Below are positions 1 to 64,000 of a DNA stretch of 64,000 nucleotides, piece after piece (the stretch's first letter is position 1; each line of letters begins with the position of its first letter). The stretch covers positions 1 to 64,000 of the forward strand of contig QHSL01000067.1 of NCBI GenBank assembly GCA_003220435.1, given 5' to 3'. This stretch comes from Candidatus Rokuibacteriota bacterium (GTDB lineage: Bacteria; Methylomirabilota; Methylomirabilia; Rokubacteriales; CSP1-6). Below the pieces are notes generated by a model that was given only the letters and a program-made list of their open reading frames with translations, ran no database searches and was not told the origin of the DNA. Both the position numbers and the translations under genes were made by a program.

Positions 1-1061
1 TTGGAGCGGTAGCACACGCCGACCGCGTGCCGGTAGGGCTCGATGCGCTCGATCAGGCCGAGCGCCTTCAGGTCCTCGACGATCCGCTTGCGGCACTCGA
101 AGCGATCGAGCCCCGCGTAGCGTCCGGCCTCGGCGGTCATCTTTCCGTCGAAGCCGATGACGGTCCGGATCGGCAGGTTGTGGCGGCGGCCGATCTCGAA
201 GTCCACCGGATCGTGCCCCGGTGTCACCTTGATCACGCCCGTGCCGAAGTCGGGATCGACCGCCTCGTCGGCCACGACCCGCACCGAGATGGTGCCGTCG
301 ACCGACGGCACCTCGAGGGTCTGACCGACGAGGTGCTTGTAGCGCTTGTCCTTCGGGTGCACGGCGAGCCCGGTGTCACCGAGCTTCGTCTCCGGCCGCA
401 CCGTGCCCAGAGTGACCGGACCGTATTTGATGTAGACGAACTCCGCGTCGCGCTCCTCGCGCTCGACCTCGATGTCGGAGAGGACCGTCTGGCAGCTCGG
501 GCACCAGTTCACGATGTAGTCGTCGCGGTAGATCAGCCCCTCGTCCCAGAGTCGGACGAACACTTCCCGCACCGCCCGTGAGAGCCCGGGATCCATCGTG
601 AACCGCTCGCGCGTCCAGTCGCACGACGCGCCGAGGCGCTTGAGCTGGCGCACGATCGTGCCGCCGGATTCCTCTTTCCATTTCCACGCGCGCTCGAGAT
701 ACCGCTCGCGACCCAGGTCTTCCTTCGTTTTCCCCTCGGCGGCGAGCTGTCGCTCGAGGATCACGTGGACCGCGATCGCGGCGTGATCGGTTCCGGGCAC
801 CCACAGCGTATTGAAGCCGTCCATCCGCTTCATGCGCACGAGCACGTCCTGCAGCGTGTTGTTGAGCGCGTGGCCCCAGTGGAGCGACCCGGTCACGTTC
901 GGCGGCGGAATCACGATCGAGAACGGCTTGCCCTTGGCGACCGGATCGGCGCGGAAGTAGCCGCGCGACTCCCAGAGCGGGTACCAGCGCTCCTCGACCG
1001 CCGAGGGGTCGTACCGGTCGGGGATCTCGCCCGTCGGCGGGCTCGTCGGAAGCGTGCTCAT
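1..1061 (-). CDS. valS: Valyl-tRNA synthetase, N-terminal part (cut by window edge)
   Basis: Charges tRNA-Val with valine in the cytoplasm. Only the first 353 residues are present; the gene continues past base 1. The class I nucleotide-binding signature is visible as HWGH at residues 61-64, preceded by PPPNVTGSL, a lead-in typical of ValS. WPCSC-type cysteines appear as WCPSC at residues 186-190, and residues after about 200 read as the editing domain. The start is the ATG at 1061, whose bases overlap the TGA of the upstream exported-protein gene (ATGA), so the two are probably co-transcribed. The KMSKS loop and anticodon-binding domain lie outside the window. The family assignment is secure. 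Confidence 0.95.
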   Translation of the reverse strand, partial: MSTLPTSPPTGEIPDRYDPSAVEERWYPLWESRGYFRADPVAKGKPFSIVIPPPNVTGSLHWGHALNNTLQDVLVRMKRMDGFNTLWVPGTDHAAIAVHVILERQLAAEGKTKEDLGRERYLERAWKWKEESGGTIVRQLKRLGASCDWTRERFTMDPGLSRAVREVFVRLWDEGLIYRDDYIVNWCPSCQTVLSDIEVEREERDAEFVYIKYGPVTLGTVRPETKLGDTGLAVHPKDKRYKHLVGQTLEVPSVDGTISVRVVADEAVDPDFGTGVIKVTPGHDPVDFEIGRRHNLPIRTVIGFDGKMTAEAGRYAGLDRFECRKRIVEDLKALGLIERIEPYRHAVGVCYRS

Positions 1062-2131
1062 TCCAGCACCGGTCGGGCCCCGGTGAGACGCCAGCGCGCC
1101 CCGGCTCGCTCGAACGTCAGCGCCCAGGGCGTCTGATCAGCGGTCGCCGCGATCGACACCGCGTGCGGATTGGTGGCGCTGTCGACGGCGTCGCAGGCCG
1201 GCTCCGGCCGCAGCGCGGGCGGCAGGCGCCGGCGCAGCTCGGCGTCCGCCACCAGCCGCGCCAGCGCGCTCTGATCGTCCGCGGCGAGCGCGGCGAAAAC
1301 TTGCGCGACCGTCGTCCGCAGCTCGCGATGCCACGCGTTGAGCTGCCGAGCGGCCTTGCGGACGATCGCGCCGCTCTCACGCGACGGCAGGAACACGTCC
1401 TCGGCTTCGGTCTGTCCCTCGCAGCCCGGTGTCCAGCCCGGATAGTGGAGCTCGTAGCGGACGCGGATCTCCTCGCCGCGCACGGAGTACGCGCGCGCCA
1501 TCAACCCGCCCGGGAAGACGTCGGTCGACGACCACACGACGCGGACGCCGTCGCCCTGCTGTCGGACGAGGTCGAAGCGTAGCGCGCGGGTGCCCCGCCC
1601 CGACGCCGGCCCCTCCCAGGCGGCGACGAACTGCGGCACGCCGTTCGGCGCCGGCGCCCACGGAAAGACGGTGGGTCGGCCTTCGCGCGAGAACGTCGTC
1701 AGCAGCGCAGCCTCGCCGCCGAGCCGCCCGTAGACGCGCACCGAGTTGATCCCCGGCGCGTCGCTCATCTGGAAAGCGCCCACCACGAACCGGCCCACGC
1801 GCACGACCCCAACCGCCGCCGCGCCCCACGCCTCGCTGAACGCGTCGAGGCGGTCCTGCAGGAAGGCCGGCGACGCGAAGAGGCCGCCGGTGCCGAGGCT
1901 CTCGACGATTTCCTCGTCGAGCAGCGCGTACATCTCTCGATAGGCGTCGGCGGGCGCGTCGGCGTCCGCCTGCCACAACGACGGGCGCGACAGCGCGAGG
2001 CGGCGGAACTGATCGAGGCGGTCCGGCGGGCCACCGGCGACGCCCGGCCGATCGGCCGTCAGCGCCGCGCCGGCGAGGATCGCGAGGCCGACGAGCAGTC
2101 TCCGCGTCGTGCGACCCGATGGCCGGCTCAC
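1058..2131 (-). CDS. Exported protein of unknown function upstream of valS
   Basis: A 357-residue protein that I do not recognise. The chosen GTG at 2131 gives a short basic start followed by a hydrophobic stretch (residues about 10-25) ending in an Ala-rich cleavage-like region, so it is probably secreted to the periplasm. The mature part is soluble-looking. It has a first section rich in Asp/Glu and aromatics, a middle section of probable beta strands, and a C-terminal stretch (from about residue 260) that reads like a small alpha/beta domain accumulating helix then strand. A longer reading frame exists upstream, but it overlaps the divergent lptFG start. Its stop overlaps the valS start by four bases. 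No enzyme motif was seen. Confidence 0.7.
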   Translation of the reverse strand: MSRPSGRTTRRLLVGLAILAGAALTADRPGVAGGPPDRLDQFRRLALSRPSLWQADADAPADAYREMYALLDEEIVESLGTGGLFASPAFLQDRLDAFSEAWGAAAVGVVRVGRFVVGAFQMSDAPGINSVRVYGRLGGEAALLTTFSREGRPTVFPWAPAPNGVPQFVAAWEGPASGRGTRALRFDLVRQQGDGVRVVWSSTDVFPGGLMARAYSVRGEEIRVRYELHYPGWTPGCEGQTEAEDVFLPSRESGAIVRKAARQLNAWHRELRTTVAQVFAALAADDQSALARLVADAELRRRLPPALRPEPACDAVDSATNPHAVSIAATADQTPWALTFERAGARWRLTGARPVLE

Positions 2132-2136
2132 GCGCC

Positions 2137-2142
2137 TATGGT
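2137..2142 (+). promoter_or_regulatory. Possible -10 element of lptFG
   Basis: TATGGT lies 11 bases before the GTG start of lptFG. No good -35 hexamer was found, so this rests on the hexamer and on the same spacing seen at several other genes in the window. A leaderless or nearly leaderless transcript is implied. The opposite strand over the same bases may serve the divergent exported-protein gene. Confidence 0.3.
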
Positions 2143-2153
2143 ACAACAGACGC

Positions 2154-4517
2154 GTGCGGTTCCTCGTGCTCGATCGGTACTTCCTGCGCGAGCTGATCTC
2201 GCCATTCGCTTTCGGTTGTGCGCTCTTCACGTTCTTCCTCGTCATCGATCGGATCTATCACCTGACGGACCTCGTCATCACCAAGGGCGTCCCCTTCCAT
2301 CTCGTCCTCCAGCTCCTCGTGTACATGCTCCCGTCGTTCCTGGCCCATACGCTCCCGATGGCGCTGCTGGTCGCGGTGCTCATCGCCGGCGGCCGCCTCG
2401 CGAGCGACCTGGAGATCGTCGCCTTCAAGGCCGCCGGCGTGAGCGTGCTCCGGCTGTTCCGTCCGATACTGTTCGCGTCGCTCCTCGTCACGCTGGCGAC
2501 CGCCGGGCTCACACTCGCGCTCAATCCGGCGGCGAACCGAGACTTCCAGCGCCAGCTGTTCCGGATCCTACAGTCACGCGCGGTCAGCGGCCTGCAGGAG
2601 CGTGTGTTCAACGCGACCTTCGGCGACATGACGATCTACGTCGAGGAAGTGTCGCCCTCCCAGGTGGCGCTGAAGGGCCTGCTCGTCTCCGACGAGCGCG
2701 ATCCCAAGCTCTCCCGGATCATCACCGCCCGGGAAGGACGGCTGCTCACCGACGAGGTCAATCGTCGCATTACGCTCCGCCTGCTGAACGGCGCCGTCAA
2801 CGAAGCCGACATCATGCCGGTCGATCCGGACCAGACGGGAACGACAAAGACCCCGTCGCCGACCGGCGGCGCCGCCAGCGCGTCCCGCTACCGGTACACG
2901 GTGTTCAACATCTACGACATGAGCCTTGCCGTGGATTCGCCGCTCAAGAGCGCGCCGCGCGTCGAGAAGCCCGAGAAAGACCTCACGCTGGGCGAGCTCG
3001 GCCAGAAGATCGCCGAGTACCAGAGCGATCCGCACAGTCGCGCGCCGTTCCAGATCGAGCGCCACAAGCGCTACGCGCTCCCCATGGCGGCGCTCGTCTT
3101 CGGTCTCGTGGCGTTTCCGCTCGCCGTCCGCTCCCATCGCGGCGGCCGTAGCGTCGCCCTGGTGGGGAGCCTGGTGATCCTGGTGACGTACTACCTGGTC
3201 ATGACGTCGCTGGAAGGAGCGGCGCTGCGCGCCCGGATTCCGGCGGCGATCGCGATCTGGGCCCCGAACGTCCTGTTCGCGACCGCCGGCCTGGTGCTCC
3301 TGGTGGCGACGGCGCGGGAATGGAAGTGCCCCGCGATGCCGCTTGTGTGGCGTGCGCTCGGCGGGCTCTGGCGCCTCGTGCCCGGCCGGCGGGTCTGGAG
3401 CGCCAGCGCGCACACCGCGGGAGTCGCGCGCGATTCGACGCACATCGTCGACCGTTACCTCGTGCGCGAGTACGTGACGTTCATGGGGATCGGTCTCGCG
3501 GTGGCGTCGACCCTCTTTGTCGTGATCGACCTGCTGCAGACGCTGGATCGCTACCTCCGGATGAAGCCGCCGTTGTTCTACATCTTCGAGCACTTCGCCT
3601 ACCGGCTACCCGCCGCGCTTCACGAGGGGCTGCCGGTGGTGATGCTCGTCGCGACGATCTTCCTGTTCCTCACCCTGACCCGCTATCACGAGCTCACCGC
3701 GCTGAAGGCGGCGGGCGTGAGCCTCTACCGGGTCAGCGCGCCGATCCTCGGTCTGGGGCTCGCCGTCGCCGTCGTGGCCGGGCTCTTCCAGGAGCTGGCG
3801 TTGCCCGTGCTCAACGAGCGGGGCGACGAAGTTGACCGCGTCAAGATCCGGGGCCAGGCGCCGCGTCACCTCCAGTCGCGCCAGCGCATGTGGGTGCGTA
3901 GCGGAGACTCGCGCTTCTATCGCGTGGAGCTGCTCAATCCGGGGACCAACGACATGTACGGGGTGACGATCCTCGAGGTCGACCGCGAGTTCCGACTCAC
4001 CGGTCGGCTGGACGCGCGACGCGCGCACTGGACCCCGGCCGGCTGGGAGCTCAGCGAGGGAGCGTATCGGGAGATCGGCGCGCGCGGCGCCGTCCAGACC
4101 GTGCCCTTCTTCTGGACTGCGGTGGACCTGAAGGAGGAGATGGAGGACTTCATCCGCATCCAGAAGCCCGCCAGCACGATGAGCTATCGCGAGCTCCGGG
4201 ACTACATCGGGCAGCTCGAGGCCGCCGGGTTCCAGGTTCGGAAGTACCTCGTCGAGCTCTACTCCAAGCTCTCCTTCCCGCTCGTCAACCTGGTCATGGT
4301 GCTCGTCGCGATCCCGTTCGCCCTCCAGTCGCCGCGCGGCGGCCGGCTGTTCGGCATCGGCCTCGCCATCGCCATCATGGCCGGCTACCTCGTGGTTCAC
4401 TACGTCGCGCTCGCGTTCGCTCGGGCCGACCTCCTGCCGCCCCTGATCGCGGCGTGGACCGCCAACGTCATCTTCATCGGCATCGGCGCCTCCCTCCTGT
4501 TGCGCGCCCGGACCTAA
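2154..4517 (+). CDS. lptFG: Fused LptF-LptG lipopolysaccharide export permease
   Basis: Inner-membrane part of the LPS export machine, normally made of separate LptF and LptG proteins of about 360-390 residues that pair with the LptB ATPase dimer. This 787-residue protein carries two complete YjgP/YjgQ units. Residues 1 to about 390 begin VRFLVLDRYFLRELISPF, and residues about 432-787 begin IVDRYLVREYVTF. Each half has the N-terminal membrane pair, a periplasmic beta-rich section and a C-terminal group of membrane helices, and each has the coupling-type motif ending in KAAGVS. A linker of roughly 40 residues containing basic residues joins them. The GTG at 2154 is preferred because the conserved N-terminus starts there. 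lptB, lptA, lptC and lptE occur elsewhere in the window. Confidence 0.9.
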   Translation: MRFLVLDRYFLRELISPFAFGCALFTFFLVIDRIYHLTDLVITKGVPFHLVLQLLVYMLPSFLAHTLPMALLVAVLIAGGRLASDLEIVAFKAAGVSVLRLFRPILFASLLVTLATAGLTLALNPAANRDFQRQLFRILQSRAVSGLQERVFNATFGDMTIYVEEVSPSQVALKGLLVSDERDPKLSRIITAREGRLLTDEVNRRITLRLLNGAVNEADIMPVDPDQTGTTKTPSPTGGAASASRYRYTVFNIYDMSLAVDSPLKSAPRVEKPEKDLTLGELGQKIAEYQSDPHSRAPFQIERHKRYALPMAALVFGLVAFPLAVRSHRGGRSVALVGSLVILVTYYLVMTSLEGAALRARIPAAIAIWAPNVLFATAGLVLLVATAREWKCPAMPLVWRALGGLWRLVPGRRVWSASAHTAGVARDSTHIVDRYLVREYVTFMGIGLAVASTLFVVIDLLQTLDRYLRMKPPLFYIFEHFAYRLPAALHEGLPVVMLVATIFLFLTLTRYHELTALKAAGVSLYRVSAPILGLGLAVAVVAGLFQELALPVLNERGDEVDRVKIRGQAPRHLQSRQRMWVRSGDSRFYRVELLNPGTNDMYGVTILEVDREFRLTGRLDARRAHWTPAGWELSEGAYREIGARGAVQTVPFFWTAVDLKEEMEDFIRIQKPASTMSYRELRDYIGQLEAAGFQVRKYLVELYSKLSFPLVNLVMVLVAIPFALQSPRGGRLFGIGLAIAIMAGYLVVHYVALAFARADLLPPLIAAWTANVIFIGIGASLLLRART

Positions 4518-4592
4518 TTCAGTCCCAATCCGAAAATAACTCAGGACGCGAGAGCATGTTCGAGTCGCGCGTAGAGGGGCTCGGTCGCAGGC

Positions 4593-5090
4593 TCACCTCA
4601 GTCCGCGTGTCTCGTCATAACCATCGACGCACACGGCCTTGACGAGTGCCGTGGCCGGTCGATCGGGGCGAATCGCTGTCCGAGCCTTTCGGAACTCTCG
4701 CACGCTCAACGCGCCGATGATGACGGCAAACAGGACAAGTGCTGCGCCTAGCCATCCGGTAAGGTCAGCGGGAAGAACGCGTAGAGGGACGAGCCGGTCG
4801 ATTCCCGCTCCGAGCAGATCGGGGCGAATCGCTGTCCGAGCCTTTCGGAACTCTCGCACGCTCAACGCGCCGATGATGACGGCAAACAGGACAAGTGCTG
4901 CGCCTAGCCATCCGGTAAGGTCAGCGGGAAGAACGCGTAGAGGGACGAGCCGGTCGATTCCCGCTCCGAGCAGAATCGCCGTCAAGTAGACTAACGGCGG
5001 CGGAAGGCTTACCCCGGGCTTGTCCCGTTTGGGTTCGGCTTGCGCGCTGTCGTTCGGTCTTCTCTCTGTCGTCAGATCGGGTCGGTTCAT
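4593..5090 (-). pseudogene. Truncated isoprenylcysteine-methyltransferase-like gene with internal duplication
   Basis: The frame encodes 165 residues. After a charged N-terminus, a membrane segment pair ending FRKARTAIRPDRPATALV resembles the N-terminal half of the isoprenylcysteine carboxyl methyltransferase (ICMT/PEMT-like) family of integral membrane methyltransferases. In that family such a segment is followed by a DGPYRxxRNP-type motif and the SAM-binding helices. Here the frame instead runs into unrelated residues and stops about 16 residues later, so the catalytic half is missing. The membrane segment is present twice because of an exact 156-bp (52-codon) tandem duplication. The ATG at 5090 is used; a TTG at 5099 is also possible. 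It is most likely a decayed remnant; a small membrane protein is the alternative. Confidence 0.55.
4661..4972. repeat. Perfect 156-bp tandem duplication
   Basis: Bases 4661-4816 and 4817-4972 are identical. The period is a multiple of three, so the reading frame of the methyltransferase-like remnant is kept and 52 residues are repeated exactly. No silent differences exist, so the event is recent or is an assembly artefact. Confidence 0.95.
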
Positions 5091-5095
5091 AACTC

Positions 5096-5236
5096 TCAAC
5101 CTCTCCCTTCTTTAGCGTGCGTCCTGTCGCGATCGCTCGCGGAAGGCGGCGGCGTGTCAGCGAGCACGTCAATGGTCTGGGTTACCTGCCGAAGGTGGTC
5201 ATCGAAGTGCGCTCGAATGAGCTCGAGTGTCTGCGC
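5096..5236 (-). pseudogene. Possible small gene remnant next to the repeat array
   Basis: The minus strand between the repeat array and the truncated methyltransferase is open for about 46 codons. It reads as a plausible amphipathic helix (LELIRAHFDDHLRQVTQTID) followed by a charged tail and a stop whose bases overlap a possible TTG start of the next frame. The helix recalls the N-terminus of sugar-isomerase (SIS) proteins, but this is too short to assign. No good start codon lies inside the unique sequence. It may be a leftover of a gene whose 5' part was replaced by the array. Confidence 0.2.
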
Positions 5237-5243
5237 GCGCGCT

Positions 5244-5470
5244 CGCGTTGGGGGGGCGGGGCCCGGTTGTGCGCGCGCGTCCGCGTTGGGGGGGCGGGGC
5301 CCGGTTGTGCGCGCGCGTCCGCGTTGGGGGGCGCCCGCGTTGGGGGGGCGGGGCCCGGTTGTGCGCGCGCGCCCGCGTTGGGGGGGCGGGGCCCGGTTGT
5401 GCGCGCGCGCCCGCGTTGGGGGGTCTGGGCCCGGTTGTGCGCGCGCGCCCGCGTTGGGGGGTCTGGGGGG
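5244..5470. repeat. G-rich 38-bp tandem repeat array
   Basis: Five full 38-bp units begin at 5244, 5282, 5336, 5374 and 5412, with a 16-bp truncated unit at 5320 and a partial unit at 5450. Each unit has a run of six or seven G, a GGGGCCCGG segment (GGTCTGGGCCCGG in the unit at 5412), a TTGTG, and an alternating CG tract. The plus strand is strongly G-rich. The units touch each other with no spacers, and 38 is not a multiple of three, so the array is not a protein-coding repeat. Confidence 0.95.
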
Positions 5471-5489
5471 CCATTTCGTGGCCCCCCAG
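5463..5489. other. Perfect 11-bp hairpin after the repeat array
   Basis: CTGGGGGGCCA (5463-5473), loop TTTCG, TGGCCCCCCAG (5479-5489). It may insulate the downstream promoter from upstream transcription. No T-run follows, so a classical intrinsic terminator is not clear. The inner nine base pairs match the hairpin at 9908-9934. Confidence 0.75.
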
Positions 5490-5493
5490 TACA

Positions 5494-5522
5494 TTGACAC
5501 GCCGCGCGGATCGCCGCATGAT
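5494..5522 (+). promoter_or_regulatory. Sigma-70-type promoter for the reductase-peptidase-ABC operon
   Basis: A perfect TTGACA (5494-5499), a 17-bp spacer and CATGAT (5517-5522, four of six matches). The expected start near 5529 leaves a leader of about 28 bases before the ATG at 5557. This also argues against the in-frame ATG at 5518, which lies inside the -10 element. Confidence 0.6.
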
Positions 5523-5556
5523 TCGACATCTTCGCCGGCCGTTCGCGGGAGTGTCC

Positions 5557-6585
5557 ATGACGATCACGGTGTATGGTGCGGGCGCCATCGGCGGCGTGAC
5601 GGGGGCGGCGCTCGCCAAGTCGGGTCAGGACGTGCTGCTCGTGGACCGGGCAGAGGATCACGTCGCCGCGATGAATGCCGACGGTCTCACCATCGATCGG
5701 CGCGAAGGCTCGGTCACGATCCCGGTGCGCGCGATCATACCCGGCGCCCTCGGGTCGGGCCTCGAGCTGGTGCTGCTCGCCGTAAAGTCCCAGGACACGC
5801 CGGCGGCGCTCGAAGTTCTGGCGCCCCGCCTCGCCCGCGCCGGCGCCATCGTGTCGCTCCAGAACGGTCTGAACGAAGAGCTGATCGCGCGGGCGGTGGG
5901 CGCCGAGCGTACCATCGGCTGCCTGGTCAACTGGGCCGCTGACTGGACGGCGCCAGGACGGATCCTCCACGGCGGCGAAGGCGCGCTCGTTCTCGGCGAG
6001 CTCGACGGTCGCCTGAGCGATCGAGTCCAGCAGCTCGCCAAGCTCCTCGAGGTCGTGGCGCCGACCCAGGTCAGCCCCAATGTGCTCGGCTACACGTGGG
6101 CCAAGCACGTGTACGGCGCCCTGCTGGTGGCGACAGCCGTCGTCGACGCCCACGTCTACGACGTGGTCGAGCGTTCGCCTGACGTGCAGCGGATGCTGGC
6201 GGCGCTGGTGGTCGAGAACATGAACGTGGCCGAGGCGGCCGGCATCCGGCTGGAGCCGTTCGATGAGTACGCGCCCGACGACTATCGCGAGGCCGCCCGG
6301 GGTGACGCCGCCGCACTCGCGAGAGCGATGAAGAGCATCGCGACGCACTACCGCGCGGCCACCAAGACCAAGACCGGCATCTGGCGCGATCTGGCGGTTC
6401 GCAAGCGCAAGACCGAAGTCGGCGCGCTGCTGGGCGCGACGGCCGCCAAGGGCGAGGCGCTCGGCATCCGTCTGCCGCTCACCGAGCGACTGATCGCGAT
6501 GATCGAGGACCTCGAGTCCGGTCGGCGGGCGATGAGCTGGGCCAACGTCGACGAGCTCGTTGTCGCGTACGGAGGTCGCTCATGA
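5557..6585 (+). CDS. Ketopantoate reductase (PanE/ApbA) family oxidoreductase
   Basis: A 342-residue NADP-dependent reductase of the 2-dehydropantoate 2-reductase superfamily. The Rossmann fold starts at once with the glycine motif GAGAIGG at residues 7-13. The C-terminal helical domain contains a WAKHVYGALLVAT stretch, where the family carries its catalytic Lys. True PanE makes pantoate for coenzyme A, but no other pantothenate gene is nearby. The gene instead begins an operon with an M28-like peptidase and a peptide-type ABC binding protein, so the substrate may be another 2-keto acid. The stop overlaps the next ATG by four bases. The start follows from the promoter and the position of the glycine motif. 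Confidence 0.8.
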   Translation: MTITVYGAGAIGGVTGAALAKSGQDVLLVDRAEDHVAAMNADGLTIDRREGSVTIPVRAIIPGALGSGLELVLLAVKSQDTPAALEVLAPRLARAGAIVSLQNGLNEELIARAVGAERTIGCLVNWAADWTAPGRILHGGEGALVLGELDGRLSDRVQQLAKLLEVVAPTQVSPNVLGYTWAKHVYGALLVATAVVDAHVYDVVERSPDVQRMLAALVVENMNVAEAAGIRLEPFDEYAPDDYREAARGDAAALARAMKSIATHYRAATKTKTGIWRDLAVRKRKTEVGALLGATAAKGEALGIRLPLTERLIAMIEDLESGRRAMSWANVDELVVAYGGRS

Positions 6586-8318
6586 CGGCGTCCTGGGAGT
6601 ACCGTGATCCGCTGGAGCCCGCGCTGAGCAAGGAGGTGTCATCCGCCACGCTCATGCAGCACGTGCGCGCGATCGGCGCCCTCGAGCGCGAGTCGGGGAG
6701 CCCGGGCGAGGCGCAGGCGTTCGACTACATCGAGCGGGCGCTGAAGTCCTACGGCGTGGAGGTGGAGCGGCGCGAGATTGAGGCGTACATCAGCCTGCCG
6801 CAGGAGGGCCGGCTCGTCCTCCCTGACGGCGGCGAGATCGAGGGGCTCACGCACTCGTTCTCCACATCGGTCGACGCGCTCGACGCCGAGGTGGTCGACG
6901 TCGGCGACGGGCGGCTCGAAGACATGCGACGCGCGGCCGGGAGGATCGCGCTGGTGCGCGGGCTGGCGTCGCCGGGCCGGGCGTGGGCGGCGCAGCAGGC
7001 GGGCACCGTCGGGCAGATCTTCGTCCTGATGGACCACCTCCACAATATGATCGTGACGACGATCTGGGGGACGCCGTCTCCGGAGTCGGCGTGGCGCATC
7101 CCGGCGATGCCGTGCCTGTCGATCCTCGGCGCCGACGGCGAGCGTCTGCGCGCGCTGCTCGCGCGTGGGCCCCTGCGCCTGCGGATGAAGACCCGCGTCC
7201 GCACGGGCTGGATGCCGATTCCCCACCTGGTGGCCGAGCTCGCCGGGCGCCGCGAGAACCGCTTCGTCCTGTTCTCGGGTCACGTCGATTCCTGGCACTA
7301 CGGCGCCATGGACAACGGCACCGCGAACGCGACCATGCTGGAGGTGGCGCGTCTGCTCTCCGGCCGGCGCGAAGCGCTCCGCCGGGGGATCCGCTTCGCC
7401 TTCTGGTCGGGCCACTCGCACGGTCGCTACGCCGGCTCCGCGTGGTACGCGGATCACGCGTGGCGTGAGCTTCACCAGCGCTGCGTGCTGCACCTCAACG
7501 TCGATTCGACGGGCGCCCGCGGCGCCACCGACTACTCGGTGCTGCACGCGACCGAAGACGCCCAGCGGCTGGCCGAGGCCGTCGTCGGCGACGTGACCGG
7601 CCAGAAGAGCCGCGGCCGACGCTTCTCGCGCGCCGGCGACCAGTCGTTCTGGGGGGCGGGCGTGCCGTCGGCGTTCATGTCGCTCTCGGGGCTGCCCAAG
7701 CAGGACACCGAGCTGTCGCGCGCGATGGAGCGGCTCGTGGGCAGCGCGGGGTTCCCGTGGTGGTGGCACACCAAGGACGACACTATCGACAAGATCGACC
7801 CCGACGTCCTGGTCCTGGACACGAAAGTGTATCTGGCGACGGCGCTGCGCTGGCTCAACGCGCCGCTGCTACCGCTCGACCACGGACGCGCCGCGCAGAG
7901 CCTGATCGCCGAGCTCGAGACCCTTCAGGCCGCGGCCGGCGGGCGCTTCGATCTCTCCCCGGTCCTGGAGGGTGCCCGCGGGCTGGCCGAGCGACTGGAG
8001 CGGGTGGCGGCGATGCTGGTACACGTCGATCCGGCGACGCCGGCGACGAAGCTCGAAGCGATCAACCGGGGACTGATGCGCCTCTCTCGCATCCTGGTGC
8101 CCCTCGCCTACACGAGCGGCGATCGCTTCACGCACGATCTGGCGCTCCCGATGCCGCCGCTTGCCGGCCTCCAGCGCGCGAGAGAGCTGGCGAAGCTCGA
8201 TTCCGACTCCGACGCTTTCAAGTTCGCGCGCGCCGCGCTCGTGCGCGAGCGCAACCGAGCCCTTCACGCGCTCGACTCGGCGGCCTCCGCGGCCGACGAG
8301 CTTCTCGAAAGGAGCTAG
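6582..8318 (+). CDS. M28-like peptidase family protein with altered active site
   Basis: A 578-residue protein with the fold signature of M28 zinc aminopeptidases: HVD at residues 234-236, a second metal Asp in MDNGT at 244, NVDSTG with Asp308 and WHTKDD with His396. The usual Glu-Glu pair (general base and zinc ligand) should fall in the strand FAFWSG, but there the sequence reads HSHGRYAGS, so the pair is replaced by His278-Ser279. The GRYAGS that follows matches the family's usual G-L-x-GS. An insertion before residue 234 fits a PA-type domain. No signal peptide is seen, so it is probably cytoplasmic. It sits between the PanE-like gene and the ABC binding protein, which suggests hydrolysis of an imported amide or peptide. 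Catalysis could be lost or changed. Confidence 0.75.
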   Translation: MTASWEYRDPLEPALSKEVSSATLMQHVRAIGALERESGSPGEAQAFDYIERALKSYGVEVERREIEAYISLPQEGRLVLPDGGEIEGLTHSFSTSVDALDAEVVDVGDGRLEDMRRAAGRIALVRGLASPGRAWAAQQAGTVGQIFVLMDHLHNMIVTTIWGTPSPESAWRIPAMPCLSILGADGERLRALLARGPLRLRMKTRVRTGWMPIPHLVAELAGRRENRFVLFSGHVDSWHYGAMDNGTANATMLEVARLLSGRREALRRGIRFAFWSGHSHGRYAGSAWYADHAWRELHQRCVLHLNVDSTGARGATDYSVLHATEDAQRLAEAVVGDVTGQKSRGRRFSRAGDQSFWGAGVPSAFMSLSGLPKQDTELSRAMERLVGSAGFPWWWHTKDDTIDKIDPDVLVLDTKVYLATALRWLNAPLLPLDHGRAAQSLIAELETLQAAAGGRFDLSPVLEGARGLAERLERVAAMLVHVDPATPATKLEAINRGLMRLSRILVPLAYTSGDRFTHDLALPMPPLAGLQRARELAKLDSDSDAFKFARAALVRERNRALHALDSAASAADELLERS

Positions 8319-8319
8319 C

Positions 8320-9906
8320 ATGCGCTCTCGCGGCTCGCGACTGTTGATCGGCTTGCTGGTGCTCGGGCTGGCCGCCATCCTCGTCCCGTCGGCCGGCGCC
8401 CAGAAGCGGGGCGGGACCCTGACGATCGTCCGTCCCACCGACCCGGTCTCGCTCGACCCGAACCTCGAAACCACGGCGCCCGGCGCCTGGGTCTACTTCA
8501 ACATGCTCGAGGGACTCCTGACCCTCGACGAGAAGGTGCAGGTCAAGCCGGCGCTGGCGACCTCGTACGAGGTGATGTCGCCGACCAAGGTGCGCTTCAA
8601 GCTGCGCCCCAACGTGAAGTTCCACGATGGAACCCCGTTCAACGCCGCCGCGGTGAAGTTCACGTACGACCGGGCGCTCAAGGGCACCCCGCCCGCGCGC
8701 TGGGCCAGCCTGGTGGGCTCGATGGATGGCGCCGAGGTGGTCGACGACCTCACCGTGGACATCGTCACCAAGGAGCCCTACGGCCCGATTCTCCGCACGC
8801 TGGCCATGTACTGCATGGGGATCGTGTCGCCGGCCGCCGTGCAAAAGATGGGAGCGGACTTCAGCCGGGCCCCGGTCGGCACCGGGCCGTTCAAGTTCGT
8901 GGAGTGGAAGACCAACACCCACGTGATCATCGAGCGGAACCCCGATTACTGGGGCGACAAGGCGCTGGTCGATCGCGTGATCTTCAAGGTCGTGCCCGAG
9001 GAGGGCGCCCGGATGATCGCGCTGCAGACCGGCGACGCTGACATGGTGCTGTTCCCCTCGCCGGCTCAACTGCCGGCGCTACGCAAGGATCCGAAGTTCA
9101 CCGTGCACGAGACGACCGGAATCCGGGTCGTCTTCGTAGGCCTGCACGCCGGCCAGCCGCCGCTCGACGACGTGCGCGTGCGGCAGGCCCTGCTTCACGC
9201 GGTCGACCGCAAGGCGATCCTCGACAACATCATGGAAGGCTCGGCCGGGCCGGCGCGCGGCGTGCTGGCGCCCGGCGTGTTCGGCTACAAGGACATGCAG
9301 CTCGAGCGCCTGTACCCGTTCGATCGCGGGCGGGCCAAGGCCTTGCTGGGCCAGGCCGGCTGGACGCCCGGACCCGACGGGATCATGAGCAAGGGGGGGC
9401 AGCGGCTCTCGCTGTCGTGGCTGGCCGCGCGGGGTCGCTATCCCAAGGACGGCGAGATCACCGAGGCCATCCAGGCGATGTTCAAAGAGGTCGGCGTCGA
9501 GGCGAAGGTGCAGATCCTCGAGTGGGCCGCGGTGTTCCAGCAGCTCCGCGGCGCCACGTTCAACCATCACCTGTTCACGCTGGGCTGGGTGACCTCCAAC
9601 GCCGACGCCGACTACTCGCTGTACGCGCTCTTCCACTCCAAGAATACGCCGCCGACCGGCTGGAACACCTCGCGCTACGCGAACCCCAGGATCGACGCGC
9701 TGGTCGAGCAGGCGCGCCGGAGCCTCAACCAGACCGAGCGCGAGAGGCTCTACGGCGAGGTGCAGGACATCCTCGCCAAGGAGATGGTGTGGATCCCGGT
9801 CTACACGACCAAGGAGATCATCGCGGCGCGCGCCGGCGTGAAGGGCTTCAACATCCATCCGGTCGAATACAACCTGGCCCTCTGGAAGACCTGGCTCGAC
9901 AAGTAA
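8320..9906 (+). CDS. Peptide/nickel-type ABC transporter substrate-binding protein
   Basis: A 528-residue solute-binding protein of family 5 (DppA/OppA type). A signal peptide (residues 1 to about 27, ending SAGA) is followed by the typical mature start KRGGTLTIVRPTDPVSLDPN. The conserved FRLRPNVKFHDG-like segment (here FKLRPNVKFHDGTPFNA), a GTGPFKF motif and an ERNPDYW stretch are all present. The length fits the family. It captures peptides or similar solutes in the periplasm for the two permeases encoded just downstream. The start ATG at 8320 has an AAAGGAG ribosome site and comes one base after the peptidase stop. Two hairpins follow the gene. The substrate cannot be read from the sequence. 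Confidence 0.9.
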   Translation: MRSRGSRLLIGLLVLGLAAILVPSAGAQKRGGTLTIVRPTDPVSLDPNLETTAPGAWVYFNMLEGLLTLDEKVQVKPALATSYEVMSPTKVRFKLRPNVKFHDGTPFNAAAVKFTYDRALKGTPPARWASLVGSMDGAEVVDDLTVDIVTKEPYGPILRTLAMYCMGIVSPAAVQKMGADFSRAPVGTGPFKFVEWKTNTHVIIERNPDYWGDKALVDRVIFKVVPEEGARMIALQTGDADMVLFPSPAQLPALRKDPKFTVHETTGIRVVFVGLHAGQPPLDDVRVRQALLHAVDRKAILDNIMEGSAGPARGVLAPGVFGYKDMQLERLYPFDRGRAKALLGQAGWTPGPDGIMSKGGQRLSLSWLAARGRYPKDGEITEAIQAMFKEVGVEAKVQILEWAAVFQQLRGATFNHHLFTLGWVTSNADADYSLYALFHSKNTPPTGWNTSRYANPRIDALVEQARRSLNQTERERLYGEVQDILAKEMVWIPVYTTKEIIAARAGVKGFNIHPVEYNLALWKTWLDK

Positions 9907-9907
9907 C

Positions 9908-9977
9908 ATGGGGGGCCCCGACATGGCCCCCCATACCCCCCAGCGTTCGGAGCGCCCCGGGGAACCCGGGTCGCTCC
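9908..9977 (+). other. Two strong hairpins between binding protein and permease genes
   Basis: The first is ATGGGGGGCC (9908-9917), loop CCGACAT, GGCCCCCCAT (9925-9934). The second pairs GGAGCG with CGCTCC (9949-9954/9972-9977) and, after one mismatch, CCCGGG with CCCGGG around a GAA loop. Neither has a T-run. Such structures after a binding-protein gene often protect its mRNA and lower expression of the following permeases; this is the likely role here. Confidence 0.65.
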
Positions 9978-9985
9978 TCTACTAA

Positions 9986-10909
9986 TTGCTGACGTTCGTC
10001 GTCCGCCGCCTCCTGCTCGCCGTGCCGGTCCTGCTCGGCGTGGTGTTCGTGGTCATGCTCACCATCGACCTGCTGCCGGGCGACGCGGTGACGCTGATGC
10101 TCGGCGAACACGCCACCAAGGACGCTGTCGCCAAGCTGCGCGAGCATCTCGGGCTCGACAAGCCGTTCCTCGTCCGGTACCTCGACTACGTGGGGCGGGT
10201 CGCCCGCGGCGACCTGGGGCGCTCGATCCAACAGAACCGCCCGGTGGCCGCCGAGCTGGCTGACGCGTGGCCGGCGACGCTCGAGCTGACGGTGGCCGCG
10301 CTGGTCATCGCCACCCTCGTCGGGATCGCGGCCGGCGTCGCCTCTGCGGTCCGGCCCAACTCGCTGTTCGACGGTCTGGCGCGGCTGGGCTCGCTCTTCG
10401 GGTTGTCGATGCCGATCTTCTGGACGGGCCTGGTCCTGATCGTCGTGTTCTCGCTGTGGCTCAACTGGCTCCCGGTGGGCGGCGCCGGCTCCCTCTCCCA
10501 TCTCGTGCTGCCGGCGGTGACGCTGGCGCTGCCGTCGGTGGCGATGATCGCGCGCATGACGCGCTCGGCCGTCCTCGACGTGCTGCGGGAAGACTACGTG
10601 CGCACCGCGCGCGCCAAAGGCGTGGGCGAGTTCTTGGTGCTGGCGCGGCACGCCCTGCGCAACGCCTTCATCCCGATCCTCACGCTGCTAGGCCTTCAAT
10701 CGGGCCAGCTCATGGGCGGCGCCGTCCTGACCGAAACGGTGTTCGCGTGGCCCGGGCTCGGCCGGCTGATGGTGAAGGCGATCTTCGCGCGCGACTACAT
10801 CCTGCTGCAGGGCGCGGTGCTGATCTTCGCGCTGGCCTTCGTCCTGATCAACCTGATCGTCGACCTCTCGTACGGTCTGCTCGACCCGCGGATCGGCCGC
10901 CAGGGATGA
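9986..10909 (+). CDS. ABC transporter permease, DppB type
   Basis: A 307-residue inner-membrane permease of the dipeptide/oligopeptide/nickel family. The N-terminus LTFVVRRLLLAVPVLLGVVF is the typical DppB opening, and the ATPase-docking EAA loop is visible as DYVRTARAKGVGEFLVLARH. About six membrane helices are expected. The start is a TTG at 9986, chosen because the conserved N-terminus begins there; no upstream ATG fits. It follows the binding-protein gene and its hairpins and is separated from the second permease by a tandem repeat. Confidence 0.9.
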   Translation: MLTFVVRRLLLAVPVLLGVVFVVMLTIDLLPGDAVTLMLGEHATKDAVAKLREHLGLDKPFLVRYLDYVGRVARGDLGRSIQQNRPVAAELADAWPATLELTVAALVIATLVGIAAGVASAVRPNSLFDGLARLGSLFGLSMPIFWTGLVLIVVFSLWLNWLPVGGAGSLSHLVLPAVTLALPSVAMIARMTRSAVLDVLREDYVRTARAKGVGEFLVLARHALRNAFIPILTLLGLQSGQLMGGAVLTETVFAWPGLGRLMVKAIFARDYILLQGAVLIFALAFVLINLIVDLSYGLLDPRIGRQG

Positions 10910-10919
10910 CCCCGGCCAC

Positions 10920-11057
10920 GACGGGTATCTGCCCGAACCTCGGGCGCCGGAGCCCTGCGCAGGCGCCCCGAGGGCAAGGCATGACCATGACAGATCTTTG
11001 CCCGACCGTCGGGCGCCGGAGCCCTGCGCAGGCGCCCCGACGGCAAATCTAATGAAC
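10920..11057. repeat. 69-bp tandem repeat with covarying hairpins
   Basis: Two copies (10920-10988 and 10989-11057) lie between the permease genes; the second runs into the first codons of the downstream gene. A core of about 30 bp is identical. Each copy folds into a hairpin with a bulged stem around a 13-base loop. One stem pair is C-G in copy 1 (10939 with 10972) and G-C in copy 2 (11008 with 11041), so pairing is kept despite the change. Confidence 0.85.
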
Positions 11058-11885
11058 GCCTGGGCGCGCTTCAGGAGGAACCGCCTGGCGCTCGTGGGTC
11101 TGGCGCTGGTCGTTTTGCTCGCCCTCAGCGCGGTGCTGGCGCCGTGGCTCGCCCCCTACGATCCGGCACGCCAGAGCCTCATCGAGAAGCGCGCGCGACC
11201 CGGCGCCAAGTACCTGCTCGGTGCCGACGAGTTCGGCCGCGACATCCTCTCCCGCGTGATCTACGGCGCCCGCGTGGCCCTGTTGGTCGGTGTGCTATCG
11301 TCGGCGATCGCGCTCGTTGGTGGGCTGCTCCTCGGCGTCATCGCCGGCTTCGCCGGCGGGTGGCTCGACGCCGTGATGATGCGCGCGCTCGAGATCCTCC
11401 TCGCCTTTCCCTACCTCTTGCTGGCACTTGCGATCGTCGCCGCCCTTGGCACCGGCACCTTGAACACCACGATCGCGGTCGGCATCTGGGGCGTGCCGGC
11501 GGTCACCCGAATCGTCCGCGGCTCGGTGCTGGCGCTACGCGAGGCCGAGTACGTGGGGGCGGCGCGTGCGCTCGGCGCGCCCTCGCCCGCGCTGCTGCGC
11601 CGCCACATCCTGCCCAACATCGTCCCGGGGCTGATCGTCTACGGCACGCTCTTCATGGCCAACGCAATACTGTTGGAGGCGGCGCTGTCCTTCCTGGGGC
11701 TGGGCGTCCAGCCGCCGACCGCGTCGTGGGGGCTGATGGTCTCCACTGGCCGGGACGTGCTGCTGGTGGCACCCCACGTCGCGACGGTGCCCGGGCTGGC
11801 GATCATGGTCGCCGTGCTCGCCTTCAACCTCGTGGGCGACGGTCTCCGGGACGCGCTCGATCCGCGCCTGCGCGGCAGCGTCTGA
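11052..11885 (+). CDS. ABC transporter permease, DppC type
   Basis: A 277-residue partner permease of the same peptide/nickel importer. The N-terminus NAWARFRRNRLALVGLALV and the conserved LGADEFGRDILSRVIYGAR segment are diagnostic for DppC proteins. The EAA loop reads EYVGAARALGAPSPALLRRH. The ATG at 11052 is used; in-frame codons upstream lie inside the tandem repeat. No DppD or DppF ATPase follows, so the ATPase must come from another locus or be shared. The next gene begins 114 bases later, which fits the end of the transport operon. Confidence 0.9.
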   Translation: MNAWARFRRNRLALVGLALVVLLALSAVLAPWLAPYDPARQSLIEKRARPGAKYLLGADEFGRDILSRVIYGARVALLVGVLSSAIALVGGLLLGVIAGFAGGWLDAVMMRALEILLAFPYLLLALAIVAALGTGTLNTTIAVGIWGVPAVTRIVRGSVLALREAEYVGAARALGAPSPALLRRHILPNIVPGLIVYGTLFMANAILLEAALSFLGLGVQPPTASWGLMVSTGRDVLLVAPHVATVPGLAIMVAVLAFNLVGDGLRDALDPRLRGSV

Positions 11886-11907
11886 GGGAGGGGGCGCCGG
11901 CTCGGTG

Positions 11908-11913
11908 TAGAAT
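11908..11913 (+). promoter_or_regulatory. Possible -10 element before the PEP-mutase-like gene
   Basis: TAGAAT preceded by GTG (ggtgTAGAAT). It would give a leader of roughly 80 bases before the ATG at 12000, which has its own GAGGAGAGG ribosome site. No clear -35 hexamer was found. Confidence 0.3.
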
Positions 11914-11999
11914 CCCGGCAACGGCGATGCGCGCTGCAGCACGGCCTGGGGGTGGGCCCGGCGTGCGGGCGCGGCGGTGAACGAGGAGAGGACCCGACC

Positions 12000-12869
12000 A
12001 TGTCGCTTCGCGCGTTGATCCAGAGGCCGATGCCGGTGACCGCGCCGCTGGTCCTGAATCCGCTGATGGCGCGCATGGCCGAGGCCGCGGGCTTTCCGGC
12101 CGGCTACGTCGGCGGCGGCTCGACCGGCTACCAGAAAGTCGCGCTCGAGGCGAACCTCAACGTGACCGAGATGTGCCAGATGGCCGTCGACATCGGCGCC
12201 GTCTCGTCGCTCCCGCTCATTCTCGACGGCGCCTGTGGCTACGGCGATCCGATGCACATGCACCGGACGATCGGCATGAGCGAGGCGGCGGGCTTCGCGG
12301 CGATCGAGATCGAGGACCAGCTCGTGCCCAAGCGCGCCCACCATCACGTCGGGATCGAGCACATGATCCCGATGGAGCTGATGGCGGCCAAGGTGAAAGA
12401 AGCGGTGGCGGCGCGGCGCAACCCGGATTTCCTCATCGTCGCCCGCACCAACGCGATCCGCGCGAGCAACCTGGACGACGCGCTCCGTCGCGGGGACGCG
12501 TACAAGAAGGCCGGCGCCGACCTGCTGCTGCTCTCGATGGCCCACAAGCCGGAGCAGCTGCGCGCGATCGCCGAGCGACTCGGCGGGCCGCTGATGTACC
12601 TCGCCGGCCGCGGCGGGCTGGCCGGCCTGGGGCTGACGCTGGCCGACCTGGGCGGCCTCGGTTACAAGATCGTCGCGGATCCCTCGACGCCGCTGCTGGC
12701 GGCCTACGAGGCGTGGAAGAAGGTCTACGGGGAGCTCGCCGACGGCTTCGGCGCCAACGTGAAGACGAAGCCCGACTGGAGTCCCGTCGAGAAGGACATG
12801 CTGAACGTGATCCAGCTCGAGAAGCTGCTGGCGATCGAGCGCGCGACCGTCGAGAACGGGAAGCACTGA
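12000..12869 (+). CDS. Isocitrate lyase / PEP mutase superfamily enzyme
   Basis: A 289-residue TIM-barrel enzyme of the superfamily that makes or breaks C-C or C-P bonds next to a carboxylate. The EDQ...PKR element is present but continues AHHHVG rather than the KKCGH of isocitrate lyase, so it lacks the lyase Cys and is not isocitrate or 2-methylisocitrate lyase. The metal-site segment usually written D-x-D-x-GYG reads DGACGYG (76-82), so the second Asp is Ala. The closest roles would be carboxyphosphonoenolpyruvate-type or oxaloacetate/dimethylmalate-type enzymes. It lies 12 bases before a Rieske oxygenase, which suggests a shared catabolic pathway. Confidence 0.8.
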   Translation: MSLRALIQRPMPVTAPLVLNPLMARMAEAAGFPAGYVGGGSTGYQKVALEANLNVTEMCQMAVDIGAVSSLPLILDGACGYGDPMHMHRTIGMSEAAGFAAIEIEDQLVPKRAHHHVGIEHMIPMELMAAKVKEAVAARRNPDFLIVARTNAIRASNLDDALRRGDAYKKAGADLLLLSMAHKPEQLRAIAERLGGPLMYLAGRGGLAGLGLTLADLGGLGYKIVADPSTPLLAAYEAWKKVYGELADGFGANVKTKPDWSPVEKDMLNVIQLEKLLAIERATVENGKH

Positions 12870-12881
12870 GGGAGGCCGGGC

Positions 12882-14189
12882 ATGCTTTCGCGAGAAGACA
12901 ACGAGCTCCTGTGCCGGGTCGGACGCGGCACGCCGATGGGCGACCTGCTGCGCCACTACTGGCTACCGTTCCTGCCGTCGACGGAGTTGCCGGAGCCCGA
13001 CTGCCCGCCGAAGAAGGTCCGACTGCTCGGCGAGGACCTCGTCACCTTCCGCGACACCCAGGGCCAGGTGGGGCTGTTCGCCGCCAACTGCCCCCATCGC
13101 GGCGCCTCACTGTTCTTCGGCCGGAACGAGGAGTGCGGGCTCCGCTGCGTGTACCACGGCTGGAAGTTCGACGTGACCGGCCGGTGCGTCGACATGCCGA
13201 ACGAGCCCGAGGGATCCACCTTCAAGGACAAGGTGCGCGCCCGCGCCTACCCCTGCCGCGACGTCAACGGCGTCCTGTGGACGTACATGGGGCCGCGCGA
13301 GACCGCGCCGGCGCTCCCGGCGTTCGAGATCAACACGCTGCCGCCCGAGCACGTCTACCCGCCGCTCATGATGCTCGAGGAGTGCAACTGGGTGCAGGCG
13401 CTCGAGGGCGACATCGACTCCTCTCACATCGACTACGTCCACGCCAAGCTCCGCCCCGACAGCAAGCAGCGCGGCACCTTCCACCAGGACAAGCGGGCGC
13501 GGCTCGAGGTACTCCCGACGGACTACGGCGCCTGCTACTCGGCGCGGCGGCGGTGGGACGTCGACGGCCTCTACTGGCACCGGATCACGCAGTTCATCCT
13601 GCCCTTCTTCTCGATGATCGCCGCCAGCGATCCCAACCTCGTCTCGGCGCGCGCGTGGGTGCCGCTGGACGACAACTACAATCTCCAGATCATGATGCGC
13701 GGGCGGCTGGACCGGCCGGTGACGGACCAGGAGCGGGCGCAGACGCGCAACCCGTTCAACGCCTGGGGCGGATACGTCGAGGCGACCAGCGACCCGTACA
13801 CGCGCTTCTACACGAAGGCCAACATCCACAACGACTACCTCCTCGACCGCCAGCTCGCGAAGAACGAGCTGATGATCGGGATCCCGTTCCTGGTGAATTT
13901 GCAAGATCGGGCGATGACCGAGACGATGGGCCCGATCTACGACCGGACGAACGAGCACCTCGGGACCACCGACGCGATGGTGATCTACGTCCGGCGGCGG
14001 CTGATCGACGCGGCCCGCGCGCTCCGCGAGCAGGGCGTGGTGCCGGCCAACGTCGACGACGCGGCGATGTGCCGCGTGCGCCCGGCGTCGGTGCTGCTGC
14101 CCGAGGGCGACAGCTGGATCACGGCGACGGACAAGGCGCGGCAGTCGGACTCCGGCGTGCCGATCGCCTACGTGCCGTTCGCCCAATGA
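12882..14189 (+). CDS. Rieske non-heme iron aromatic ring-hydroxylating oxygenase, alpha subunit
   Basis: A 435-residue oxygenase of the phthalate-4,5-dioxygenase / vanillate-demethylase class, which inserts oxygen into or demethylates aromatic acids with electrons from a reductase. The Rieske cluster ligands are Cys70 and His72 (CPHRG) and Cys89 and His92 (CVYHGW). The mononuclear iron site is visible at EGDIDSSHIDYVH with His182 and His187. No reductase or ferredoxin gene is adjacent, so the electron donor is encoded elsewhere. The start is ATG at 12882. The stop overlaps the next ATG by four bases, so a small HicB-like protein is co-translated. Confidence 0.9.
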   Translation: MLSREDNELLCRVGRGTPMGDLLRHYWLPFLPSTELPEPDCPPKKVRLLGEDLVTFRDTQGQVGLFAANCPHRGASLFFGRNEECGLRCVYHGWKFDVTGRCVDMPNEPEGSTFKDKVRARAYPCRDVNGVLWTYMGPRETAPALPAFEINTLPPEHVYPPLMMLEECNWVQALEGDIDSSHIDYVHAKLRPDSKQRGTFHQDKRARLEVLPTDYGACYSARRRWDVDGLYWHRITQFILPFFSMIAASDPNLVSARAWVPLDDNYNLQIMMRGRLDRPVTDQERAQTRNPFNAWGGYVEATSDPYTRFYTKANIHNDYLLDRQLAKNELMIGIPFLVNLQDRAMTETMGPIYDRTNEHLGTTDAMVIYVRRRLIDAARALREQGVVPANVDDAAMCRVRPASVLLPEGDSWITATDKARQSDSGVPIAYVPFAQ

Positions 14190-14482
14190 GCGCGTTCGAG
14201 CCCGATCCCGGCGCGGCGCTGGATCTCGCCTATTACGAAGCCGTGCCCTACCTGCTGGTGGTCGAGTCGGTGGAGCGGGGTGGGGAGTGGGTGCGGCGCG
14301 CCGAGCATCCGGAGCTTCCCGGGTGCTTCGCCGAGGCGGCCTCGGCGGTGGAAGCGATCGAGAAGCTCGGCGCGGAGCGGCTCCGCCTGTTGCGGCATCT
14401 CTGGGACGGCGGCGCCCCGATCCCCGTTCCCCGCCCGGCTCTTACCGCGCTCCTCGACCTCGCACGGCGGGCTACTCAGTAA
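14186..14482 (+). CDS. HicB-like small protein coupled to the Rieske oxygenase
   Basis: A 98-residue protein whose centre (YYEAVPYLLVVE ... ELPGCFAEA ... AIEKLGAERLRLL) has the layout of the HicB/UPF0150 fold: a beta sheet that usually reads the PELPGC motif and then one helix. In toxin-antitoxin pairs HicB is the antitoxin of HicA, but no HicA-like gene is adjacent and no DNA-binding extension is seen. It overlaps the oxygenase by four bases and the convergent dehydrogenase gene by seven. A role linked to the oxygenase is possible but only inferred from the overlap. Confidence 0.65.
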   Translation: MSAFEPDPGAALDLAYYEAVPYLLVVESVERGGEWVRRAEHPELPGCFAEAASAVEAIEKLGAERLRLLRHLWDGGAPIPVPRPALTALLDLARRATQ

Positions 14483-15477
14483 CCCTTCGCGCGGTCGACC
14501 AGGTTCAGCAGCGGCGCGCCGGCCAGATAGCGCCGCAGATTCTCGGCGAACAGCGTGCAGCAGTCGTCGTCGTAGCTCGCCACGAACCCGGACACGTGCG
14601 GCGAGAGGATCACGTTGTCGACGCCGTAGAGCGGATGCCCCCGCGCTGGCGGCTCCTGCGCGAAGACGTCGACCGCCGCGCCGGCGATGCGCTTCTCGGC
14701 CAGCGCCGCGGCGAGCGCTCGCTCGTCGACGCTGGCGCCGCGTCCGACGTTGATGAAGTAGGCCGTCGACTTCATCGCGCCGAGCTCGCGGGCGCCGATC
14801 ATCTGCTGCGTCTCGCGCGTGAGCGGCGCGCACATCACGACGGCGTCCGACCGTGCCATCAGTTCGCCCAGCTGCGCGGGCGAGAACCACACGTCGGGCA
14901 GGGCGCCCTCGGGATCGCCGGTGCCGGCCGGGCAGTAGCCTGGATCGACCCGGCGCGACGGGTCTCGCTTGCAGGCCAGCACGCGCATCGCGAACGCGGT
15001 CCTGGCGATGCGGGCGAGCTCGCGTCCGATGCTGCCGTAGCCGATCACCCCGAGGGTGGCGCCCCGCACCGCGGTCGGGACGAACAGCGGCCAGCGCTGC
15101 TCGTCGGGCGGCCACGTGCCCCTGCCCTGCCACTCGACCATCCGCGGCACGCGATGGGCCAGCGCCAGCAGGGCCGTGATCGCGTACTCGGCGACCGTCG
15201 CCGCGTGCACGCCGCTCGCGGTGGTGAGGGCGATATCACCGTTGGCGTAGATCGGATGGTCGTAGAGCCCGTTCACCCCGGCCATGTGCACCTGCACCCA
15301 CTTGAGGCCGGGCGCTCGCGCCGGATCGTCGGGCAGCGCGACCGCATAGAGAATCTCCGCGCCCGAGTAGTCGGCGGTGTCCGCGTCGGCGCGCGTCACG
15401 GTGAGCTTGGGCGAGACTCGTCGAAGTCGATCCAGCCGGGCCTCGTCGAAGGCCGTCGTCACGAGCACGTTCACCAT
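14476..15477 (-). CDS. D-2-hydroxyacid dehydrogenase
   Basis: A 333-residue NAD(P)-dependent dehydrogenase that reduces 2-keto acids to D-2-hydroxy acids, or the reverse. The nucleotide site appears as GVIGYGSIGRELA. The catalytic Arg is in INVGRGASVDE, the Glu in VFAQEP and the His in LSPHVSGF, so the triad is complete. The N-terminal half forms the substrate domain. It resembles the phosphoglycerate dehydrogenase / glyoxylate-hydroxypyruvate reductase branch, but the substrate is not evident. The 3' end overlaps the convergent HicB-like gene by seven bases. It lies ten bases after the UPF0182 gene on the same strand. Confidence 0.9.
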   Translation of the reverse strand: MVNVLVTTAFDEARLDRLRRVSPKLTVTRADADTADYSGAEILYAVALPDDPARAPGLKWVQVHMAGVNGLYDHPIYANGDIALTTASGVHAATVAEYAITALLALAHRVPRMVEWQGRGTWPPDEQRWPLFVPTAVRGATLGVIGYGSIGRELARIARTAFAMRVLACKRDPSRRVDPGYCPAGTGDPEGALPDVWFSPAQLGELMARSDAVVMCAPLTRETQQMIGARELGAMKSTAYFINVGRGASVDERALAAALAEKRIAGAAVDVFAQEPPARGHPLYGVDNVILSPHVSGFVASYDDDCCTLFAENLRRYLAGAPLLNLVDRAKGY

Positions 15478-15486
15478 GCAGGGGCG

Positions 15487-18198
15487 TTACTTGGACTGCG
15501 AAAGAGCGCGCAGGGTCTCCTCGAGCCGCTTCTGCTCGGCGCCGTAGCCCGTCCAGTCGCCCCGTCGCAACGCGTCCTGAGACCGCGTCCAGATCTCCCA
15601 GGCTCGCTGGGCGAGCTGCGGTCGGGTGCCGGCGACGCTCTCGGCCAGAGCGCCGGCCGGCGCCGACGTGGCGCCGACCGCGGTGGCCGGCCGCCCGCCG
15701 AAGATGCGCGAGAGGGATTGCTCGAGCGTCTGCTCCATCGCGATCTGGTTGCCGTACGCGACGATCACGCGCCGGAGCTCCGGCAGCGCCCCCTGCTCGG
15801 AGGCGGCCAGGTAGAGCGGCTGGACGTAGATGAGCGACTGGTCCACCGGGATCGCCAGCAGGGAGCCGCGGATGACGGTCGAGCCGCGCTGGTTCCACAA
15901 CGAGAGCTGCTGGGAGATGATCGGATCCTGATCGATTCGCGCGTCGATCTGGCGCGGCCCGTAGACGAGCTTCTGCTTGGGGAAGTTGAAGACGATCAGC
16001 CGGCCGTAGTTCGGGGGGTCGGACCGTCCGGCCATCCACGCGATCATGTTGTCCCGCCGCGCCGGATTGAAGAGCGTGAGCAGGATGAACTCCTCCCTCT
16101 GCTCCGCGGGCAGCCGCATGATCGTGTAGTAGGGCTCCATGTCGCGGTCGCGGCCCTCGATCGACCGCCGCGGCACGGCCCACAGGTCCTCCTTGTTGTA
16201 GAACACCTGGGGATCGAGCATGTGGTAGGTCGCGTACTTGCGCGCCTGGATCGCGAAGAGGTCCTCCGGGTAGCGGATGTGCCGCCGGAGCCCCTCCGGC
16301 ATCTGGTCGATCGGCTTGAGCAGCTTCGGGAAGGCGCCGGCGTAGGCGCGCACGATCGGGTCGGTCGCGTCGGCCAGATAGAACGTCACGGTGCCGTGGT
16401 AGGCGTCGATCGCCACCTTCACCGAGTTCCGGATGTAGTTGCCGATGCCGGGCACCGGGTCGGAGTACGGATACCGGTCCGTCGTCGTATAGCCGTCCAG
16501 CAGCCAGATCAGGCGCCCGTCGTCGTCGATGACCAGGTACGGATCCCGGTCGTAGCGGAAGAACGGCGCGATCTGCCGGACGCGGCGGGCGACCGCCCGG
16601 TGCATCATGATGCGGCTGTCGTCGGTGAGATCGTTGGACAGCAGGATCTTGATCTCGCCGAACCGCACCGCGAACGCGACCTTCCGGGCGAACGAGGAGA
16701 TCGGGACACCGCCGCTTCCGCTGTAGGTCGTGTAGACGTTCTGGTCTCCGGAGGGATAGTCGAGCTCCTGCGACCGCGTCTTCACCAGGACGAAGTCGTT
16801 GGACTGTTCGCCGTAGTAGATCTGCGGGCGCGTGATCTTCGGGAACCCACCGCTCGACTGGGGAGGGATGTCCTTCACGAGGAGCTCGGGCAGCCCCTCG
16901 GCGGTGACCCGGTTGACCGGCCCCACCACCGCGCCATACCCGTGGGTGTAAGTCAGGTGCTCGTTGATGAAGCCCGGGCTCTGCAGGTGCTGATAGGACA
17001 GCTCGCGAGGCGACAGCATGAGCTGGCGGTACTCGCCGTTCACGACGTACCGATCGTTATCGACGTCGACGAACTTGTAGTAGGTGCGGATCTCCTGGAG
17101 TTGCCCGAAGGTGCGGAGCAGCGGTCGGTAGTCCCACAGCCGGATGTTCTTGATGGTCGCGCCGTTGCGCTCGAGCGCGCGGGCGTCCAGCGCCTCGTCG
17201 GCGGGGAACTCGCGCTCGACGATTCGGTCGAGCCCGTAGGCCTGGCGGGTCATACGGATGTTGTGGCCGATGAACGGCCGCTCGGCCGCGAGCTCGTTCG
17301 GCGTCACCCGGAAGCGCTGGAGAAGCGCCGGGTAGATCCCGAGACCCAGCACCCACACCAGGGTCAGCGCGATCAGGCCGCCCGCGACCAGGCGCAAGCC
17401 GGCCCGCGCGATTTGGGCGAGGCACGCGACCCCGCACAGCGCCGCGAACACCGCGAGGGCGCCGAGCACGGGCAGCGACGCGTAGATGTCCGAGTACGCC
17501 GCGCCGAACACGATGCCGCGCGGCGAGAAGACCAGGTCGAATCGATCGAGCCAGAAGCCGATCGCCTTGAGTCCCAGTGCCAGCGCGCCGAGCACCAGCA
17601 GGTGCGTGCGGGCGCCGGCGGCCAGCCGTGGGCCGCGGGTCGTCAGCACGAGGCTGCGCTGGAGCACGTACACGGCGAGGGTCAGGACGATCGTGGCGAT
17701 CACGAGCGTGCTGGCCCAGCCGTGGAGCAGACGCCAGAACGGCAGCACGAAGACGAAGAACGCGAGGTCATGGCCGAAGAGCGGATCGGCCGACCCGAAC
17801 GGCGTTGCGTTGAAGTAGCCGAGAACCGTCTCCCAGTGGACGGTGGCGCGCATCCCGGACGCCAACGAGATGAGCGCCAGCACGATCGGCAGGAAGCGGC
17901 GGATCAGCGGCTCGATGACCACCCGGCCGGGTAGCCCCAGCTGGTCCTCGAGCTCCCAGATCACGTCCGGCGCCGCCGTGCGGGCCGCGAACGTCAGGTT
18001 GGCGTAGAGGAAGATGAGGACGACGATCGCCAGCGCCGCGAAGAGCGAGCCGCGGAGCGAGAGGGTCTTCACGAAGACGTCCGTGTACCCGACCTCGCCG
18101 AACCAGAGCCAATCCGTGTACAGCGGCACGATTTGAGCGAGGAGGCTCAGGCCGAGCAGGACCAGGAGCAGTACGAGGATCGGCTGGGGCCGGTTCAT
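15487..18198 (-). CDS. UPF0182 family integral membrane protein
   Basis: A 903-residue member of the uncharacterised UPF0182 (COG1615) family, found across many phyla. Residues 1 to about 320 contain around seven hydrophobic helices. The remaining 580 residues look soluble and include family hallmarks such as NEHLTYTHGYG, the segment after it ending PVNRVTAEGLPELLVKDIP, and RPQIYYGEQSNDFVLV. The family length is normally 900-1000, so this one is complete. No function is established. It is transcribed after sahH with a 22-base gap and before the hydroxyacid dehydrogenase, with no obvious metabolic link. Confidence 0.9.
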   Translation of the reverse strand: MNRPQPILVLLLVLLGLSLLAQIVPLYTDWLWFGEVGYTDVFVKTLSLRGSLFAALAIVVLIFLYANLTFAARTAAPDVIWELEDQLGLPGRVVIEPLIRRFLPIVLALISLASGMRATVHWETVLGYFNATPFGSADPLFGHDLAFFVFVLPFWRLLHGWASTLVIATIVLTLAVYVLQRSLVLTTRGPRLAAGARTHLLVLGALALGLKAIGFWLDRFDLVFSPRGIVFGAAYSDIYASLPVLGALAVFAALCGVACLAQIARAGLRLVAGGLIALTLVWVLGLGIYPALLQRFRVTPNELAAERPFIGHNIRMTRQAYGLDRIVEREFPADEALDARALERNGATIKNIRLWDYRPLLRTFGQLQEIRTYYKFVDVDNDRYVVNGEYRQLMLSPRELSYQHLQSPGFINEHLTYTHGYGAVVGPVNRVTAEGLPELLVKDIPPQSSGGFPKITRPQIYYGEQSNDFVLVKTRSQELDYPSGDQNVYTTYSGSGGVPISSFARKVAFAVRFGEIKILLSNDLTDDSRIMMHRAVARRVRQIAPFFRYDRDPYLVIDDDGRLIWLLDGYTTTDRYPYSDPVPGIGNYIRNSVKVAIDAYHGTVTFYLADATDPIVRAYAGAFPKLLKPIDQMPEGLRRHIRYPEDLFAIQARKYATYHMLDPQVFYNKEDLWAVPRRSIEGRDRDMEPYYTIMRLPAEQREEFILLTLFNPARRDNMIAWMAGRSDPPNYGRLIVFNFPKQKLVYGPRQIDARIDQDPIISQQLSLWNQRGSTVIRGSLLAIPVDQSLIYVQPLYLAASEQGALPELRRVIVAYGNQIAMEQTLEQSLSRIFGGRPATAVGATSAPAGALAESVAGTRPQLAQRAWEIWTRSQDALRRGDWTGYGAEQKRLEETLRALSQSK

Positions 18199-18220
18199 CG
18201 GCGGCGACGGAGGAGCGCGG

Positions 18221-20772
<2,552 letters not shown>

Positions 20773-20842
20773 CAGCATCCTCCCGCGCATCGCGCTCGGC
20801 GATGCACGCGGAGCAACTCTAACACGGAAATCGGCGTCGGCG

Positions 20843-21889
20843 CTAAGCGGTGCGCAGTCGTCGCTTCAGCTCGTCGAGCAACTCCACCGGCCAGGGGTCG
20901 AGCCCGCTCCCGACCGCGAGGTAGTAGCTCGTCCACGCCCCGAGGTACGCCAGCCCGAGGAGCTTCGCGGCGCGGCCGGCGCCCCGCGCCCAGCACTCGC
21001 TCGCGTCGCTGCCCGCCTCCACGATCAACTCGCGGAGCAGCGTGAAGCGTCGAGCGATCGCGGGCGGCTCGTCGCGATCCCGCAGCAGGACCGCGTGCAT
21101 CCGCTTGGCGGCGGGCGCCCGCCACGCCTCGACTTCGTTGTGATTCATCTCCGGGATCGCGCCGGCGACCGCCAGCCGCTTGGCGTTCTCCTCGATGTCG
21201 GTCTTCCAACGATAGGCGACCCCGGCGGTGGCGGGCCCGCCGTAGATCGCCGGCATGCGCGCGCCCACCGCGAGGGCCAGGCGCTTGGCTTCGTTGTGCG
21301 CCGCGGGGCACGTCGGCTCCAGCTCGTCGGCCAGCGCCGTCACGACGTCGACGGCCTCGCCGACCTCGGCGCCGCTCGCGACGGCGAGCCCAGCGTCGCT
21401 CAGGACTCGCCAGGAGGCGAGGAACAGATAGCCGAGCGCCATCCGCGGCATCAATCCGTCGGGCAGCTTCACCCACGGCAGGCCGCGCGTGCGCGCGAGC
21501 TCGCCCAGGCGGCCGCCCGCGGTGAGCGCGACCACCGGCACGCGCCGCTCGACGGCCGTCTCGAAGGCGGAGATCGCTTCCTCGGTGTCCCCGGAGTACG
21601 ACGACGCGACGACCAACGCGTGCGGGCCGACGATCGGCGGCACCCCATACCCGCGATGGACAACGACGGGCACGTCGAGGCGCTCGGCCCCGCACGCTGC
21701 GAGCAGATCCGCGCCGGCGGCCGATCCCCCCATCCCGGCGAGCACCACGAGCCCGGGCCGGGGGCCCGACAGGCGCGGCGACGCGACGAGGGTCAGCGCG
21801 GACCGGCACTGCGCCGGGAACCCGCTCAACACCTCGCGCGCGCGATGCGGGTCGGCTCGCTCGACGAGACGTGGGTCGTCGAGGTTCAT
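20843..21889 (-). CDS. Bifunctional phosphoglucose / phosphomannose isomerase
   Basis: A 348-residue SIS-domain enzyme of the archaeal/bacterial bifunctional PGI-PMI type, which interconverts fructose-6-phosphate with glucose- or mannose-6-phosphate. The sugar-phosphate site is visible in [12 protein letters not shown] and [13 protein letters not shown], and the family-specific motif [11 protein letters not shown] carries the catalytic His. It is translationally coupled to the GH57 gene (ATGA overlap at 21886-21889), which supports a joint role in glucan and sugar-phosphate metabolism. A classical PGI was not seen in the window. Confidence 0.9.
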
Positions 21890-23979
21890 CGGCGGGCCAG
21901 CGTCACCGTCGTGACGAGCGAGCATTCGTCGCCCAGCGCTCCGTCGAGGCGCCAGACGAGCAGGAGCGCGGTGCCCTGATAGATGCGCTCGAATCCGCTC
22001 TCGGAGACCGACACCGTCTCCACCGGACCCCACGCGAATTCGGCGGCGGGGCTCCAGCGCAGCCGCGCCTCGACGCCCGCCCACTCGTCGACCAGGGCCA
22101 CGCCCGACCGGCCGGGCTCGCGCCCCGAGCTTCCAAGCGTCGGACGCGCCGCGAGATCGAGGTAGCGATCCGGCGCGTTCCCGGCGGTGAGGGCCAGGTT
22201 CCACTGCACCGCGAAGCGTCCGGCGAGCGACTGCCGCGGCGCGGCTCGCATCCGGTAGTGGACTTCGACGGTCTCGTCGCGAAGCGTCACCCGTTTCTCG
22301 AGGCCGAACGGCGCCGCGGGCGTTGGGTGGCGCGACAAGACGACGACGACACCGTTGGCGGCCTCCTCCACCACGCAGTCGACACGCTCGGCGCCCACGA
22401 CCGCACGCGCCGCCGCCCACGGCGCGACCGGATCGATCGGCGCGTCGCCGTCGTCGAAGAATCCCTCGATCAGCGACCCGCGGCGGAGCCCGTCATACGC
22501 CAGCGCCGCGTCGAGCCCGGGCTCCTTGGCCGTCGCTGCCTCGTGGATCGTCCGCGCGGAGGCGCCCGCCGCCGCGGCCTGCGCCCGTACCCGGTCGTGA
22601 TACGCCTCGGGCCGGCGCGTGAGGACGTCGCCGAGGTCGAGTCCCGTCTCGAAGTATCCGAGCTCGGTCAGCATCCCGCCCGCCTCGGGATCGAGGGTCA
22701 CTGCCAGCGCGCTCGTGCGCACCGACACCTCCCCACGGCCCTCGCCGCTGCCGTCATCGCGCGTCCAGCCGACGGCGGGCGCCGCGCCCGCCTCGACCAG
22801 GGACCGCTCCGCCTCCAGCAGGGCCGTCTTCACCGCCCGCCGCAGGTGGGGCAGATAGCAGCCGCCGAACACGCCGTGCCAGTACGCGTCGTTCGCCTGG
22901 CCGCGCCAGAGTGCCTCGCGGGCGGCGACCAGGCGCGCGTCTTCGGGGCGCCGCGCGAGCGCCCCGTGGATCGCACGCGAGAGCCGCAGCATCTTCCAGT
23001 ACGTGTCGCCGACCTCCGGGTATTTGACGAGAAAGCTTCGCCAGAAGCCACCGCGCAACAGGGAGGCCACGCGCTCGCCGTCGGCGAGCCGGCTGATCTC
23101 GTGCTTGGCGGCTTCCAGCGCGCGGCCGGCCTCGACGGGCAGCGCCCATTCGCCCATCTCCCGATACGATGCCGTCGGCAGGTAGACGCGACCGCTCGCC
23201 GGCCGCCGCTCGACGACGTCGGCGAGCGTCGCCAGCTCGAGCCAGCTGGTGGACAGGAGCCGGTCGAAGAAGCGGTCGAGCCACCCGCCCGCGTACACGT
23301 GGGCGTGGGTACCGGGCCAGACGCCGAACTTCTCGCCGTCGTCGACCATCGTGAGCGCCGCCACGCTGCCGCGGCGTCCGGCCAGGTACTCGAGCGTCTC
23401 GTTCACCTCGGCGAACGGGATCAGATAGCGGAGCCGCTGGCTGATCGGGAAGACGCGCAGCGTGAAGCCCTGCTCGTCCGTCAGGTAGTACCCGCCGAGA
23501 CCGTCGGCGTCGAGGCCGGCGAGCGCGAAGTGGCGGTCGTCGACCAGGACGTACTCGACCCCGGCCTCGCTCAGGGGTTTGGGCAGGTAGGGCTCCCACA
23601 CGCGCTCGGCGAGCCACATCCCGCGGGGCCGCACCCCGAAGTGCGCCTTGAGGAACGACGTGAGCCGCTCGATCTGCCCGATCTTGTCGTGATCCGGCAG
23701 GACGGCGAGGATCGGCTCGTAGAAGCCGCCGGTCAGCAGCTCGATCTGGCCGCGCGCGGCGAGGCTTCCGAGCAGATCGAAGGTCCGCGGCGACCGCTCA
23801 CGCAGCCACTCGAGCAGGCTCCCGGTGCAGTGCACGCTCAGACGAATCTCCGGGCGCGCGTCGAGCCGCTCGAGGAACGGACGGTACGCGCGCTCCGTCG
23901 CTTCGACGAGGACGTGATCGAAGTTGCCGACCGGCTGGTGGTTGTGAATGCCGAAGCAGAACGCCAACCGGTCCGTCAT
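21886..23979 (-). CDS. GH57 4-alpha-glucanotransferase / alpha-amylase-type enzyme
   Basis: A 697-residue glycoside hydrolase family 57 enzyme. It begins with the diagnostic GIHNHQPVGNF, has the nucleophile motif WLAERVWEP (Glu125) and the acid motif TMVDDGEKFG (Asp213 or Asp214). These positions fit the numbering known for the Thermococcus 4-alpha-glucanotransferase. The C-terminal half (from about residue 400) is beta-rich, as in the domains that follow the barrel in these transferases. It would disproportionate maltodextrins or glycogen chains. No signal peptide is seen, so it acts in the cytoplasm. It forms a pair with the PGI/PMI gene and is followed by rapZ upstream at 14 bases. Confidence 0.88.
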   Translation of the reverse strand: MTDRLAFCFGIHNHQPVGNFDHVLVEATERAYRPFLERLDARPEIRLSVHCTGSLLEWLRERSPRTFDLLGSLAARGQIELLTGGFYEPILAVLPDHDKIGQIERLTSFLKAHFGVRPRGMWLAERVWEPYLPKPLSEAGVEYVLVDDRHFALAGLDADGLGGYYLTDEQGFTLRVFPISQRLRYLIPFAEVNETLEYLAGRRGSVAALTMVDDGEKFGVWPGTHAHVYAGGWLDRFFDRLLSTSWLELATLADVVERRPASGRVYLPTASYREMGEWALPVEAGRALEAAKHEISRLADGERVASLLRGGFWRSFLVKYPEVGDTYWKMLRLSRAIHGALARRPEDARLVAAREALWRGQANDAYWHGVFGGCYLPHLRRAVKTALLEAERSLVEAGAAPAVGWTRDDGSGEGRGEVSVRTSALAVTLDPEAGGMLTELGYFETGLDLGDVLTRRPEAYHDRVRAQAAAAGASARTIHEAATAKEPGLDAALAYDGLRRGSLIEGFFDDGDAPIDPVAPWAAARAVVGAERVDCVVEEAANGVVVVLSRHPTPAAPFGLEKRVTLRDETVEVHYRMRAAPRQSLAGRFAVQWNLALTAGNAPDRYLDLAARPTLGSSGREPGRSGVALVDEWAGVEARLRWSPAAEFAWGPVETVSVSESGFERIYQGTALLLVWRLDGALGDECSLVTTVTLARR

Positions 23980-23992
23980 CCGCGCGCCCCGA

Positions 23993-24865
23993 CTACTCGC
24001 GCTCGAGATCGCGGTGCACGACGGTCGGCGCGTACCCGAGGCCGGCGAGGAACCGCCTGAGCTCCTCCACGAGCGTCACCGAGCGGTGTCGGCCGCCGGT
24101 GCAGCCGATCGCGACGGTGAGGTAGGCCTTCCCCTCGCGCTCGTAGCACGGCAGGACGAACTTCAGGAAATCCTCCAGGTGGCGGAGCATCTCCCGGCTC
24201 ACGTCGTGGTCGAGCACGAAGGCGCGCACGCGCTCGTGGCGACCGTCGAGCGGGCGGAGCGTGGGCTCGAAATGCGGGTTGGGCAGGAAGCGGACGTCGA
24301 ACACGAGGTCGGCGTCGAACGGCATGCCGTGCTTGAAGCCGAACGACACCAGCGAGGTGGCGAGGCCGGGCCGGAGCTTGGGGGCGACGTACAGCTCGAC
24401 CAGCCGGTCCTTGAGCTGGTGGACGGTCAGCGCGGAGGTGTCGAAGATCCGGTCGGCGACCTCGCGCAGATCCGACAGCGCCTTGCGTTCGGCCCGGATC
24501 CCGTCCAGGACGCTGCCCTCGCCGGCCAGCGGATGGCGCCGGCGCGTCTCGTGGTAGCGGCGCACCAGCGCCTCTTCGCTCGCCTCCAGGAACAGCACCT
24601 CCACCGCATGGCCCCGGAGCCGGAGCTCGCGGATGGTGTCCAGGAGGCGCGAGAGATAGGCGCCCTCGCGCACGTCGACGCCGAGCGCCACCCGCTGGAT
24701 GGGCTGCTCGGATCGCATGATCAGGTCGGCGAAGGTCGGGATGAGCGTCGTGGGCAGGTTGTCGACGCAGAAGAACCCCATGTCCTCGAAGCACTTGATC
24801 GCGTAGCTCTTGCCGGCTCCGCTGAGGCCGGTGATGACCACGAACGACAGCGGCACCGCCATCAA
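23993..24865 (-). CDS. rapZ: RNase adapter / nucleotide-binding protein RapZ
   Basis: A 290-residue P-loop protein of the RapZ/YvcJ family. The Walker A motif GLSGAGKS is at residues 13-20, followed by the family motif FEDMGFFCVDNLP. The C-terminal domain ends with IGCTGGRHRSVTLVEEL, the usual signature of the ligand-binding part. In enterobacteria RapZ targets a small RNA for RNase E to tune glucosamine-6-phosphate synthase; in other phyla the target is unknown. Two adjacent ATG codons exist (24865, 24862). It follows rpoN at 32 bases, the common arrangement, but the hibernation factor gene often found between them is absent. Confidence 0.93.
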   Translation of the reverse strand: MMAVPLSFVVITGLSGAGKSYAIKCFEDMGFFCVDNLPTTLIPTFADLIMRSEQPIQRVALGVDVREGAYLSRLLDTIRELRLRGHAVEVLFLEASEEALVRRYHETRRRHPLAGEGSVLDGIRAERKALSDLREVADRIFDTSALTVHQLKDRLVELYVAPKLRPGLATSLVSFGFKHGMPFDADLVFDVRFLPNPHFEPTLRPLDGRHERVRAFVLDHDVSREMLRHLEDFLKFVLPCYEREGKAYLTVAIGCTGGRHRSVTLVEELRRFLAGLGYAPTVVHRDLERE

Positions 24866-24897
24866 CTAGGCTCCCGCCGCGCGGGCGGCCTCGGGGC

Positions 24898-26364
24898 TCA
24901 CCGTTTGCGTGGCGCCAGCCGACGCTGGTGCGAGGGCAGGATGCCGAGCTCCTCGCGGTACTTGGCCACCGTGCGCCGTGCGATCGTGAGCCCGCGCTTC
25001 TGCAGCGCCTGCGCGACCTCCTGGTCGGACTGCGGCTTCGCCGCATCCTCGGCCGCCAGGATGTCCTGGATCATCTTCTTGACCGAGACCGACGACACCA
25101 TCTCGCCGTCGCCCGACGCGATGCCGCTGTGGAAGAAGAACTTGAGCTCGAACAGCCCCTGCGGGGTCTCGACGTACTTGTTGGTCGTGACCCGGCTGAT
25201 CGTCGACTCGTGCATCCCGATGTCCTCGCCGACATCGCGCAGCGACAGCGGCCGCAGGTGGGCGAGCCCGCGGTCGAGAAACGCGCGCTGGAACTTGACG
25301 ATCGACTGCGTCACCTTGCGCAGCGTGCGCTGCCGCTGGTCCACGCTCTTGATCAGCCACAGCGCCGACCGCAGCTTCTGCTCGACGTACTGGCGGGCGT
25401 CGTTGCCCGAGCCCCGGAGGAGCGAGCGGTAGAGCGAGTTGACCCGCAGCCGCGGGATTCCGTCCTCGTTGAGGACAATGGTGTACTCGTCGCCGAGCTT
25501 GTACACGAAAACGTCCGGGACGATGTAGCGCGAGTCGTTGCCGCCGAAGCGCCGGCCGGGCTTCGGCTCGAGCGCCATGATCTCCTCGACCGACTCCATG
25601 ATGCGATCGAGGGAGAGCTTCAGGGCTCGCGCGATGTCGGCGTAGCGGCGGCGGCTCAGGTCCTCGAAGTGCGCCTCGACGATCTCGACCGACACCGGGT
25701 CCGGTAGCGGATCGCGCTTGAGCTGGAGCAGGAGGCATTCCTGGATGTTCCGGGCCGCCACGCCGGGCGGGTCGAAGCCCTGCACGATCGCCAGGACCGC
25801 GGCCACCTGCTCGGCGGTGGCGCCACACCGCTGAGCGATCTCCTCCAGGTCGGCGCGGAGGTACCCATCCTCGTCGAGGTTGCCGATGATCTGCGTGCCG
25901 ATCCGACGCACGGCGGCTTCCTCGGACGCGAACCGCAGCTGCTCCTCGAGGTGGTCGGTCAGCGAAGCCTGATTGCGGACGATGTTCTCGAACGGAGGGT
26001 CGTCGCGGTCCTCCTGCGAGACCAGCGAGCGCTCCTCGTAGTCGTCGTCGCCGGCGGCGGACATGATCGCGTTGAAGTCGAACGGCAGCTCGTCCGTCTG
26101 GCGCTCGGTGGTCGGCGGGGCGTCGGTGGTGATCTGCTCGACCGTCGGCGTCGGCGGCGTGTCCGCGGTGACGGGCGCGTCGGCGGGCGTCTCCGGCGTG
26201 TCCGGGGTGACTTCCTCCAGCAGGGGATTCTCGAGCAGCTCCTTGTCGACGACCTCCTGGAGCTCGAGCGTGGAGAGCTGCAACAGCTGAATCGCCTGCT
26301 GCAACAGCGGGGTCATCACGACCCGCTGGCTCTGCCGTAGCGAGAGGCGCGCCTCCATGGCCAT
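24898..26364 (-). CDS. rpoN: RNA polymerase sigma-54 factor
   Basis: The 488-residue alternative sigma factor that directs RNA polymerase to -24/-12 promoters with enhancer-binding proteins. Region I is the Gln/Leu-rich N-terminus (SLRQSQRVVMTPLLQQAIQL). An acidic, Thr/Pro-rich region II follows (about 60-110), then the core-binding domain, the helix-turn-helix, and an intact RpoN box ARRTVAKYRE near the C-terminus. It lies within the lpt-rapZ operon, downstream of lptB by 20 bases, as in many proteobacteria and relatives. No enhancer-binding protein is in the window. Confidence 0.96.
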   Translation of the reverse strand: MAMEARLSLRQSQRVVMTPLLQQAIQLLQLSTLELQEVVDKELLENPLLEEVTPDTPETPADAPVTADTPPTPTVEQITTDAPPTTERQTDELPFDFNAIMSAAGDDDYEERSLVSQEDRDDPPFENIVRNQASLTDHLEEQLRFASEEAAVRRIGTQIIGNLDEDGYLRADLEEIAQRCGATAEQVAAVLAIVQGFDPPGVAARNIQECLLLQLKRDPLPDPVSVEIVEAHFEDLSRRRYADIARALKLSLDRIMESVEEIMALEPKPGRRFGGNDSRYIVPDVFVYKLGDEYTIVLNEDGIPRLRVNSLYRSLLRGSGNDARQYVEQKLRSALWLIKSVDQRQRTLRKVTQSIVKFQRAFLDRGLAHLRPLSLRDVGEDIGMHESTISRVTTNKYVETPQGLFELKFFFHSGIASGDGEMVSSVSVKKMIQDILAAEDAAKPQSDQEVAQALQKRGLTIARRTVAKYREELGILPSHQRRLAPRKR

Positions 26365-26384
26365 GGTGGGTTCCCCGCCGCCGC

Positions 26385-27107
26385 CTAGAGCGCGAACCGG
26401 TCGCCCAGGTAGTTCTCGCGGGCGACTGGACTGGTGGCGATCTCGTTGGCGGTGCCGGCCACGAGGATCTTGCCGTCGTAGAGGATGTAGGCACGGTCGG
26501 TGATGGCGAGAGTCTCCCTCACGTTGTGATCCGTGATGAGGATCCCGATGCCACGCTCACGGAGGCGGGCCACGATCTCTTGGATGTCGCCGATCGCGAT
26601 GGGATCTATTCCCGTAAACGGCTCGTCGAGCAGCAGGTACTGGGGCGAGGTCACCAGCGCGCGGGTGATCTCGAGCCGCCGGCGCTCGCCGCCGGAGAGC
26701 GTGTAGGCCGGGTAGTGCGAGAGCGGGGTGAGGTCGAGCTCGGCCAGGAGCTCCTGGACCCGCGCGCGGCGCTCGGCGCCCGACAGGTCGAGCGTCTCGA
26801 GGATCGCCAACAGATTCTCCTCGACCGTCAACTTCCGGAACACGGAGGACTCCTGCGGCAGGTAGCCGACGCCCATGCGGCAGCGCTGGTACATCGGCAG
26901 CGACGTGATCTCCTGGCCCTCTAGGAAGATGCGGCCGCCGTCGGACGCCAGCAGGCCCACCATCATGTAGAACGACGTGGTCTTGCCCGCGCCGTTGGGG
27001 CCCAGCAGACCCACGACCTCGCCGCGCTGGATGTCGAGCGAGACCGAGTCGACCACCTTACGGCTCTTGAACCACTTCACCAGGCCCTGCGCGACGAGGC
27101 CCTCCAT
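26385..27107 (-). CDS. lptB: LPS export ABC transporter ATPase LptB
   Basis: Cytoplasmic ATPase that powers extraction of LPS from the inner membrane through LptFG. The 240 residues carry Walker A GPNGAGKT (36-43), the LptB-typical YLPQESSVFRKLTVEENL, signature LSGGERRRLEITRAL and Walker B YLLLDEPFTGID. The gene begins two bases after lptA ends, and rpoN follows, so lptC-lptA-lptB-rpoN-rapZ read as one transcript from the promoter at 28255-28284. Its permease partner is the fused lptFG gene at 2154-4517. Confidence 0.95.
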   Translation of the reverse strand: MEGLVAQGLVKWFKSRKVVDSVSLDIQRGEVVGLLGPNGAGKTTSFYMMVGLLASDGGRIFLEGQEITSLPMYQRCRMGVGYLPQESSVFRKLTVEENLLAILETLDLSGAERRARVQELLAELDLTPLSHYPAYTLSGGERRRLEITRALVTSPQYLLLDEPFTGIDPIAIGDIQEIVARLRERGIGILITDHNVRETLAITDRAYILYDGKILVAGTANEIATSPVARENYLGDRFAL

Positions 27108-27109
27108 CG

Positions 27110-27694
27110 TCAGTTCTTGCAGGGCTCGGTCGGCCGACGCGCCGGTTGCGAGGTCTCCCGTTTTTCGTCGTCGCGGGGGAAGAACACTGCCTTGACCCGC
27201 TCCTGCTTGCCGCCCTCGACGAGCGACCGGTCCTGGGAGAGAAAGATCGTAATCGTGTCGCCGGACACGACGTTGTCATCCTGCCACGCCCGCGCGTTGC
27301 CGATCAGTGTCACCCGCTGCTCGAGATCGAAGTACTCCGCGCGCTGGGCCGTCGCGGTGCGGCAGTCGCGGGTGACGACCCGGACGTTTCCGGTCGAGAC
27401 GGTCCGCTGGACGCGGTCGCCCTTCTCGTCGAGGTACACCTCGACGCGGTCGGCGTACTGGACCGAGTTGTTCTGGCGGGCGACCACGTTTCCACTGAAG
27501 ATCACGAGGCCCTGCTTGCCGAAGCGCTCCATCTTGTCGGCGTCGACCGTGAGCGGCTGCGCGTCCGTCTTGCGCGATCCACTGGTCGGCGCGTTCGCGG
27601 CCGGCGCAGTCGCGGCCGACGGCGTCTGGCCCAGCGCGAGCGTGGACGGCAAGATACTCGCCGCGAGGACGAGGACGGCGGTGACGACCCTCAC
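27110..27694 (-). CDS. lptA: LPS transport periplasmic protein LptA
   Basis: A 194-residue OstA/LptA-type protein that carries LPS across the periplasm on a bridge of beta-jellyroll units. An N-terminal signal peptide (to about residue 23, LALGQ) and a low-complexity Ala/Pro/Thr segment precede the jellyroll, which starts PLTVDADKMERFGKQGLVIF and includes NVVARQNNSVQYADRVEVY. The tail is Arg/Lys-rich. The 5' end overlaps the stop of lptC by four bases and lptB follows within two bases, which supports the assignment. Confidence 0.9.
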   Translation of the reverse strand: MRVVTAVLVLAASILPSTLALGQTPSAATAPAANAPTSGSRKTDAQPLTVDADKMERFGKQGLVIFSGNVVARQNNSVQYADRVEVYLDEKGDRVQRTVSTGNVRVVTRDCRTATAQRAEYFDLEQRVTLIGNARAWQDDNVVSGDTITIFLSQDRSLVEGGKQERVKAVFFPRDDEKRETSQPARRPTEPCKN

Positions 27695-28245
27695 CGATTC
27701 GTCTCCGTGAAGATCGTGTGGACCCGGCCCGCCAGCGTCGTGGACTCGTCGCCCATCCTCACGTCGAGGGCCGTCCCGTCCGCGATCGCTCCGCCGCGCG
27801 ACAGCCGAACCGGCGCGTCGGTCCAGAGCCGCCGCTCGGCACCCTGCCAGCGGAGCACGCTCGTTTCGAGCCGGAGCCCGTCGCTCGAGGTCAGCACGAC
27901 GTTGTTCCGGATCTCCACGTTCTTGGTCACCTCGTACAGGTCACCCTCCTCGCCGACGATGGTCCACGACCGATCGCGCTCGAACACGTTGACCGAGATG
28001 TTCCTGAGGGAGGTTCGTCCCTCGGCGTCGAAGATCAGGGCCTGCTCGGCCTTGAGCTGCCACCGCACGCCACCCGACTCTTCTTCGATCTGGGCGTCCT
28101 TGACCCGGAGGTCGGCGCTCGATGCGGCCGGACCCACCGACTCCACAGGGGCGGTCCGGCTCTTGGCGATGAGCGTGCCGGCGACCAGGAATACGAAGAG
28201 GGCGACGACTCCCAGAATCGCCCCGGCCATGCGCTTCGCTTTCAT
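27691..28245 (-). CDS. lptC: LPS export protein LptC
   Basis: A 184-residue bitopic protein that links the inner-membrane LptBFG complex to LptA. A single N-terminal membrane helix (about residues 8-27) is followed by a jellyroll-like domain with segments such as IEEESGGVRWQLKAEQALIF and EVTKNVEIRNNVVLTSSDG that fit the LptC family. It is the first gene of the lptC-lptA-lptB-rpoN-rapZ transcript. The ATG at 28245 lies only nine bases after a -10 element, so there is little room for a ribosome site. Confidence 0.88.
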   Translation of the reverse strand: MKAKRMAGAILGVVALFVFLVAGTLIAKSRTAPVESVGPAASSADLRVKDAQIEEESGGVRWQLKAEQALIFDAEGRTSLRNISVNVFERDRSWTIVGEEGDLYEVTKNVEIRNNVVLTSSDGLRLETSVLRWQGAERRLWTDAPVRLSRGGAIADGTALDVRMGDESTTLAGRVHTIFTETNR

Positions 28246-28254
28246 GCTCAGTCG

Positions 28255-28284
28255 ATTCTATAGGGAACGCGCAGAGGAATGCAA
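28255..28284 (-). promoter_or_regulatory. Promoter of the lptC-lptA-lptB-rpoN-rapZ operon
   Basis: TTGCAT (28284-28279), an 18-bp spacer and TAGAAT (28260-28255), read on the minus strand. The start codon follows nine bases after the -10 hexamer, implying a leaderless or nearly leaderless mRNA. Confidence 0.6.
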
Positions 28285-28340
28285 TTTCGATACCACGCTA
28301 ACTTGCAGGACGCGGGCTAGTTACCGGAAACACAGCGAAA

Positions 28341-29321
28341 CTAGACGATCTTTGCTCTGAGAATGTCATGCATGTGGATGACTCCGGCGGGCCGGCAGAC
28401 CCCGTCGAGGATCACCAGGCTGGTGATTTGCCACGTTTCCATCACCTCTAGTGCCTCGGCGGCCAGATCGTCGGCACGGATGGTCTTGGGCCCCCGGGTC
28501 GCCACCTGGCCGGCCGTCAGCTCGTCGATGGACCCACCCTTCAGGTGAAGCCGCCGTAGGTCGCCGTCAGTGATCACCCCGACGAGCTGGCCCGCCGCGT
28601 CGACGACGGTGGTCATGCCCTTCCGCTTGCGGGTCATCTCGGCGATGACCTCCCGAAGGGGCGTGCGCTCGGGGACGATCGGCATCGCGTCGCCCGTGAG
28701 CATCAGATCACCGACTCGAATCAGCGCCCGCCAGCCCAGCGTGCCCCGCGGATGCAGTGCCGCGTAGTCCTCGGGGCGGAGTCCGCGAAGCTCGAGCAGC
28801 GCGAGCGCGAGCGCGTCACCGGCGGCGAGCGCCGCGGTCGTGCTCGAGGTCGGCGCCAGATTCATCGGACACGCCTCCTCGGCGACGCTCACGTCCAGCA
28901 CGACCTCGCACTGCCGAGCCAGGGCCGAGGCCGGATTGCCCGTCATGAGCACGATCGGCACGCCAAGCCGCTTGAGCGGCGGCAGAATCGCCAGGACCTC
29001 GTCGGTCTCGCCCGAGTTCGACAGCGCCAGCACCACGTCGCCGCGTGCGACCATGCCGAGGTCACCGTGCACGCCCTCGGCCGGATGGAGGAAGTACGCG
29101 GGCGTCCCGGTCGACGCGAGCGTGGCCGCGATCTTGCGCCCGATCAGCCCCGACTTGCCCATCCCCGTGACGATCACGCGTCCGGCGCAGTGCCGTAAGA
29201 GCTCGACCGCGCGCTCGAAGCGGTCGTCGAGCTTGGGGATGAGATCGAGGATCGCCTTGGCCTCGAGCCGGAACACGCGCTCGGCCAACTTCCGGAGGTC
29301 GGGCCCGCGCTCGGGGCTCAC
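28341..29321 (-). CDS. kdsD: Arabinose-5-phosphate isomerase
   Basis: Converts ribulose-5-phosphate to arabinose-5-phosphate, the first step of Kdo synthesis for LPS. The 326-residue protein has the family layout: an SIS sugar-isomerase domain (about residues 40-175, with [22 protein letters not shown] and [12 protein letters not shown]) and two CBS domains in the C-terminal half ([11 protein letters not shown]..., then [14 protein letters not shown]...). It overlaps kdsA by four bases. kdsC, the Kdo-8-phosphate phosphatase gene often placed beside it, is not present. Confidence 0.94.
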
Positions 29322-30159
29322 GAGTCACCGGCCGCCCGGATGGCGCCGAGTTGTCGCAGGAGCGGCGACAGGTCGTCGATGCGCAGCATGTTTGGACCGT
29401 CCGACAGCGGGCGGCCGTCGGCCAGCGTGCGGTCGGGATCCTCGTGCATCTCCATGAACAGTGCGTCCACGCCGAAGGCCACGGCGGCGCGCGCGAGCGC
29501 CGGCACGTACTGGCGCTCGCCGCCCGACCGGTCGCCGGCGCCGCCCGGCAGCTGGACCGAGTGCGTGGCGTCGAAGACGATCGGGTAGCCGAACTCGCGC
29601 ATGATGGCGAGGCCGCGCATGTCGACGACGAGATTGTTGTACCCGAAGCTCGTGCCGCGCTCGGTCAAGAGGATCGCCTCGTTGCCCTTCGACAGGATCT
29701 TGTCGACGACGTTCTTCATGTCGCGCGGGGCCACGAACTGCCCCTTCTTGACGTTCACCGGCTTACCGGTGGCCGCCGCGGCCAGGATCAGGTCGGTCTG
29801 CCGGCACAAGAACGCCGGGATCTGAATGACGTCGAGGACCTCGGCCGCCGGATCGACCTCGCTCACTTGATGCACGTCCGAAAGCACCGGGACTCTCAGG
29901 GTCTCGCGCACCTTCCGGAGGATGCGCAGGCCCTCGACGAGCCCCGGCCCCCGATAGCTGTTGACCGAAGAGCGGTTGGCCTTGTCGTAGGACGATTTGT
30001 AGATGAACGGCACCCGGCGCGCGGCCGCGATCGTCGCCAGGCGCTCGGCGGTCATGAGGGCGTGGCGCTCGTCCTCGATGGCGCAGGGACCGCCGATGAG
30101 CACGAGGGGACCGCCCCCGCCGATGGTGATGGGCCCGACCGTGACCGGACGCATGGCCG

Positions 30160-30163
<4 letters not shown>
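29318..30163 (-). CDS. kdsA: Kdo-8-phosphate synthase
   Basis: Condenses arabinose-5-phosphate with phosphoenolpyruvate to Kdo-8-phosphate. The 281-residue TIM barrel shows GGPCAIEDE near the start, the substrate segment [11 protein letters not shown], and [24 protein letters not shown]. The C of [10 protein letters not shown] and the later [16 protein letters not shown]-like stretch ([20 protein letters not shown]) match the metal-dependent class in part. The ATG at 30163 overlaps the pyrG stop; a second ATG at 30154 is possible. It is coupled to kdsD downstream. Confidence 0.95.
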
Positions 30164-31758
<1,595 letters not shown>

Positions 31759-31759
31759 C

Positions 31760-33406
31760 TCATCCTCCTTTCGCTAACCATTGTCTGACATGTTCCTCCT
31801 CCATCGCTCGGCTCGCGAGCGTGCCGTCGAGCCGCGCGTCCCGCATCTCGGCGAGCACGCGTGCCACGGCCGGGCCGCGCGGAACGCCGAGCGCGACGAC
31901 GTCGTCGCCGCTGAGCGCCCCGGGGCGCGGCGGGAGCCCGACGAACCAGTCGAGCAACTCGCGCACGGCGCGTGTCCCCCGCAGCCAGAGCCAGCCGAGC
32001 TCGACGGGGGCGCGGGCGCGGAGCAGGCGCGCGCGCTCGCTGGGCGCTCGGGCGGCGACGAGTCGGGAGGCGAGCGACTCCGCCGTCGACCGCGCGCGCT
32101 CCAGCGTGACGAGCGGGCCGCCGGTGAGCCCGAGGTGGGCGAGCGCGGCGGCGGCGACGCCGTCGCTCTGGTCGGCGACGATCGCGAGCGCGGCGAGCTC
32201 GAGGGGGTCGAGGTCGAGCGCCCGCGCCTGCGCCCACGCCAGCGTCGGAGGAAGCGCGGCCAGCCGGCGGCGACTCGTGGCGGTGAACCGGAGGCGGGCG
32301 TCGAAGAGACGGTAGGCCCCGACGCTGCCGAGCCGGGTGAGAACGGCACCGACGTGGGGCTCCACCAGGATGCGCTGGAGCTCGGCGGCGATCCGCTGGC
32401 CCGACAGCGCCTCGTACGGGACCAGACGCAGCGCGAGCGCCTGTGCCCGCAGCGTGGCGCCCTCGAACGTGAGACCGAGGCGCGCCGCATACCGGGCGGC
32501 GCGGAAGATCCGGGTCGGGTCCTCGACGAACGTGAGCGGATGGAGGCCCCGCAGCCGGCGCCGCGCCAGATCGGCTCGGGCGCCGAGCGGATCGATCAGC
32601 CCGAACTGACCCGACGAGAGCTCGATCGCCATGGCGTTGACCGTGAAGTCACGCCTGAGCAGATCCTGGCCGACCCCGGCCGGCATCACGCGCGGGAGCG
32701 CCCCCGGCGACTCGTAGCGCTCCGCTCGAGCCGTCGCCACGTCGATCCGCCCGAACGCGGGCGTGTCGACCGAGGCGGTCAGGAATCGGCGATGCTCCAG
32801 GAGTGTGCCACCGAGAGTGCCCGCCAGCCGCCGCGCCACCGTGGGCCCGTCGCCCTCGACCACGACGTCGAGATCGCGCCGCGCGATCGGCGCCCCGCGC
32901 CACAGGTCGCGCACGAGCCCGCCCACCAGGAACGCGCGGCTGTCGTGCTCCTCCGCGATGCGGCCGATCGTCACGAGCAGCTCGCGCGCGTCGGCCGACA
33001 GTCCCCGGCCGACGTGGGCGGCCGCCGACGCGTCGGGCAGCGCCACACCGGCGAGACGGCCGCTCACCGCGCGGCCCGGTCCCTTCGCGCTCCGCACCAC
33101 GACCAGCGGTGCGCCGCCGGCCAGGAGCCGCCGCACCGCCGTCTCGCCGACGCCCTCGTCGACGGACGGCAGCGGCCGGGCGAGCGTCGTCGCTCGGAGC
33201 GTGCCGAGGCCGAGCGCGTCGGCGCGGACGAGATCGTCGCGAAGGACCCGCGCGGCGCCGGCCGTGAGCACGCCGGCATTCCGCCGCCGCGCGAGCGCCA
33301 GCGCCTCGCGAACGCAGGCACCCCGCGGCAGCGTCGCGGTCGCGACGTCCGCGAGATCGGCCGCCACGAGGCTCACCTGGGGATAAACGTGCGCACGCTT
33401 CGCCAT
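31760..33406 (-). CDS. tRNA nucleotidyltransferase (CCA- or A-adding) with N-terminal CBS-like region
   Basis: A 548-residue class II nucleotidyltransferase that adds C and/or A to tRNA 3' ends. The catalytic head (from about residue 150) shows [11 protein letters not shown], the metal pair in [11 protein letters not shown], and the conserved [13 protein letters not shown]. Helical neck and body domains follow with [17 protein letters not shown]. The first 140 residues are extra compared with minimal enzymes. They look like degenerate CBS domains ([25 protein letters not shown]), similar to A-adding enzymes that carry DHH and CBS domains, but no DHH part is present. Start ATG at 33406, two bases after xerD. 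Confidence 0.88.
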
Positions 33407-33408
33407 GC

Positions 33409-34293
33409 TCACGCGCGTGGGTGGAATCGTCGGTACATGCGCAGCAGCGTGGCCGACGGCAGGTGCGTGTAGATCTGGGTCGTCGCGATGTCGGCGTGAC
33501 CGAGCATCGCCTGGACCGAGCGGAGATCGGCGCCACCCTCGAGGAGATGGCTCGCGAACGAATGGCGGAGCACGTGCGGTGAGACGTTGCGACGAAGGCC
33601 GGCCGTCGCCGCCGCCCGGCGCACGATCGCCCAGAGCGACTGCCGCGAGAGCGGTCCCCCGCGCGGGTTCACGAACAGCCGGCCGCTGTCGCGCTTGCGC
33701 GTGTAGAGCGGCCGCGCCTCGCGGAGATAGCGCGTGATCCACTGCGCCGCTTCGGCGCCGAGGGGCACCAGGCGCTGCTTGCGACCCTTGCCGGTGCAGA
33801 CGACGTAGCCCGCGGTGAGGTTGACGTCGTCGCCGGTGAGGCCGAGGCACTCGGAGGCCCGCATGCCGGTCGCGTAGAGGAGCTCGAGCACCGTGCGATC
33901 CCGCACGCCGCGCGGCGAAGCCGGATCGGGCGCCTCGACGAGCGCCGCCGCGTCCTGCGGCGAGAGCGTGCGCGGGAGCGCCCGCGGCCGGCGCGGGACT
34001 TCCAGATGCTCGGTGGGATCGCGCCGAAGCTCGCCCTCGTTGACCAGGTGCCGGAACAATCCCCTGAGCGCCGAGACACGTCGCGCCACGCTGGAGGAGC
34101 GAAGGCCGCGCGTGCGCAGACGCTGGAGGTATCCGACGAGATCGTCCGGGCTGGTCCGGTGGAGCGCGCGCCGCTGGTCGTTCAGGAACTGCGTGAAGTC
34201 GGTGAGATCGCGACGGTAGGCGGCGAGAGTATTCCGGGACGCCCCCCGCTCCGCCTGGAGGGCCCCGAGATACTCAACCACCACATCGGTCAT
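33409..34293 (-). CDS. Tyrosine recombinase XerC/XerD type
   Basis: A 294-residue site-specific recombinase that resolves chromosome dimers at dif. The N-terminal SAM-like core-binding domain (residues 1-90) is followed by the catalytic domain with all active residues: Arg in YATGMRASE, Lys in TGKGRKQRLVPL, His and Arg in HVLRHSFASHL, His in LGHADIATTQIY, and the nucleophile Tyr in that last motif. The length and lack of extra domains fit a housekeeping Xer protein rather than a phage integrase. No dif-like site was recognised nearby. It probably starts a transcript from the extended -10 at 34310-34315. Confidence 0.92.
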   Translation of the reverse strand: MTDVVVEYLGALQAERGASRNTLAAYRRDLTDFTQFLNDQRRALHRTSPDDLVGYLQRLRTRGLRSSSVARRVSALRGLFRHLVNEGELRRDPTEHLEVPRRPRALPRTLSPQDAAALVEAPDPASPRGVRDRTVLELLYATGMRASECLGLTGDDVNLTAGYVVCTGKGRKQRLVPLGAEAAQWITRYLREARPLYTRKRDSGRLFVNPRGGPLSRQSLWAIVRRAAATAGLRRNVSPHVLRHSFASHLLEGGADLRSVQAMLGHADIATTQIYTHLPSATLLRMYRRFHPRA

Positions 34294-34309
34294 AGAGTGA
34301 CCACGTCGG

Positions 34310-34315
34310 ATTCTA
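34310..34315 (-). promoter_or_regulatory. Extended -10 element before the Xer recombinase gene
   Basis: TGATAGAAT on the minus strand, that is TAGAAT preceded by TGN, 16 bases before the ATG. No strong -35 was found, which is tolerated with an extended -10. Confidence 0.4.
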
Positions 34316-34350
34316 TCACGACGCAGATGAATCGAGAAGCCGCGGACCGC

Positions 34351-35955
34351 TCAGGCGCGCTCGGTGACGTCGCGACCGCGCCGTCGGATCAATCGCGCGA
34401 GCACCGTGCGCTCCGGCATGCCCAGCAGCACGCTGCCGAGCCAGAAGAGCGCACCGCCGACCGCGATCGTCGCGGCCAGCCACGCCCCGTCGAGCGCGAG
34501 CGCCGCGCGCGGCGGCCACAGCACGAGCGCCAGCCAGCAGACGCCGAGCAACGGCAGCGACGCGAGCGCGGCGCGCAGCGTCGTGCTCGCCAGCGCGCGC
34601 AGGCCGAGGCGCCCCAGGCGGCGACGGGCGACCAGGAGGAGCGCCAGGAGATTGACGTAGGCCCCGGCCGACGAGGCGCCGGCGAGGCCGGCGTGGGCCA
34701 GCGGCCCCATCAGCGCCACGGCCGCCACCACGTTGGCGACGACCGCCACGATGCCCCAGCGCACGGCGGTGGTCGCTTCGCCCAGCGCGTAGAACGCCTG
34801 TGCGGCGATGCGCGATCCCGCGAACCCCGCGAGCCCGACGGCGTACCACGCGAGCGCCTCCGCGGTCGCCGCCGTCTCGGCGGGTCCGAACCGCCCTCGC
34901 TCGAAGAGCACGCGGACGATCGGCGTCCGCAACACCACCAGCCCGATCGTCGCCGGCACCGACACGTACACGCTAAGCCTCAGCGCGAAGTTCAGCGTGC
35001 CGGCGAGCGCGGCCCGGTCCTCGGTCGCCGCCTGGCGCGCCATCACCGGCAGCGAGGCCGAGGCGAGCGCGATGCCGAAGACGCCGAGGGGAAACTCCAT
35101 GACCCGGTCGGCGTAATAGAGATACGAGATCGAGCCCTCGGACAGGAACGACGCCAGCAGCGTGTTCACGAACACCATCACCTGAACGGCCGCCAATCCG
35201 AAGACGGAAGGCAGCAGGAGGCGCGTGATCCGTCCGATCGCCGGATGGCCGAGCTCGGTCGATGGCCGCACCAGCAGGCTGCAGGCGCGCAGGCCGGGGA
35301 CCTGCACAAGCAGCTGGCCGACTCCGCCCAGGAGCACGCCGAGCGCGAGCGAGAGGATCGGCGGCTCGAGGTGCCGGACGAGCAGCACGACGGCGGCGAT
35401 CATTCCCACGTTGAGCACGGCGGGACCGATGGCACCGGCGAAGAACCGGCCCTGCGAGTTCAGCACGCCCGTGGCCATGGCCGCGAGCCCGACCAGCGGC
35501 AGGTACGGGAACATCACCTGGGTCAACATGATCGCGAGCGCCGCCTTCCCCCGGTCGGCCATGAAGCCCGGCGCGATCGCGCGCAAGATCCACGGGGCGG
35601 CGACGATGCCCAGCACGGTGGTCACCGTCAGCGCAATGAGCGCCAGCCCCAGCACGGCGCGGAGCATGCGGCGGAGCTCGGAGGGGGAGCCCGTCGCGGT
35701 GTACTCGGTGAAGACCGGGATCATCGCGGTCGACAGGGCGCCCTCCGCGAGCAGGCGCCGCAGGATGTTGGGGATCCGGAACGCGACGAAGAAGGCGTCG
35801 GTCACGGGTCCGGCGCCGAACGCGCGGGCGACGACCATGTCCCGCACGAACCCGAGCAGGCGGCTCAGCAGCGTCGCCCCGCCGATCGAGCCCAGCGCCT
35901 GGACGACCTGCCCTTCGCTGCCGCTCACCTTGAATTTCCCCGGCCCCTGCGGCAT
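34351..35955 (-). CDS. murJ: Lipid II flippase MurJ
   Basis: A 534-residue multi-pass protein of the MurJ/MviN branch of the MOP exporter superfamily, which moves lipid II to the periplasm for peptidoglycan synthesis. The N-terminal signature is clear: GGATLLSRLLGFVRDMVVARAFG, TDAFFVAFRIPNILRRLLAEG and MIPVFTEY. About 14 hydrophobic helices can be counted. The ATG at 35955 is used; an upstream in-frame ATG would overlap the rpsT leader. It is divergent from rpsT with 50 bases between. Confidence 0.94.
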   Translation of the reverse strand: MPQGPGKFKVSGSEGQVVQALGSIGGATLLSRLLGFVRDMVVARAFGAGPVTDAFFVAFRIPNILRRLLAEGALSTAMIPVFTEYTATGSPSELRRMLRAVLGLALIALTVTTVLGIVAAPWILRAIAPGFMADRGKAALAIMLTQVMFPYLPLVGLAAMATGVLNSQGRFFAGAIGPAVLNVGMIAAVVLLVRHLEPPILSLALGVLLGGVGQLLVQVPGLRACSLLVRPSTELGHPAIGRITRLLLPSVFGLAAVQVMVFVNTLLASFLSEGSISYLYYADRVMEFPLGVFGIALASASLPVMARQAATEDRAALAGTLNFALRLSVYVSVPATIGLVVLRTPIVRVLFERGRFGPAETAATAEALAWYAVGLAGFAGSRIAAQAFYALGEATTAVRWGIVAVVANVVAAVALMGPLAHAGLAGASSAGAYVNLLALLLVARRRLGRLGLRALASTTLRAALASLPLLGVCWLALVLWPPRAALALDGAWLAATIAVGGALFWLGSVLLGMPERTVLARLIRRRGRDVTERA

Positions 35956-35977
35956 GATGCAACGCGTAGTCCGATTC

Positions 35978-35991
35978 GACTCAAACGAGTC
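35978..35991 (+). other. Small hairpin just before the rpsT ribosome site
   Basis: GACTC, loop AAAC, GAGTC, ending one base before an AAGGAG ribosome site. S20 controls its own synthesis in enterobacteria; a similar role here is only a possibility because the stem is short. Confidence 0.3.
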
Positions 35992-36005
35992 CAAGGAGCG
36001 TTCAC

Positions 36006-36257
36006 GTGGCGAACACGAAGTCGGCGATGAAACGGGTGCGGCAAAACGAGCGACGGCGTTTGCGTAATCGGGCCATACGCTCGAAGATGCGCGGCGCGAT
36101 CAAGGACGCGCGCGCCGCCGATGGCGCCTCGCGCTCCAGCATCGTGTTGGAGGCCATCCGCGCCCTGGATAAGGCCGTCACCAAGGGCGTGATTCACCGC
36201 AACACGGCGGCTCGCAAGAAGTCGGCGCTTGCGCGCCGGCTCGTCACCGCGAAGTAG
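36006..36257 (+). CDS. rpsT: 30S ribosomal protein S20
   Basis: An 83-residue, highly basic protein of the small ribosomal subunit that binds 16S rRNA early in assembly. The N-terminus ANTKSAMKRVRQNERRRLRN and the C-terminal KGVIHRNTAARKKSALARR are typical of S20. The start is GTG at 36006 with an AAGGAG ribosome site eight bases upstream; GTG or TTG starts are also seen for this gene in other phyla. It stands alone, divergent from murJ and convergent with the ceramidase-like gene, 13 bases apart. Confidence 0.97.
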   Translation: MANTKSAMKRVRQNERRRLRNRAIRSKMRGAIKDARAADGASRSSIVLEAIRALDKAVTKGVIHRNTAARKKSALARRLVTAK

Positions 36258-36270
36258 TTCCGACTTTCCC

Positions 36271-37641
36271 TCACCGCGCGCCCGTCCGGTAGTCGCAGGA
36301 GGACGGCGTGCGGGTCACCGAGCGCGAGCGTCCCCGTAGCCGATAGAGCAGGTCGACGGCGGCGTCGGTCAGGCACGCGCCCGCGTCCGGTCCGTACAGC
36401 GTCGCGCACGCGACGTACCCCGAGCGCTGGGCGTCGATCGGCGTCACGAAGTAGCCCAGGTAGTCGTTCGAGAGGCCGGCGACGAACGTCGACGCGAAGA
36501 GCTCGCGTCCTTCTCGCTTGATCGCCTGTCCGAACGCCGTCTGCAGCTCGCCGGGTATGGTGACCCAGCCGGTGTCCCCGAGCGCGACCCCGATGAGCTC
36601 GGTGTCGTCGGGCAGCGCGGACCAGAGCGGGACCCGGACGAACGCCGGGAGCCATCGGCCGACGCAGCCCCGCAGCGAGAGGGCCCCGGCCGGCAACCCG
36701 ACCTGGCGTTGCGCCACCCGCAGCGTCGAGACCGGCGCGGGCTTGGCTCGCGCCCACCCGGCCTCGACCGCGGCGGCCAGCTGGTCCGCGGTGTCGCGCA
36801 GGGCCGCCTCGCCGTGGCGCGCAGGACTCACGTCGCCGACGGCGCCGTTGACGAACAGGGCCGGCACGCCGAGCTTCTGCTCGAGCCGCGCGGAGGCCAC
36901 CCCCATCACATCGCCCGACAGGCGCAGATTGGAGGCGGGCAGCATGGTCCCGTGGATCGAGAAGTTCCACACCAATGCGAGCGGCCCGCCACTCGCGCTC
37001 GTGACCTTGAGCACGACGATCTCGGAGTCGAGCGGGCGGGCGAGGCGGCTCAGGGTCACGGCGGGGGCTGCGACGCTGATCGCCGCCACCAGCGCCGGGA
37101 CGCGCGCGCCGTCCGCCTGCCGGATCGCCGCGGCGGCCCCTTCGACGAGCGCCGCGCGCACCACCCAGTCCAGGCGATCGACCGCGACCACGCTCATGAG
37201 CGCCGAGTCCAGAAAGGCGCCGGGCCCGGAGTGCGTGTGGGACGCCGAGACGATGAGCGTCGCCGGCGGGACGCCCGCGCTGGTCAGGCGCTCCCGAACG
37301 GCCCGGGTGAACTCGCGATCGACCGCGATGAGTTCGAGGGTGACCCAGGCCAGGCGCGTGGTCCCGCTCTCGAGGACGAGCGCGCGCGCCACGAGCGGAT
37401 CCTGCGTGCCCGAGGAGGGAGCGAACCAGAACGCGTGGGGATGCTGGCCGAGGATGTCCGGGAACAGCAGGCGTCGCTTCGGGCTCCCGTAGCCGGCGAG
37501 CGGCGTCCCCGGCGGGACGCTCAGCGCGGTCGACGCCGCGCCGGCGGTCACACAGTCGGCGCAGCGCTCGGCGCCGGCCGCGATGCCGGCGATGCTCGCC
37601 GCCGCGAGAATGACGGCGAGGAAGATCGCCCGAGCGGTCAC
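36271..37641 (-). CDS. Neutral/alkaline ceramidase family amidase, exported
   Basis: A 456-residue protein with an N-terminal signal peptide (to about residue 23) and the signatures of the neutral ceramidase N-terminal domain: the zinc motif SASHTHSGPG with His135 and His137, another His in WNFSIHGT (His230), and the nucleophile motif GDVSP with Ser272. Family enzymes of about 650-700 residues hydrolyse the amide of ceramides; this one is shorter and lacks the C-terminal immunoglobulin-like domain, so the substrate may be another N-acyl lipid or amide. The GTG start overlaps the holA stop (GTGA), suggesting co-transcription. Confidence 0.8.
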   Translation of the reverse strand: MTARAIFLAVILAAASIAGIAAGAERCADCVTAGAASTALSVPPGTPLAGYGSPKRRLLFPDILGQHPHAFWFAPSSGTQDPLVARALVLESGTTRLAWVTLELIAVDREFTRAVRERLTSAGVPPATLIVSASHTHSGPGAFLDSALMSVVAVDRLDWVVRAALVEGAAAAIRQADGARVPALVAAISVAAPAVTLSRLARPLDSEIVVLKVTSASGGPLALVWNFSIHGTMLPASNLRLSGDVMGVASARLEQKLGVPALFVNGAVGDVSPARHGEAALRDTADQLAAAVEAGWARAKPAPVSTLRVAQRQVGLPAGALSLRGCVGRWLPAFVRVPLWSALPDDTELIGVALGDTGWVTIPGELQTAFGQAIKREGRELFASTFVAGLSNDYLGYFVTPIDAQRSGYVACATLYGPDAGACLTDAAVDLLYRLRGRSRSVTRTPSSCDYRTGAR

Positions 37642-38651
37642 CTCTCCACGCACAGGTCGGCGACCAGGGCCGCCATCTCCGCCCACGGCTCGCCGCTGCT
37701 CTTGAGCCGCCGCTCGGCGTCCCAACACCGGCGGAGCTTCCACGCGAACAGCGCTTCCGAGCCGCCGGTGGCGCCGGTGATCGCCTCGATCACGGCGGGC
37801 GGCCTGCGAAGGGCGCGGGAGATCTCGTCGAGGCCGCGGCCGCGGCGGCGCCACGCGACCGCGGTCCATGCCGTCCTCACGTCACGCGTCAGGACGGAGA
37901 GCAGGAGGTTCCAGTCCTCGGTCGCGAGGAGCCGATCCAGCGTTTTCAGCGCCGCCGCACGGTCCCGGCGCTCGACCGCGCGCGTCAGGTCGAAGATCGC
38001 GTCGAGACGATGCTCGCCTACGACCGCGCTGACGTCCTTCACGCTGACCGCGCGGTTGTCGGGCCCACCCGCCAGCGCCGCTTTGCGCGCCTCGCCGAGG
38101 AGCGCCGCAGAGTCCTCGCCGGTGAGCTCGACGAGGAGCCGTGCGGCCTCGTCGGTGACGGTCAGCCCTTCGGCCGCCGCGCGCTGGCGCAGCCAGCCCG
38201 CGAGCTCGCGCGGCGCACGCGCCGGGAGCTCGACGATCGCGCCGGCGGGCAGCGCGCCGAGCAGCCAGTGGTCCGTCCGGCGGTCGCGCGAGGCGCGCAA
38301 CGGCTCGTCGGCGAGGAGCAGCAGGCAGCTCGCCGGATTCGGGCTCGCGGCATAGGCGGCGAGCGCGTCCGCGCCTCTCGCCGCGAGCGCCTGGGCGCGC
38401 CGGACCGCGACGAGTCGTCGGCCGCCGCCGAACGGCAGCGTCAGGGCCGATCGGACGATCTCGTCGACCCCGCGCTCGCGCCCGTCGAACACCTCACGGC
38501 CCCACGCCGCCAGCGCGAGATCAGGAAAGAGACCGCGGGTCGCCGTGGTGAGCGCGTCGTCGAGAAGCTGGCCGTCGGCGCCGTGCAGAAGATTGAGTGG
38601 CGGCGCTTCGCCGCGCTCGGCCTGCCGGAGGAACGTCTCGTAGGCCGTCAA
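37638..38651 (-). CDS. holA: DNA polymerase III delta subunit
   Basis: A 337-residue clamp-loader subunit that opens the sliding clamp. The sequence follows the family: LLHGADGQLLDDAL near the start, a degenerate nucleotide-binding core (ALTLPFGGGRRLVAVRRAQAL, then ASCLLLLADEPLR), the helical lid, and a C-terminal collar with NLLLSVLTRDVRTAW. The weak P-loop is normal for delta. It sits between lptE and the ceramidase-like gene with four-base overlaps at both ends, matching the lptE-holA pairing seen in many Gram-negative bacteria. Confidence 0.9.
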   Translation of the reverse strand: MTAYETFLRQAERGEAPPLNLLHGADGQLLDDALTTATRGLFPDLALAAWGREVFDGRERGVDEIVRSALTLPFGGGRRLVAVRRAQALAARGADALAAYAASPNPASCLLLLADEPLRASRDRRTDHWLLGALPAGAIVELPARAPRELAGWLRQRAAAEGLTVTDEAARLLVELTGEDSAALLGEARKAALAGGPDNRAVSVKDVSAVVGEHRLDAIFDLTRAVERRDRAAALKTLDRLLATEDWNLLLSVLTRDVRTAWTAVAWRRRGRGLDEISRALRRPPAVIEAITGATGGSEALFAWKLRRCWDAERRLKSSGEPWAEMAALVADLCVER

Positions 38652-39159
38652 AAGCGGTCGACGGCGAGGCTGACGATGGCGCGCCCGATGTCGATCGCGG
38701 CGGCCCGAACGGCCGATTCCTCCCGCGAGATCGTCTGGGAGACGGCGCCCAGGACCTGAAAGTCCGCCTTCTCACGCAGCCCCTGCTGCTCGAAGAGCAC
38801 CGTGTTCCGCTGGACGTCGCGGAACCGGAGGTTCAGGGTCACGACGAGCCGATACACGCGCGCGTTGGCGTGGGCATCGAACGCGATCGACTGGAGGGAG
38901 TAGCCGACCACTTCGCCCTCGAGGATGGAGTCCGCGGCCTCCGGGCTGACGACGCGCAGCCGACCGTTGGTGGAGAACGCCTCCACGACGGCGCTCGTCA
39001 GGAGGCTTTCGACGGCCGGCTCCGCGGTCCGGTTCGCGAACACCGGTACTGCCACCGTCCGGATGTGATCGGGAAGGTTGCCGCGCAGGGAGTAGCCGCA
39101 GCCAGCCGACCCGAGCGCGAGCAGGACGAGGCCGAGCGCTCGCGCGCGGCCGACACCCG

Positions 39160-39163
<4 letters not shown>
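38648..39163 (-). CDS. lptE: LPS-assembly lipoprotein LptE
   Basis: A 171-residue outer-membrane lipoprotein that plugs the LptD barrel and helps insert LPS. The lipobox LGSAGC ends at Cys22, followed by GYSLRGNLPDHIRTVAVPVF, the usual opening of the LptE fold, and by the family's alternating strands with NRTAEPAVESLLTSAVVEAF. It lies between leuS and holA with four-base overlaps, a gene order widely kept. lptD is not in the window. Confidence 0.92.
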
Positions 39164-41649
<2,486 letters not shown>

Positions 41650-41659
41650 ACTCAGCTAA

Positions 41660-41687
41660 ATTTTACATACCTAGCTCGCAGGGGCAA
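41660..41687 (-). promoter_or_regulatory. Promoter of leuS
   Basis: TTGCCC (41687-41682), a 16-bp spacer and TAAAAT (41665-41660) on the minus strand, inside one of the few AT-rich spots of the window. The start codon follows after ten bases, so the mRNA would be nearly leaderless and no tRNA-sensing T-box leader is possible. Confidence 0.6.
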
Positions 41688-41778
41688 GAACTGCCGCGAG
41701 GGCCGGTGGGGAACCGGTCCGAACCGCGACGGCGCGACGCAGCCGTTCGAGGGCCGCGCCGCGCCCCAGTCGTCGTTG

Positions 41779-42027
41779 CTACTTCTTCAGGTCTGCCGCC
41801 GCCTCGTTAGCGAGCTTCAGCGAATCCGCATGCTTGCCACCATCGTGGAGCTTCTGCGCCTCGTCGAGCTTGGCGACCACCGCCTTGACCTTGGGGTCGT
41901 CCGCCTTCATCTTGGCGGCCTCTTCCCGCGTCTCCTTGATCACCTTCGGGCACGAGCTGGCGAACGCGCTGCCCGCACCGAAGACCAACGCCACTGCGAC
42001 TGCCGTGACGGTCATGATCTTTCTCAA
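41779..42027 (-). CDS. Small exported helical protein after uvrC
   Basis: An 82-residue protein with a signal peptide (to about residue 24, SAFA) and a mature part of about 58 residues starting SSCPKVIKE, with one Cys and two amphipathic helices rich in Lys, Ala and Glu. It recalls small periplasmic proteins with a CPKLIKE-type start found in several phyla without known function. The TTG at 42027 is preferred because it supplies the basic n-region and a GGTGA site; an ATG at 42015 is the alternative. The TTG overlaps the uvrC stop, so it is the last gene of the uvrB-uvrC transcript. Confidence 0.7.
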   Translation of the reverse strand: MRKIMTVTAVAVALVFGAGSAFASSCPKVIKETREEAAKMKADDPKVKAVVAKLDEAQKLHDGGKHADSLKLANEAAADLKK

Positions 42028-43915
42028 GAGCTGTCACCCCCCCTAGGGCCCGGTTGGCCTGCGTCATTGTAACCCCCGGTCGTCGTTTGTGGTTCCGTGG
42101 CCATGGCTGGCGGCTCCGGCGCCGGGGGGTGGAAATGGTCGAAGATCCGCTGCGCGAGCTTCGGCGTGACCTTCGGGACCGCGGCCAGCTGGGCGACGGA
42201 CGAGTCCCGGACGCGGCGCGCGGAGCCGAGCGTCTTGAGGAGGCTCGTCCGAATCGTGGGCCCGACGCCCGGAATCGTGTCGAGCACCGACTGGATCGTG
42301 CGCCGCGTGCGCAGCTTCTTGTGATAGGTGATCGCGAACCGGTGTGCCTCGTCGCGGATCCGCTGGAGCGTGTGGAGCGCGGGCGACGTGGGATCGAGCA
42401 CCAGCGGATGCAGGCTGTCGGCCTGATAGACTTCCTCCGCCTGCTTCGCGAGCCCGACCGCCGGAATGTAATCGAGCCCGAGATCCTGCAGCACCTTGAG
42501 CCCCACGTTCAGCTGGCCGCGACCCCCGTCGATCAATACGAGATCGGGCAGCACGCTTCCCTGCTCGAGCGCCTTGGCGAATCGTCGCGTCAGCACCTCG
42601 CTCAGCGAGGCGAAGTCGTTGGCGCCGGCGACGCTGCGGATCCGAAAACGCTTGTAGTCGTCCTTCTTCATGCCGCCGTTTTCCCAGACCACCATCGAGC
42701 CGACCTGCTCCGTCCCCTGGATGTTCGAGATGTCGTAACCCTCGATGCGGTTCGGCAGACCCGGCAGCCCGAGCGCGCGCTGGAGCTCCTCGAGCACCAG
42801 CTGCTGGCGGTTGTCGCGAGACAGGAGCCGATTCTGGAGGGCGATCGCGGCGTTGGCCTCGGCCATCGCGACGAACTGTCGCTTGGCCCCCCGCTGCGGT
42901 GCCTGCATCTGCACCCGGCGGCCGGCGAGCTTCGAGAGCCACTCGCCGGTGAGCTCGGCCTCCGGCAGCTCCTCGGAGAGGAGGACTTCCGCGGCGGGCG
43001 TAACGGCCTTGCCATAGAACTGGCGGACGAACGCCGACAGGATCTCGCCGTCGCTCCAGCCGGCGACGCGGTCGAAGAAGAACGGCTCCTGTCCAACGAG
43101 ACGGCCCTTGCGCACGAAGAACAGCTCCACGCACGCGTCGTCGCCCTGCCGCACCACACCCACGACGTCCTGGTCCACGTCGTCCGTCGAGATGATCTTC
43201 TGGCGCTCGCGGACCTTGTTCAGCGACTGGATCTGGTCGCGGAGGACGGAGGCGCGCTCGAACTTGAGCTCCCCGGCGGCTACCTCCATCTCCTTGGTGA
43301 GCCGGAGCGCCAGGTCTTCGTCGCGGCCCTCCAGGAAGTGCATGACGTCGCGTACGGTCTTCGCGTATCCCTCACGGGTCTCCCAGCCCGTGCACGGAGC
43401 GTTGCAACGATGGATCGCATACTGGATGCAGGGCCGCTCCAGCGACCCGTCGATCGTGATCGAGCACGTGCGTAGCGGGAAGAGCTGGCGGGTGAGCCGG
43501 AGCGTCTCGCGCATCGCGGTGGCCGGGTAGAACGGTCCGTAGTACTGCGCGCCGTCCTGCTGGACCCGGCGTGCGACCACCAGCCGCGGAAACTCTTCGT
43601 TGGTGGTCAGCTTCAGGAACGGATAGTGCTTGTCGTCCCTGAGGATGATGTTGTACCGGGGCCGGTGCTTCCGGACGAGATTGGCCTCGAGCATGAGGGC
43701 CTCGAGCTCGTTGTCGGTGACGATGTACTCGAGGTCGCGGATCTGACGCACGAGCGCGTCGGTCTTGGGGTCGCGCGGTCGCGACTCCTGGAAGTAGGAG
43801 CGCACGCGGCTTCGCAGCGACGCCGCCTTGCCGACGTACAGGACTTGCTGCTTGCCGTCCCGGTAGATGTACACGCCGGGCCGATCGGGGACCCGGGCGA
43901 GCTTGGTTTCGAGAT

Positions 43916-43919
<4 letters not shown>
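42024..43919 (-). CDS. uvrC: Excinuclease ABC subunit C
   Basis: Makes both incisions in nucleotide excision repair. The 631-residue protein has the GIY-YIG nuclease first ([20 protein letters not shown]), the UVR motif in the middle, a cysteine-containing segment ([18 protein letters not shown]) and the RNase H-like second nuclease ([26 protein letters not shown]). Helix-hairpin-helix repeats follow ([19 protein letters not shown]). It is directly coupled to uvrB by a four-base overlap, an unusual but not rare arrangement. Confidence 0.96.
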
Positions 43920-45898
<1,979 letters not shown>

Positions 45899-45913
45899 GG
45901 CGGGCTACGTCAG

Positions 45914-46444
45914 TCAGGACGGCGTCGGAACCGCCAGGAGATACTTCCGCCAAGAGTCCAGGAGCGAGTGCGCGTGCGGATGGCGCAGCATGTGCGTCGA
46001 GAAGACGAACTTCGGGTGCACCGGCTCGCGGATCAGCCGCATCCCGACTTCTTCGGCCAGCCGGTTGCCCTTCTTGAGATTGCAGCGCAGGCACGCCGCG
46101 ACCACGTTCACCCAGGTCGTTTCGCCCCCGCGCGAGCGGGGCACCACGTGATCGACGGTGAGGCGCTCGCCGCGCCGGTTGCAATACTGGCAGGTGTAGC
46201 CGTCGCGCCGCAGGATGTTCTTCTTGTTGAACGCCACCCGGTCGAGGAACGGCTTGCGGATGTAGATCGCGAGCCGGATCACCGCGGGGAGCGCGAAGCT
46301 CACCGAGGGTGACCGCACCACGCGCGGCGAGGCCTCGACGGCCTCCGCCTTGCCGGCCAGGAGCAGCGTGATCGCGCGGCGGGCGTTGGTGAAATGCAGC
46401 GGCTCGAAGGTGTAATTCAGCACCAGTACCGCAATTTCGTCCAT
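45914..46444 (-). CDS. HNH endonuclease family protein
   Basis: A 176-residue protein of the widespread HNH family often called 5-methylcytosine-specific restriction endonuclease-like, though its role in most hosts is unknown. The zinc cysteines are in CQYCNRRGE and CLRCNLKKG, with the nuclease motif TVDHVVPRSRGG and a W-x-N between them (TTWVNVVAAC). The N-terminus VLVLNYTFEPLHFTNARRAI is the conserved opening of this group. It has its own near-consensus promoter, which overlaps the end of the ppx gene, and lies 15 bases before uvrB. Confidence 0.88.
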   Translation of the reverse strand: MDEIAVLVLNYTFEPLHFTNARRAITLLLAGKAEAVEASPRVVRSPSVSFALPAVIRLAIYIRKPFLDRVAFNKKNILRRDGYTCQYCNRRGERLTVDHVVPRSRGGETTWVNVVAACLRCNLKKGNRLAEEVGMRLIREPVHPKFVFSTHMLRHPHAHSLLDSWRKYLLAVPTPS

Positions 46445-46455
46445 CTTATCAACGT

Positions 46456-46484
46456 AGTCTAGTCATCGCCTCGCGGGGTGTCAA
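46456..46484 (-). promoter_or_regulatory. Near-consensus promoter of the HNH gene
   Basis: A perfect TTGACA (46484-46479), a 17-bp spacer and TAGACT (46461-46456) on the minus strand, the best sigma-70 match in the window. It lies in the last codons of the ppx gene, whose stop overlaps the -10. The ATG is 11 bases after the -10, so the message would be nearly leaderless. It may also drive uvrB-uvrC. Confidence 0.75.
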
Positions 46485-47424
46485 ATCGCGGCGATCCCCG
46501 GCGGCGTTCGATCGCGTCCACGAGCAGGCCTTCCCGCAGCCCGAATTCGCTCACCCGCAGCGTGTCGACTCCAATCGCCTCGAACGTGGCCATCACGATC
46601 GCGATGCCGGGGATGATCAGGTCGGCGCGTCCCGGGTCCAGGCACGGGAGCCTCCCGCGATCCGCGACCGCGAGCCCGCCCAGTCGCACCAGAAGTCGAC
46701 GAACGGTCTCGCGGCTCAGCGCGTGTCCCTGCACCCGTGCGGGATCGTAGCGCGTGAGCCCGAGGTCGAGCGCCGCGAGCGTGGTCACGGTGCCGGCCGT
46801 GCCCACGAGGTGGGCGACGGAGACGGCGCGGAGCGCCGCGGGCAGCTCGTGGGCGAGCCGCGCGCGCACCTCGTCTTCCAGCGCGCGATAGCGCTCCCAG
46901 TCGATCGCCGCCGGAAACGGAAATCGCTCGGCGAGCGGAATGACGCCCAGGCGCAGGCTGACCATGCTCCGGATAGAGTCGTCCTCGGATAGCACGTACT
47001 CCGTGCTGCCGCCGCCGATGTCGAAGGTGAGCACAGATCCCGGCAGCGGCCCGAGCCCGTACCGGACGCCGCGAACCGTGAGGCGGGCTTCGTCTTCGCC
47101 GGTCACGACCTCCACACGCCGGCCGGTCGCGCGCCCGACCGCCTCGGCGAAGCCGCGACCGTTGGACGACTCGCGCACGGCGCTGGTGGCGCCGACCCGA
47201 ACGTCGACGGCGCCGAGGCTGACCGCGCGCACGACGTACCCCTTCACCACCGCGAGGGTGCGGGCCATCGGCGCCTCGCCGAGCACGCCGGAGTGCGCGA
47301 GCCCCTCGCCGAGCCGGGTGATTGTCTGATCCTCGTCGACGACTCGCCACGTTCCAGCGTCGGCGACGTCAGCGACGAGGAGGCGGACCGTGTTGCTGCC
47401 GATGTCGATCGCGGCGATGCGCAT
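46459..47424 (-). CDS. Exopolyphosphatase / guanosine pentaphosphate phosphatase family protein
   Basis: A 321-residue Ppx/GppA-type phosphatase of the actin-like ATPase fold. The phosphate loops are visible as IDIGSNTVRLLVADV at the N-terminus and FDIGGGSTEYVLSED in the middle, with the catalytic Glu region in TGEDEARLTVRGVRYG. At this length it is the short form without the C-terminal HD-type domain of long Ppx enzymes. Its substrate could be polyphosphate or pppGpp. It lies downstream of the cytochrome c gene but a terminator separates them. Confidence 0.9.
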   Translation of the reverse strand: MRIAAIDIGSNTVRLLVADVADAGTWRVVDEDQTITRLGEGLAHSGVLGEAPMARTLAVVKGYVVRAVSLGAVDVRVGATSAVRESSNGRGFAEAVGRATGRRVEVVTGEDEARLTVRGVRYGLGPLPGSVLTFDIGGGSTEYVLSEDDSIRSMVSLRLGVIPLAERFPFPAAIDWERYRALEDEVRARLAHELPAALRAVSVAHLVGTAGTVTTLAALDLGLTRYDPARVQGHALSRETVRRLLVRLGGLAVADRGRLPCLDPGRADLIIPGIAIVMATFEAIGVDTLRVSEFGLREGLLVDAIERRRGSPRFDTPRGDD

Positions 47425-47435
47425 CGTCGGAAGCG

Positions 47436-47465
47436 AAAACGCCCCGCCGGAACCCCGGCGGGGCG
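47436..47465 (-). terminator. Rho-independent terminator of the cytochrome c gene
   Basis: On the minus strand CGCCCCGCCGG, loop GGTT, CCGGCGGGGCG, followed by TTTTC. An 11-bp perfect stem with a short T-run is the clearest intrinsic terminator in the window. Confidence 0.8.
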
Positions 47466-47488
47466 TCGTGGGGTGGAACGTCGTGGGT

Positions 47489-47896
47489 CTATTTCCCCTT
47501 GAGCGTCCGGATGTAGTTCACGATCTCCCAGCGTTCGTTGTCAGGAAGATGCTTCCACGGAGGCATCGCCCCTCGTCCATTGGTGATCTTCCAGAAGATC
47601 TCGCCATCGGTCTGTTTCTGGACGGCGTCGCCCGTCCAGTTCGCGGGCTTCGGCGGTGGCAACGCGGCGGCGGCCGGCCCATCGCCCTTCCCGGAGGCGC
47701 CGTGGCACGACACGCAGTTCGTCTCGACCGTTTTCTTCGCGTTACCGATGCCCTTCACCGGGTTCTTCGTCGCCTTCTCGCCGGCCGGCGCGACCCACGG
47801 GCCCGGGGCCTGCGCGGAGACCACTGATACCGCGGTCCAGGCGACTAGCGTGGTCGCGACGAAGACGATGCTCAGCAACTTCCCGAACGCGCTCAT
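47489..47896 (-). CDS. Exported monoheme cytochrome c
   Basis: A 135-residue class I c-type cytochrome. A signal peptide (to about residue 29) is followed by one haem motif CVSCH (Cys61, Cys64, His65) and a probable axial Met111 in GAMPPW. The GDG after the haem site and the WEIVNYIRTL helix at the C-terminus are typical. It would carry electrons in the periplasm. It has its own promoter and terminator, so it is a single-gene unit. The ATG at 47896 has a GAGGAGG ribosome site seven bases upstream. Confidence 0.92.
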   Translation of the reverse strand: MSAFGKLLSIVFVATTLVAWTAVSVVSAQAPGPWVAPAGEKATKNPVKGIGNAKKTVETNCVSCHGASGKGDGPAAAALPPPKPANWTGDAVQKQTDGEIFWKITNGRGAMPPWKHLPDNERWEIVNYIRTLKGK

Positions 47897-47945
47897 GGCG
47901 CCTCCTCTTCTCAGATTCCTTCCGAAATGTTCACAAACAGCGGCC

Positions 47946-47975
47946 ATTTAACACACCTGAGACGAACGAGGTCAA
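47946..47975 (-). promoter_or_regulatory. Promoter of the cytochrome c gene
   Basis: TTGACC (47975-47970), an 18-bp spacer and TTAAAT (47951-47946) on the minus strand. Transcription would begin near 47939, leaving a leader of about 42 bases with a normal ribosome site, unlike the leaderless pattern seen at other genes. Confidence 0.6.
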
Positions 47976-49594
47976 GCGCATATTCGATCGGCGCGTCGGG
48001 TTGCGAGCCCGCAGACCGCGCCCAGCGCGCCGTAGGCGAGCGCGAGATGAGCGGGCACCGCCGAGGGCATGGCCCACGGCCAGAAGAGCCCACCCGTCGC
48101 GAGGGGCGAGTGGATCATCCCGACGAGCGAGGCCGCGCCGGCGACAGCGAAGAGGCCCGCGGCCAGGGCCAATCGGCGGTCGATGATCGCCGCGAGCGCC
48201 CAGCCCCAGAGCACGGCCGTCAGGATGAAGCCGTGGCCAAGGATCAACAGCGCCTGATAGCCGAGCGCCGCATCGCCCTTGAGCGCGACCGGCGACGTGC
48301 CGAGCGCCGAGAGGAGACCGCCGGACTCGATCAGCACCACCGCCGCCGCCACGGGCACGAACGTCAGCGCCACCGCGGCGCCGTGACGCCGAGGCGTCGC
48401 CAGAAATCCCTGGGCCGTGATCTCGAGACCGATGAAGACGAGGATCGGCGCGATCGCCGCTTCCGGAAGCACCGCGATCAGGAGCGAGAGGGCGCCAGTC
48501 GCCGCGCCGACTCCGATCACAAGGCCGGTCGCCAGGGTGTAGCCCGCGCGCGCGCCCATCGCCTTGTAGGCCGGGTGGCCGATGTACGGCGTGTTCTGAA
48601 CGACTCCGCCGCAGCAGCCGGCGAGGACGGTGGCGGCGGCTTCGGTCAGGAGAATGTCGCGGGCGCGGTATTCGTCCCCGGCCGCCGCGGCGCTCTCGGT
48701 GTTGTCGATCCCGCCGATGATCGTCACGAGCGCAAACGGGAGCGCGATCGAGAGATACGGCAGCGTTTCCGGCAGCGCATCGAGCCAGCCCAAGGTGGGC
48801 CAGGGCAGCGCCAGACGCAGTGGCCCGGGCGCGATGACGCCGGCCGGACCGAAGCCAAGCCACGCCCGCCCCCAGAAGATCAGCGTACCCGCCAGCACCG
48901 AGGCGAACGCGGCGGGCAGGCCGAGCGGCATTCGGATGCCGCCGAAGAGGGCCAGGAGCAAAAGGATCAGCGCGACCAGCCCGACCAGGGGATCGCGCAT
49001 GATCTTGAGCATCGGGAGAAACGCGATCAGCAGAATCGATACGCCGGCGATCGACCCGAGGAGCGCGGCGCGCGGCACGATCCGCCGCGCCCAGTCGCCT
49101 GCGAAGGCGAGGGGGAGCTTGACGAGGCCGATGCCGACCGTCGCCGCCATGCCGACCTTCCACGCGCGCACCGGATCGCCGGTCGCGAGCATGACCGGCC
49201 CGAGGACGCCGAAGACCATCGCGAACAGCGTCGGCGTGTCGATGCCGAAGGGCATCGCGGTGACATCCGCCCGTCCGGTGCGTCGCATGAGCCTGATCGC
49301 GAGCCACGTGTAGACGAGGTCGCCTGCGAGCACGCCGAGCGCGGTCCCGGGAACCATCCGGAGCAGCACGAGGTCGGCCGGGAACTTGAAGACGCCGATC
49401 AGGAGCGAGGAGAGGATGACAAGCTGCGTGACGTTGTCGAGCGCCAGGCCGAGGAAGCCGTTCAGATCCCCGGCGCGGATCCAGCGCTGGCGACTAGCGG
49501 CGTTTGGCGTCGGCGACCGCCCCGTCGGCGACGAGCTCGCGGGCCAGGCGCTTCGTGTGCTCCGCGAGGGTGGTGCACCAGGCGAGGGTCCCAC
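47972..49594 (-). CDS. NCS2/AzgA-like permease (purine or related solute)
   Basis: A polytopic membrane protein with about 12-14 hydrophobic helices. The segments LDNVTQLVILSSLLIGVFKFP, TAMPFGIDTPTLFAMVFGVLGP and GGIDNTESAAAAGDEY resemble nucleobase-cation symporter-2 and related permeases that take up xanthine, uracil or similar solutes. Conserved sequence begins around 49490 (RWIRAGDLNGFLGLALDN), but no standard start codon occurs in frame there. The nearest is the GTG at 49594, which would overlap the upstream small gene by about 100 bases, giving 540 residues. A non-standard start nearer 49490 or re-initiation is possible. Confidence 0.75.
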   Translation of the reverse strand: MGPSPGAPPSRSTRSAWPASSSPTGRSPTPNAASRQRWIRAGDLNGFLGLALDNVTQLVILSSLLIGVFKFPADLVLLRMVPGTALGVLAGDLVYTWLAIRLMRRTGRADVTAMPFGIDTPTLFAMVFGVLGPVMLATGDPVRAWKVGMAATVGIGLVKLPLAFAGDWARRIVPRAALLGSIAGVSILLIAFLPMLKIMRDPLVGLVALILLLLALFGGIRMPLGLPAAFASVLAGTLIFWGRAWLGFGPAGVIAPGPLRLALPWPTLGWLDALPETLPYLSIALPFALVTIIGGIDNTESAAAAGDEYRARDILLTEAAATVLAGCCGGVVQNTPYIGHPAYKAMGARAGYTLATGLVIGVGAATGALSLLIAVLPEAAIAPILVFIGLEITAQGFLATPRRHGAAVALTFVPVAAAVVLIESGGLLSALGTSPVALKGDAALGYQALLILGHGFILTAVLWGWALAAIIDRRLALAAGLFAVAGAASLVGMIHSPLATGGLFWPWAMPSAVPAHLALAYGALGAVCGLATRRADRICA

Positions 49595-49799
49595 GGTTGT
49601 CGGCGACCTCACGAAAACTGAGCTCGAGCGTCGGCCCAAGACGGCGCCCGTATCTGAGCCTCACGCCATACGAACTTCCCTCACGCTCATCCTCGTCGTC
49701 GAAGACGACCTCGAGGCGCGGATCGACCCGCTTCGCATGGGCCGTAAGGAAGTTCCGGAGCCAGCGCTCTACCTCTTGATACGTCCCCCCGGAGAACAC
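49494..49799 (-). CDS. Small protein of unknown function
   Basis: A 101-residue hydrophilic protein, starting at GTG 49799, with no signal peptide or membrane segment. It has a first helix (TYQEVERWLRNFLTAHAKRV), an acidic strand pair (LEVVFDDEDEREGSSYGVRLRYG), another strand (LELSFREVADN) and a final helix. This alpha-beta-beta-alpha layout looks like a small folded domain, but I do not recognise it. It lies 14 bases after nrdJ on the same strand and overlaps the predicted 5' end of the permease gene. Confidence 0.6.
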   Translation of the reverse strand: MFSGGTYQEVERWLRNFLTAHAKRVDPRLEVVFDDEDEREGSSYGVRLRYGRRLGPTLELSFREVADNRGTLAWCTTLAEHTKRLARELVADGAVADAKRR

Positions 49800-49813
49800 G
49801 CCGGCATTCTAGC

Positions 49814-52102
49814 TCAGCACTCGTTGAAGCCGCACGACAGGCACTTCTTGCAACCTTCCTCGTAGATGAAAGTCGCCTGGCCACACTCTTTGCACAGGTC
49901 GCCGATCTGCTTCTTCGCCTCGCTGGCGGCGACCGTGTCGCCCGCGGCCTTGACCTCCCCGATGTGCTCGGCCAACGTCCGGGCCAACGCGTCCGGGAGC
50001 GAGAGGATCTTGGCGGGCCCGAAGCCGGTGGGCTGGCCGCCGCCGATCCGCGAGAGCTGGCTGATGACTTCCTCGAGCCGCCGCTGAGCCGTCAAGGGTG
50101 AAGGTAGCCTCAACGTGAGCGAAATCAGCCTCCCCAGAGCTTCGGCGACGGCCATCGTGTCCGAGCCGCCCTTACCGACCTGGACGAAGACCTCGAAGGG
50201 GTCGCCGTCCGGAGTCTCGTTGACCGTGATGAACGCGGTCCCGATCGGAGTCTCGCTGCGGTACGTAGCCCCTTTCAGGCTGCGCGGCCGGGGCCTGATG
50301 ACAGCCTGCCCCCCGGGTATCGCGGCCGCGTTCTTGTCTTTCTTCGTCGACACACCGACATTGAGCACCTGCTCGCCCTTGCACCCGTCGCGAAACACCG
50401 TGATGCCGATGCAGCCGAGGTCCCACGCCAGCCGATAGGCGCGCGCGACGTCCTCTTCGGAGGCGCTGTTCGGCAGGTTGATCGTCTTCGACACGCCGTT
50501 GTCGGTGTGGCGCTGGAACGCCGCCTGATGGCGCACGTGCCACTCGAAGGCGATCTCGTGCGACGTCTTGAACACCTGGGCCGCGTGCTCGGGAAGGCCA
50601 CGGATGCCGTGGAGCGAGCCCCGCTTGACGATCGCCTGCATGAGCGCGTCCGAGTAGAACCCCTGCGCCTTCGCGATGCGCTCGAAGGTCTCGTTCACGA
50701 ACGTCAGCACGCGCTCGCCGTCAGTCTGCTTCACCCGGTGCTCGAACGCGAGCGCGAAGATCGGCTCGACGCCGGAGGAGCATCCGGCGATCATCGAGAT
50801 CGTGCCGGTGGGTGCGATCGTCGTCACGGTCGAGTTGCGCATCGGCCGCTCGTTCTTATAGATCGAGTGGCCCCAGTTGGGGAAGGGCCCGCGCTCCTCG
50901 GCGAGCTTCGCCGACTGGTCGTGCGACTTCTCCTTCACGAACGCCATCAGCCGGTCGGCGAGCTCGATGGCCTCCTGGCTGTCGTACGGGATGCCGGTCG
51001 TGAAGAGCAGGTCGGCCCATCCCATGATGCCGAGGCCGATGCGCCGGTTGGCCTTCACGGTCGCGTCGATCTCCGGCAGCGGGTACGGGTTCATCTCGAT
51101 GACGTCGTCGAGGAAGCGCACCGCCAGCCGCACCACCCGCTCCATCTCGTCCCAGTCGATCGTCCACTCGCCCTCGTCGTTGCGCCGGGCAAACTTCGAG
51201 ACGTTGAGCGAGCCGAGGTTGCAGGCCTCGTTCGGGAGCAGGGGCTGCTCCCCGCACGGGTTGGTCGCTTCGACCACGCCGAGCTCCGGCGTCGGGTTGG
51301 CCGGGCTCGCGTTGATCCGGTCGATGAAAACCATGCCGGGGTCGCCCGTCCGCCACGCGGCGCGAACGATCCGGTCGAAGACCTCCTTCGCCGAGAGCCG
51401 CCCGGTGGCCATGCCGGTGTGGGGATTGATCAGGTCGTACTCGCCGCCCGCGGCCAGCGCGTCCATGAACCGATCGGTGGCGGCCACCGAGATGTTGAAG
51501 TTGGTGATGCCCCCTTCCAGCTTGCAGTCGATGAACTCGAGGACGTCAGGATGGTCGACCTTCAGGATCCCCATGTTCGCGCCCCGCCGGGTGCCGCCCT
51601 GCTTGACTGCTTCGGTCGCGCTGTTGAAAACCTTGAGGAAGGAGACGGGTCCGGAGGCGCGCCCACCCGTCGAGGCCACGATGTCGTCCTTGGGCCGCAG
51701 CCGCGAGAAGGCGAAGCCGGTCCCACCGCCCGACTTGTGGATGATGGCAGCCGCCTTGACGGAGTCGAAGATCTCCTCCATCGAGTCACCCACCGGGAGC
51801 ACGTAGCACGCCGAGTACTGCAGGCCGTTGCCCTTACCCGCGTTCATGAGGGTCGGCGAGTTCGGGAGGTAGTACCCCTCGATCATGATGTCGTAGAACG
51901 CCGCCGCGACCTCCCTGACGGCGGCTTCGCTCCGTCCGTACCGGGCCTCGCCCGCCGCGATTGACAGCGCGACCCGCCAGCACATCTCCTCCGGGGTCTC
52001 GACGACCTCGCCGCCCTCCCGCATGAGGTAGCGCTCCCGGAGCACCCGCAGGGCTGGCTCGGTCCACTTGCCGACTTTCGCTGGGCGGGTTTCAGACAAC
52101 AT
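49814..52102 (-). CDS. nrdJ: Vitamin B12-dependent (class II) ribonucleotide reductase
   Basis: Reduces ribonucleotides to deoxyribonucleotides with adenosylcobalamin as the radical source, so it works with or without oxygen. The 762-residue protein shows LPNSPTLMNAG near the start, SGGGTGFAFSRLRP, the active-site motif NPCGEQPLLPNEACNLGSLN, the KANRRIGLGIMGWAD stretch and PTGTISMIAGCSSGVEP. It ends in a four-Cys zinc-type tail (CKECG ... CKKCLSCGFNEC). The ATG at 52102 has a GAGGAGG site; an in-frame extension upstream would read through the promoter and NrdR boxes and was rejected. Confidence 0.96.
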   Translation of the reverse strand: MLSETRPAKVGKWTEPALRVLRERYLMREGGEVVETPEEMCWRVALSIAAGEARYGRSEAAVREVAAAFYDIMIEGYYLPNSPTLMNAGKGNGLQYSACYVLPVGDSMEEIFDSVKAAAIIHKSGGGTGFAFSRLRPKDDIVASTGGRASGPVSFLKVFNSATEAVKQGGTRRGANMGILKVDHPDVLEFIDCKLEGGITNFNISVAATDRFMDALAAGGEYDLINPHTGMATGRLSAKEVFDRIVRAAWRTGDPGMVFIDRINASPANPTPELGVVEATNPCGEQPLLPNEACNLGSLNVSKFARRNDEGEWTIDWDEMERVVRLAVRFLDDVIEMNPYPLPEIDATVKANRRIGLGIMGWADLLFTTGIPYDSQEAIELADRLMAFVKEKSHDQSAKLAEERGPFPNWGHSIYKNERPMRNSTVTTIAPTGTISMIAGCSSGVEPIFALAFEHRVKQTDGERVLTFVNETFERIAKAQGFYSDALMQAIVKRGSLHGIRGLPEHAAQVFKTSHEIAFEWHVRHQAAFQRHTDNGVSKTINLPNSASEEDVARAYRLAWDLGCIGITVFRDGCKGEQVLNVGVSTKKDKNAAAIPGGQAVIRPRPRSLKGATYRSETPIGTAFITVNETPDGDPFEVFVQVGKGGSDTMAVAEALGRLISLTLRLPSPLTAQRRLEEVISQLSRIGGGQPTGFGPAKILSLPDALARTLAEHIGEVKAAGDTVAASEAKKQIGDLCKECGQATFIYEEGCKKCLSCGFNEC

Positions 52103-52116
52103 GGTGTGCCTCCTCG

Positions 52117-52141
52117 CCGGCATCGCCTTTGACGATGCCGG
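52117..52141 (-). other. Hairpin in the nrdJ 5' leader next to the ribosome site
   Basis: A perfect nine-base stem CCGGCATCG/CGATGCCGG with a seven-base loop, ending one base before the GAGGAGG ribosome site. It could affect mRNA stability or access of the ribosome. The leader (about 65 bases) is far too short for a cobalamin riboswitch. Confidence 0.6.
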
Positions 52142-52154
52142 TCCTTCAGAATCA

Positions 52155-52196
52155 CAATATCTTGTGGTGCCAGCGAATCTAGCACACTGAATGTAG
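52155..52196 (-). promoter_or_regulatory. Pair of NrdR boxes controlling nrdJ
   Basis: NrdR, the ATP/dATP-sensing repressor of ribonucleotide reductase genes, binds two boxes of the form CwAtATaTwG about 31-32 bp apart. Read on the nrdJ strand, box 1 is CAAGATATTG (52164-52155; nine of ten matches) and box 2 is CTACATTCAG (52196-52187; seven of ten, followed by the consensus TGT). Their centres are exactly 32 bp apart. Box 2 lies between the -35 and -10 and box 1 just downstream of the -10, so binding would block the promoter. Confidence 0.8.
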
Positions 52197-52206
52197 CGGC
52201 CGTCAA
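52176..52206 (-). promoter_or_regulatory. Promoter of nrdJ
   Basis: TTGACG (52206-52201) and TAGATT (52181-52176) on the minus strand with a rather long 19-bp spacer. Its overlap with the NrdR boxes supports it. Confidence 0.5.
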
Positions 52207-52286
52207 GAAAAATGTGTCCACCGGCCATCCACCGTCTATCCACCGGGCGTCGCCCAAGCTCTGCGAGGGCCTCCTTCAGCGCATGA

Positions 52287-52292
52287 TATTCT
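52287..52292 (+). promoter_or_regulatory. Possible -10 element of tolC
   Basis: TATTCT nine bases before the ATG at 52302. No convincing -35 was found. The spacing matches the leaderless pattern seen at other genes. Confidence 0.3.
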
Positions 52293-52301
52293 CTGCTCGC
52301 C

Positions 52302-53633
52302 ATGGCGAACTTTCGTGCAGTTCTTGCTCTCACAGCGGTCCTTATTATTGGTCTTGCTGGCGCCACCGGCGCTCAGCAGACGACCCCACCCCCGCCGTCA
52401 CAGCCGGCCGCGGACAGGGTCTTGACCCTCGACGAATGCATCGCGATCGCGCTCGAGGGCCAGCCGCGAATCCAGGCGACGCTCGCCGACTACGCCGCGG
52501 CGCGCTTCCGGGTGAACCAGTCGCTGGCGCCCCTGCTACCCCAGCTGAGCGGACTGGTCAGCGCCTCGCGAAGCGAGAGCACCAGCGTCTCCACCAATTC
52601 GCGGGGCGTCAACGTCGAGACGAGCCAGAGCCGGCAGTTCAGCGACACCTTCCTCGCTCAGGTCCAGCTCTCCCAGCTCCTCTTCGACTTCGGCAAGAAC
52701 CTCGCCGCGACCGACGCGTCGCGGAAGCTCGCCGAGGTGGCGGTCGAGGACGTGGAGCTGCAGCGCCAGTTGATCGCGCTGGCGGTCAAGGAAGCGTACA
52801 CGAACACGCTCTTCAGCCAGCGCCTCATCCGGGTACAGGCGCAAGCGGTCGAGCGCGCGGAGCTGAATCTGAGATCGGCCAAGGGCTTCTTCGACGTCGG
52901 CACCCGGCCGAAGTCCGACGTCGCCCGGGCCGAGGTCGACGTGGCCAACGCCAGGGTCGACCTCATCAGGGCGCGGAACGCTTACCGCAGCGCGATCGTC
53001 GCGCTCAACATCGCGATGGCGATCGGAGTGGATAGCCCCACCAAGATCGTGGACAACCTCATCTATGAAGCCGTCACGATGGACCGCCTGCAGCTTCGGG
53101 GCGACGCGCTTCGCCAGCGGCCCGAGTATCGTCAGGCGAAGCTCCGCGCCGCCGCCGCCGAGGCGACGGAGCGACAGACCTTCCGGAACTTCTTTCCGGA
53201 TATCTCCGGCAGCGGCACGTACGGTGGCTCACAGCCGCAGCTCAACGAGACGTGGACGCTCGGCCTGACCCTCTCCTGGTCGCTCTTCGACGGCGGCGGG
53301 CGGATCGCGAAATACCAGGAGGCCAAGGCGAACCTCGAGGGTGCCCGCGCTCGTGTGAAATCGAGCGAGCTGGACATCCTCCAGAACGTGGAACAAGCGG
53401 AGATCGCGGTCGAGGAGGCGCAGGAGCGGATCCAGGCCGCGCAGGCCCTGGTGGCCTCCGCCCAGGAAAACTTCCGTCTGGCGCAGGGCCGGTTCGACGC
53501 CGGCGTCGGGACTATCCTGGAGCTGACGGACGCCCAGCTGGCGCTCACCCAGGCTCAGAACACCGAGAGCCAGGCGCTGGCCGACTATCGGATCTCGCTG
53601 GCCCGACTCGATCGCGCCGTCGGTCGCCGCTGA
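52302..53633 (+). CDS. TolC family outer-membrane channel protein
   Basis: A 443-residue outer-membrane efflux protein that forms the exit duct for tripartite pumps. A signal peptide (to about residue 24) is followed by the two tandem OEP repeats: the first from LTLDECIAIALEGQPRIQATLADY, the second from DALRQRPEYRQAKLRAAAAEA. Long coiled-coil helices are rich in Ala, Gln and Glu, and the beta segments (LAQVQLSQLLFDFGK and TLGLTLSWSLFDGGGR) form the barrel. It starts the operon with macA and macB, which follow in order, so the pump is complete. It is divergent from nrdJ. Confidence 0.92.
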   Translation: MANFRAVLALTAVLIIGLAGATGAQQTTPPPPSQPAADRVLTLDECIAIALEGQPRIQATLADYAAARFRVNQSLAPLLPQLSGLVSASRSESTSVSTNSRGVNVETSQSRQFSDTFLAQVQLSQLLFDFGKNLAATDASRKLAEVAVEDVELQRQLIALAVKEAYTNTLFSQRLIRVQAQAVERAELNLRSAKGFFDVGTRPKSDVARAEVDVANARVDLIRARNAYRSAIVALNIAMAIGVDSPTKIVDNLIYEAVTMDRLQLRGDALRQRPEYRQAKLRAAAAEATERQTFRNFFPDISGSGTYGGSQPQLNETWTLGLTLSWSLFDGGGRIAKYQEAKANLEGARARVKSSELDILQNVEQAEIAVEEAQERIQAAQALVASAQENFRLAQGRFDAGVGTILELTDAQLALTQAQNTESQALADYRISLARLDRAVGRR

Positions 53634-53672
53634 GGCGAAACACGCGATGGGCCGCCCCCGTCTAAGACATCG

Positions 53673-55304
53673 ATGAGACGAATCATATCGGTCGTCCTCG
53701 TCGCGGCTCTGGTGGGGGGCGGGGTGTGGGCGTACCTCTACACCCAGAGCGGCGGCAGCGCCCCCAAGTACCGCCTGGCTCGTGTCGAGCGCGGCCCCCT
53801 CACCGCCGCCGTCTCGGCGACTGGCACACTGAACGCCGTCGTGATCGTCCAGGTCGGCAGCCAGGTATCCGGACAGATCAAGGCGCTCCACGTCGACTTC
53901 AACTCGACCGTGAAGAACAACCAGGTCATCGCCCTGATCGACCCCGACATCTTCGAGGCGAAGGTTCAACAGGCCCAGGCAGACCTGGACTCCTCCCGGG
54001 CGACCGTGTTGAACCAGCAGGCGCAGGTCGAGCGCGCCCGGGCCGACGTCGAGAACGCGCGGGCGGCCCTCGAGGAGGCCAAGGCGTTCACCGCGAAGGC
54101 GCGCGTGCAGTCGATGGACGCCAAGCGCGACTACGACCGCAAGACCGAGCTCTTCGACCGCCAGCTGATCGCCAAGAGCGACCTGGATACCGCGCAGGCC
54201 ACCTACGACGCCGCAGTGGCCCAGCTCGATTCGACCCGCGCGCGGGAGCAGGCGCTCTCCTCCGCGATCCAGTCGGCGATCGCCCAGCTTCGCGTCGTCG
54301 ACGCGTCCCTGGAGTCGGCGCGCGCCCAGGTCAAGCAGAAGGACGCGGCGCTCAGGCAGGCGCAGGTCGACCTCGACCACACGACGATCCGCGCCCCCGT
54401 CGACGGCGTCGTCGTCTCCCGTCAGGTGGACGTCGGCCAGACGGTCGCGGCAAGCCTGCAGGCGCCGGTGCTCTTCACGATCGCGCAAGACCTCACGCAG
54501 ATGCAGGTCGAGACAAGCGTGGACGAGGCGGACATCGGCCGCATCAACCTCGACGATCGCGCCACGTTCACGGTCGACGCGTTTCCCGGCGAGACGTTCA
54601 CCGGCACCGTCACGCAGATCCGGAAGGCGGCGCAGGTGGTCCAGAACGTCGTCACCTACACCGTCGTGGTGGCCGTGAAGAATCCGGCCGGAAAGCTCGT
54701 GCCGGGGATGACGGCGAACGTGAAGCTCGTGACCGCCGAGAAGCCGAGCGTCCTGAAGGTCCCGAACTCCGCGCTCCGGTTCCGGCCGGCCGGCGCCGAG
54801 GCGGCGGCGCCCGGGGCGCCGGCGGGCGGCGGGACGTCGAGCGGCGGACCGCCCACGGTGGAGCAGATCCGGGACCGGCTCGTGAAGGAGCTCAAGCTCA
54901 GCGAGGACCAGCAGCGGAAGCTCGAGCCGATCCTGCAGGACGGCCGCGAGCAGTTCCGGGCGCTCCAGGGGCTCCCCGAGGCTGACCGGCGCGCCAAGGC
55001 GCAGAAGATCCGCGAGGCGTCGCGGGTCAGGATCCGCGAGATCCTCACCGACGAGCAGAAGGCGCGCTACGACGAGATGGCTGGCGCCCAGGCCGAGGGG
55101 CGCAGCGGCATCCAGGGGCGCGTGTTTGTGCTGGGCCCCGATGGTAAGCCCGCCGCCGTCACGCTGACGCTTGGGCTCAGCGACGGGAACTCGACCGAGG
55201 TGCTTCGCGGCGAGGTCAAGGAGAGCCAGGAAGTGATCGTCGGGCTCGTCGGTGGCGCCGGACGCGGCGGGGCGCAGCCGGGCGCGCCGCGCCTCAGGCT
55301 CTGA
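53673..55304 (+). CDS. MacA-like periplasmic adaptor with LTxxQ-type helical insertion
   Basis: A 543-residue membrane-fusion protein linking MacB to TolC. It has one N-terminal membrane anchor (residues 5-22), a lipoyl half-motif, a long coiled-coil hairpin (about 85-210), the second lipoyl half and a beta-barrel domain (DLTQMQVETSVDEADIGRI). The membrane-proximal domain is interrupted at about residues 392-474 by a helical segment with two Leu-Thr/Ser-x-x-Gln-like motifs (LKLSEDQQRKL, ILTDEQKARYDEM), as in Spy/CpxP-type periplasmic sensors and chaperones. Family members usually have 370-400 residues, so the insertion explains the length. macB follows two bases later. Confidence 0.9.
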   Translation: MRRIISVVLVAALVGGGVWAYLYTQSGGSAPKYRLARVERGPLTAAVSATGTLNAVVIVQVGSQVSGQIKALHVDFNSTVKNNQVIALIDPDIFEAKVQQAQADLDSSRATVLNQQAQVERARADVENARAALEEAKAFTAKARVQSMDAKRDYDRKTELFDRQLIAKSDLDTAQATYDAAVAQLDSTRAREQALSSAIQSAIAQLRVVDASLESARAQVKQKDAALRQAQVDLDHTTIRAPVDGVVVSRQVDVGQTVAASLQAPVLFTIAQDLTQMQVETSVDEADIGRINLDDRATFTVDAFPGETFTGTVTQIRKAAQVVQNVVTYTVVVAVKNPAGKLVPGMTANVKLVTAEKPSVLKVPNSALRFRPAGAEAAAPGAPAGGGTSSGGPPTVEQIRDRLVKELKLSEDQQRKLEPILQDGREQFRALQGLPEADRRAKAQKIREASRVRIREILTDEQKARYDEMAGAQAEGRSGIQGRVFVLGPDGKPAAVTLTLGLSDGNSTEVLRGEVKESQEVIVGLVGGAGRGGAQPGAPRLRL

Positions 55305-55306
55305 GC

Positions 55307-56052
<746 letters not shown>

Positions 56053-56056
<4 letters not shown>

Positions 56057-57285
56057 GCCTGTGGCAGAGCGTCCGCATCGCGGCCCGCGCCCTCCGGGTG
56101 AACAAGCTCCGGAGCGCCCTGACGATGCTCGGCATCATCATCGGCGTCGCGGCGGTCATCGCGATGGTCGGCGTGGGTGCCGGCGCCCAGGCGCGCGTCG
56201 CGGAGCAGATCCAGAGCCTCGGGTCGAACCTGATCATCGTCCTCTCGGGGAGCGTCACCTCCAGCGGGATCCGTCTCGGCACCGGGAGCCAGCTCACGAT
56301 CAGCGAGGAAGACTCGGCCGCCATCGCGCGCGAGGTCCCGCTCGTCCAGGTGGCGGCGCCGGCCGTCCGGGGCACCGCGCAGGTCGTATACGGCAACCTC
56401 AACTGGGCCACCGTCATCCAGGGCGTCACGCCGGACTACTTCGAGGCGCGTGAATGGCCGGTGACGGATGGGCGGGCGATCAACCCCGAGGACGTCGAGG
56501 GCGCCACCAAGATCGCGCTGGTGGGCCAGACCACGGCGCTCAACCTGTTCGGAGAATCGGAGCCCCTCGGCCAGATCATCCGGATCAAGAAGGTGCCGTT
56601 CACCGTCGTCGGCATGCTGGCGCGCAAGGGGCAGAACTCGTGGGGCCAGGACCAGGACGACGTGATCATGATCCCGATCTCGACGGCGAAGAAGAAGGTC
56701 CTCGGCGCCAGCCAGGCCAATCCGCGGGCCGTCGGATCGATCTCGATCAAGGTCCGCGCCGACGAGGACATGGCCGAGGCGGAGAATCAGATCCGGGCGC
56801 TCCTGCGCCAGCGCCATCGCCTGCAGCCGTTCCAGGACGACGATTTCTGGCTCCGCAACCTCTCCGAGGTTCTACAAACCCAGGAAGAGTCGTCGAAGGT
56901 CATGACCTATCTCCTCGCGGCGATCGCGTCGGTGTCGCTCCTGGTCGGCGGGATCGGCATCATGAACATCATGCTGGTGTCGGTGACGGAGCGGACGCGC
57001 GAGATCGGCCTGCGCATGGCGGTCGGCGCCCGGCGGCGTCACATCCTCCTCCAGTTCCTGATCGAGGCGGTGACGCTCTCGCTCATCGGCGGGATCATCG
57101 GCATCGCGCTCGGCCTGAGCGGCTCGCGCGCGATCAGCTACTTTGCCGAGTGGCGCACCCTCGTCGCGCCCGAGTCGATCGTGATTGCCTTCGGATTCGC
57201 CGCTGGCATCGGCATCTTCTTCGGGTTCTATCCCGCCCGCAAGGCGTCTCGGCTCGATCCGATCGAGGCTCTTCGGTACGAGTAG
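56053..57285 (+). CDS. MacB-type ABC transporter permease
   Basis: A 410-residue permease with one N-terminal membrane helix (TMLGIIIGVAAVIAMVGVGAG), a large periplasmic domain of the MacB-PCD type (about residues 50-280) and three C-terminal helices (the FtsX-like domain) with the coupling motif TREIGLRMAVGARRRHILLQFLIEA. It is coupled to the ATPase gene by a GTGA overlap. Together with the adaptor and TolC genes it forms a complete export system. The transported substrate is not evident. A G/C-rich inverted repeat follows the stop directly. Confidence 0.93.
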
Positions 57286-57439
57286 GCGGGGGCGGTGGGC
57301 GGGGTGCGGGGGGCTGTCCCCCGACCACGCTAGCCAGTCGCCGTCGACGTCCTGAGCAAACACGGGTCGGTCGGATCAACGCCGACTACACGGGTCGGGG
57401 GACAGCCCCTCCCCCCCCCTCGCCCCCCCCACCGCCCCC
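57286..57439. repeat. Long G/C inverted repeat after the export operon
   Basis: The left arm (57286-57325) and right arm (57394-57439) are imperfect inverted copies separated by about 68 bases. Both end in the inner block GTCGGGGGACAGCCCC (or its complement), which is itself a small GGGGG-CTGT-CCCC hairpin. The outer part pairs G-rich and C-rich stretches of different length. It may end transcription of the macB operon. Nothing else was seen up to 57511. Confidence 0.8.
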
Positions 57440-57511
57440 GGTGACGCGACGCGGGCGACTCGATGGATCGAACGCTCTGACCCGGGCTGAACCCGCTCTT
57501 CAGCGTGGAAG

Positions 57512-57541
57512 TTCAGATGTGGCGGGGGTGTTTGTTATGGT
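57512..57541 (+). promoter_or_regulatory. Possible promoter of the basic-tail protein gene
   Basis: TTCAGA (57512-57517), an 18-bp spacer and TATGGT (57536-57541), nine bases before the ATG at 57551. Confidence 0.4.
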
Positions 57542-57550
57542 TTAGGCGCG

Positions 57551-58198
57551 ATGGGGCGAGGCAAAGCGCGAGGGCGACGAGCCGGGCCCGCGCGCGTGTC
57601 TCGACCGTCGCGCGCACCTGATCGGTCGCAGAAGCGTCGTCGCCCGCCGAAGGCCCGTCGCGCGCAGAAGGCCGATGGCTCGCGGAAGGCTGGCCACTCC
57701 AAGAAGATCGAGCGGCAGAAGATCGGCCGATCGACGAAGAGCGCCGGTTCGCGGAGGGTGGTTGCCGCGCCGGTTCGGTTGCCGCGGCCGACGGCGGCGG
57801 AGCTGAGGCTGCTTACGCTCGCGCAGGAAGTCGCCGGGCTCGCGCGGGATGCCCGCGGGCCCCACGCGCTCGATGCTGCCGTTCAGAAGCTCGCCGCCGC
57901 GTTCGGGCCCCCGGCCTCCTTGCCGGGCGAGGTCTTTCAGGCGTGGGTTCGGAGCCGGAGCGACAAGACCGCCACGCTCGCGCTCGCCTGGGCGCGGGAG
58001 CAGGTGCGTCTGGGGCTCCAGGACGTCGTCGAACGGACTCCGAAAGGCCCGCGGCCCAGGATCGACGTTGACGCGGCGACGCTTTCCTGGCTGCTGCTCG
58101 CGGCGTGCGAGGCGATCGCTCAGGAACCGCCGTCGGCGGTCGCCGATCGCGTACGCTCGATCCTCGAGCTCATTGGCCACGTCCCCGCCACCGGCTGA
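57551..58198 (+). CDS. Unknown protein with long basic N-terminal tail and helical C-terminal domain
   Basis: A 215-residue protein in two parts. Residues 1 to about 75 are a disordered-looking tail made largely of Arg, Lys, Ala, Ser and Gly, similar in composition to histone H1-like or nucleoid proteins. Residues about 80-215 form several helices. The last (LSWLLLAACEAIAQEPPSAVADRVRSILELIG) resembles the C-terminal ligand-binding half of TetR-family regulators, but there is no helix-turn-helix domain before it. It might bind nucleic acid through the tail. Its 3' end overlaps the convergent DUF4149 gene by 29 bases. The ATG at 57551 lies nine bases after a -10-like element. Confidence 0.65.
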   Translation: MGRGKARGRRAGPARVSRPSRAPDRSQKRRRPPKARRAQKADGSRKAGHSKKIERQKIGRSTKSAGSRRVVAAPVRLPRPTAAELRLLTLAQEVAGLARDARGPHALDAAVQKLAAAFGPPASLPGEVFQAWVRSRSDKTATLALAWAREQVRLGLQDVVERTPKGPRPRIDVDAATLSWLLLAACEAIAQEPPSAVADRVRSILELIGHVPATG

Positions 58199-58625
58199 TG
58201 CCGTCGACCGCGACAAACGCGGCGCCGGCGACCAGCGTCACGAGGTTGAGCCGGACCGAGGCGCGGTGCGCGTCGGCGAACGCGCTGTCGTCGCGCGCGC
58301 GGCGGGCGGCGTCGGCGCGCGGCAGCAGCACCACCGACGCCCACAGGAGCGTCACGAGCATGGCGACGCCGAGCGCGGCGCCGATCAGCGGGCGCAGGCG
58401 TCCCTCCTTGCTCGTGGTCAGCTGGATCAGCGAGGCGACGAAGGCGATGGCCGTGAGGGCCAGCCCCCACTCGTAGTAGCGCGGGAGCACGGCCGCCACG
58501 GCCTGGCCGGCGACCGCGCGATCGATCGCCCGGAAGACGACCGGCGCCACCGCGAACGAGAAGAACGCCATGATCCCGAGCCAGCCGGCGACACAGATGA
58601 CCGCGAGCGCTCTCAGGAGATTCAT
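58170..58625 (-). CDS. DUF4149 (TMEM205-like) membrane protein
   Basis: A 151-residue protein with four hydrophobic helices, beginning MNLLRALAVICVAGWLGIMA, with FFSFAVAPVVFRAIDRAVAGQ typical of the DUF4149 family (related to eukaryotic TMEM205). The function is unknown. The gene is divergent from the TPR gene and convergent with the basic-tail gene, which it overlaps by 29 bases at the 3' end. Confidence 0.8.
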   Translation of the reverse strand: MNLLRALAVICVAGWLGIMAFFSFAVAPVVFRAIDRAVAGQAVAAVLPRYYEWGLALTAIAFVASLIQLTTSKEGRLRPLIGAALGVAMLVTLLWASVVLLPRADAARRARDDSAFADAHRASVRLNLVTLVAGAAFVAVDGISRWRGRGQ

Positions 58626-58654
58626 CGCTCGCCGACAGCATCGGGGATGGTCCA

Positions 58655-58718
58655 GAGGGAGTCAAGACGACTCCGGAGGGAGTCAAGATTGACGGGCGCG
58701 GGCGGCGGGCGCTAGAGT
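58655..58718 (+). promoter_or_regulatory. Promoter of the TPR gene with upstream 13-bp direct repeats
   Basis: TTGACG (58689-58694), an 18-bp spacer and TAGAGT (58713-58718), eight bases before the ATG. Directly upstream, GAGGGAGTCAAGA occurs twice (58655-58667 and 58676-58688), 21 bp apart, so both copies face the same side of the helix, with GGAGTC/GACTCC inverted half-sites between. This looks like an activator or repressor binding site. Confidence 0.6.
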
Positions 58719-58726
58719 GCGCGAGG

Positions 58727-59464
58727 ATGCGTGCCCGCCAGCTGCTCGCCGTTGCGCTCGTCCTGATCGCCCCGTCGTCGCTCCGAGCCGAGACGCCCGC
58801 CGAGGCGGCGCGCGCGCTCGTCGCTCGCTATCACGAGGACGCGACCACGATCGATCGTGCGCGCACGCTCCTCGAGCAAGCGCTCGAGAAGGACCGGCAG
58901 GTCGACACGCTGATCGCGCTCTCGTACATGAACTTCCTGGTGGGCGACGTTCGGGCGGCCACGTCCGACGAGAAGCTGGCGGCCTACGATCGGGGGCGTG
59001 AGATCGGCAAGCGAGCGGTCGAGCTGGCCCCGAAGAGTCACGACGCCCACCTCTGGTTCGCGATCAACACCGCTCGCTGGGGCCAGACGAAGGGCATCCT
59101 GCGCTCGCTGTTCCTGGTGCCGACGGTCAAGGAGGAGATTGCGACCTTGCTCGACCTGAATCCAAGGTCGCTCCGCGCCCACATCCTCGCCGGCAACGTC
59201 TTCCTGGAGCTGCCGGGCTTCGTGGGGGGCGACCGCGCCAAGGCCGAGGAGCACTTCAAGAAGGCGCTCGAGGTCGATGGGCACTTCACCGCGGCCCGCG
59301 TCGATCTCGCCCGCCTCTACATCATGAGCGGACGGTACGCCGACGCGCGGCGCGAGCTCCACCGGGTGATCAGCGAGACCGCGCCGACGTTCGTCGCCGA
59401 CTGCACCGTGAAGGACATCCCACGCGCCAAAGAGCTGCTCGCGTCCATCAAAGACAAGAGCTAG
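58727..59464 (+). CDS. Exported TPR protein (TatT-like)
   Basis: A 245-residue protein with a signal peptide (to about residue 21, SSLRA) and several tetratricopeptide-like helix pairs. Examples are LLEQALEKDRQVDTLIALSYMNF, REIGKRAVELAPKSHDAHLWFA and AEEHFKKALEVDGHFTAARVDLARLY. The repeats and length resemble the TatT component that accompanies TRAP transporters in some bacteria, but no TRAP genes are adjacent, so the partner is unknown. It has a promoter with direct repeats and is followed 12 bases later by endonuclease III. Confidence 0.75.
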   Translation: MRARQLLAVALVLIAPSSLRAETPAEAARALVARYHEDATTIDRARTLLEQALEKDRQVDTLIALSYMNFLVGDVRAATSDEKLAAYDRGREIGKRAVELAPKSHDAHLWFAINTARWGQTKGILRSLFLVPTVKEEIATLLDLNPRSLRAHILAGNVFLELPGFVGGDRAKAEEHFKKALEVDGHFTAARVDLARLYIMSGRYADARRELHRVISETAPTFVADCTVKDIPRAKELLASIKDKS

Positions 59465-59475
59465 CGATCGGCGCC

Positions 59476-60108
59476 GTGATCCGCCGGCTCCGGCGGAGCA
59501 GGCCGCGCTGGAACCCGACCGCCCTCGCGATCGTCGCCGACCGCGATCGCGACCCGTTCCGCGTCCTGATCGCCTGCATCCTGTCGCTCCGCACCCAGGA
59601 CACGACCACCGGTCCCGCCGCCGACCGGCTGTTCGCGCAGGCGGCCACGCCCGAGACCATGCTGAAGGTGCCGGCCCGGCGGATCGCGCGCCTCATCTAC
59701 CCCGTCGGCTTCTACCGCACGAAGGCGACCGTCATCCTCGGGATCTGTCGCGACCTGCTCGAGCGCTTCGGCGGGCGGGTGCCCGAGACCATCGACGAGC
59801 TGCTCACGCTGAACGGCGTCGGGCGAAAGACCGCCAACCTGGTCGTGACCATGGGCCACAACAAGCCCGGCATCTGCGTGGACACGCACGTGCACCGCAT
59901 CTCGAACCGGCTGGGCTACGTGAAGACACGGAACCCCGAGGAGACCGAGATGGCGCTGCGGGCGAAGCTGCCGCGCCGCTACTGGATCGGCTACAACGAC
60001 CTTCTCGTCTCCTTCGGCCAGAACGTCTGCGCGCCGATCTCTCCCCGCTGCTCCGTCTGCCCGGTGACCACGCTCTGTCGGAAGGTCGGGGTGACGACGA
60101 CCCGCTGA
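59476..60108 (+). CDS. nth: Endonuclease III
   Basis: Removes oxidised pyrimidines and cuts the abasic site in base-excision repair. The 210-residue protein has the helix-hairpin-helix LNGVGRKTANLVV with catalytic Lys118, the catalytic Asp136 in CVDTHVHRISNRLG, and a C-terminal 4Fe-4S loop with Cys185, 192, 195 and 201 (spacing 6-2-5). The start is GTG at 59476, 12 bases after the TPR gene. Its 3' end faces the convergent cysteine hydrolase gene, 22 bases away. Confidence 0.95.
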   Translation: MIRRLRRSRPRWNPTALAIVADRDRDPFRVLIACILSLRTQDTTTGPAADRLFAQAATPETMLKVPARRIARLIYPVGFYRTKATVILGICRDLLERFGGRVPETIDELLTLNGVGRKTANLVVTMGHNKPGICVDTHVHRISNRLGYVKTRNPEETEMALRAKLPRRYWIGYNDLLVSFGQNVCAPISPRCSVCPVTTLCRKVGVTTTR

Positions 60109-60130
60109 CGTCGTCGAGCGCGCGGGGACC

Positions 60131-60790
60131 CTAGCGCGCCCGACAGAGCGCCGCGAACGGTGCGGTCCAGCCGACGATTCCGCCCTGGGCGCGGATCATC
60201 TCGAGCGTGGCCTGCTTGAACTCCGGGAAATAGCTCTCGGTGGCGTCCTCGATCAGGAGGCAGTCGTAGCCGCGGTCGTTGGCCTCCCGCATCGTCGTCT
60301 GCACGCACACCTCCGTCGTCACGCCGGCCAGCAACAGGTGCGTGACACCCGCCTCACGAAGAATCGTCTCCAGCGGGGTCGCCCAGAAGGCCCCCTTGCC
60401 CGGCTTCACGATGACCGGCTCGCTCCCTTGAGGCCGGAGCTCGGGCACGATGTTGTTGCCCGGCTCGCCGTCGACCAGGATCCGCCCCATGGGGCCCACG
60501 TCACCGATCCGGAGCCGGGGCGCGCCGCGTCGCCGCTTGGCGGGCGGGCAATCGGCCAGATCCGGCCGATGTCCTTCGCGCGTGTGGAGGACGCGGATCC
60601 CGCGCCCGCGGCACCACGCGATGAGCTCGCGCACCGTGGGCACGATCGCGGCCAGCCGGCGCACGTCGTTGCCGAGCGCGTCTCCGAATCCGCCGGGCTC
60701 GATGAAGTCGCGCTGCATGTCGATCACGACGAGCGCGGTGGTGGCGGGGTCGAACGCATACGCGAACGGCGCGGCGGCGACCTCGAGCAT
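60131..60790 (-). CDS. Cysteine hydrolase (isochorismatase-like), probable triuret-hydrolase type
   Basis: A 219-residue amide hydrolase of the isochorismatase-like superfamily. The triad is complete: Asp24 in VVIDMQRDF, Lys132 in KPGKGAF and Cys162 in [17 protein letters not shown]. The [15 protein letters not shown] region, [10 protein letters not shown] and [10 protein letters not shown] resemble the triuret hydrolase (TrtA) group as I know it, which releases biuret. It lies eight bases after the ABC ATPase gene, in one transcript with a biuret-hydrolase-like gene upstream. A different carbamoyl or N-acyl substrate remains possible. Confidence 0.75.
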
Positions 60791-60797
60791 CGTGCCC

Positions 60798-62369
60798 TCA
60801 GGCGGCCGCTCCCGCGGCGTGGTGACCGGCCATGCACGGACCGATGACTGCGATGTCCGCGCTCGCGGCCGGCGTCTCGTGCACGATCCGTCCCCCGAAG
60901 ATGACCGCGAGCCGGTCGGAGAGCTCGAGCAGCTCGTCGAGGTCCTCGCTCACCAGGAGCACCGCGGCGCCGGCGTTGCGAGCCGCCACGACCCGGTCGT
61001 GGATCTCGGCCACCGCCGCGAAGTCGAGCCCGAACACGGGATTGGCCGCGATCAGCACCGACACCGCCTCCGACAGCTCGCGGGCCAGGACCGCGCGCTG
61101 GACGTTGCCACCCGACAACGTCGAGATGGGCGCGTCCGGCCCCTGAGTCTGCACCTTGAACTCGGCGATCCGGCGCTCGGCCTGGTCGCGCATCGAACCG
61201 CGTCGCAGCCACGGGCCCGAGGCGAGCGGCGCCCGGTCGAAGCTCCGGAGCGCCATGTTCTCGGCCACGCTCAACCCCGGAACGCACGCGTTCCGGAGCG
61301 GTTCCTCGGGCAGGCTCAGAACCCGGTGGTAGCGGATCTCGTTCCGCGTCGCGCGGTAGGGCTTGCCGTCGACGCGGATCTCGCCGGAGGCCGGCCGGCG
61401 CTGGCCGATGATCGCCTCGACCAGCTCACGCTGGCCGTTGCCGGAGACGCCCGCGATGCCGAGAATCTCGCCCGGCCGAACGGCCAGGGCCAGCCCGTTC
61501 ACGGCCGGCCGCCCGGCGTCGTCCTCGACGACCAAGTCGCGGACGACCAGCCGGGGCTCGACCGCCGCGCCCGCGCGGATGGCTCGTCCCGTGCGGGCCT
61601 GCGGGATCTGGCGTGTGCCCACCATCATCTCGGCGAGCATCGCCGGTGTCAGATCCGCCGTGCGGCCCTCGCCGGCCAGCGTGCCTCGGCGGAGCACCGA
61701 CACCGTGTCGGCGAACGCCAGCACCTCCCGGAACTTGTGCGTGATCATCAGCACGGTGACCTGGTGCCCGTGCGTCATCGCCCGCAGCATCCCGAGCACC
61801 TCGTCCGCCTCGGCCGGGGTGAGCACGGACGTCGGCTCGTCGAGGATCATGAAGCGACGCCTGAGATAGAGCTGCTTGACGATCTCGACCTTCTGCTTCT
61901 CACCGGCGGCCAGCCGCCACGCCGGCCGCTCGAGATCGAGCTTGAACGGCACCGTCGCCATGAAGGCGGCCAGCCGCTCGCGCTCCTGCCGCCAGCGCAC
62001 CACCGCCGGCACGTCGTCGCGCGCCATCACGAGGTTCTCGGCCACCGTCATGCTCGGCACCAGCGTGAAGTGCTGGTAGACCATCCCGATCCCCAGGGCA
62101 TGCGCGTCGTGCGGCGAACGGATCTCGCGCTCTCGCCGCGCGACCACGATCTGCCCGGCGTCGGGGGGGTAGTAACCGATGAGGCACTTGACCAGCGTGC
62201 TCTTTCCCGCCCCGTTCTCCCCCAGGAGCGCGTGGAACGAGCCGGCCGCCACGCGCAGGGACACGTCGTCGAGGGCGATCAGCGCGCCGAAGCGCTTGGT
62301 CATGCCGACGACCTCGACGTCGAGCGCTGGCGCCAGAACGGAGCCGTGCTCGCGGCCGTCGCCCGTCAT
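60798..62369 (-). CDS. Nucleoside/BMP-type ABC transporter ATPase (two domains)
   Basis: A 523-residue ATPase with two ABC domains, as in nucleoside and sugar importers that use BMP-family binding proteins. The first domain has Walker A GENGAGKS (50-57), the unusual signature [15 protein letters not shown] and Walker [14 protein letters not shown]. The second has the degenerate Walker [10 protein letters not shown] typical of this group, the signature [16 protein letters not shown] and Walker [13 protein letters not shown]. It pairs with the permease at the right edge. Genes for cysteine hydrolases overlap its 5' end by four bases and follow its 3' end by eight, linking transport with substrate breakdown. 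Confidence 0.9.
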
Positions 62370-63067
62370 GCGTGCCCGGCGACCGCGTCGACGAGAGCCG
62401 TGGATCGCGCCACCGCGCCGAACACCCCGCCCTGCATCGTGACCATCTTGATCGCCGCGAGGTGGTTGCCGTAGTCGGTGGCGCCGGCGCAGTCCTCGAG
62501 CAGCAGACACTCGAAGCCGCGGTCGTTCGCCTCGCGCATCGTGGTGTGCACGCACACGTCGGTCGTGATCCCGGTGAGCACGAGGTTCCGGATACCCCGC
62601 GTCCTCAGGATGAGCTCGAGATCGGTGGCACAGAACGAGCCCTTTCCGGGCTTGTCGATCACGGTCTCGCCCGGCGCGGGCGCCAGCTCCGGGATGATCT
62701 CCCAGCCCGGCTCGCCGCGGACCAGGATGCGCCCGCACGGCCCGGGGTCGCCGATGCCCGCGCCGATGCGGCGCGAGCGCCAGCGCTTGTTCGCGGGCAG
62801 GTCGGAGAGATCGACCCGGTGGCCCTCGCGGGTGTGGATCACCTCGAAGCCACCCGCCCGCATCGCGCGCAGCACCGTCTGGATCGGCGCGATCGGGGCA
62901 CGAGTCAGCGACAGATCGTAGCCCATCTTGTCGACGTAACCGCCGACGCCACAGAAGTCGGTCTGCATGTCGATGACCATCAGCGCCGTGTTCTCCGGCC
63001 GCAGGTCACCGTCATACGGCCACGGGTACGGCTCGGCCTTCACGAAGCACGTCGTCGTCGGTGCCAT
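62366..63067 (-). CDS. Cysteine hydrolase, biuret-hydrolase (BiuH) type
   Basis: A 233-residue isochorismatase-like hydrolase. The triad is Asp33 ([10 protein letters not shown]), Lys142 ([12 protein letters not shown]) and Cys172 ([17 protein letters not shown]). The N-terminus [10 protein letters not shown] and the segments [37 protein letters not shown] and [18 protein letters not shown] closely follow rhizobial biuret hydrolase as I remember it, an enzyme that releases allophanate and ammonia. The ATG at 63067 has an AGGAG site eight bases upstream; a longer start into the repeat was rejected. It is coupled to the ABC ATPase gene. Confidence 0.8.
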
Positions 63068-63085
63068 CGTTTCAACTCCTCTATT

Positions 63086-63144
63086 CATAGCTGCGCCTCG
63101 GCCGGCGGGGCCCCAGCCCCGCGACGGCCTGCGGCGCGCACTTC
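63086..63144. repeat. Dispersed repeat, copy B
   Basis: About 59 bp, nearly the same as copy A at 19550-19609, with the same CGGGGCCCCAGCCCCGCGACG core. It lies between the permease and biuret-hydrolase-like genes. Confidence 0.8.
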
Positions 63145-63148
63145 AACC

Positions 63149-63200
63149 ATCGCCGCGCCTCGGCCGGCGGCCCCGGCCCCGCCACGGGCACGCACTTCAG
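63149..63200. repeat. Dispersed repeat, copy C (degenerate)
   Basis: A second, shortened copy placed directly after copy B in the same orientation. It shares GCCGCGCCTCGGCCGGCGG and GCACGCACTTC-like ends but has lost part of the core. It overlaps the stop codon of the permease gene. Confidence 0.7.
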
Positions 63201-64000
63201 CGGTTGATGCTCAGCTCGCCCGGCGCCCCGGCCAGCGTGCGGCGGGGCGAGCACGTCGCGATCATGATCCCCAGCGTCACCACGTAGGGCGCGGCGTTGA
63301 ACAGATAGTAACCGGAGGTGATCCCGACCGACTGGAGCGCCGGCCCGACGGCGCCCGCGCCGCCGAAGAGCAGCGCTGCGTAGAAGCAGTGCATCGGGTT
63401 CCAGCGCGCGAAGATCACCAACGCGACCGCCATCAGCCCCTGGCCACTCGAGAGCCCTTCGCTCCAGCTCCCCGGATAGTAGAGCGAGAGGAACGAGCCA
63501 CCGACGCCGGCGAGGAATCCACCGACGCCGGTGCAGAGCGTTCGCATGCGCGGGACGGCGTAGCCCATCGCGCGCGCCGCGTCCGAGCTGTCGCCGACCA
63601 TTCGCACGATGAGCCCCCAGCGAGTGTTGCGGAAAGCCCAGCTGAGCGCCACCGCGAGCCCGATCCCGATGAGGAAGAGCGGGTTCACCTCGAGGGCGGC
63701 CTGAACCTGAGGCGATGCGCTCCAGCCGCCCAGCGGCATCGCCGGCAGCGTCGGCGCCTTGGGCTGCACGTAGGGCTTGCCCAGGAAAAACGCGAGGCCG
63801 GTGCCGAAGAGCATCAGTCCGATGCCGACCGCGATGTCGTTCACGCGCGGCAGGTTGCACACCAGGCCGTGCAGCAGGCCGAGGACCAGGCCGGCGGCGC
63901 CGGCGCCGAGGACGCCCAGCCATGGGTTGCCGGTGAGGTAAGACAGCGCGTAGCCGCTCATCGCGCCCATCACGAGAATGCCCTCGAGCCCGAGGTTGAT
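63197..64000 (-). CDS. BMP-type ABC transporter permease (cut by window edge)
   Basis: The C-terminal 267 residues of an inner-membrane permease of the BPD_transp_2 family (YufQ/NupQ-like), used by nucleoside and related importers. The frame stays open through the right edge, where it reads INLGLEGILVMGAMSGY, a conserved early segment of these permeases; an internal ATG at 63973 is therefore not the start. The EAA-like region is seen around ALSWAFRNTRWGLIVRMVGDSSDAARAMGY. It is the upstream gene of the hydrolase-ABC operon; a second permease and a binding protein are expected beyond the window. Confidence 0.9.
   Translation of the reverse strand: MNLGLEGILVMGAMSGYALSYLTGNPWLGVLGAGAAGLVLGLLHGLVCNLPRVNDIAVGIGLMLFGTGLAFFLGKPYVQPKAPTLPAMPLGGWSASPQVQAALEVNPLFLIGIGLAVALSWAFRNTRWGLIVRMVGDSSDAARAMGYAVPRMRTLCTGVGGFLAGVGGSFLSLYYPGSWSEGLSSGQGLMAVALVIFARWNPMHCFYAALLFGGAGAVGPALQSVGITSGYYLFNAAPYVVTLGIMIATCSPRRTLAGAPGELSINR

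Follow-up and report, generated by a model that had tools for sequence, protein, structure and literature searches.

The breakdown of triuret and biuret has been described in Herbaspirillum sp. BH-1 and Rhizobium leguminosarum, where the pathway consists of the triuret hydrolase TrtA, the biuret hydrolase BiuH and the allophanate hydrolase AtzF, and where TrtA directly forms carboxybiuret, the decarboxylation of which yields biuret (PMC7948467). In nitrifiers both hydrolase genes are collocated with a BMP-type ABC importer: ammonia-oxidising bacteria carry trtA, biuH, trtB and atzF with bmpA-nupABC, and comammox Nitrospira carry trtA, biuH and atzF with bmpA-nupABC and without trtB (PMC12625717, mSystems 2025). 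The open-access literature searched yielded no ligand or transport test of this importer, which may be untested, and a search there on biuret and the BMP family returned nothing. The closest structurally characterised binding protein is AtzT of the Pseudomonas sp. ADP atzRSTUVW genes (PDB 6pi5, 6pi6, 6pii), which has the BMP fold, a TAT signal and an aromatic sandwich pocket, is itself encoded beside a cyanuric-acid breakdown operon, and binds guanine and 2-hydroxyatrazine (PMC6834077).

Organization and conservation of the operon

A related operon of six genes is present in a Candidatus Rokuibacteriota genome of 5.4 Mb that is 95.5% complete. The window, the whole stretch of 64,000 bases analysed here, corresponds to bases 1-64000 of the 86446-base contig C29, and the operon runs across its right-hand end in the order BMP, permease, permease, biuH, ATPase, trtA:

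65192-66310 on C29, beyond the window: BMP-family binding protein (PF02608) with a twin-arginine-type signal
64120-65181 on C29, beyond the window: permease 1 (PF02653)
63197-64000 in the window and on to 64123 on C29, minus strand: permease 2 (PF02653, 121.8 bits)
62366-63088, minus strand: biuH, predicted biuret hydrolase, 240 aa (PF00857), with a likelier start at 63067
60798-62369, minus strand: two-domain ATPase of a BMP/nucleoside-type ABC importer, 523 aa (PF00005, ABC_tran, twice)
60131-60790, minus strand: trtA, predicted triuret hydrolase, an isochorismatase-like cysteine hydrolase of 219 aa (PF00857)

The importer is therefore complete: binding protein, both permeases and ATPase are all encoded. 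A first-pass annotation made from the window alone had described the ATPase, the upstream permease and the overlap of biuH with the ATPase gene, all of which we find (two ABC_tran stretches, a permease that continues past the window's end, and an overlap of 4 bases), and the binding protein that it proposed to look for beyond position 64000 is the BMP-family gene listed above. Its spacing of eight bases between the ATPase gene and trtA needs a small correction, the gap being 7. The distance between permease 2 and biuH is 108 to 129 bases depending on the biuH start, of which the one at 63067 is favoured by a GAGGAG motif upstream; the spacing is otherwise tight. Rfam scans of the window and of the L007 stretch gave no matches. 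An SDR gene upstream (L007:12242-13003) was considered as a pathway decarboxylase and rejected, because a subfamily model for glucose 1-dehydrogenase recognises it above its cut-off.

Gene order is identical in four congeners (L044, L045, L047 and L048), and in these, as in three annotated plasmids, the ATPase gene sits between biuH and trtA. A wider survey covered the best 80 of at least 571 TrtA loci, a sample biased to close relatives, and found a BMP gene at 58 and BiuH at 61 of the 80; where the flanks were complete (48 loci), BMP was present at 44, BiuH at 43, and both at 43. Four of the 48 are without a close BMP gene, and two of these (L080 and L090) have a distantly related one. The chance expectation for BMP linkage is about 1%, as estimated from the one to four PF02608 genes per genome of the genus, and the shared order in the four congeners together with the presence of BMP and BiuH at 43 of 48 loci excludes chance as an explanation of the linkage. 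Among these best 80 loci the importer and the hydrolases are linked across several phyla, and the operon closest to that in the window is L060, from another Candidatus Rokuibacteriota genome. Within the phylum, a survey of 95 genomes gave 16 with a match: the BMP importer adjoins BiuH in all eight BiuH-type genomes, three of which have another gene order, and is near TrtA in six of 13 TrtA-type genomes, with none in the fetched stretch of the other seven.

The same operon is found at the Herbaspirillum locus L073 and on annotated Rhizobium, Ideonella and Peteryoungia plasmids, accompanied by formamidase and cupin genes on the Rhizobium and Peteryoungia plasmids and by atzF and hpxZ, the latter of the AtzH-like family, on that of Ideonella. 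These occurrences, and the position of trtA and biuH beside bmpA-nupABC in nitrifiers (PMC12625717), dispose of the earlier suggestion that a BMP-type importer for such chemistry was undescribed; the Rokubacterial operon is an ordinary member of a known and widespread nitrogen-scavenging operon. Compared with the nitrifier operons, on the basis of the text of that paper rather than a synteny figure, it has the same collocation of both hydrolases with a BMP-type ABC importer but belongs to another phylum and has no adjoining trtB or atzF. The comparison places a complete predicted operon for triuret/biuret import and cleavage in uncultured Rokubacteria, and the survey gives the frequency with which the importer accompanies both hydrolases.

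The two hydrolases

Two cysteine hydrolases with complete Asp-Lys-Cys triads flank the ATPase gene, as had been noted at first pass: Asp24-Lys129-Cys162 in the 60131 protein and Asp40-Lys146-Cys179 in the 62366 protein (numbered from the first ATG). The resemblances proposed for them at the same time, to triuret hydrolase and, near full length, to BiuH, are borne out by PDB matches. The top PDB match of the 60131 protein is the characterised Herbaspirillum TrtA (6xix; 318.5 bits, residues 1-215, 68% identity), and that of the 62366 protein is BiuH (6azo; 425.4 bits, residues 5-238, 76% identity over 234 residues). The BiuH equivalog model NF050097, with a cut-off of 370 bits, scores the 62366 protein at 425.6 bits and the 60131 protein at 248; the Herbaspirillum relative in L073 is likewise under the cut-off, at 261.

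Triad, substrate-site and discriminating residues were scored at 13 positions taken from PMC7948467. The 60131 protein, aligned to this published list, has all 13 of the TrtA type, comprising 7/7 of the triad and substrate-site residues (E72, K132, F29 and Q202 among them) and 6/6 discriminators (F35, N41, A134, E160, Y187 and I205). The 62366 protein has 13/13 BiuH residues, the same as 6azo, and its discriminating sites are the BiuH-type Y, Y, S, D, T and V. In a tree of 65 rows, which includes 25 loci chosen from the best 80, excludes duplicate, short or degenerate Rokubacterial rows (L044, L046, L055 and L058) and is of unsure rooting on a long outgroup branch, the 60131 protein falls within the TrtA clade with 6xix and apart from BiuH (support 100/97), and the 62366 protein within the BiuH clade with 6azo (99/99). 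Clade membership had been set beforehand as the test of the two assignments, and both proteins lie inside the respective clades with the diagnostic residues. The designation of the 60131 protein as a TrtA-type triuret hydrolase is thus well supported with respect to its predicted substrate, as is that of the 62366 protein as a BiuH-type biuret hydrolase. In clades, in catalytic and discriminating residues and in gene linkage the locus is like the Herbaspirillum sp. BH-1 and R. leguminosarum pathway, from which it differs in its Rokubacterial host and in that AtzF was not found in the genome (PMC7948467).

The importer and its ligand

The reading that we favour, and consider very probable, is that the operon imports triuret and/or biuret and cuts it stepwise to allophanate as a source of nitrogen. 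Outside the cytoplasmic membrane the secreted BMP-family protein would bind triuret and/or biuret, which the two permeases and the two-domain ATPase would bring into the cell; TrtA would then release one ammonia from triuret, leaving carboxybiuret, whose decarboxylation, spontaneous or by some other enzyme, would give biuret, and BiuH would remove a second ammonia to yield allophanate. Stepwise cutting to allophanate, as envisaged in the first-pass annotation, stands as the best reading, with the amendment that the direct product of TrtA is carboxybiuret rather than biuret (PMC7948467). Because no canonical AtzF was found in the genome, what becomes of allophanate is something that we infer.

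What the DNA itself shows is which genes are there and in what order, the clades into which the hydrolases fall, the residues for catalysis and specificity, and the conserved linkage of importer to hydrolases; the activities of both hydrolases and the transported ligand are predictions, the ligand from linkage first and from the pocket of the binding protein second. The nearest solved relative of the binding protein is AtzT (195.9 bits, 36-37% identity), and an AlphaFold2 model of its L060 orthologue, 94% identical to the window operon's protein, has a mean pLDDT of 89.8 and AtzT as top structure match (TM 0.82/0.92). AtzT holds guanine between Tyr45 and Trp194 and contacts it through Ser97, Glu165, Asn218, Asn220 and the Phe98 backbone (PMC6834077). 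The protein of the window operon keeps the stacking Tyr/Trp pair and Ser97, which would suit a flat ligand, and differs from AtzT in having Gln at 165, His at 218 and Asp at 220, such that the Glu165/Asn218/Asn220 guanine-contact set is absent. Glu165 occurs in none of 74 BMP rows from TrtA/BiuH loci, the window included, which have Gln in 54, Ser in 10, Thr in four, Ala in three, Phe in two and Pro in one (two genomes are entered twice, and L074, L080, L090 and L107 are of a distant BMP class). However, Glu165 is also lacking at 11 BMP places of the genus without linkage to these operon genes, which have Leu in nine cases, Phe in one and Asp in one, and the loss of this residue therefore says little about the ligand. 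The structure 3s99, modelled with adenine, already has His/Asp at 218/220, and on both counts the pocket alone does not indicate triuret or biuret. What sets the operon BMPs apart from the unlinked ones is the full set of Ser97, Gln165, Trp194, His218 and Asp220, not position 165 alone.

That the nearest solved homologue binds guanine (PMC6834077) raises the alternative that the importer carries a purine or other ureide, such as guanine, urate or oxalurate, and that the hydrolases act on breakdown products formed inside the cell. The annotation of the linked importer as a nucleoside transporter in PMC12625717 is in keeping with this, as is a paralogous BMP importer of the window's genome whose neighbours include genes for AllG and carbamate kinase. 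We regard it as unlikely, since no purine-breakdown gene is seen in the operon, since the importer genes remain close to those of the hydrolases in several phyla, and since the Glu165 of AtzT is missing throughout the linked BMP proteins, a point tempered by its loss from the unlinked proteins of the genus. A different substrate for the enzymes themselves, a look-alike such as guanylurea in place of triuret or biuret, is very improbable. Guanylurea hydrolases are up to 65% identical to members of the family that include triuret and biuret hydrolases (PMC9800807), but the two proteins here are at 68% and 76% to the TrtA and BiuH references and carry every expected residue at the sites by which the published comparison tells TrtA and BiuH apart, in an alignment without a GuuH sequence.

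The end of the pathway

An allophanate hydrolase had been expected beyond position 64000, and here the expectation failed: a profile search found no canonical AtzF in the 95.5%-complete genome, the best score being 228.5 bits against a cut-off of 511, an absence that is not proof. In a protein search with AtzF the match with the best E-value is 36% identical over the amidase part, and others are 38-42% identical over part of the protein. There are 20 amidase-like places in the genome, and seven amidase genes among them were inspected for a Tyr-x7-Arg pair, which we take to bind the substrate of AtzF. The pair is present in 8/8 AtzF rows and absent from 6/7 of these genes, the seventh (C14) being unaligned there, and amidases of the genome are to this extent rejected as canonical AtzF. 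A search for an AtzH-like decarboxylase (PF11533), the family to which TrtB appears to belong on our reading of the abstract and text of the source for trtB, also had no matches in this genome. A urease alpha subunit is encoded in it.

Eight genomes with non-rokubacterial TrtA loci have a full-length AtzF in seven cases and the amidase part in one (L080, with the distant importer class, is among the eight), and five rokubacterial genomes have solely amidase-type matches to AtzF, at 34-35%. The undetected AtzF of this lineage is a small, checkable gap. The genome does encode AH_C (PF21986), the domain found at the C-terminus of AtzF, as a stand-alone protein on contig C69, away from the operon and adjoining an ammonium transporter gene (PF00909). 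Within the phylum, an AH_C domain is present in 12 of 15 TrtA/BiuH genomes and nine of 80 others (Fisher p 1.8e-7, kinship ignored). The 15 are the 16 matched genomes less G080, whose protein is without the TrtA/BiuH residues, and they retain G058 and G066, which are truncated or gapped, and G063, which is degenerate with unread stretches and is scored as AH_C-negative, tblastn showing a contig-edge piece there.

It is possible, if rather doubtful, that the Rokubacterial pathway ends differently, and that the stand-alone homologue of the AtzF C-terminal domain, with a separate amidase nearby in some genomes, replaces AtzF or the missing carboxybiuret decarboxylase. We know of no earlier case of a split or recruited last step in the breakdown of urea oligomers. 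No amidase-like gene is seen beside AH_C in the window's genome or in G051. A same-strand amidase-like gene follows AH_C at seven of 23 places, three of the seven being in operon carriers (G048, G050 and G053); this is the fair count, as the eight AH_C stretches viewed closely were mostly preselected for an amidase. We also note that the AH_C gene adjoins TrtA in L046, L051 and L057, on the opposite strand every time.

The second BMP-type importer

The genome carries a second BMP-type importer, on contig C63 (L170:1212-8150), that is flanked by genes encoding AllG, a subunit of oxamate carbamoyltransferase, and carbamate kinase, and these neighbors suggest that the locus is used for oxalurate or a related ureide. 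A counterpart of this importer, with a BMP that is 78% identical, is located near TrtA in another genome of the phylum (G062, locus L046).

TrtA in other contexts

The rhizobial form of the operon includes one formamidase gene and one cupin gene (L140:6725-7741 and 10662-11015). Four other TrtA loci (L074, L080, L090 and L107) have a BMP-type importer of distant kinship, with permease 1 approximately 32-33% identical, and BiuH was not found within the fetched stretches of these loci. A plasmid search gave a TrtA-like match in 78 Escherichia plasmid records.

The stand-alone AtzF C-terminal domain

This protein is encoded next to an ammonium transporter gene:

L038:8330-9013, contig C69: stand-alone AtzF C-terminal-domain protein

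Its relatives (65% and 74% identical) are found near TrtA in one Leptolyngbyaceae genome (L098) and one Verrucomicrobiales genome (L127).
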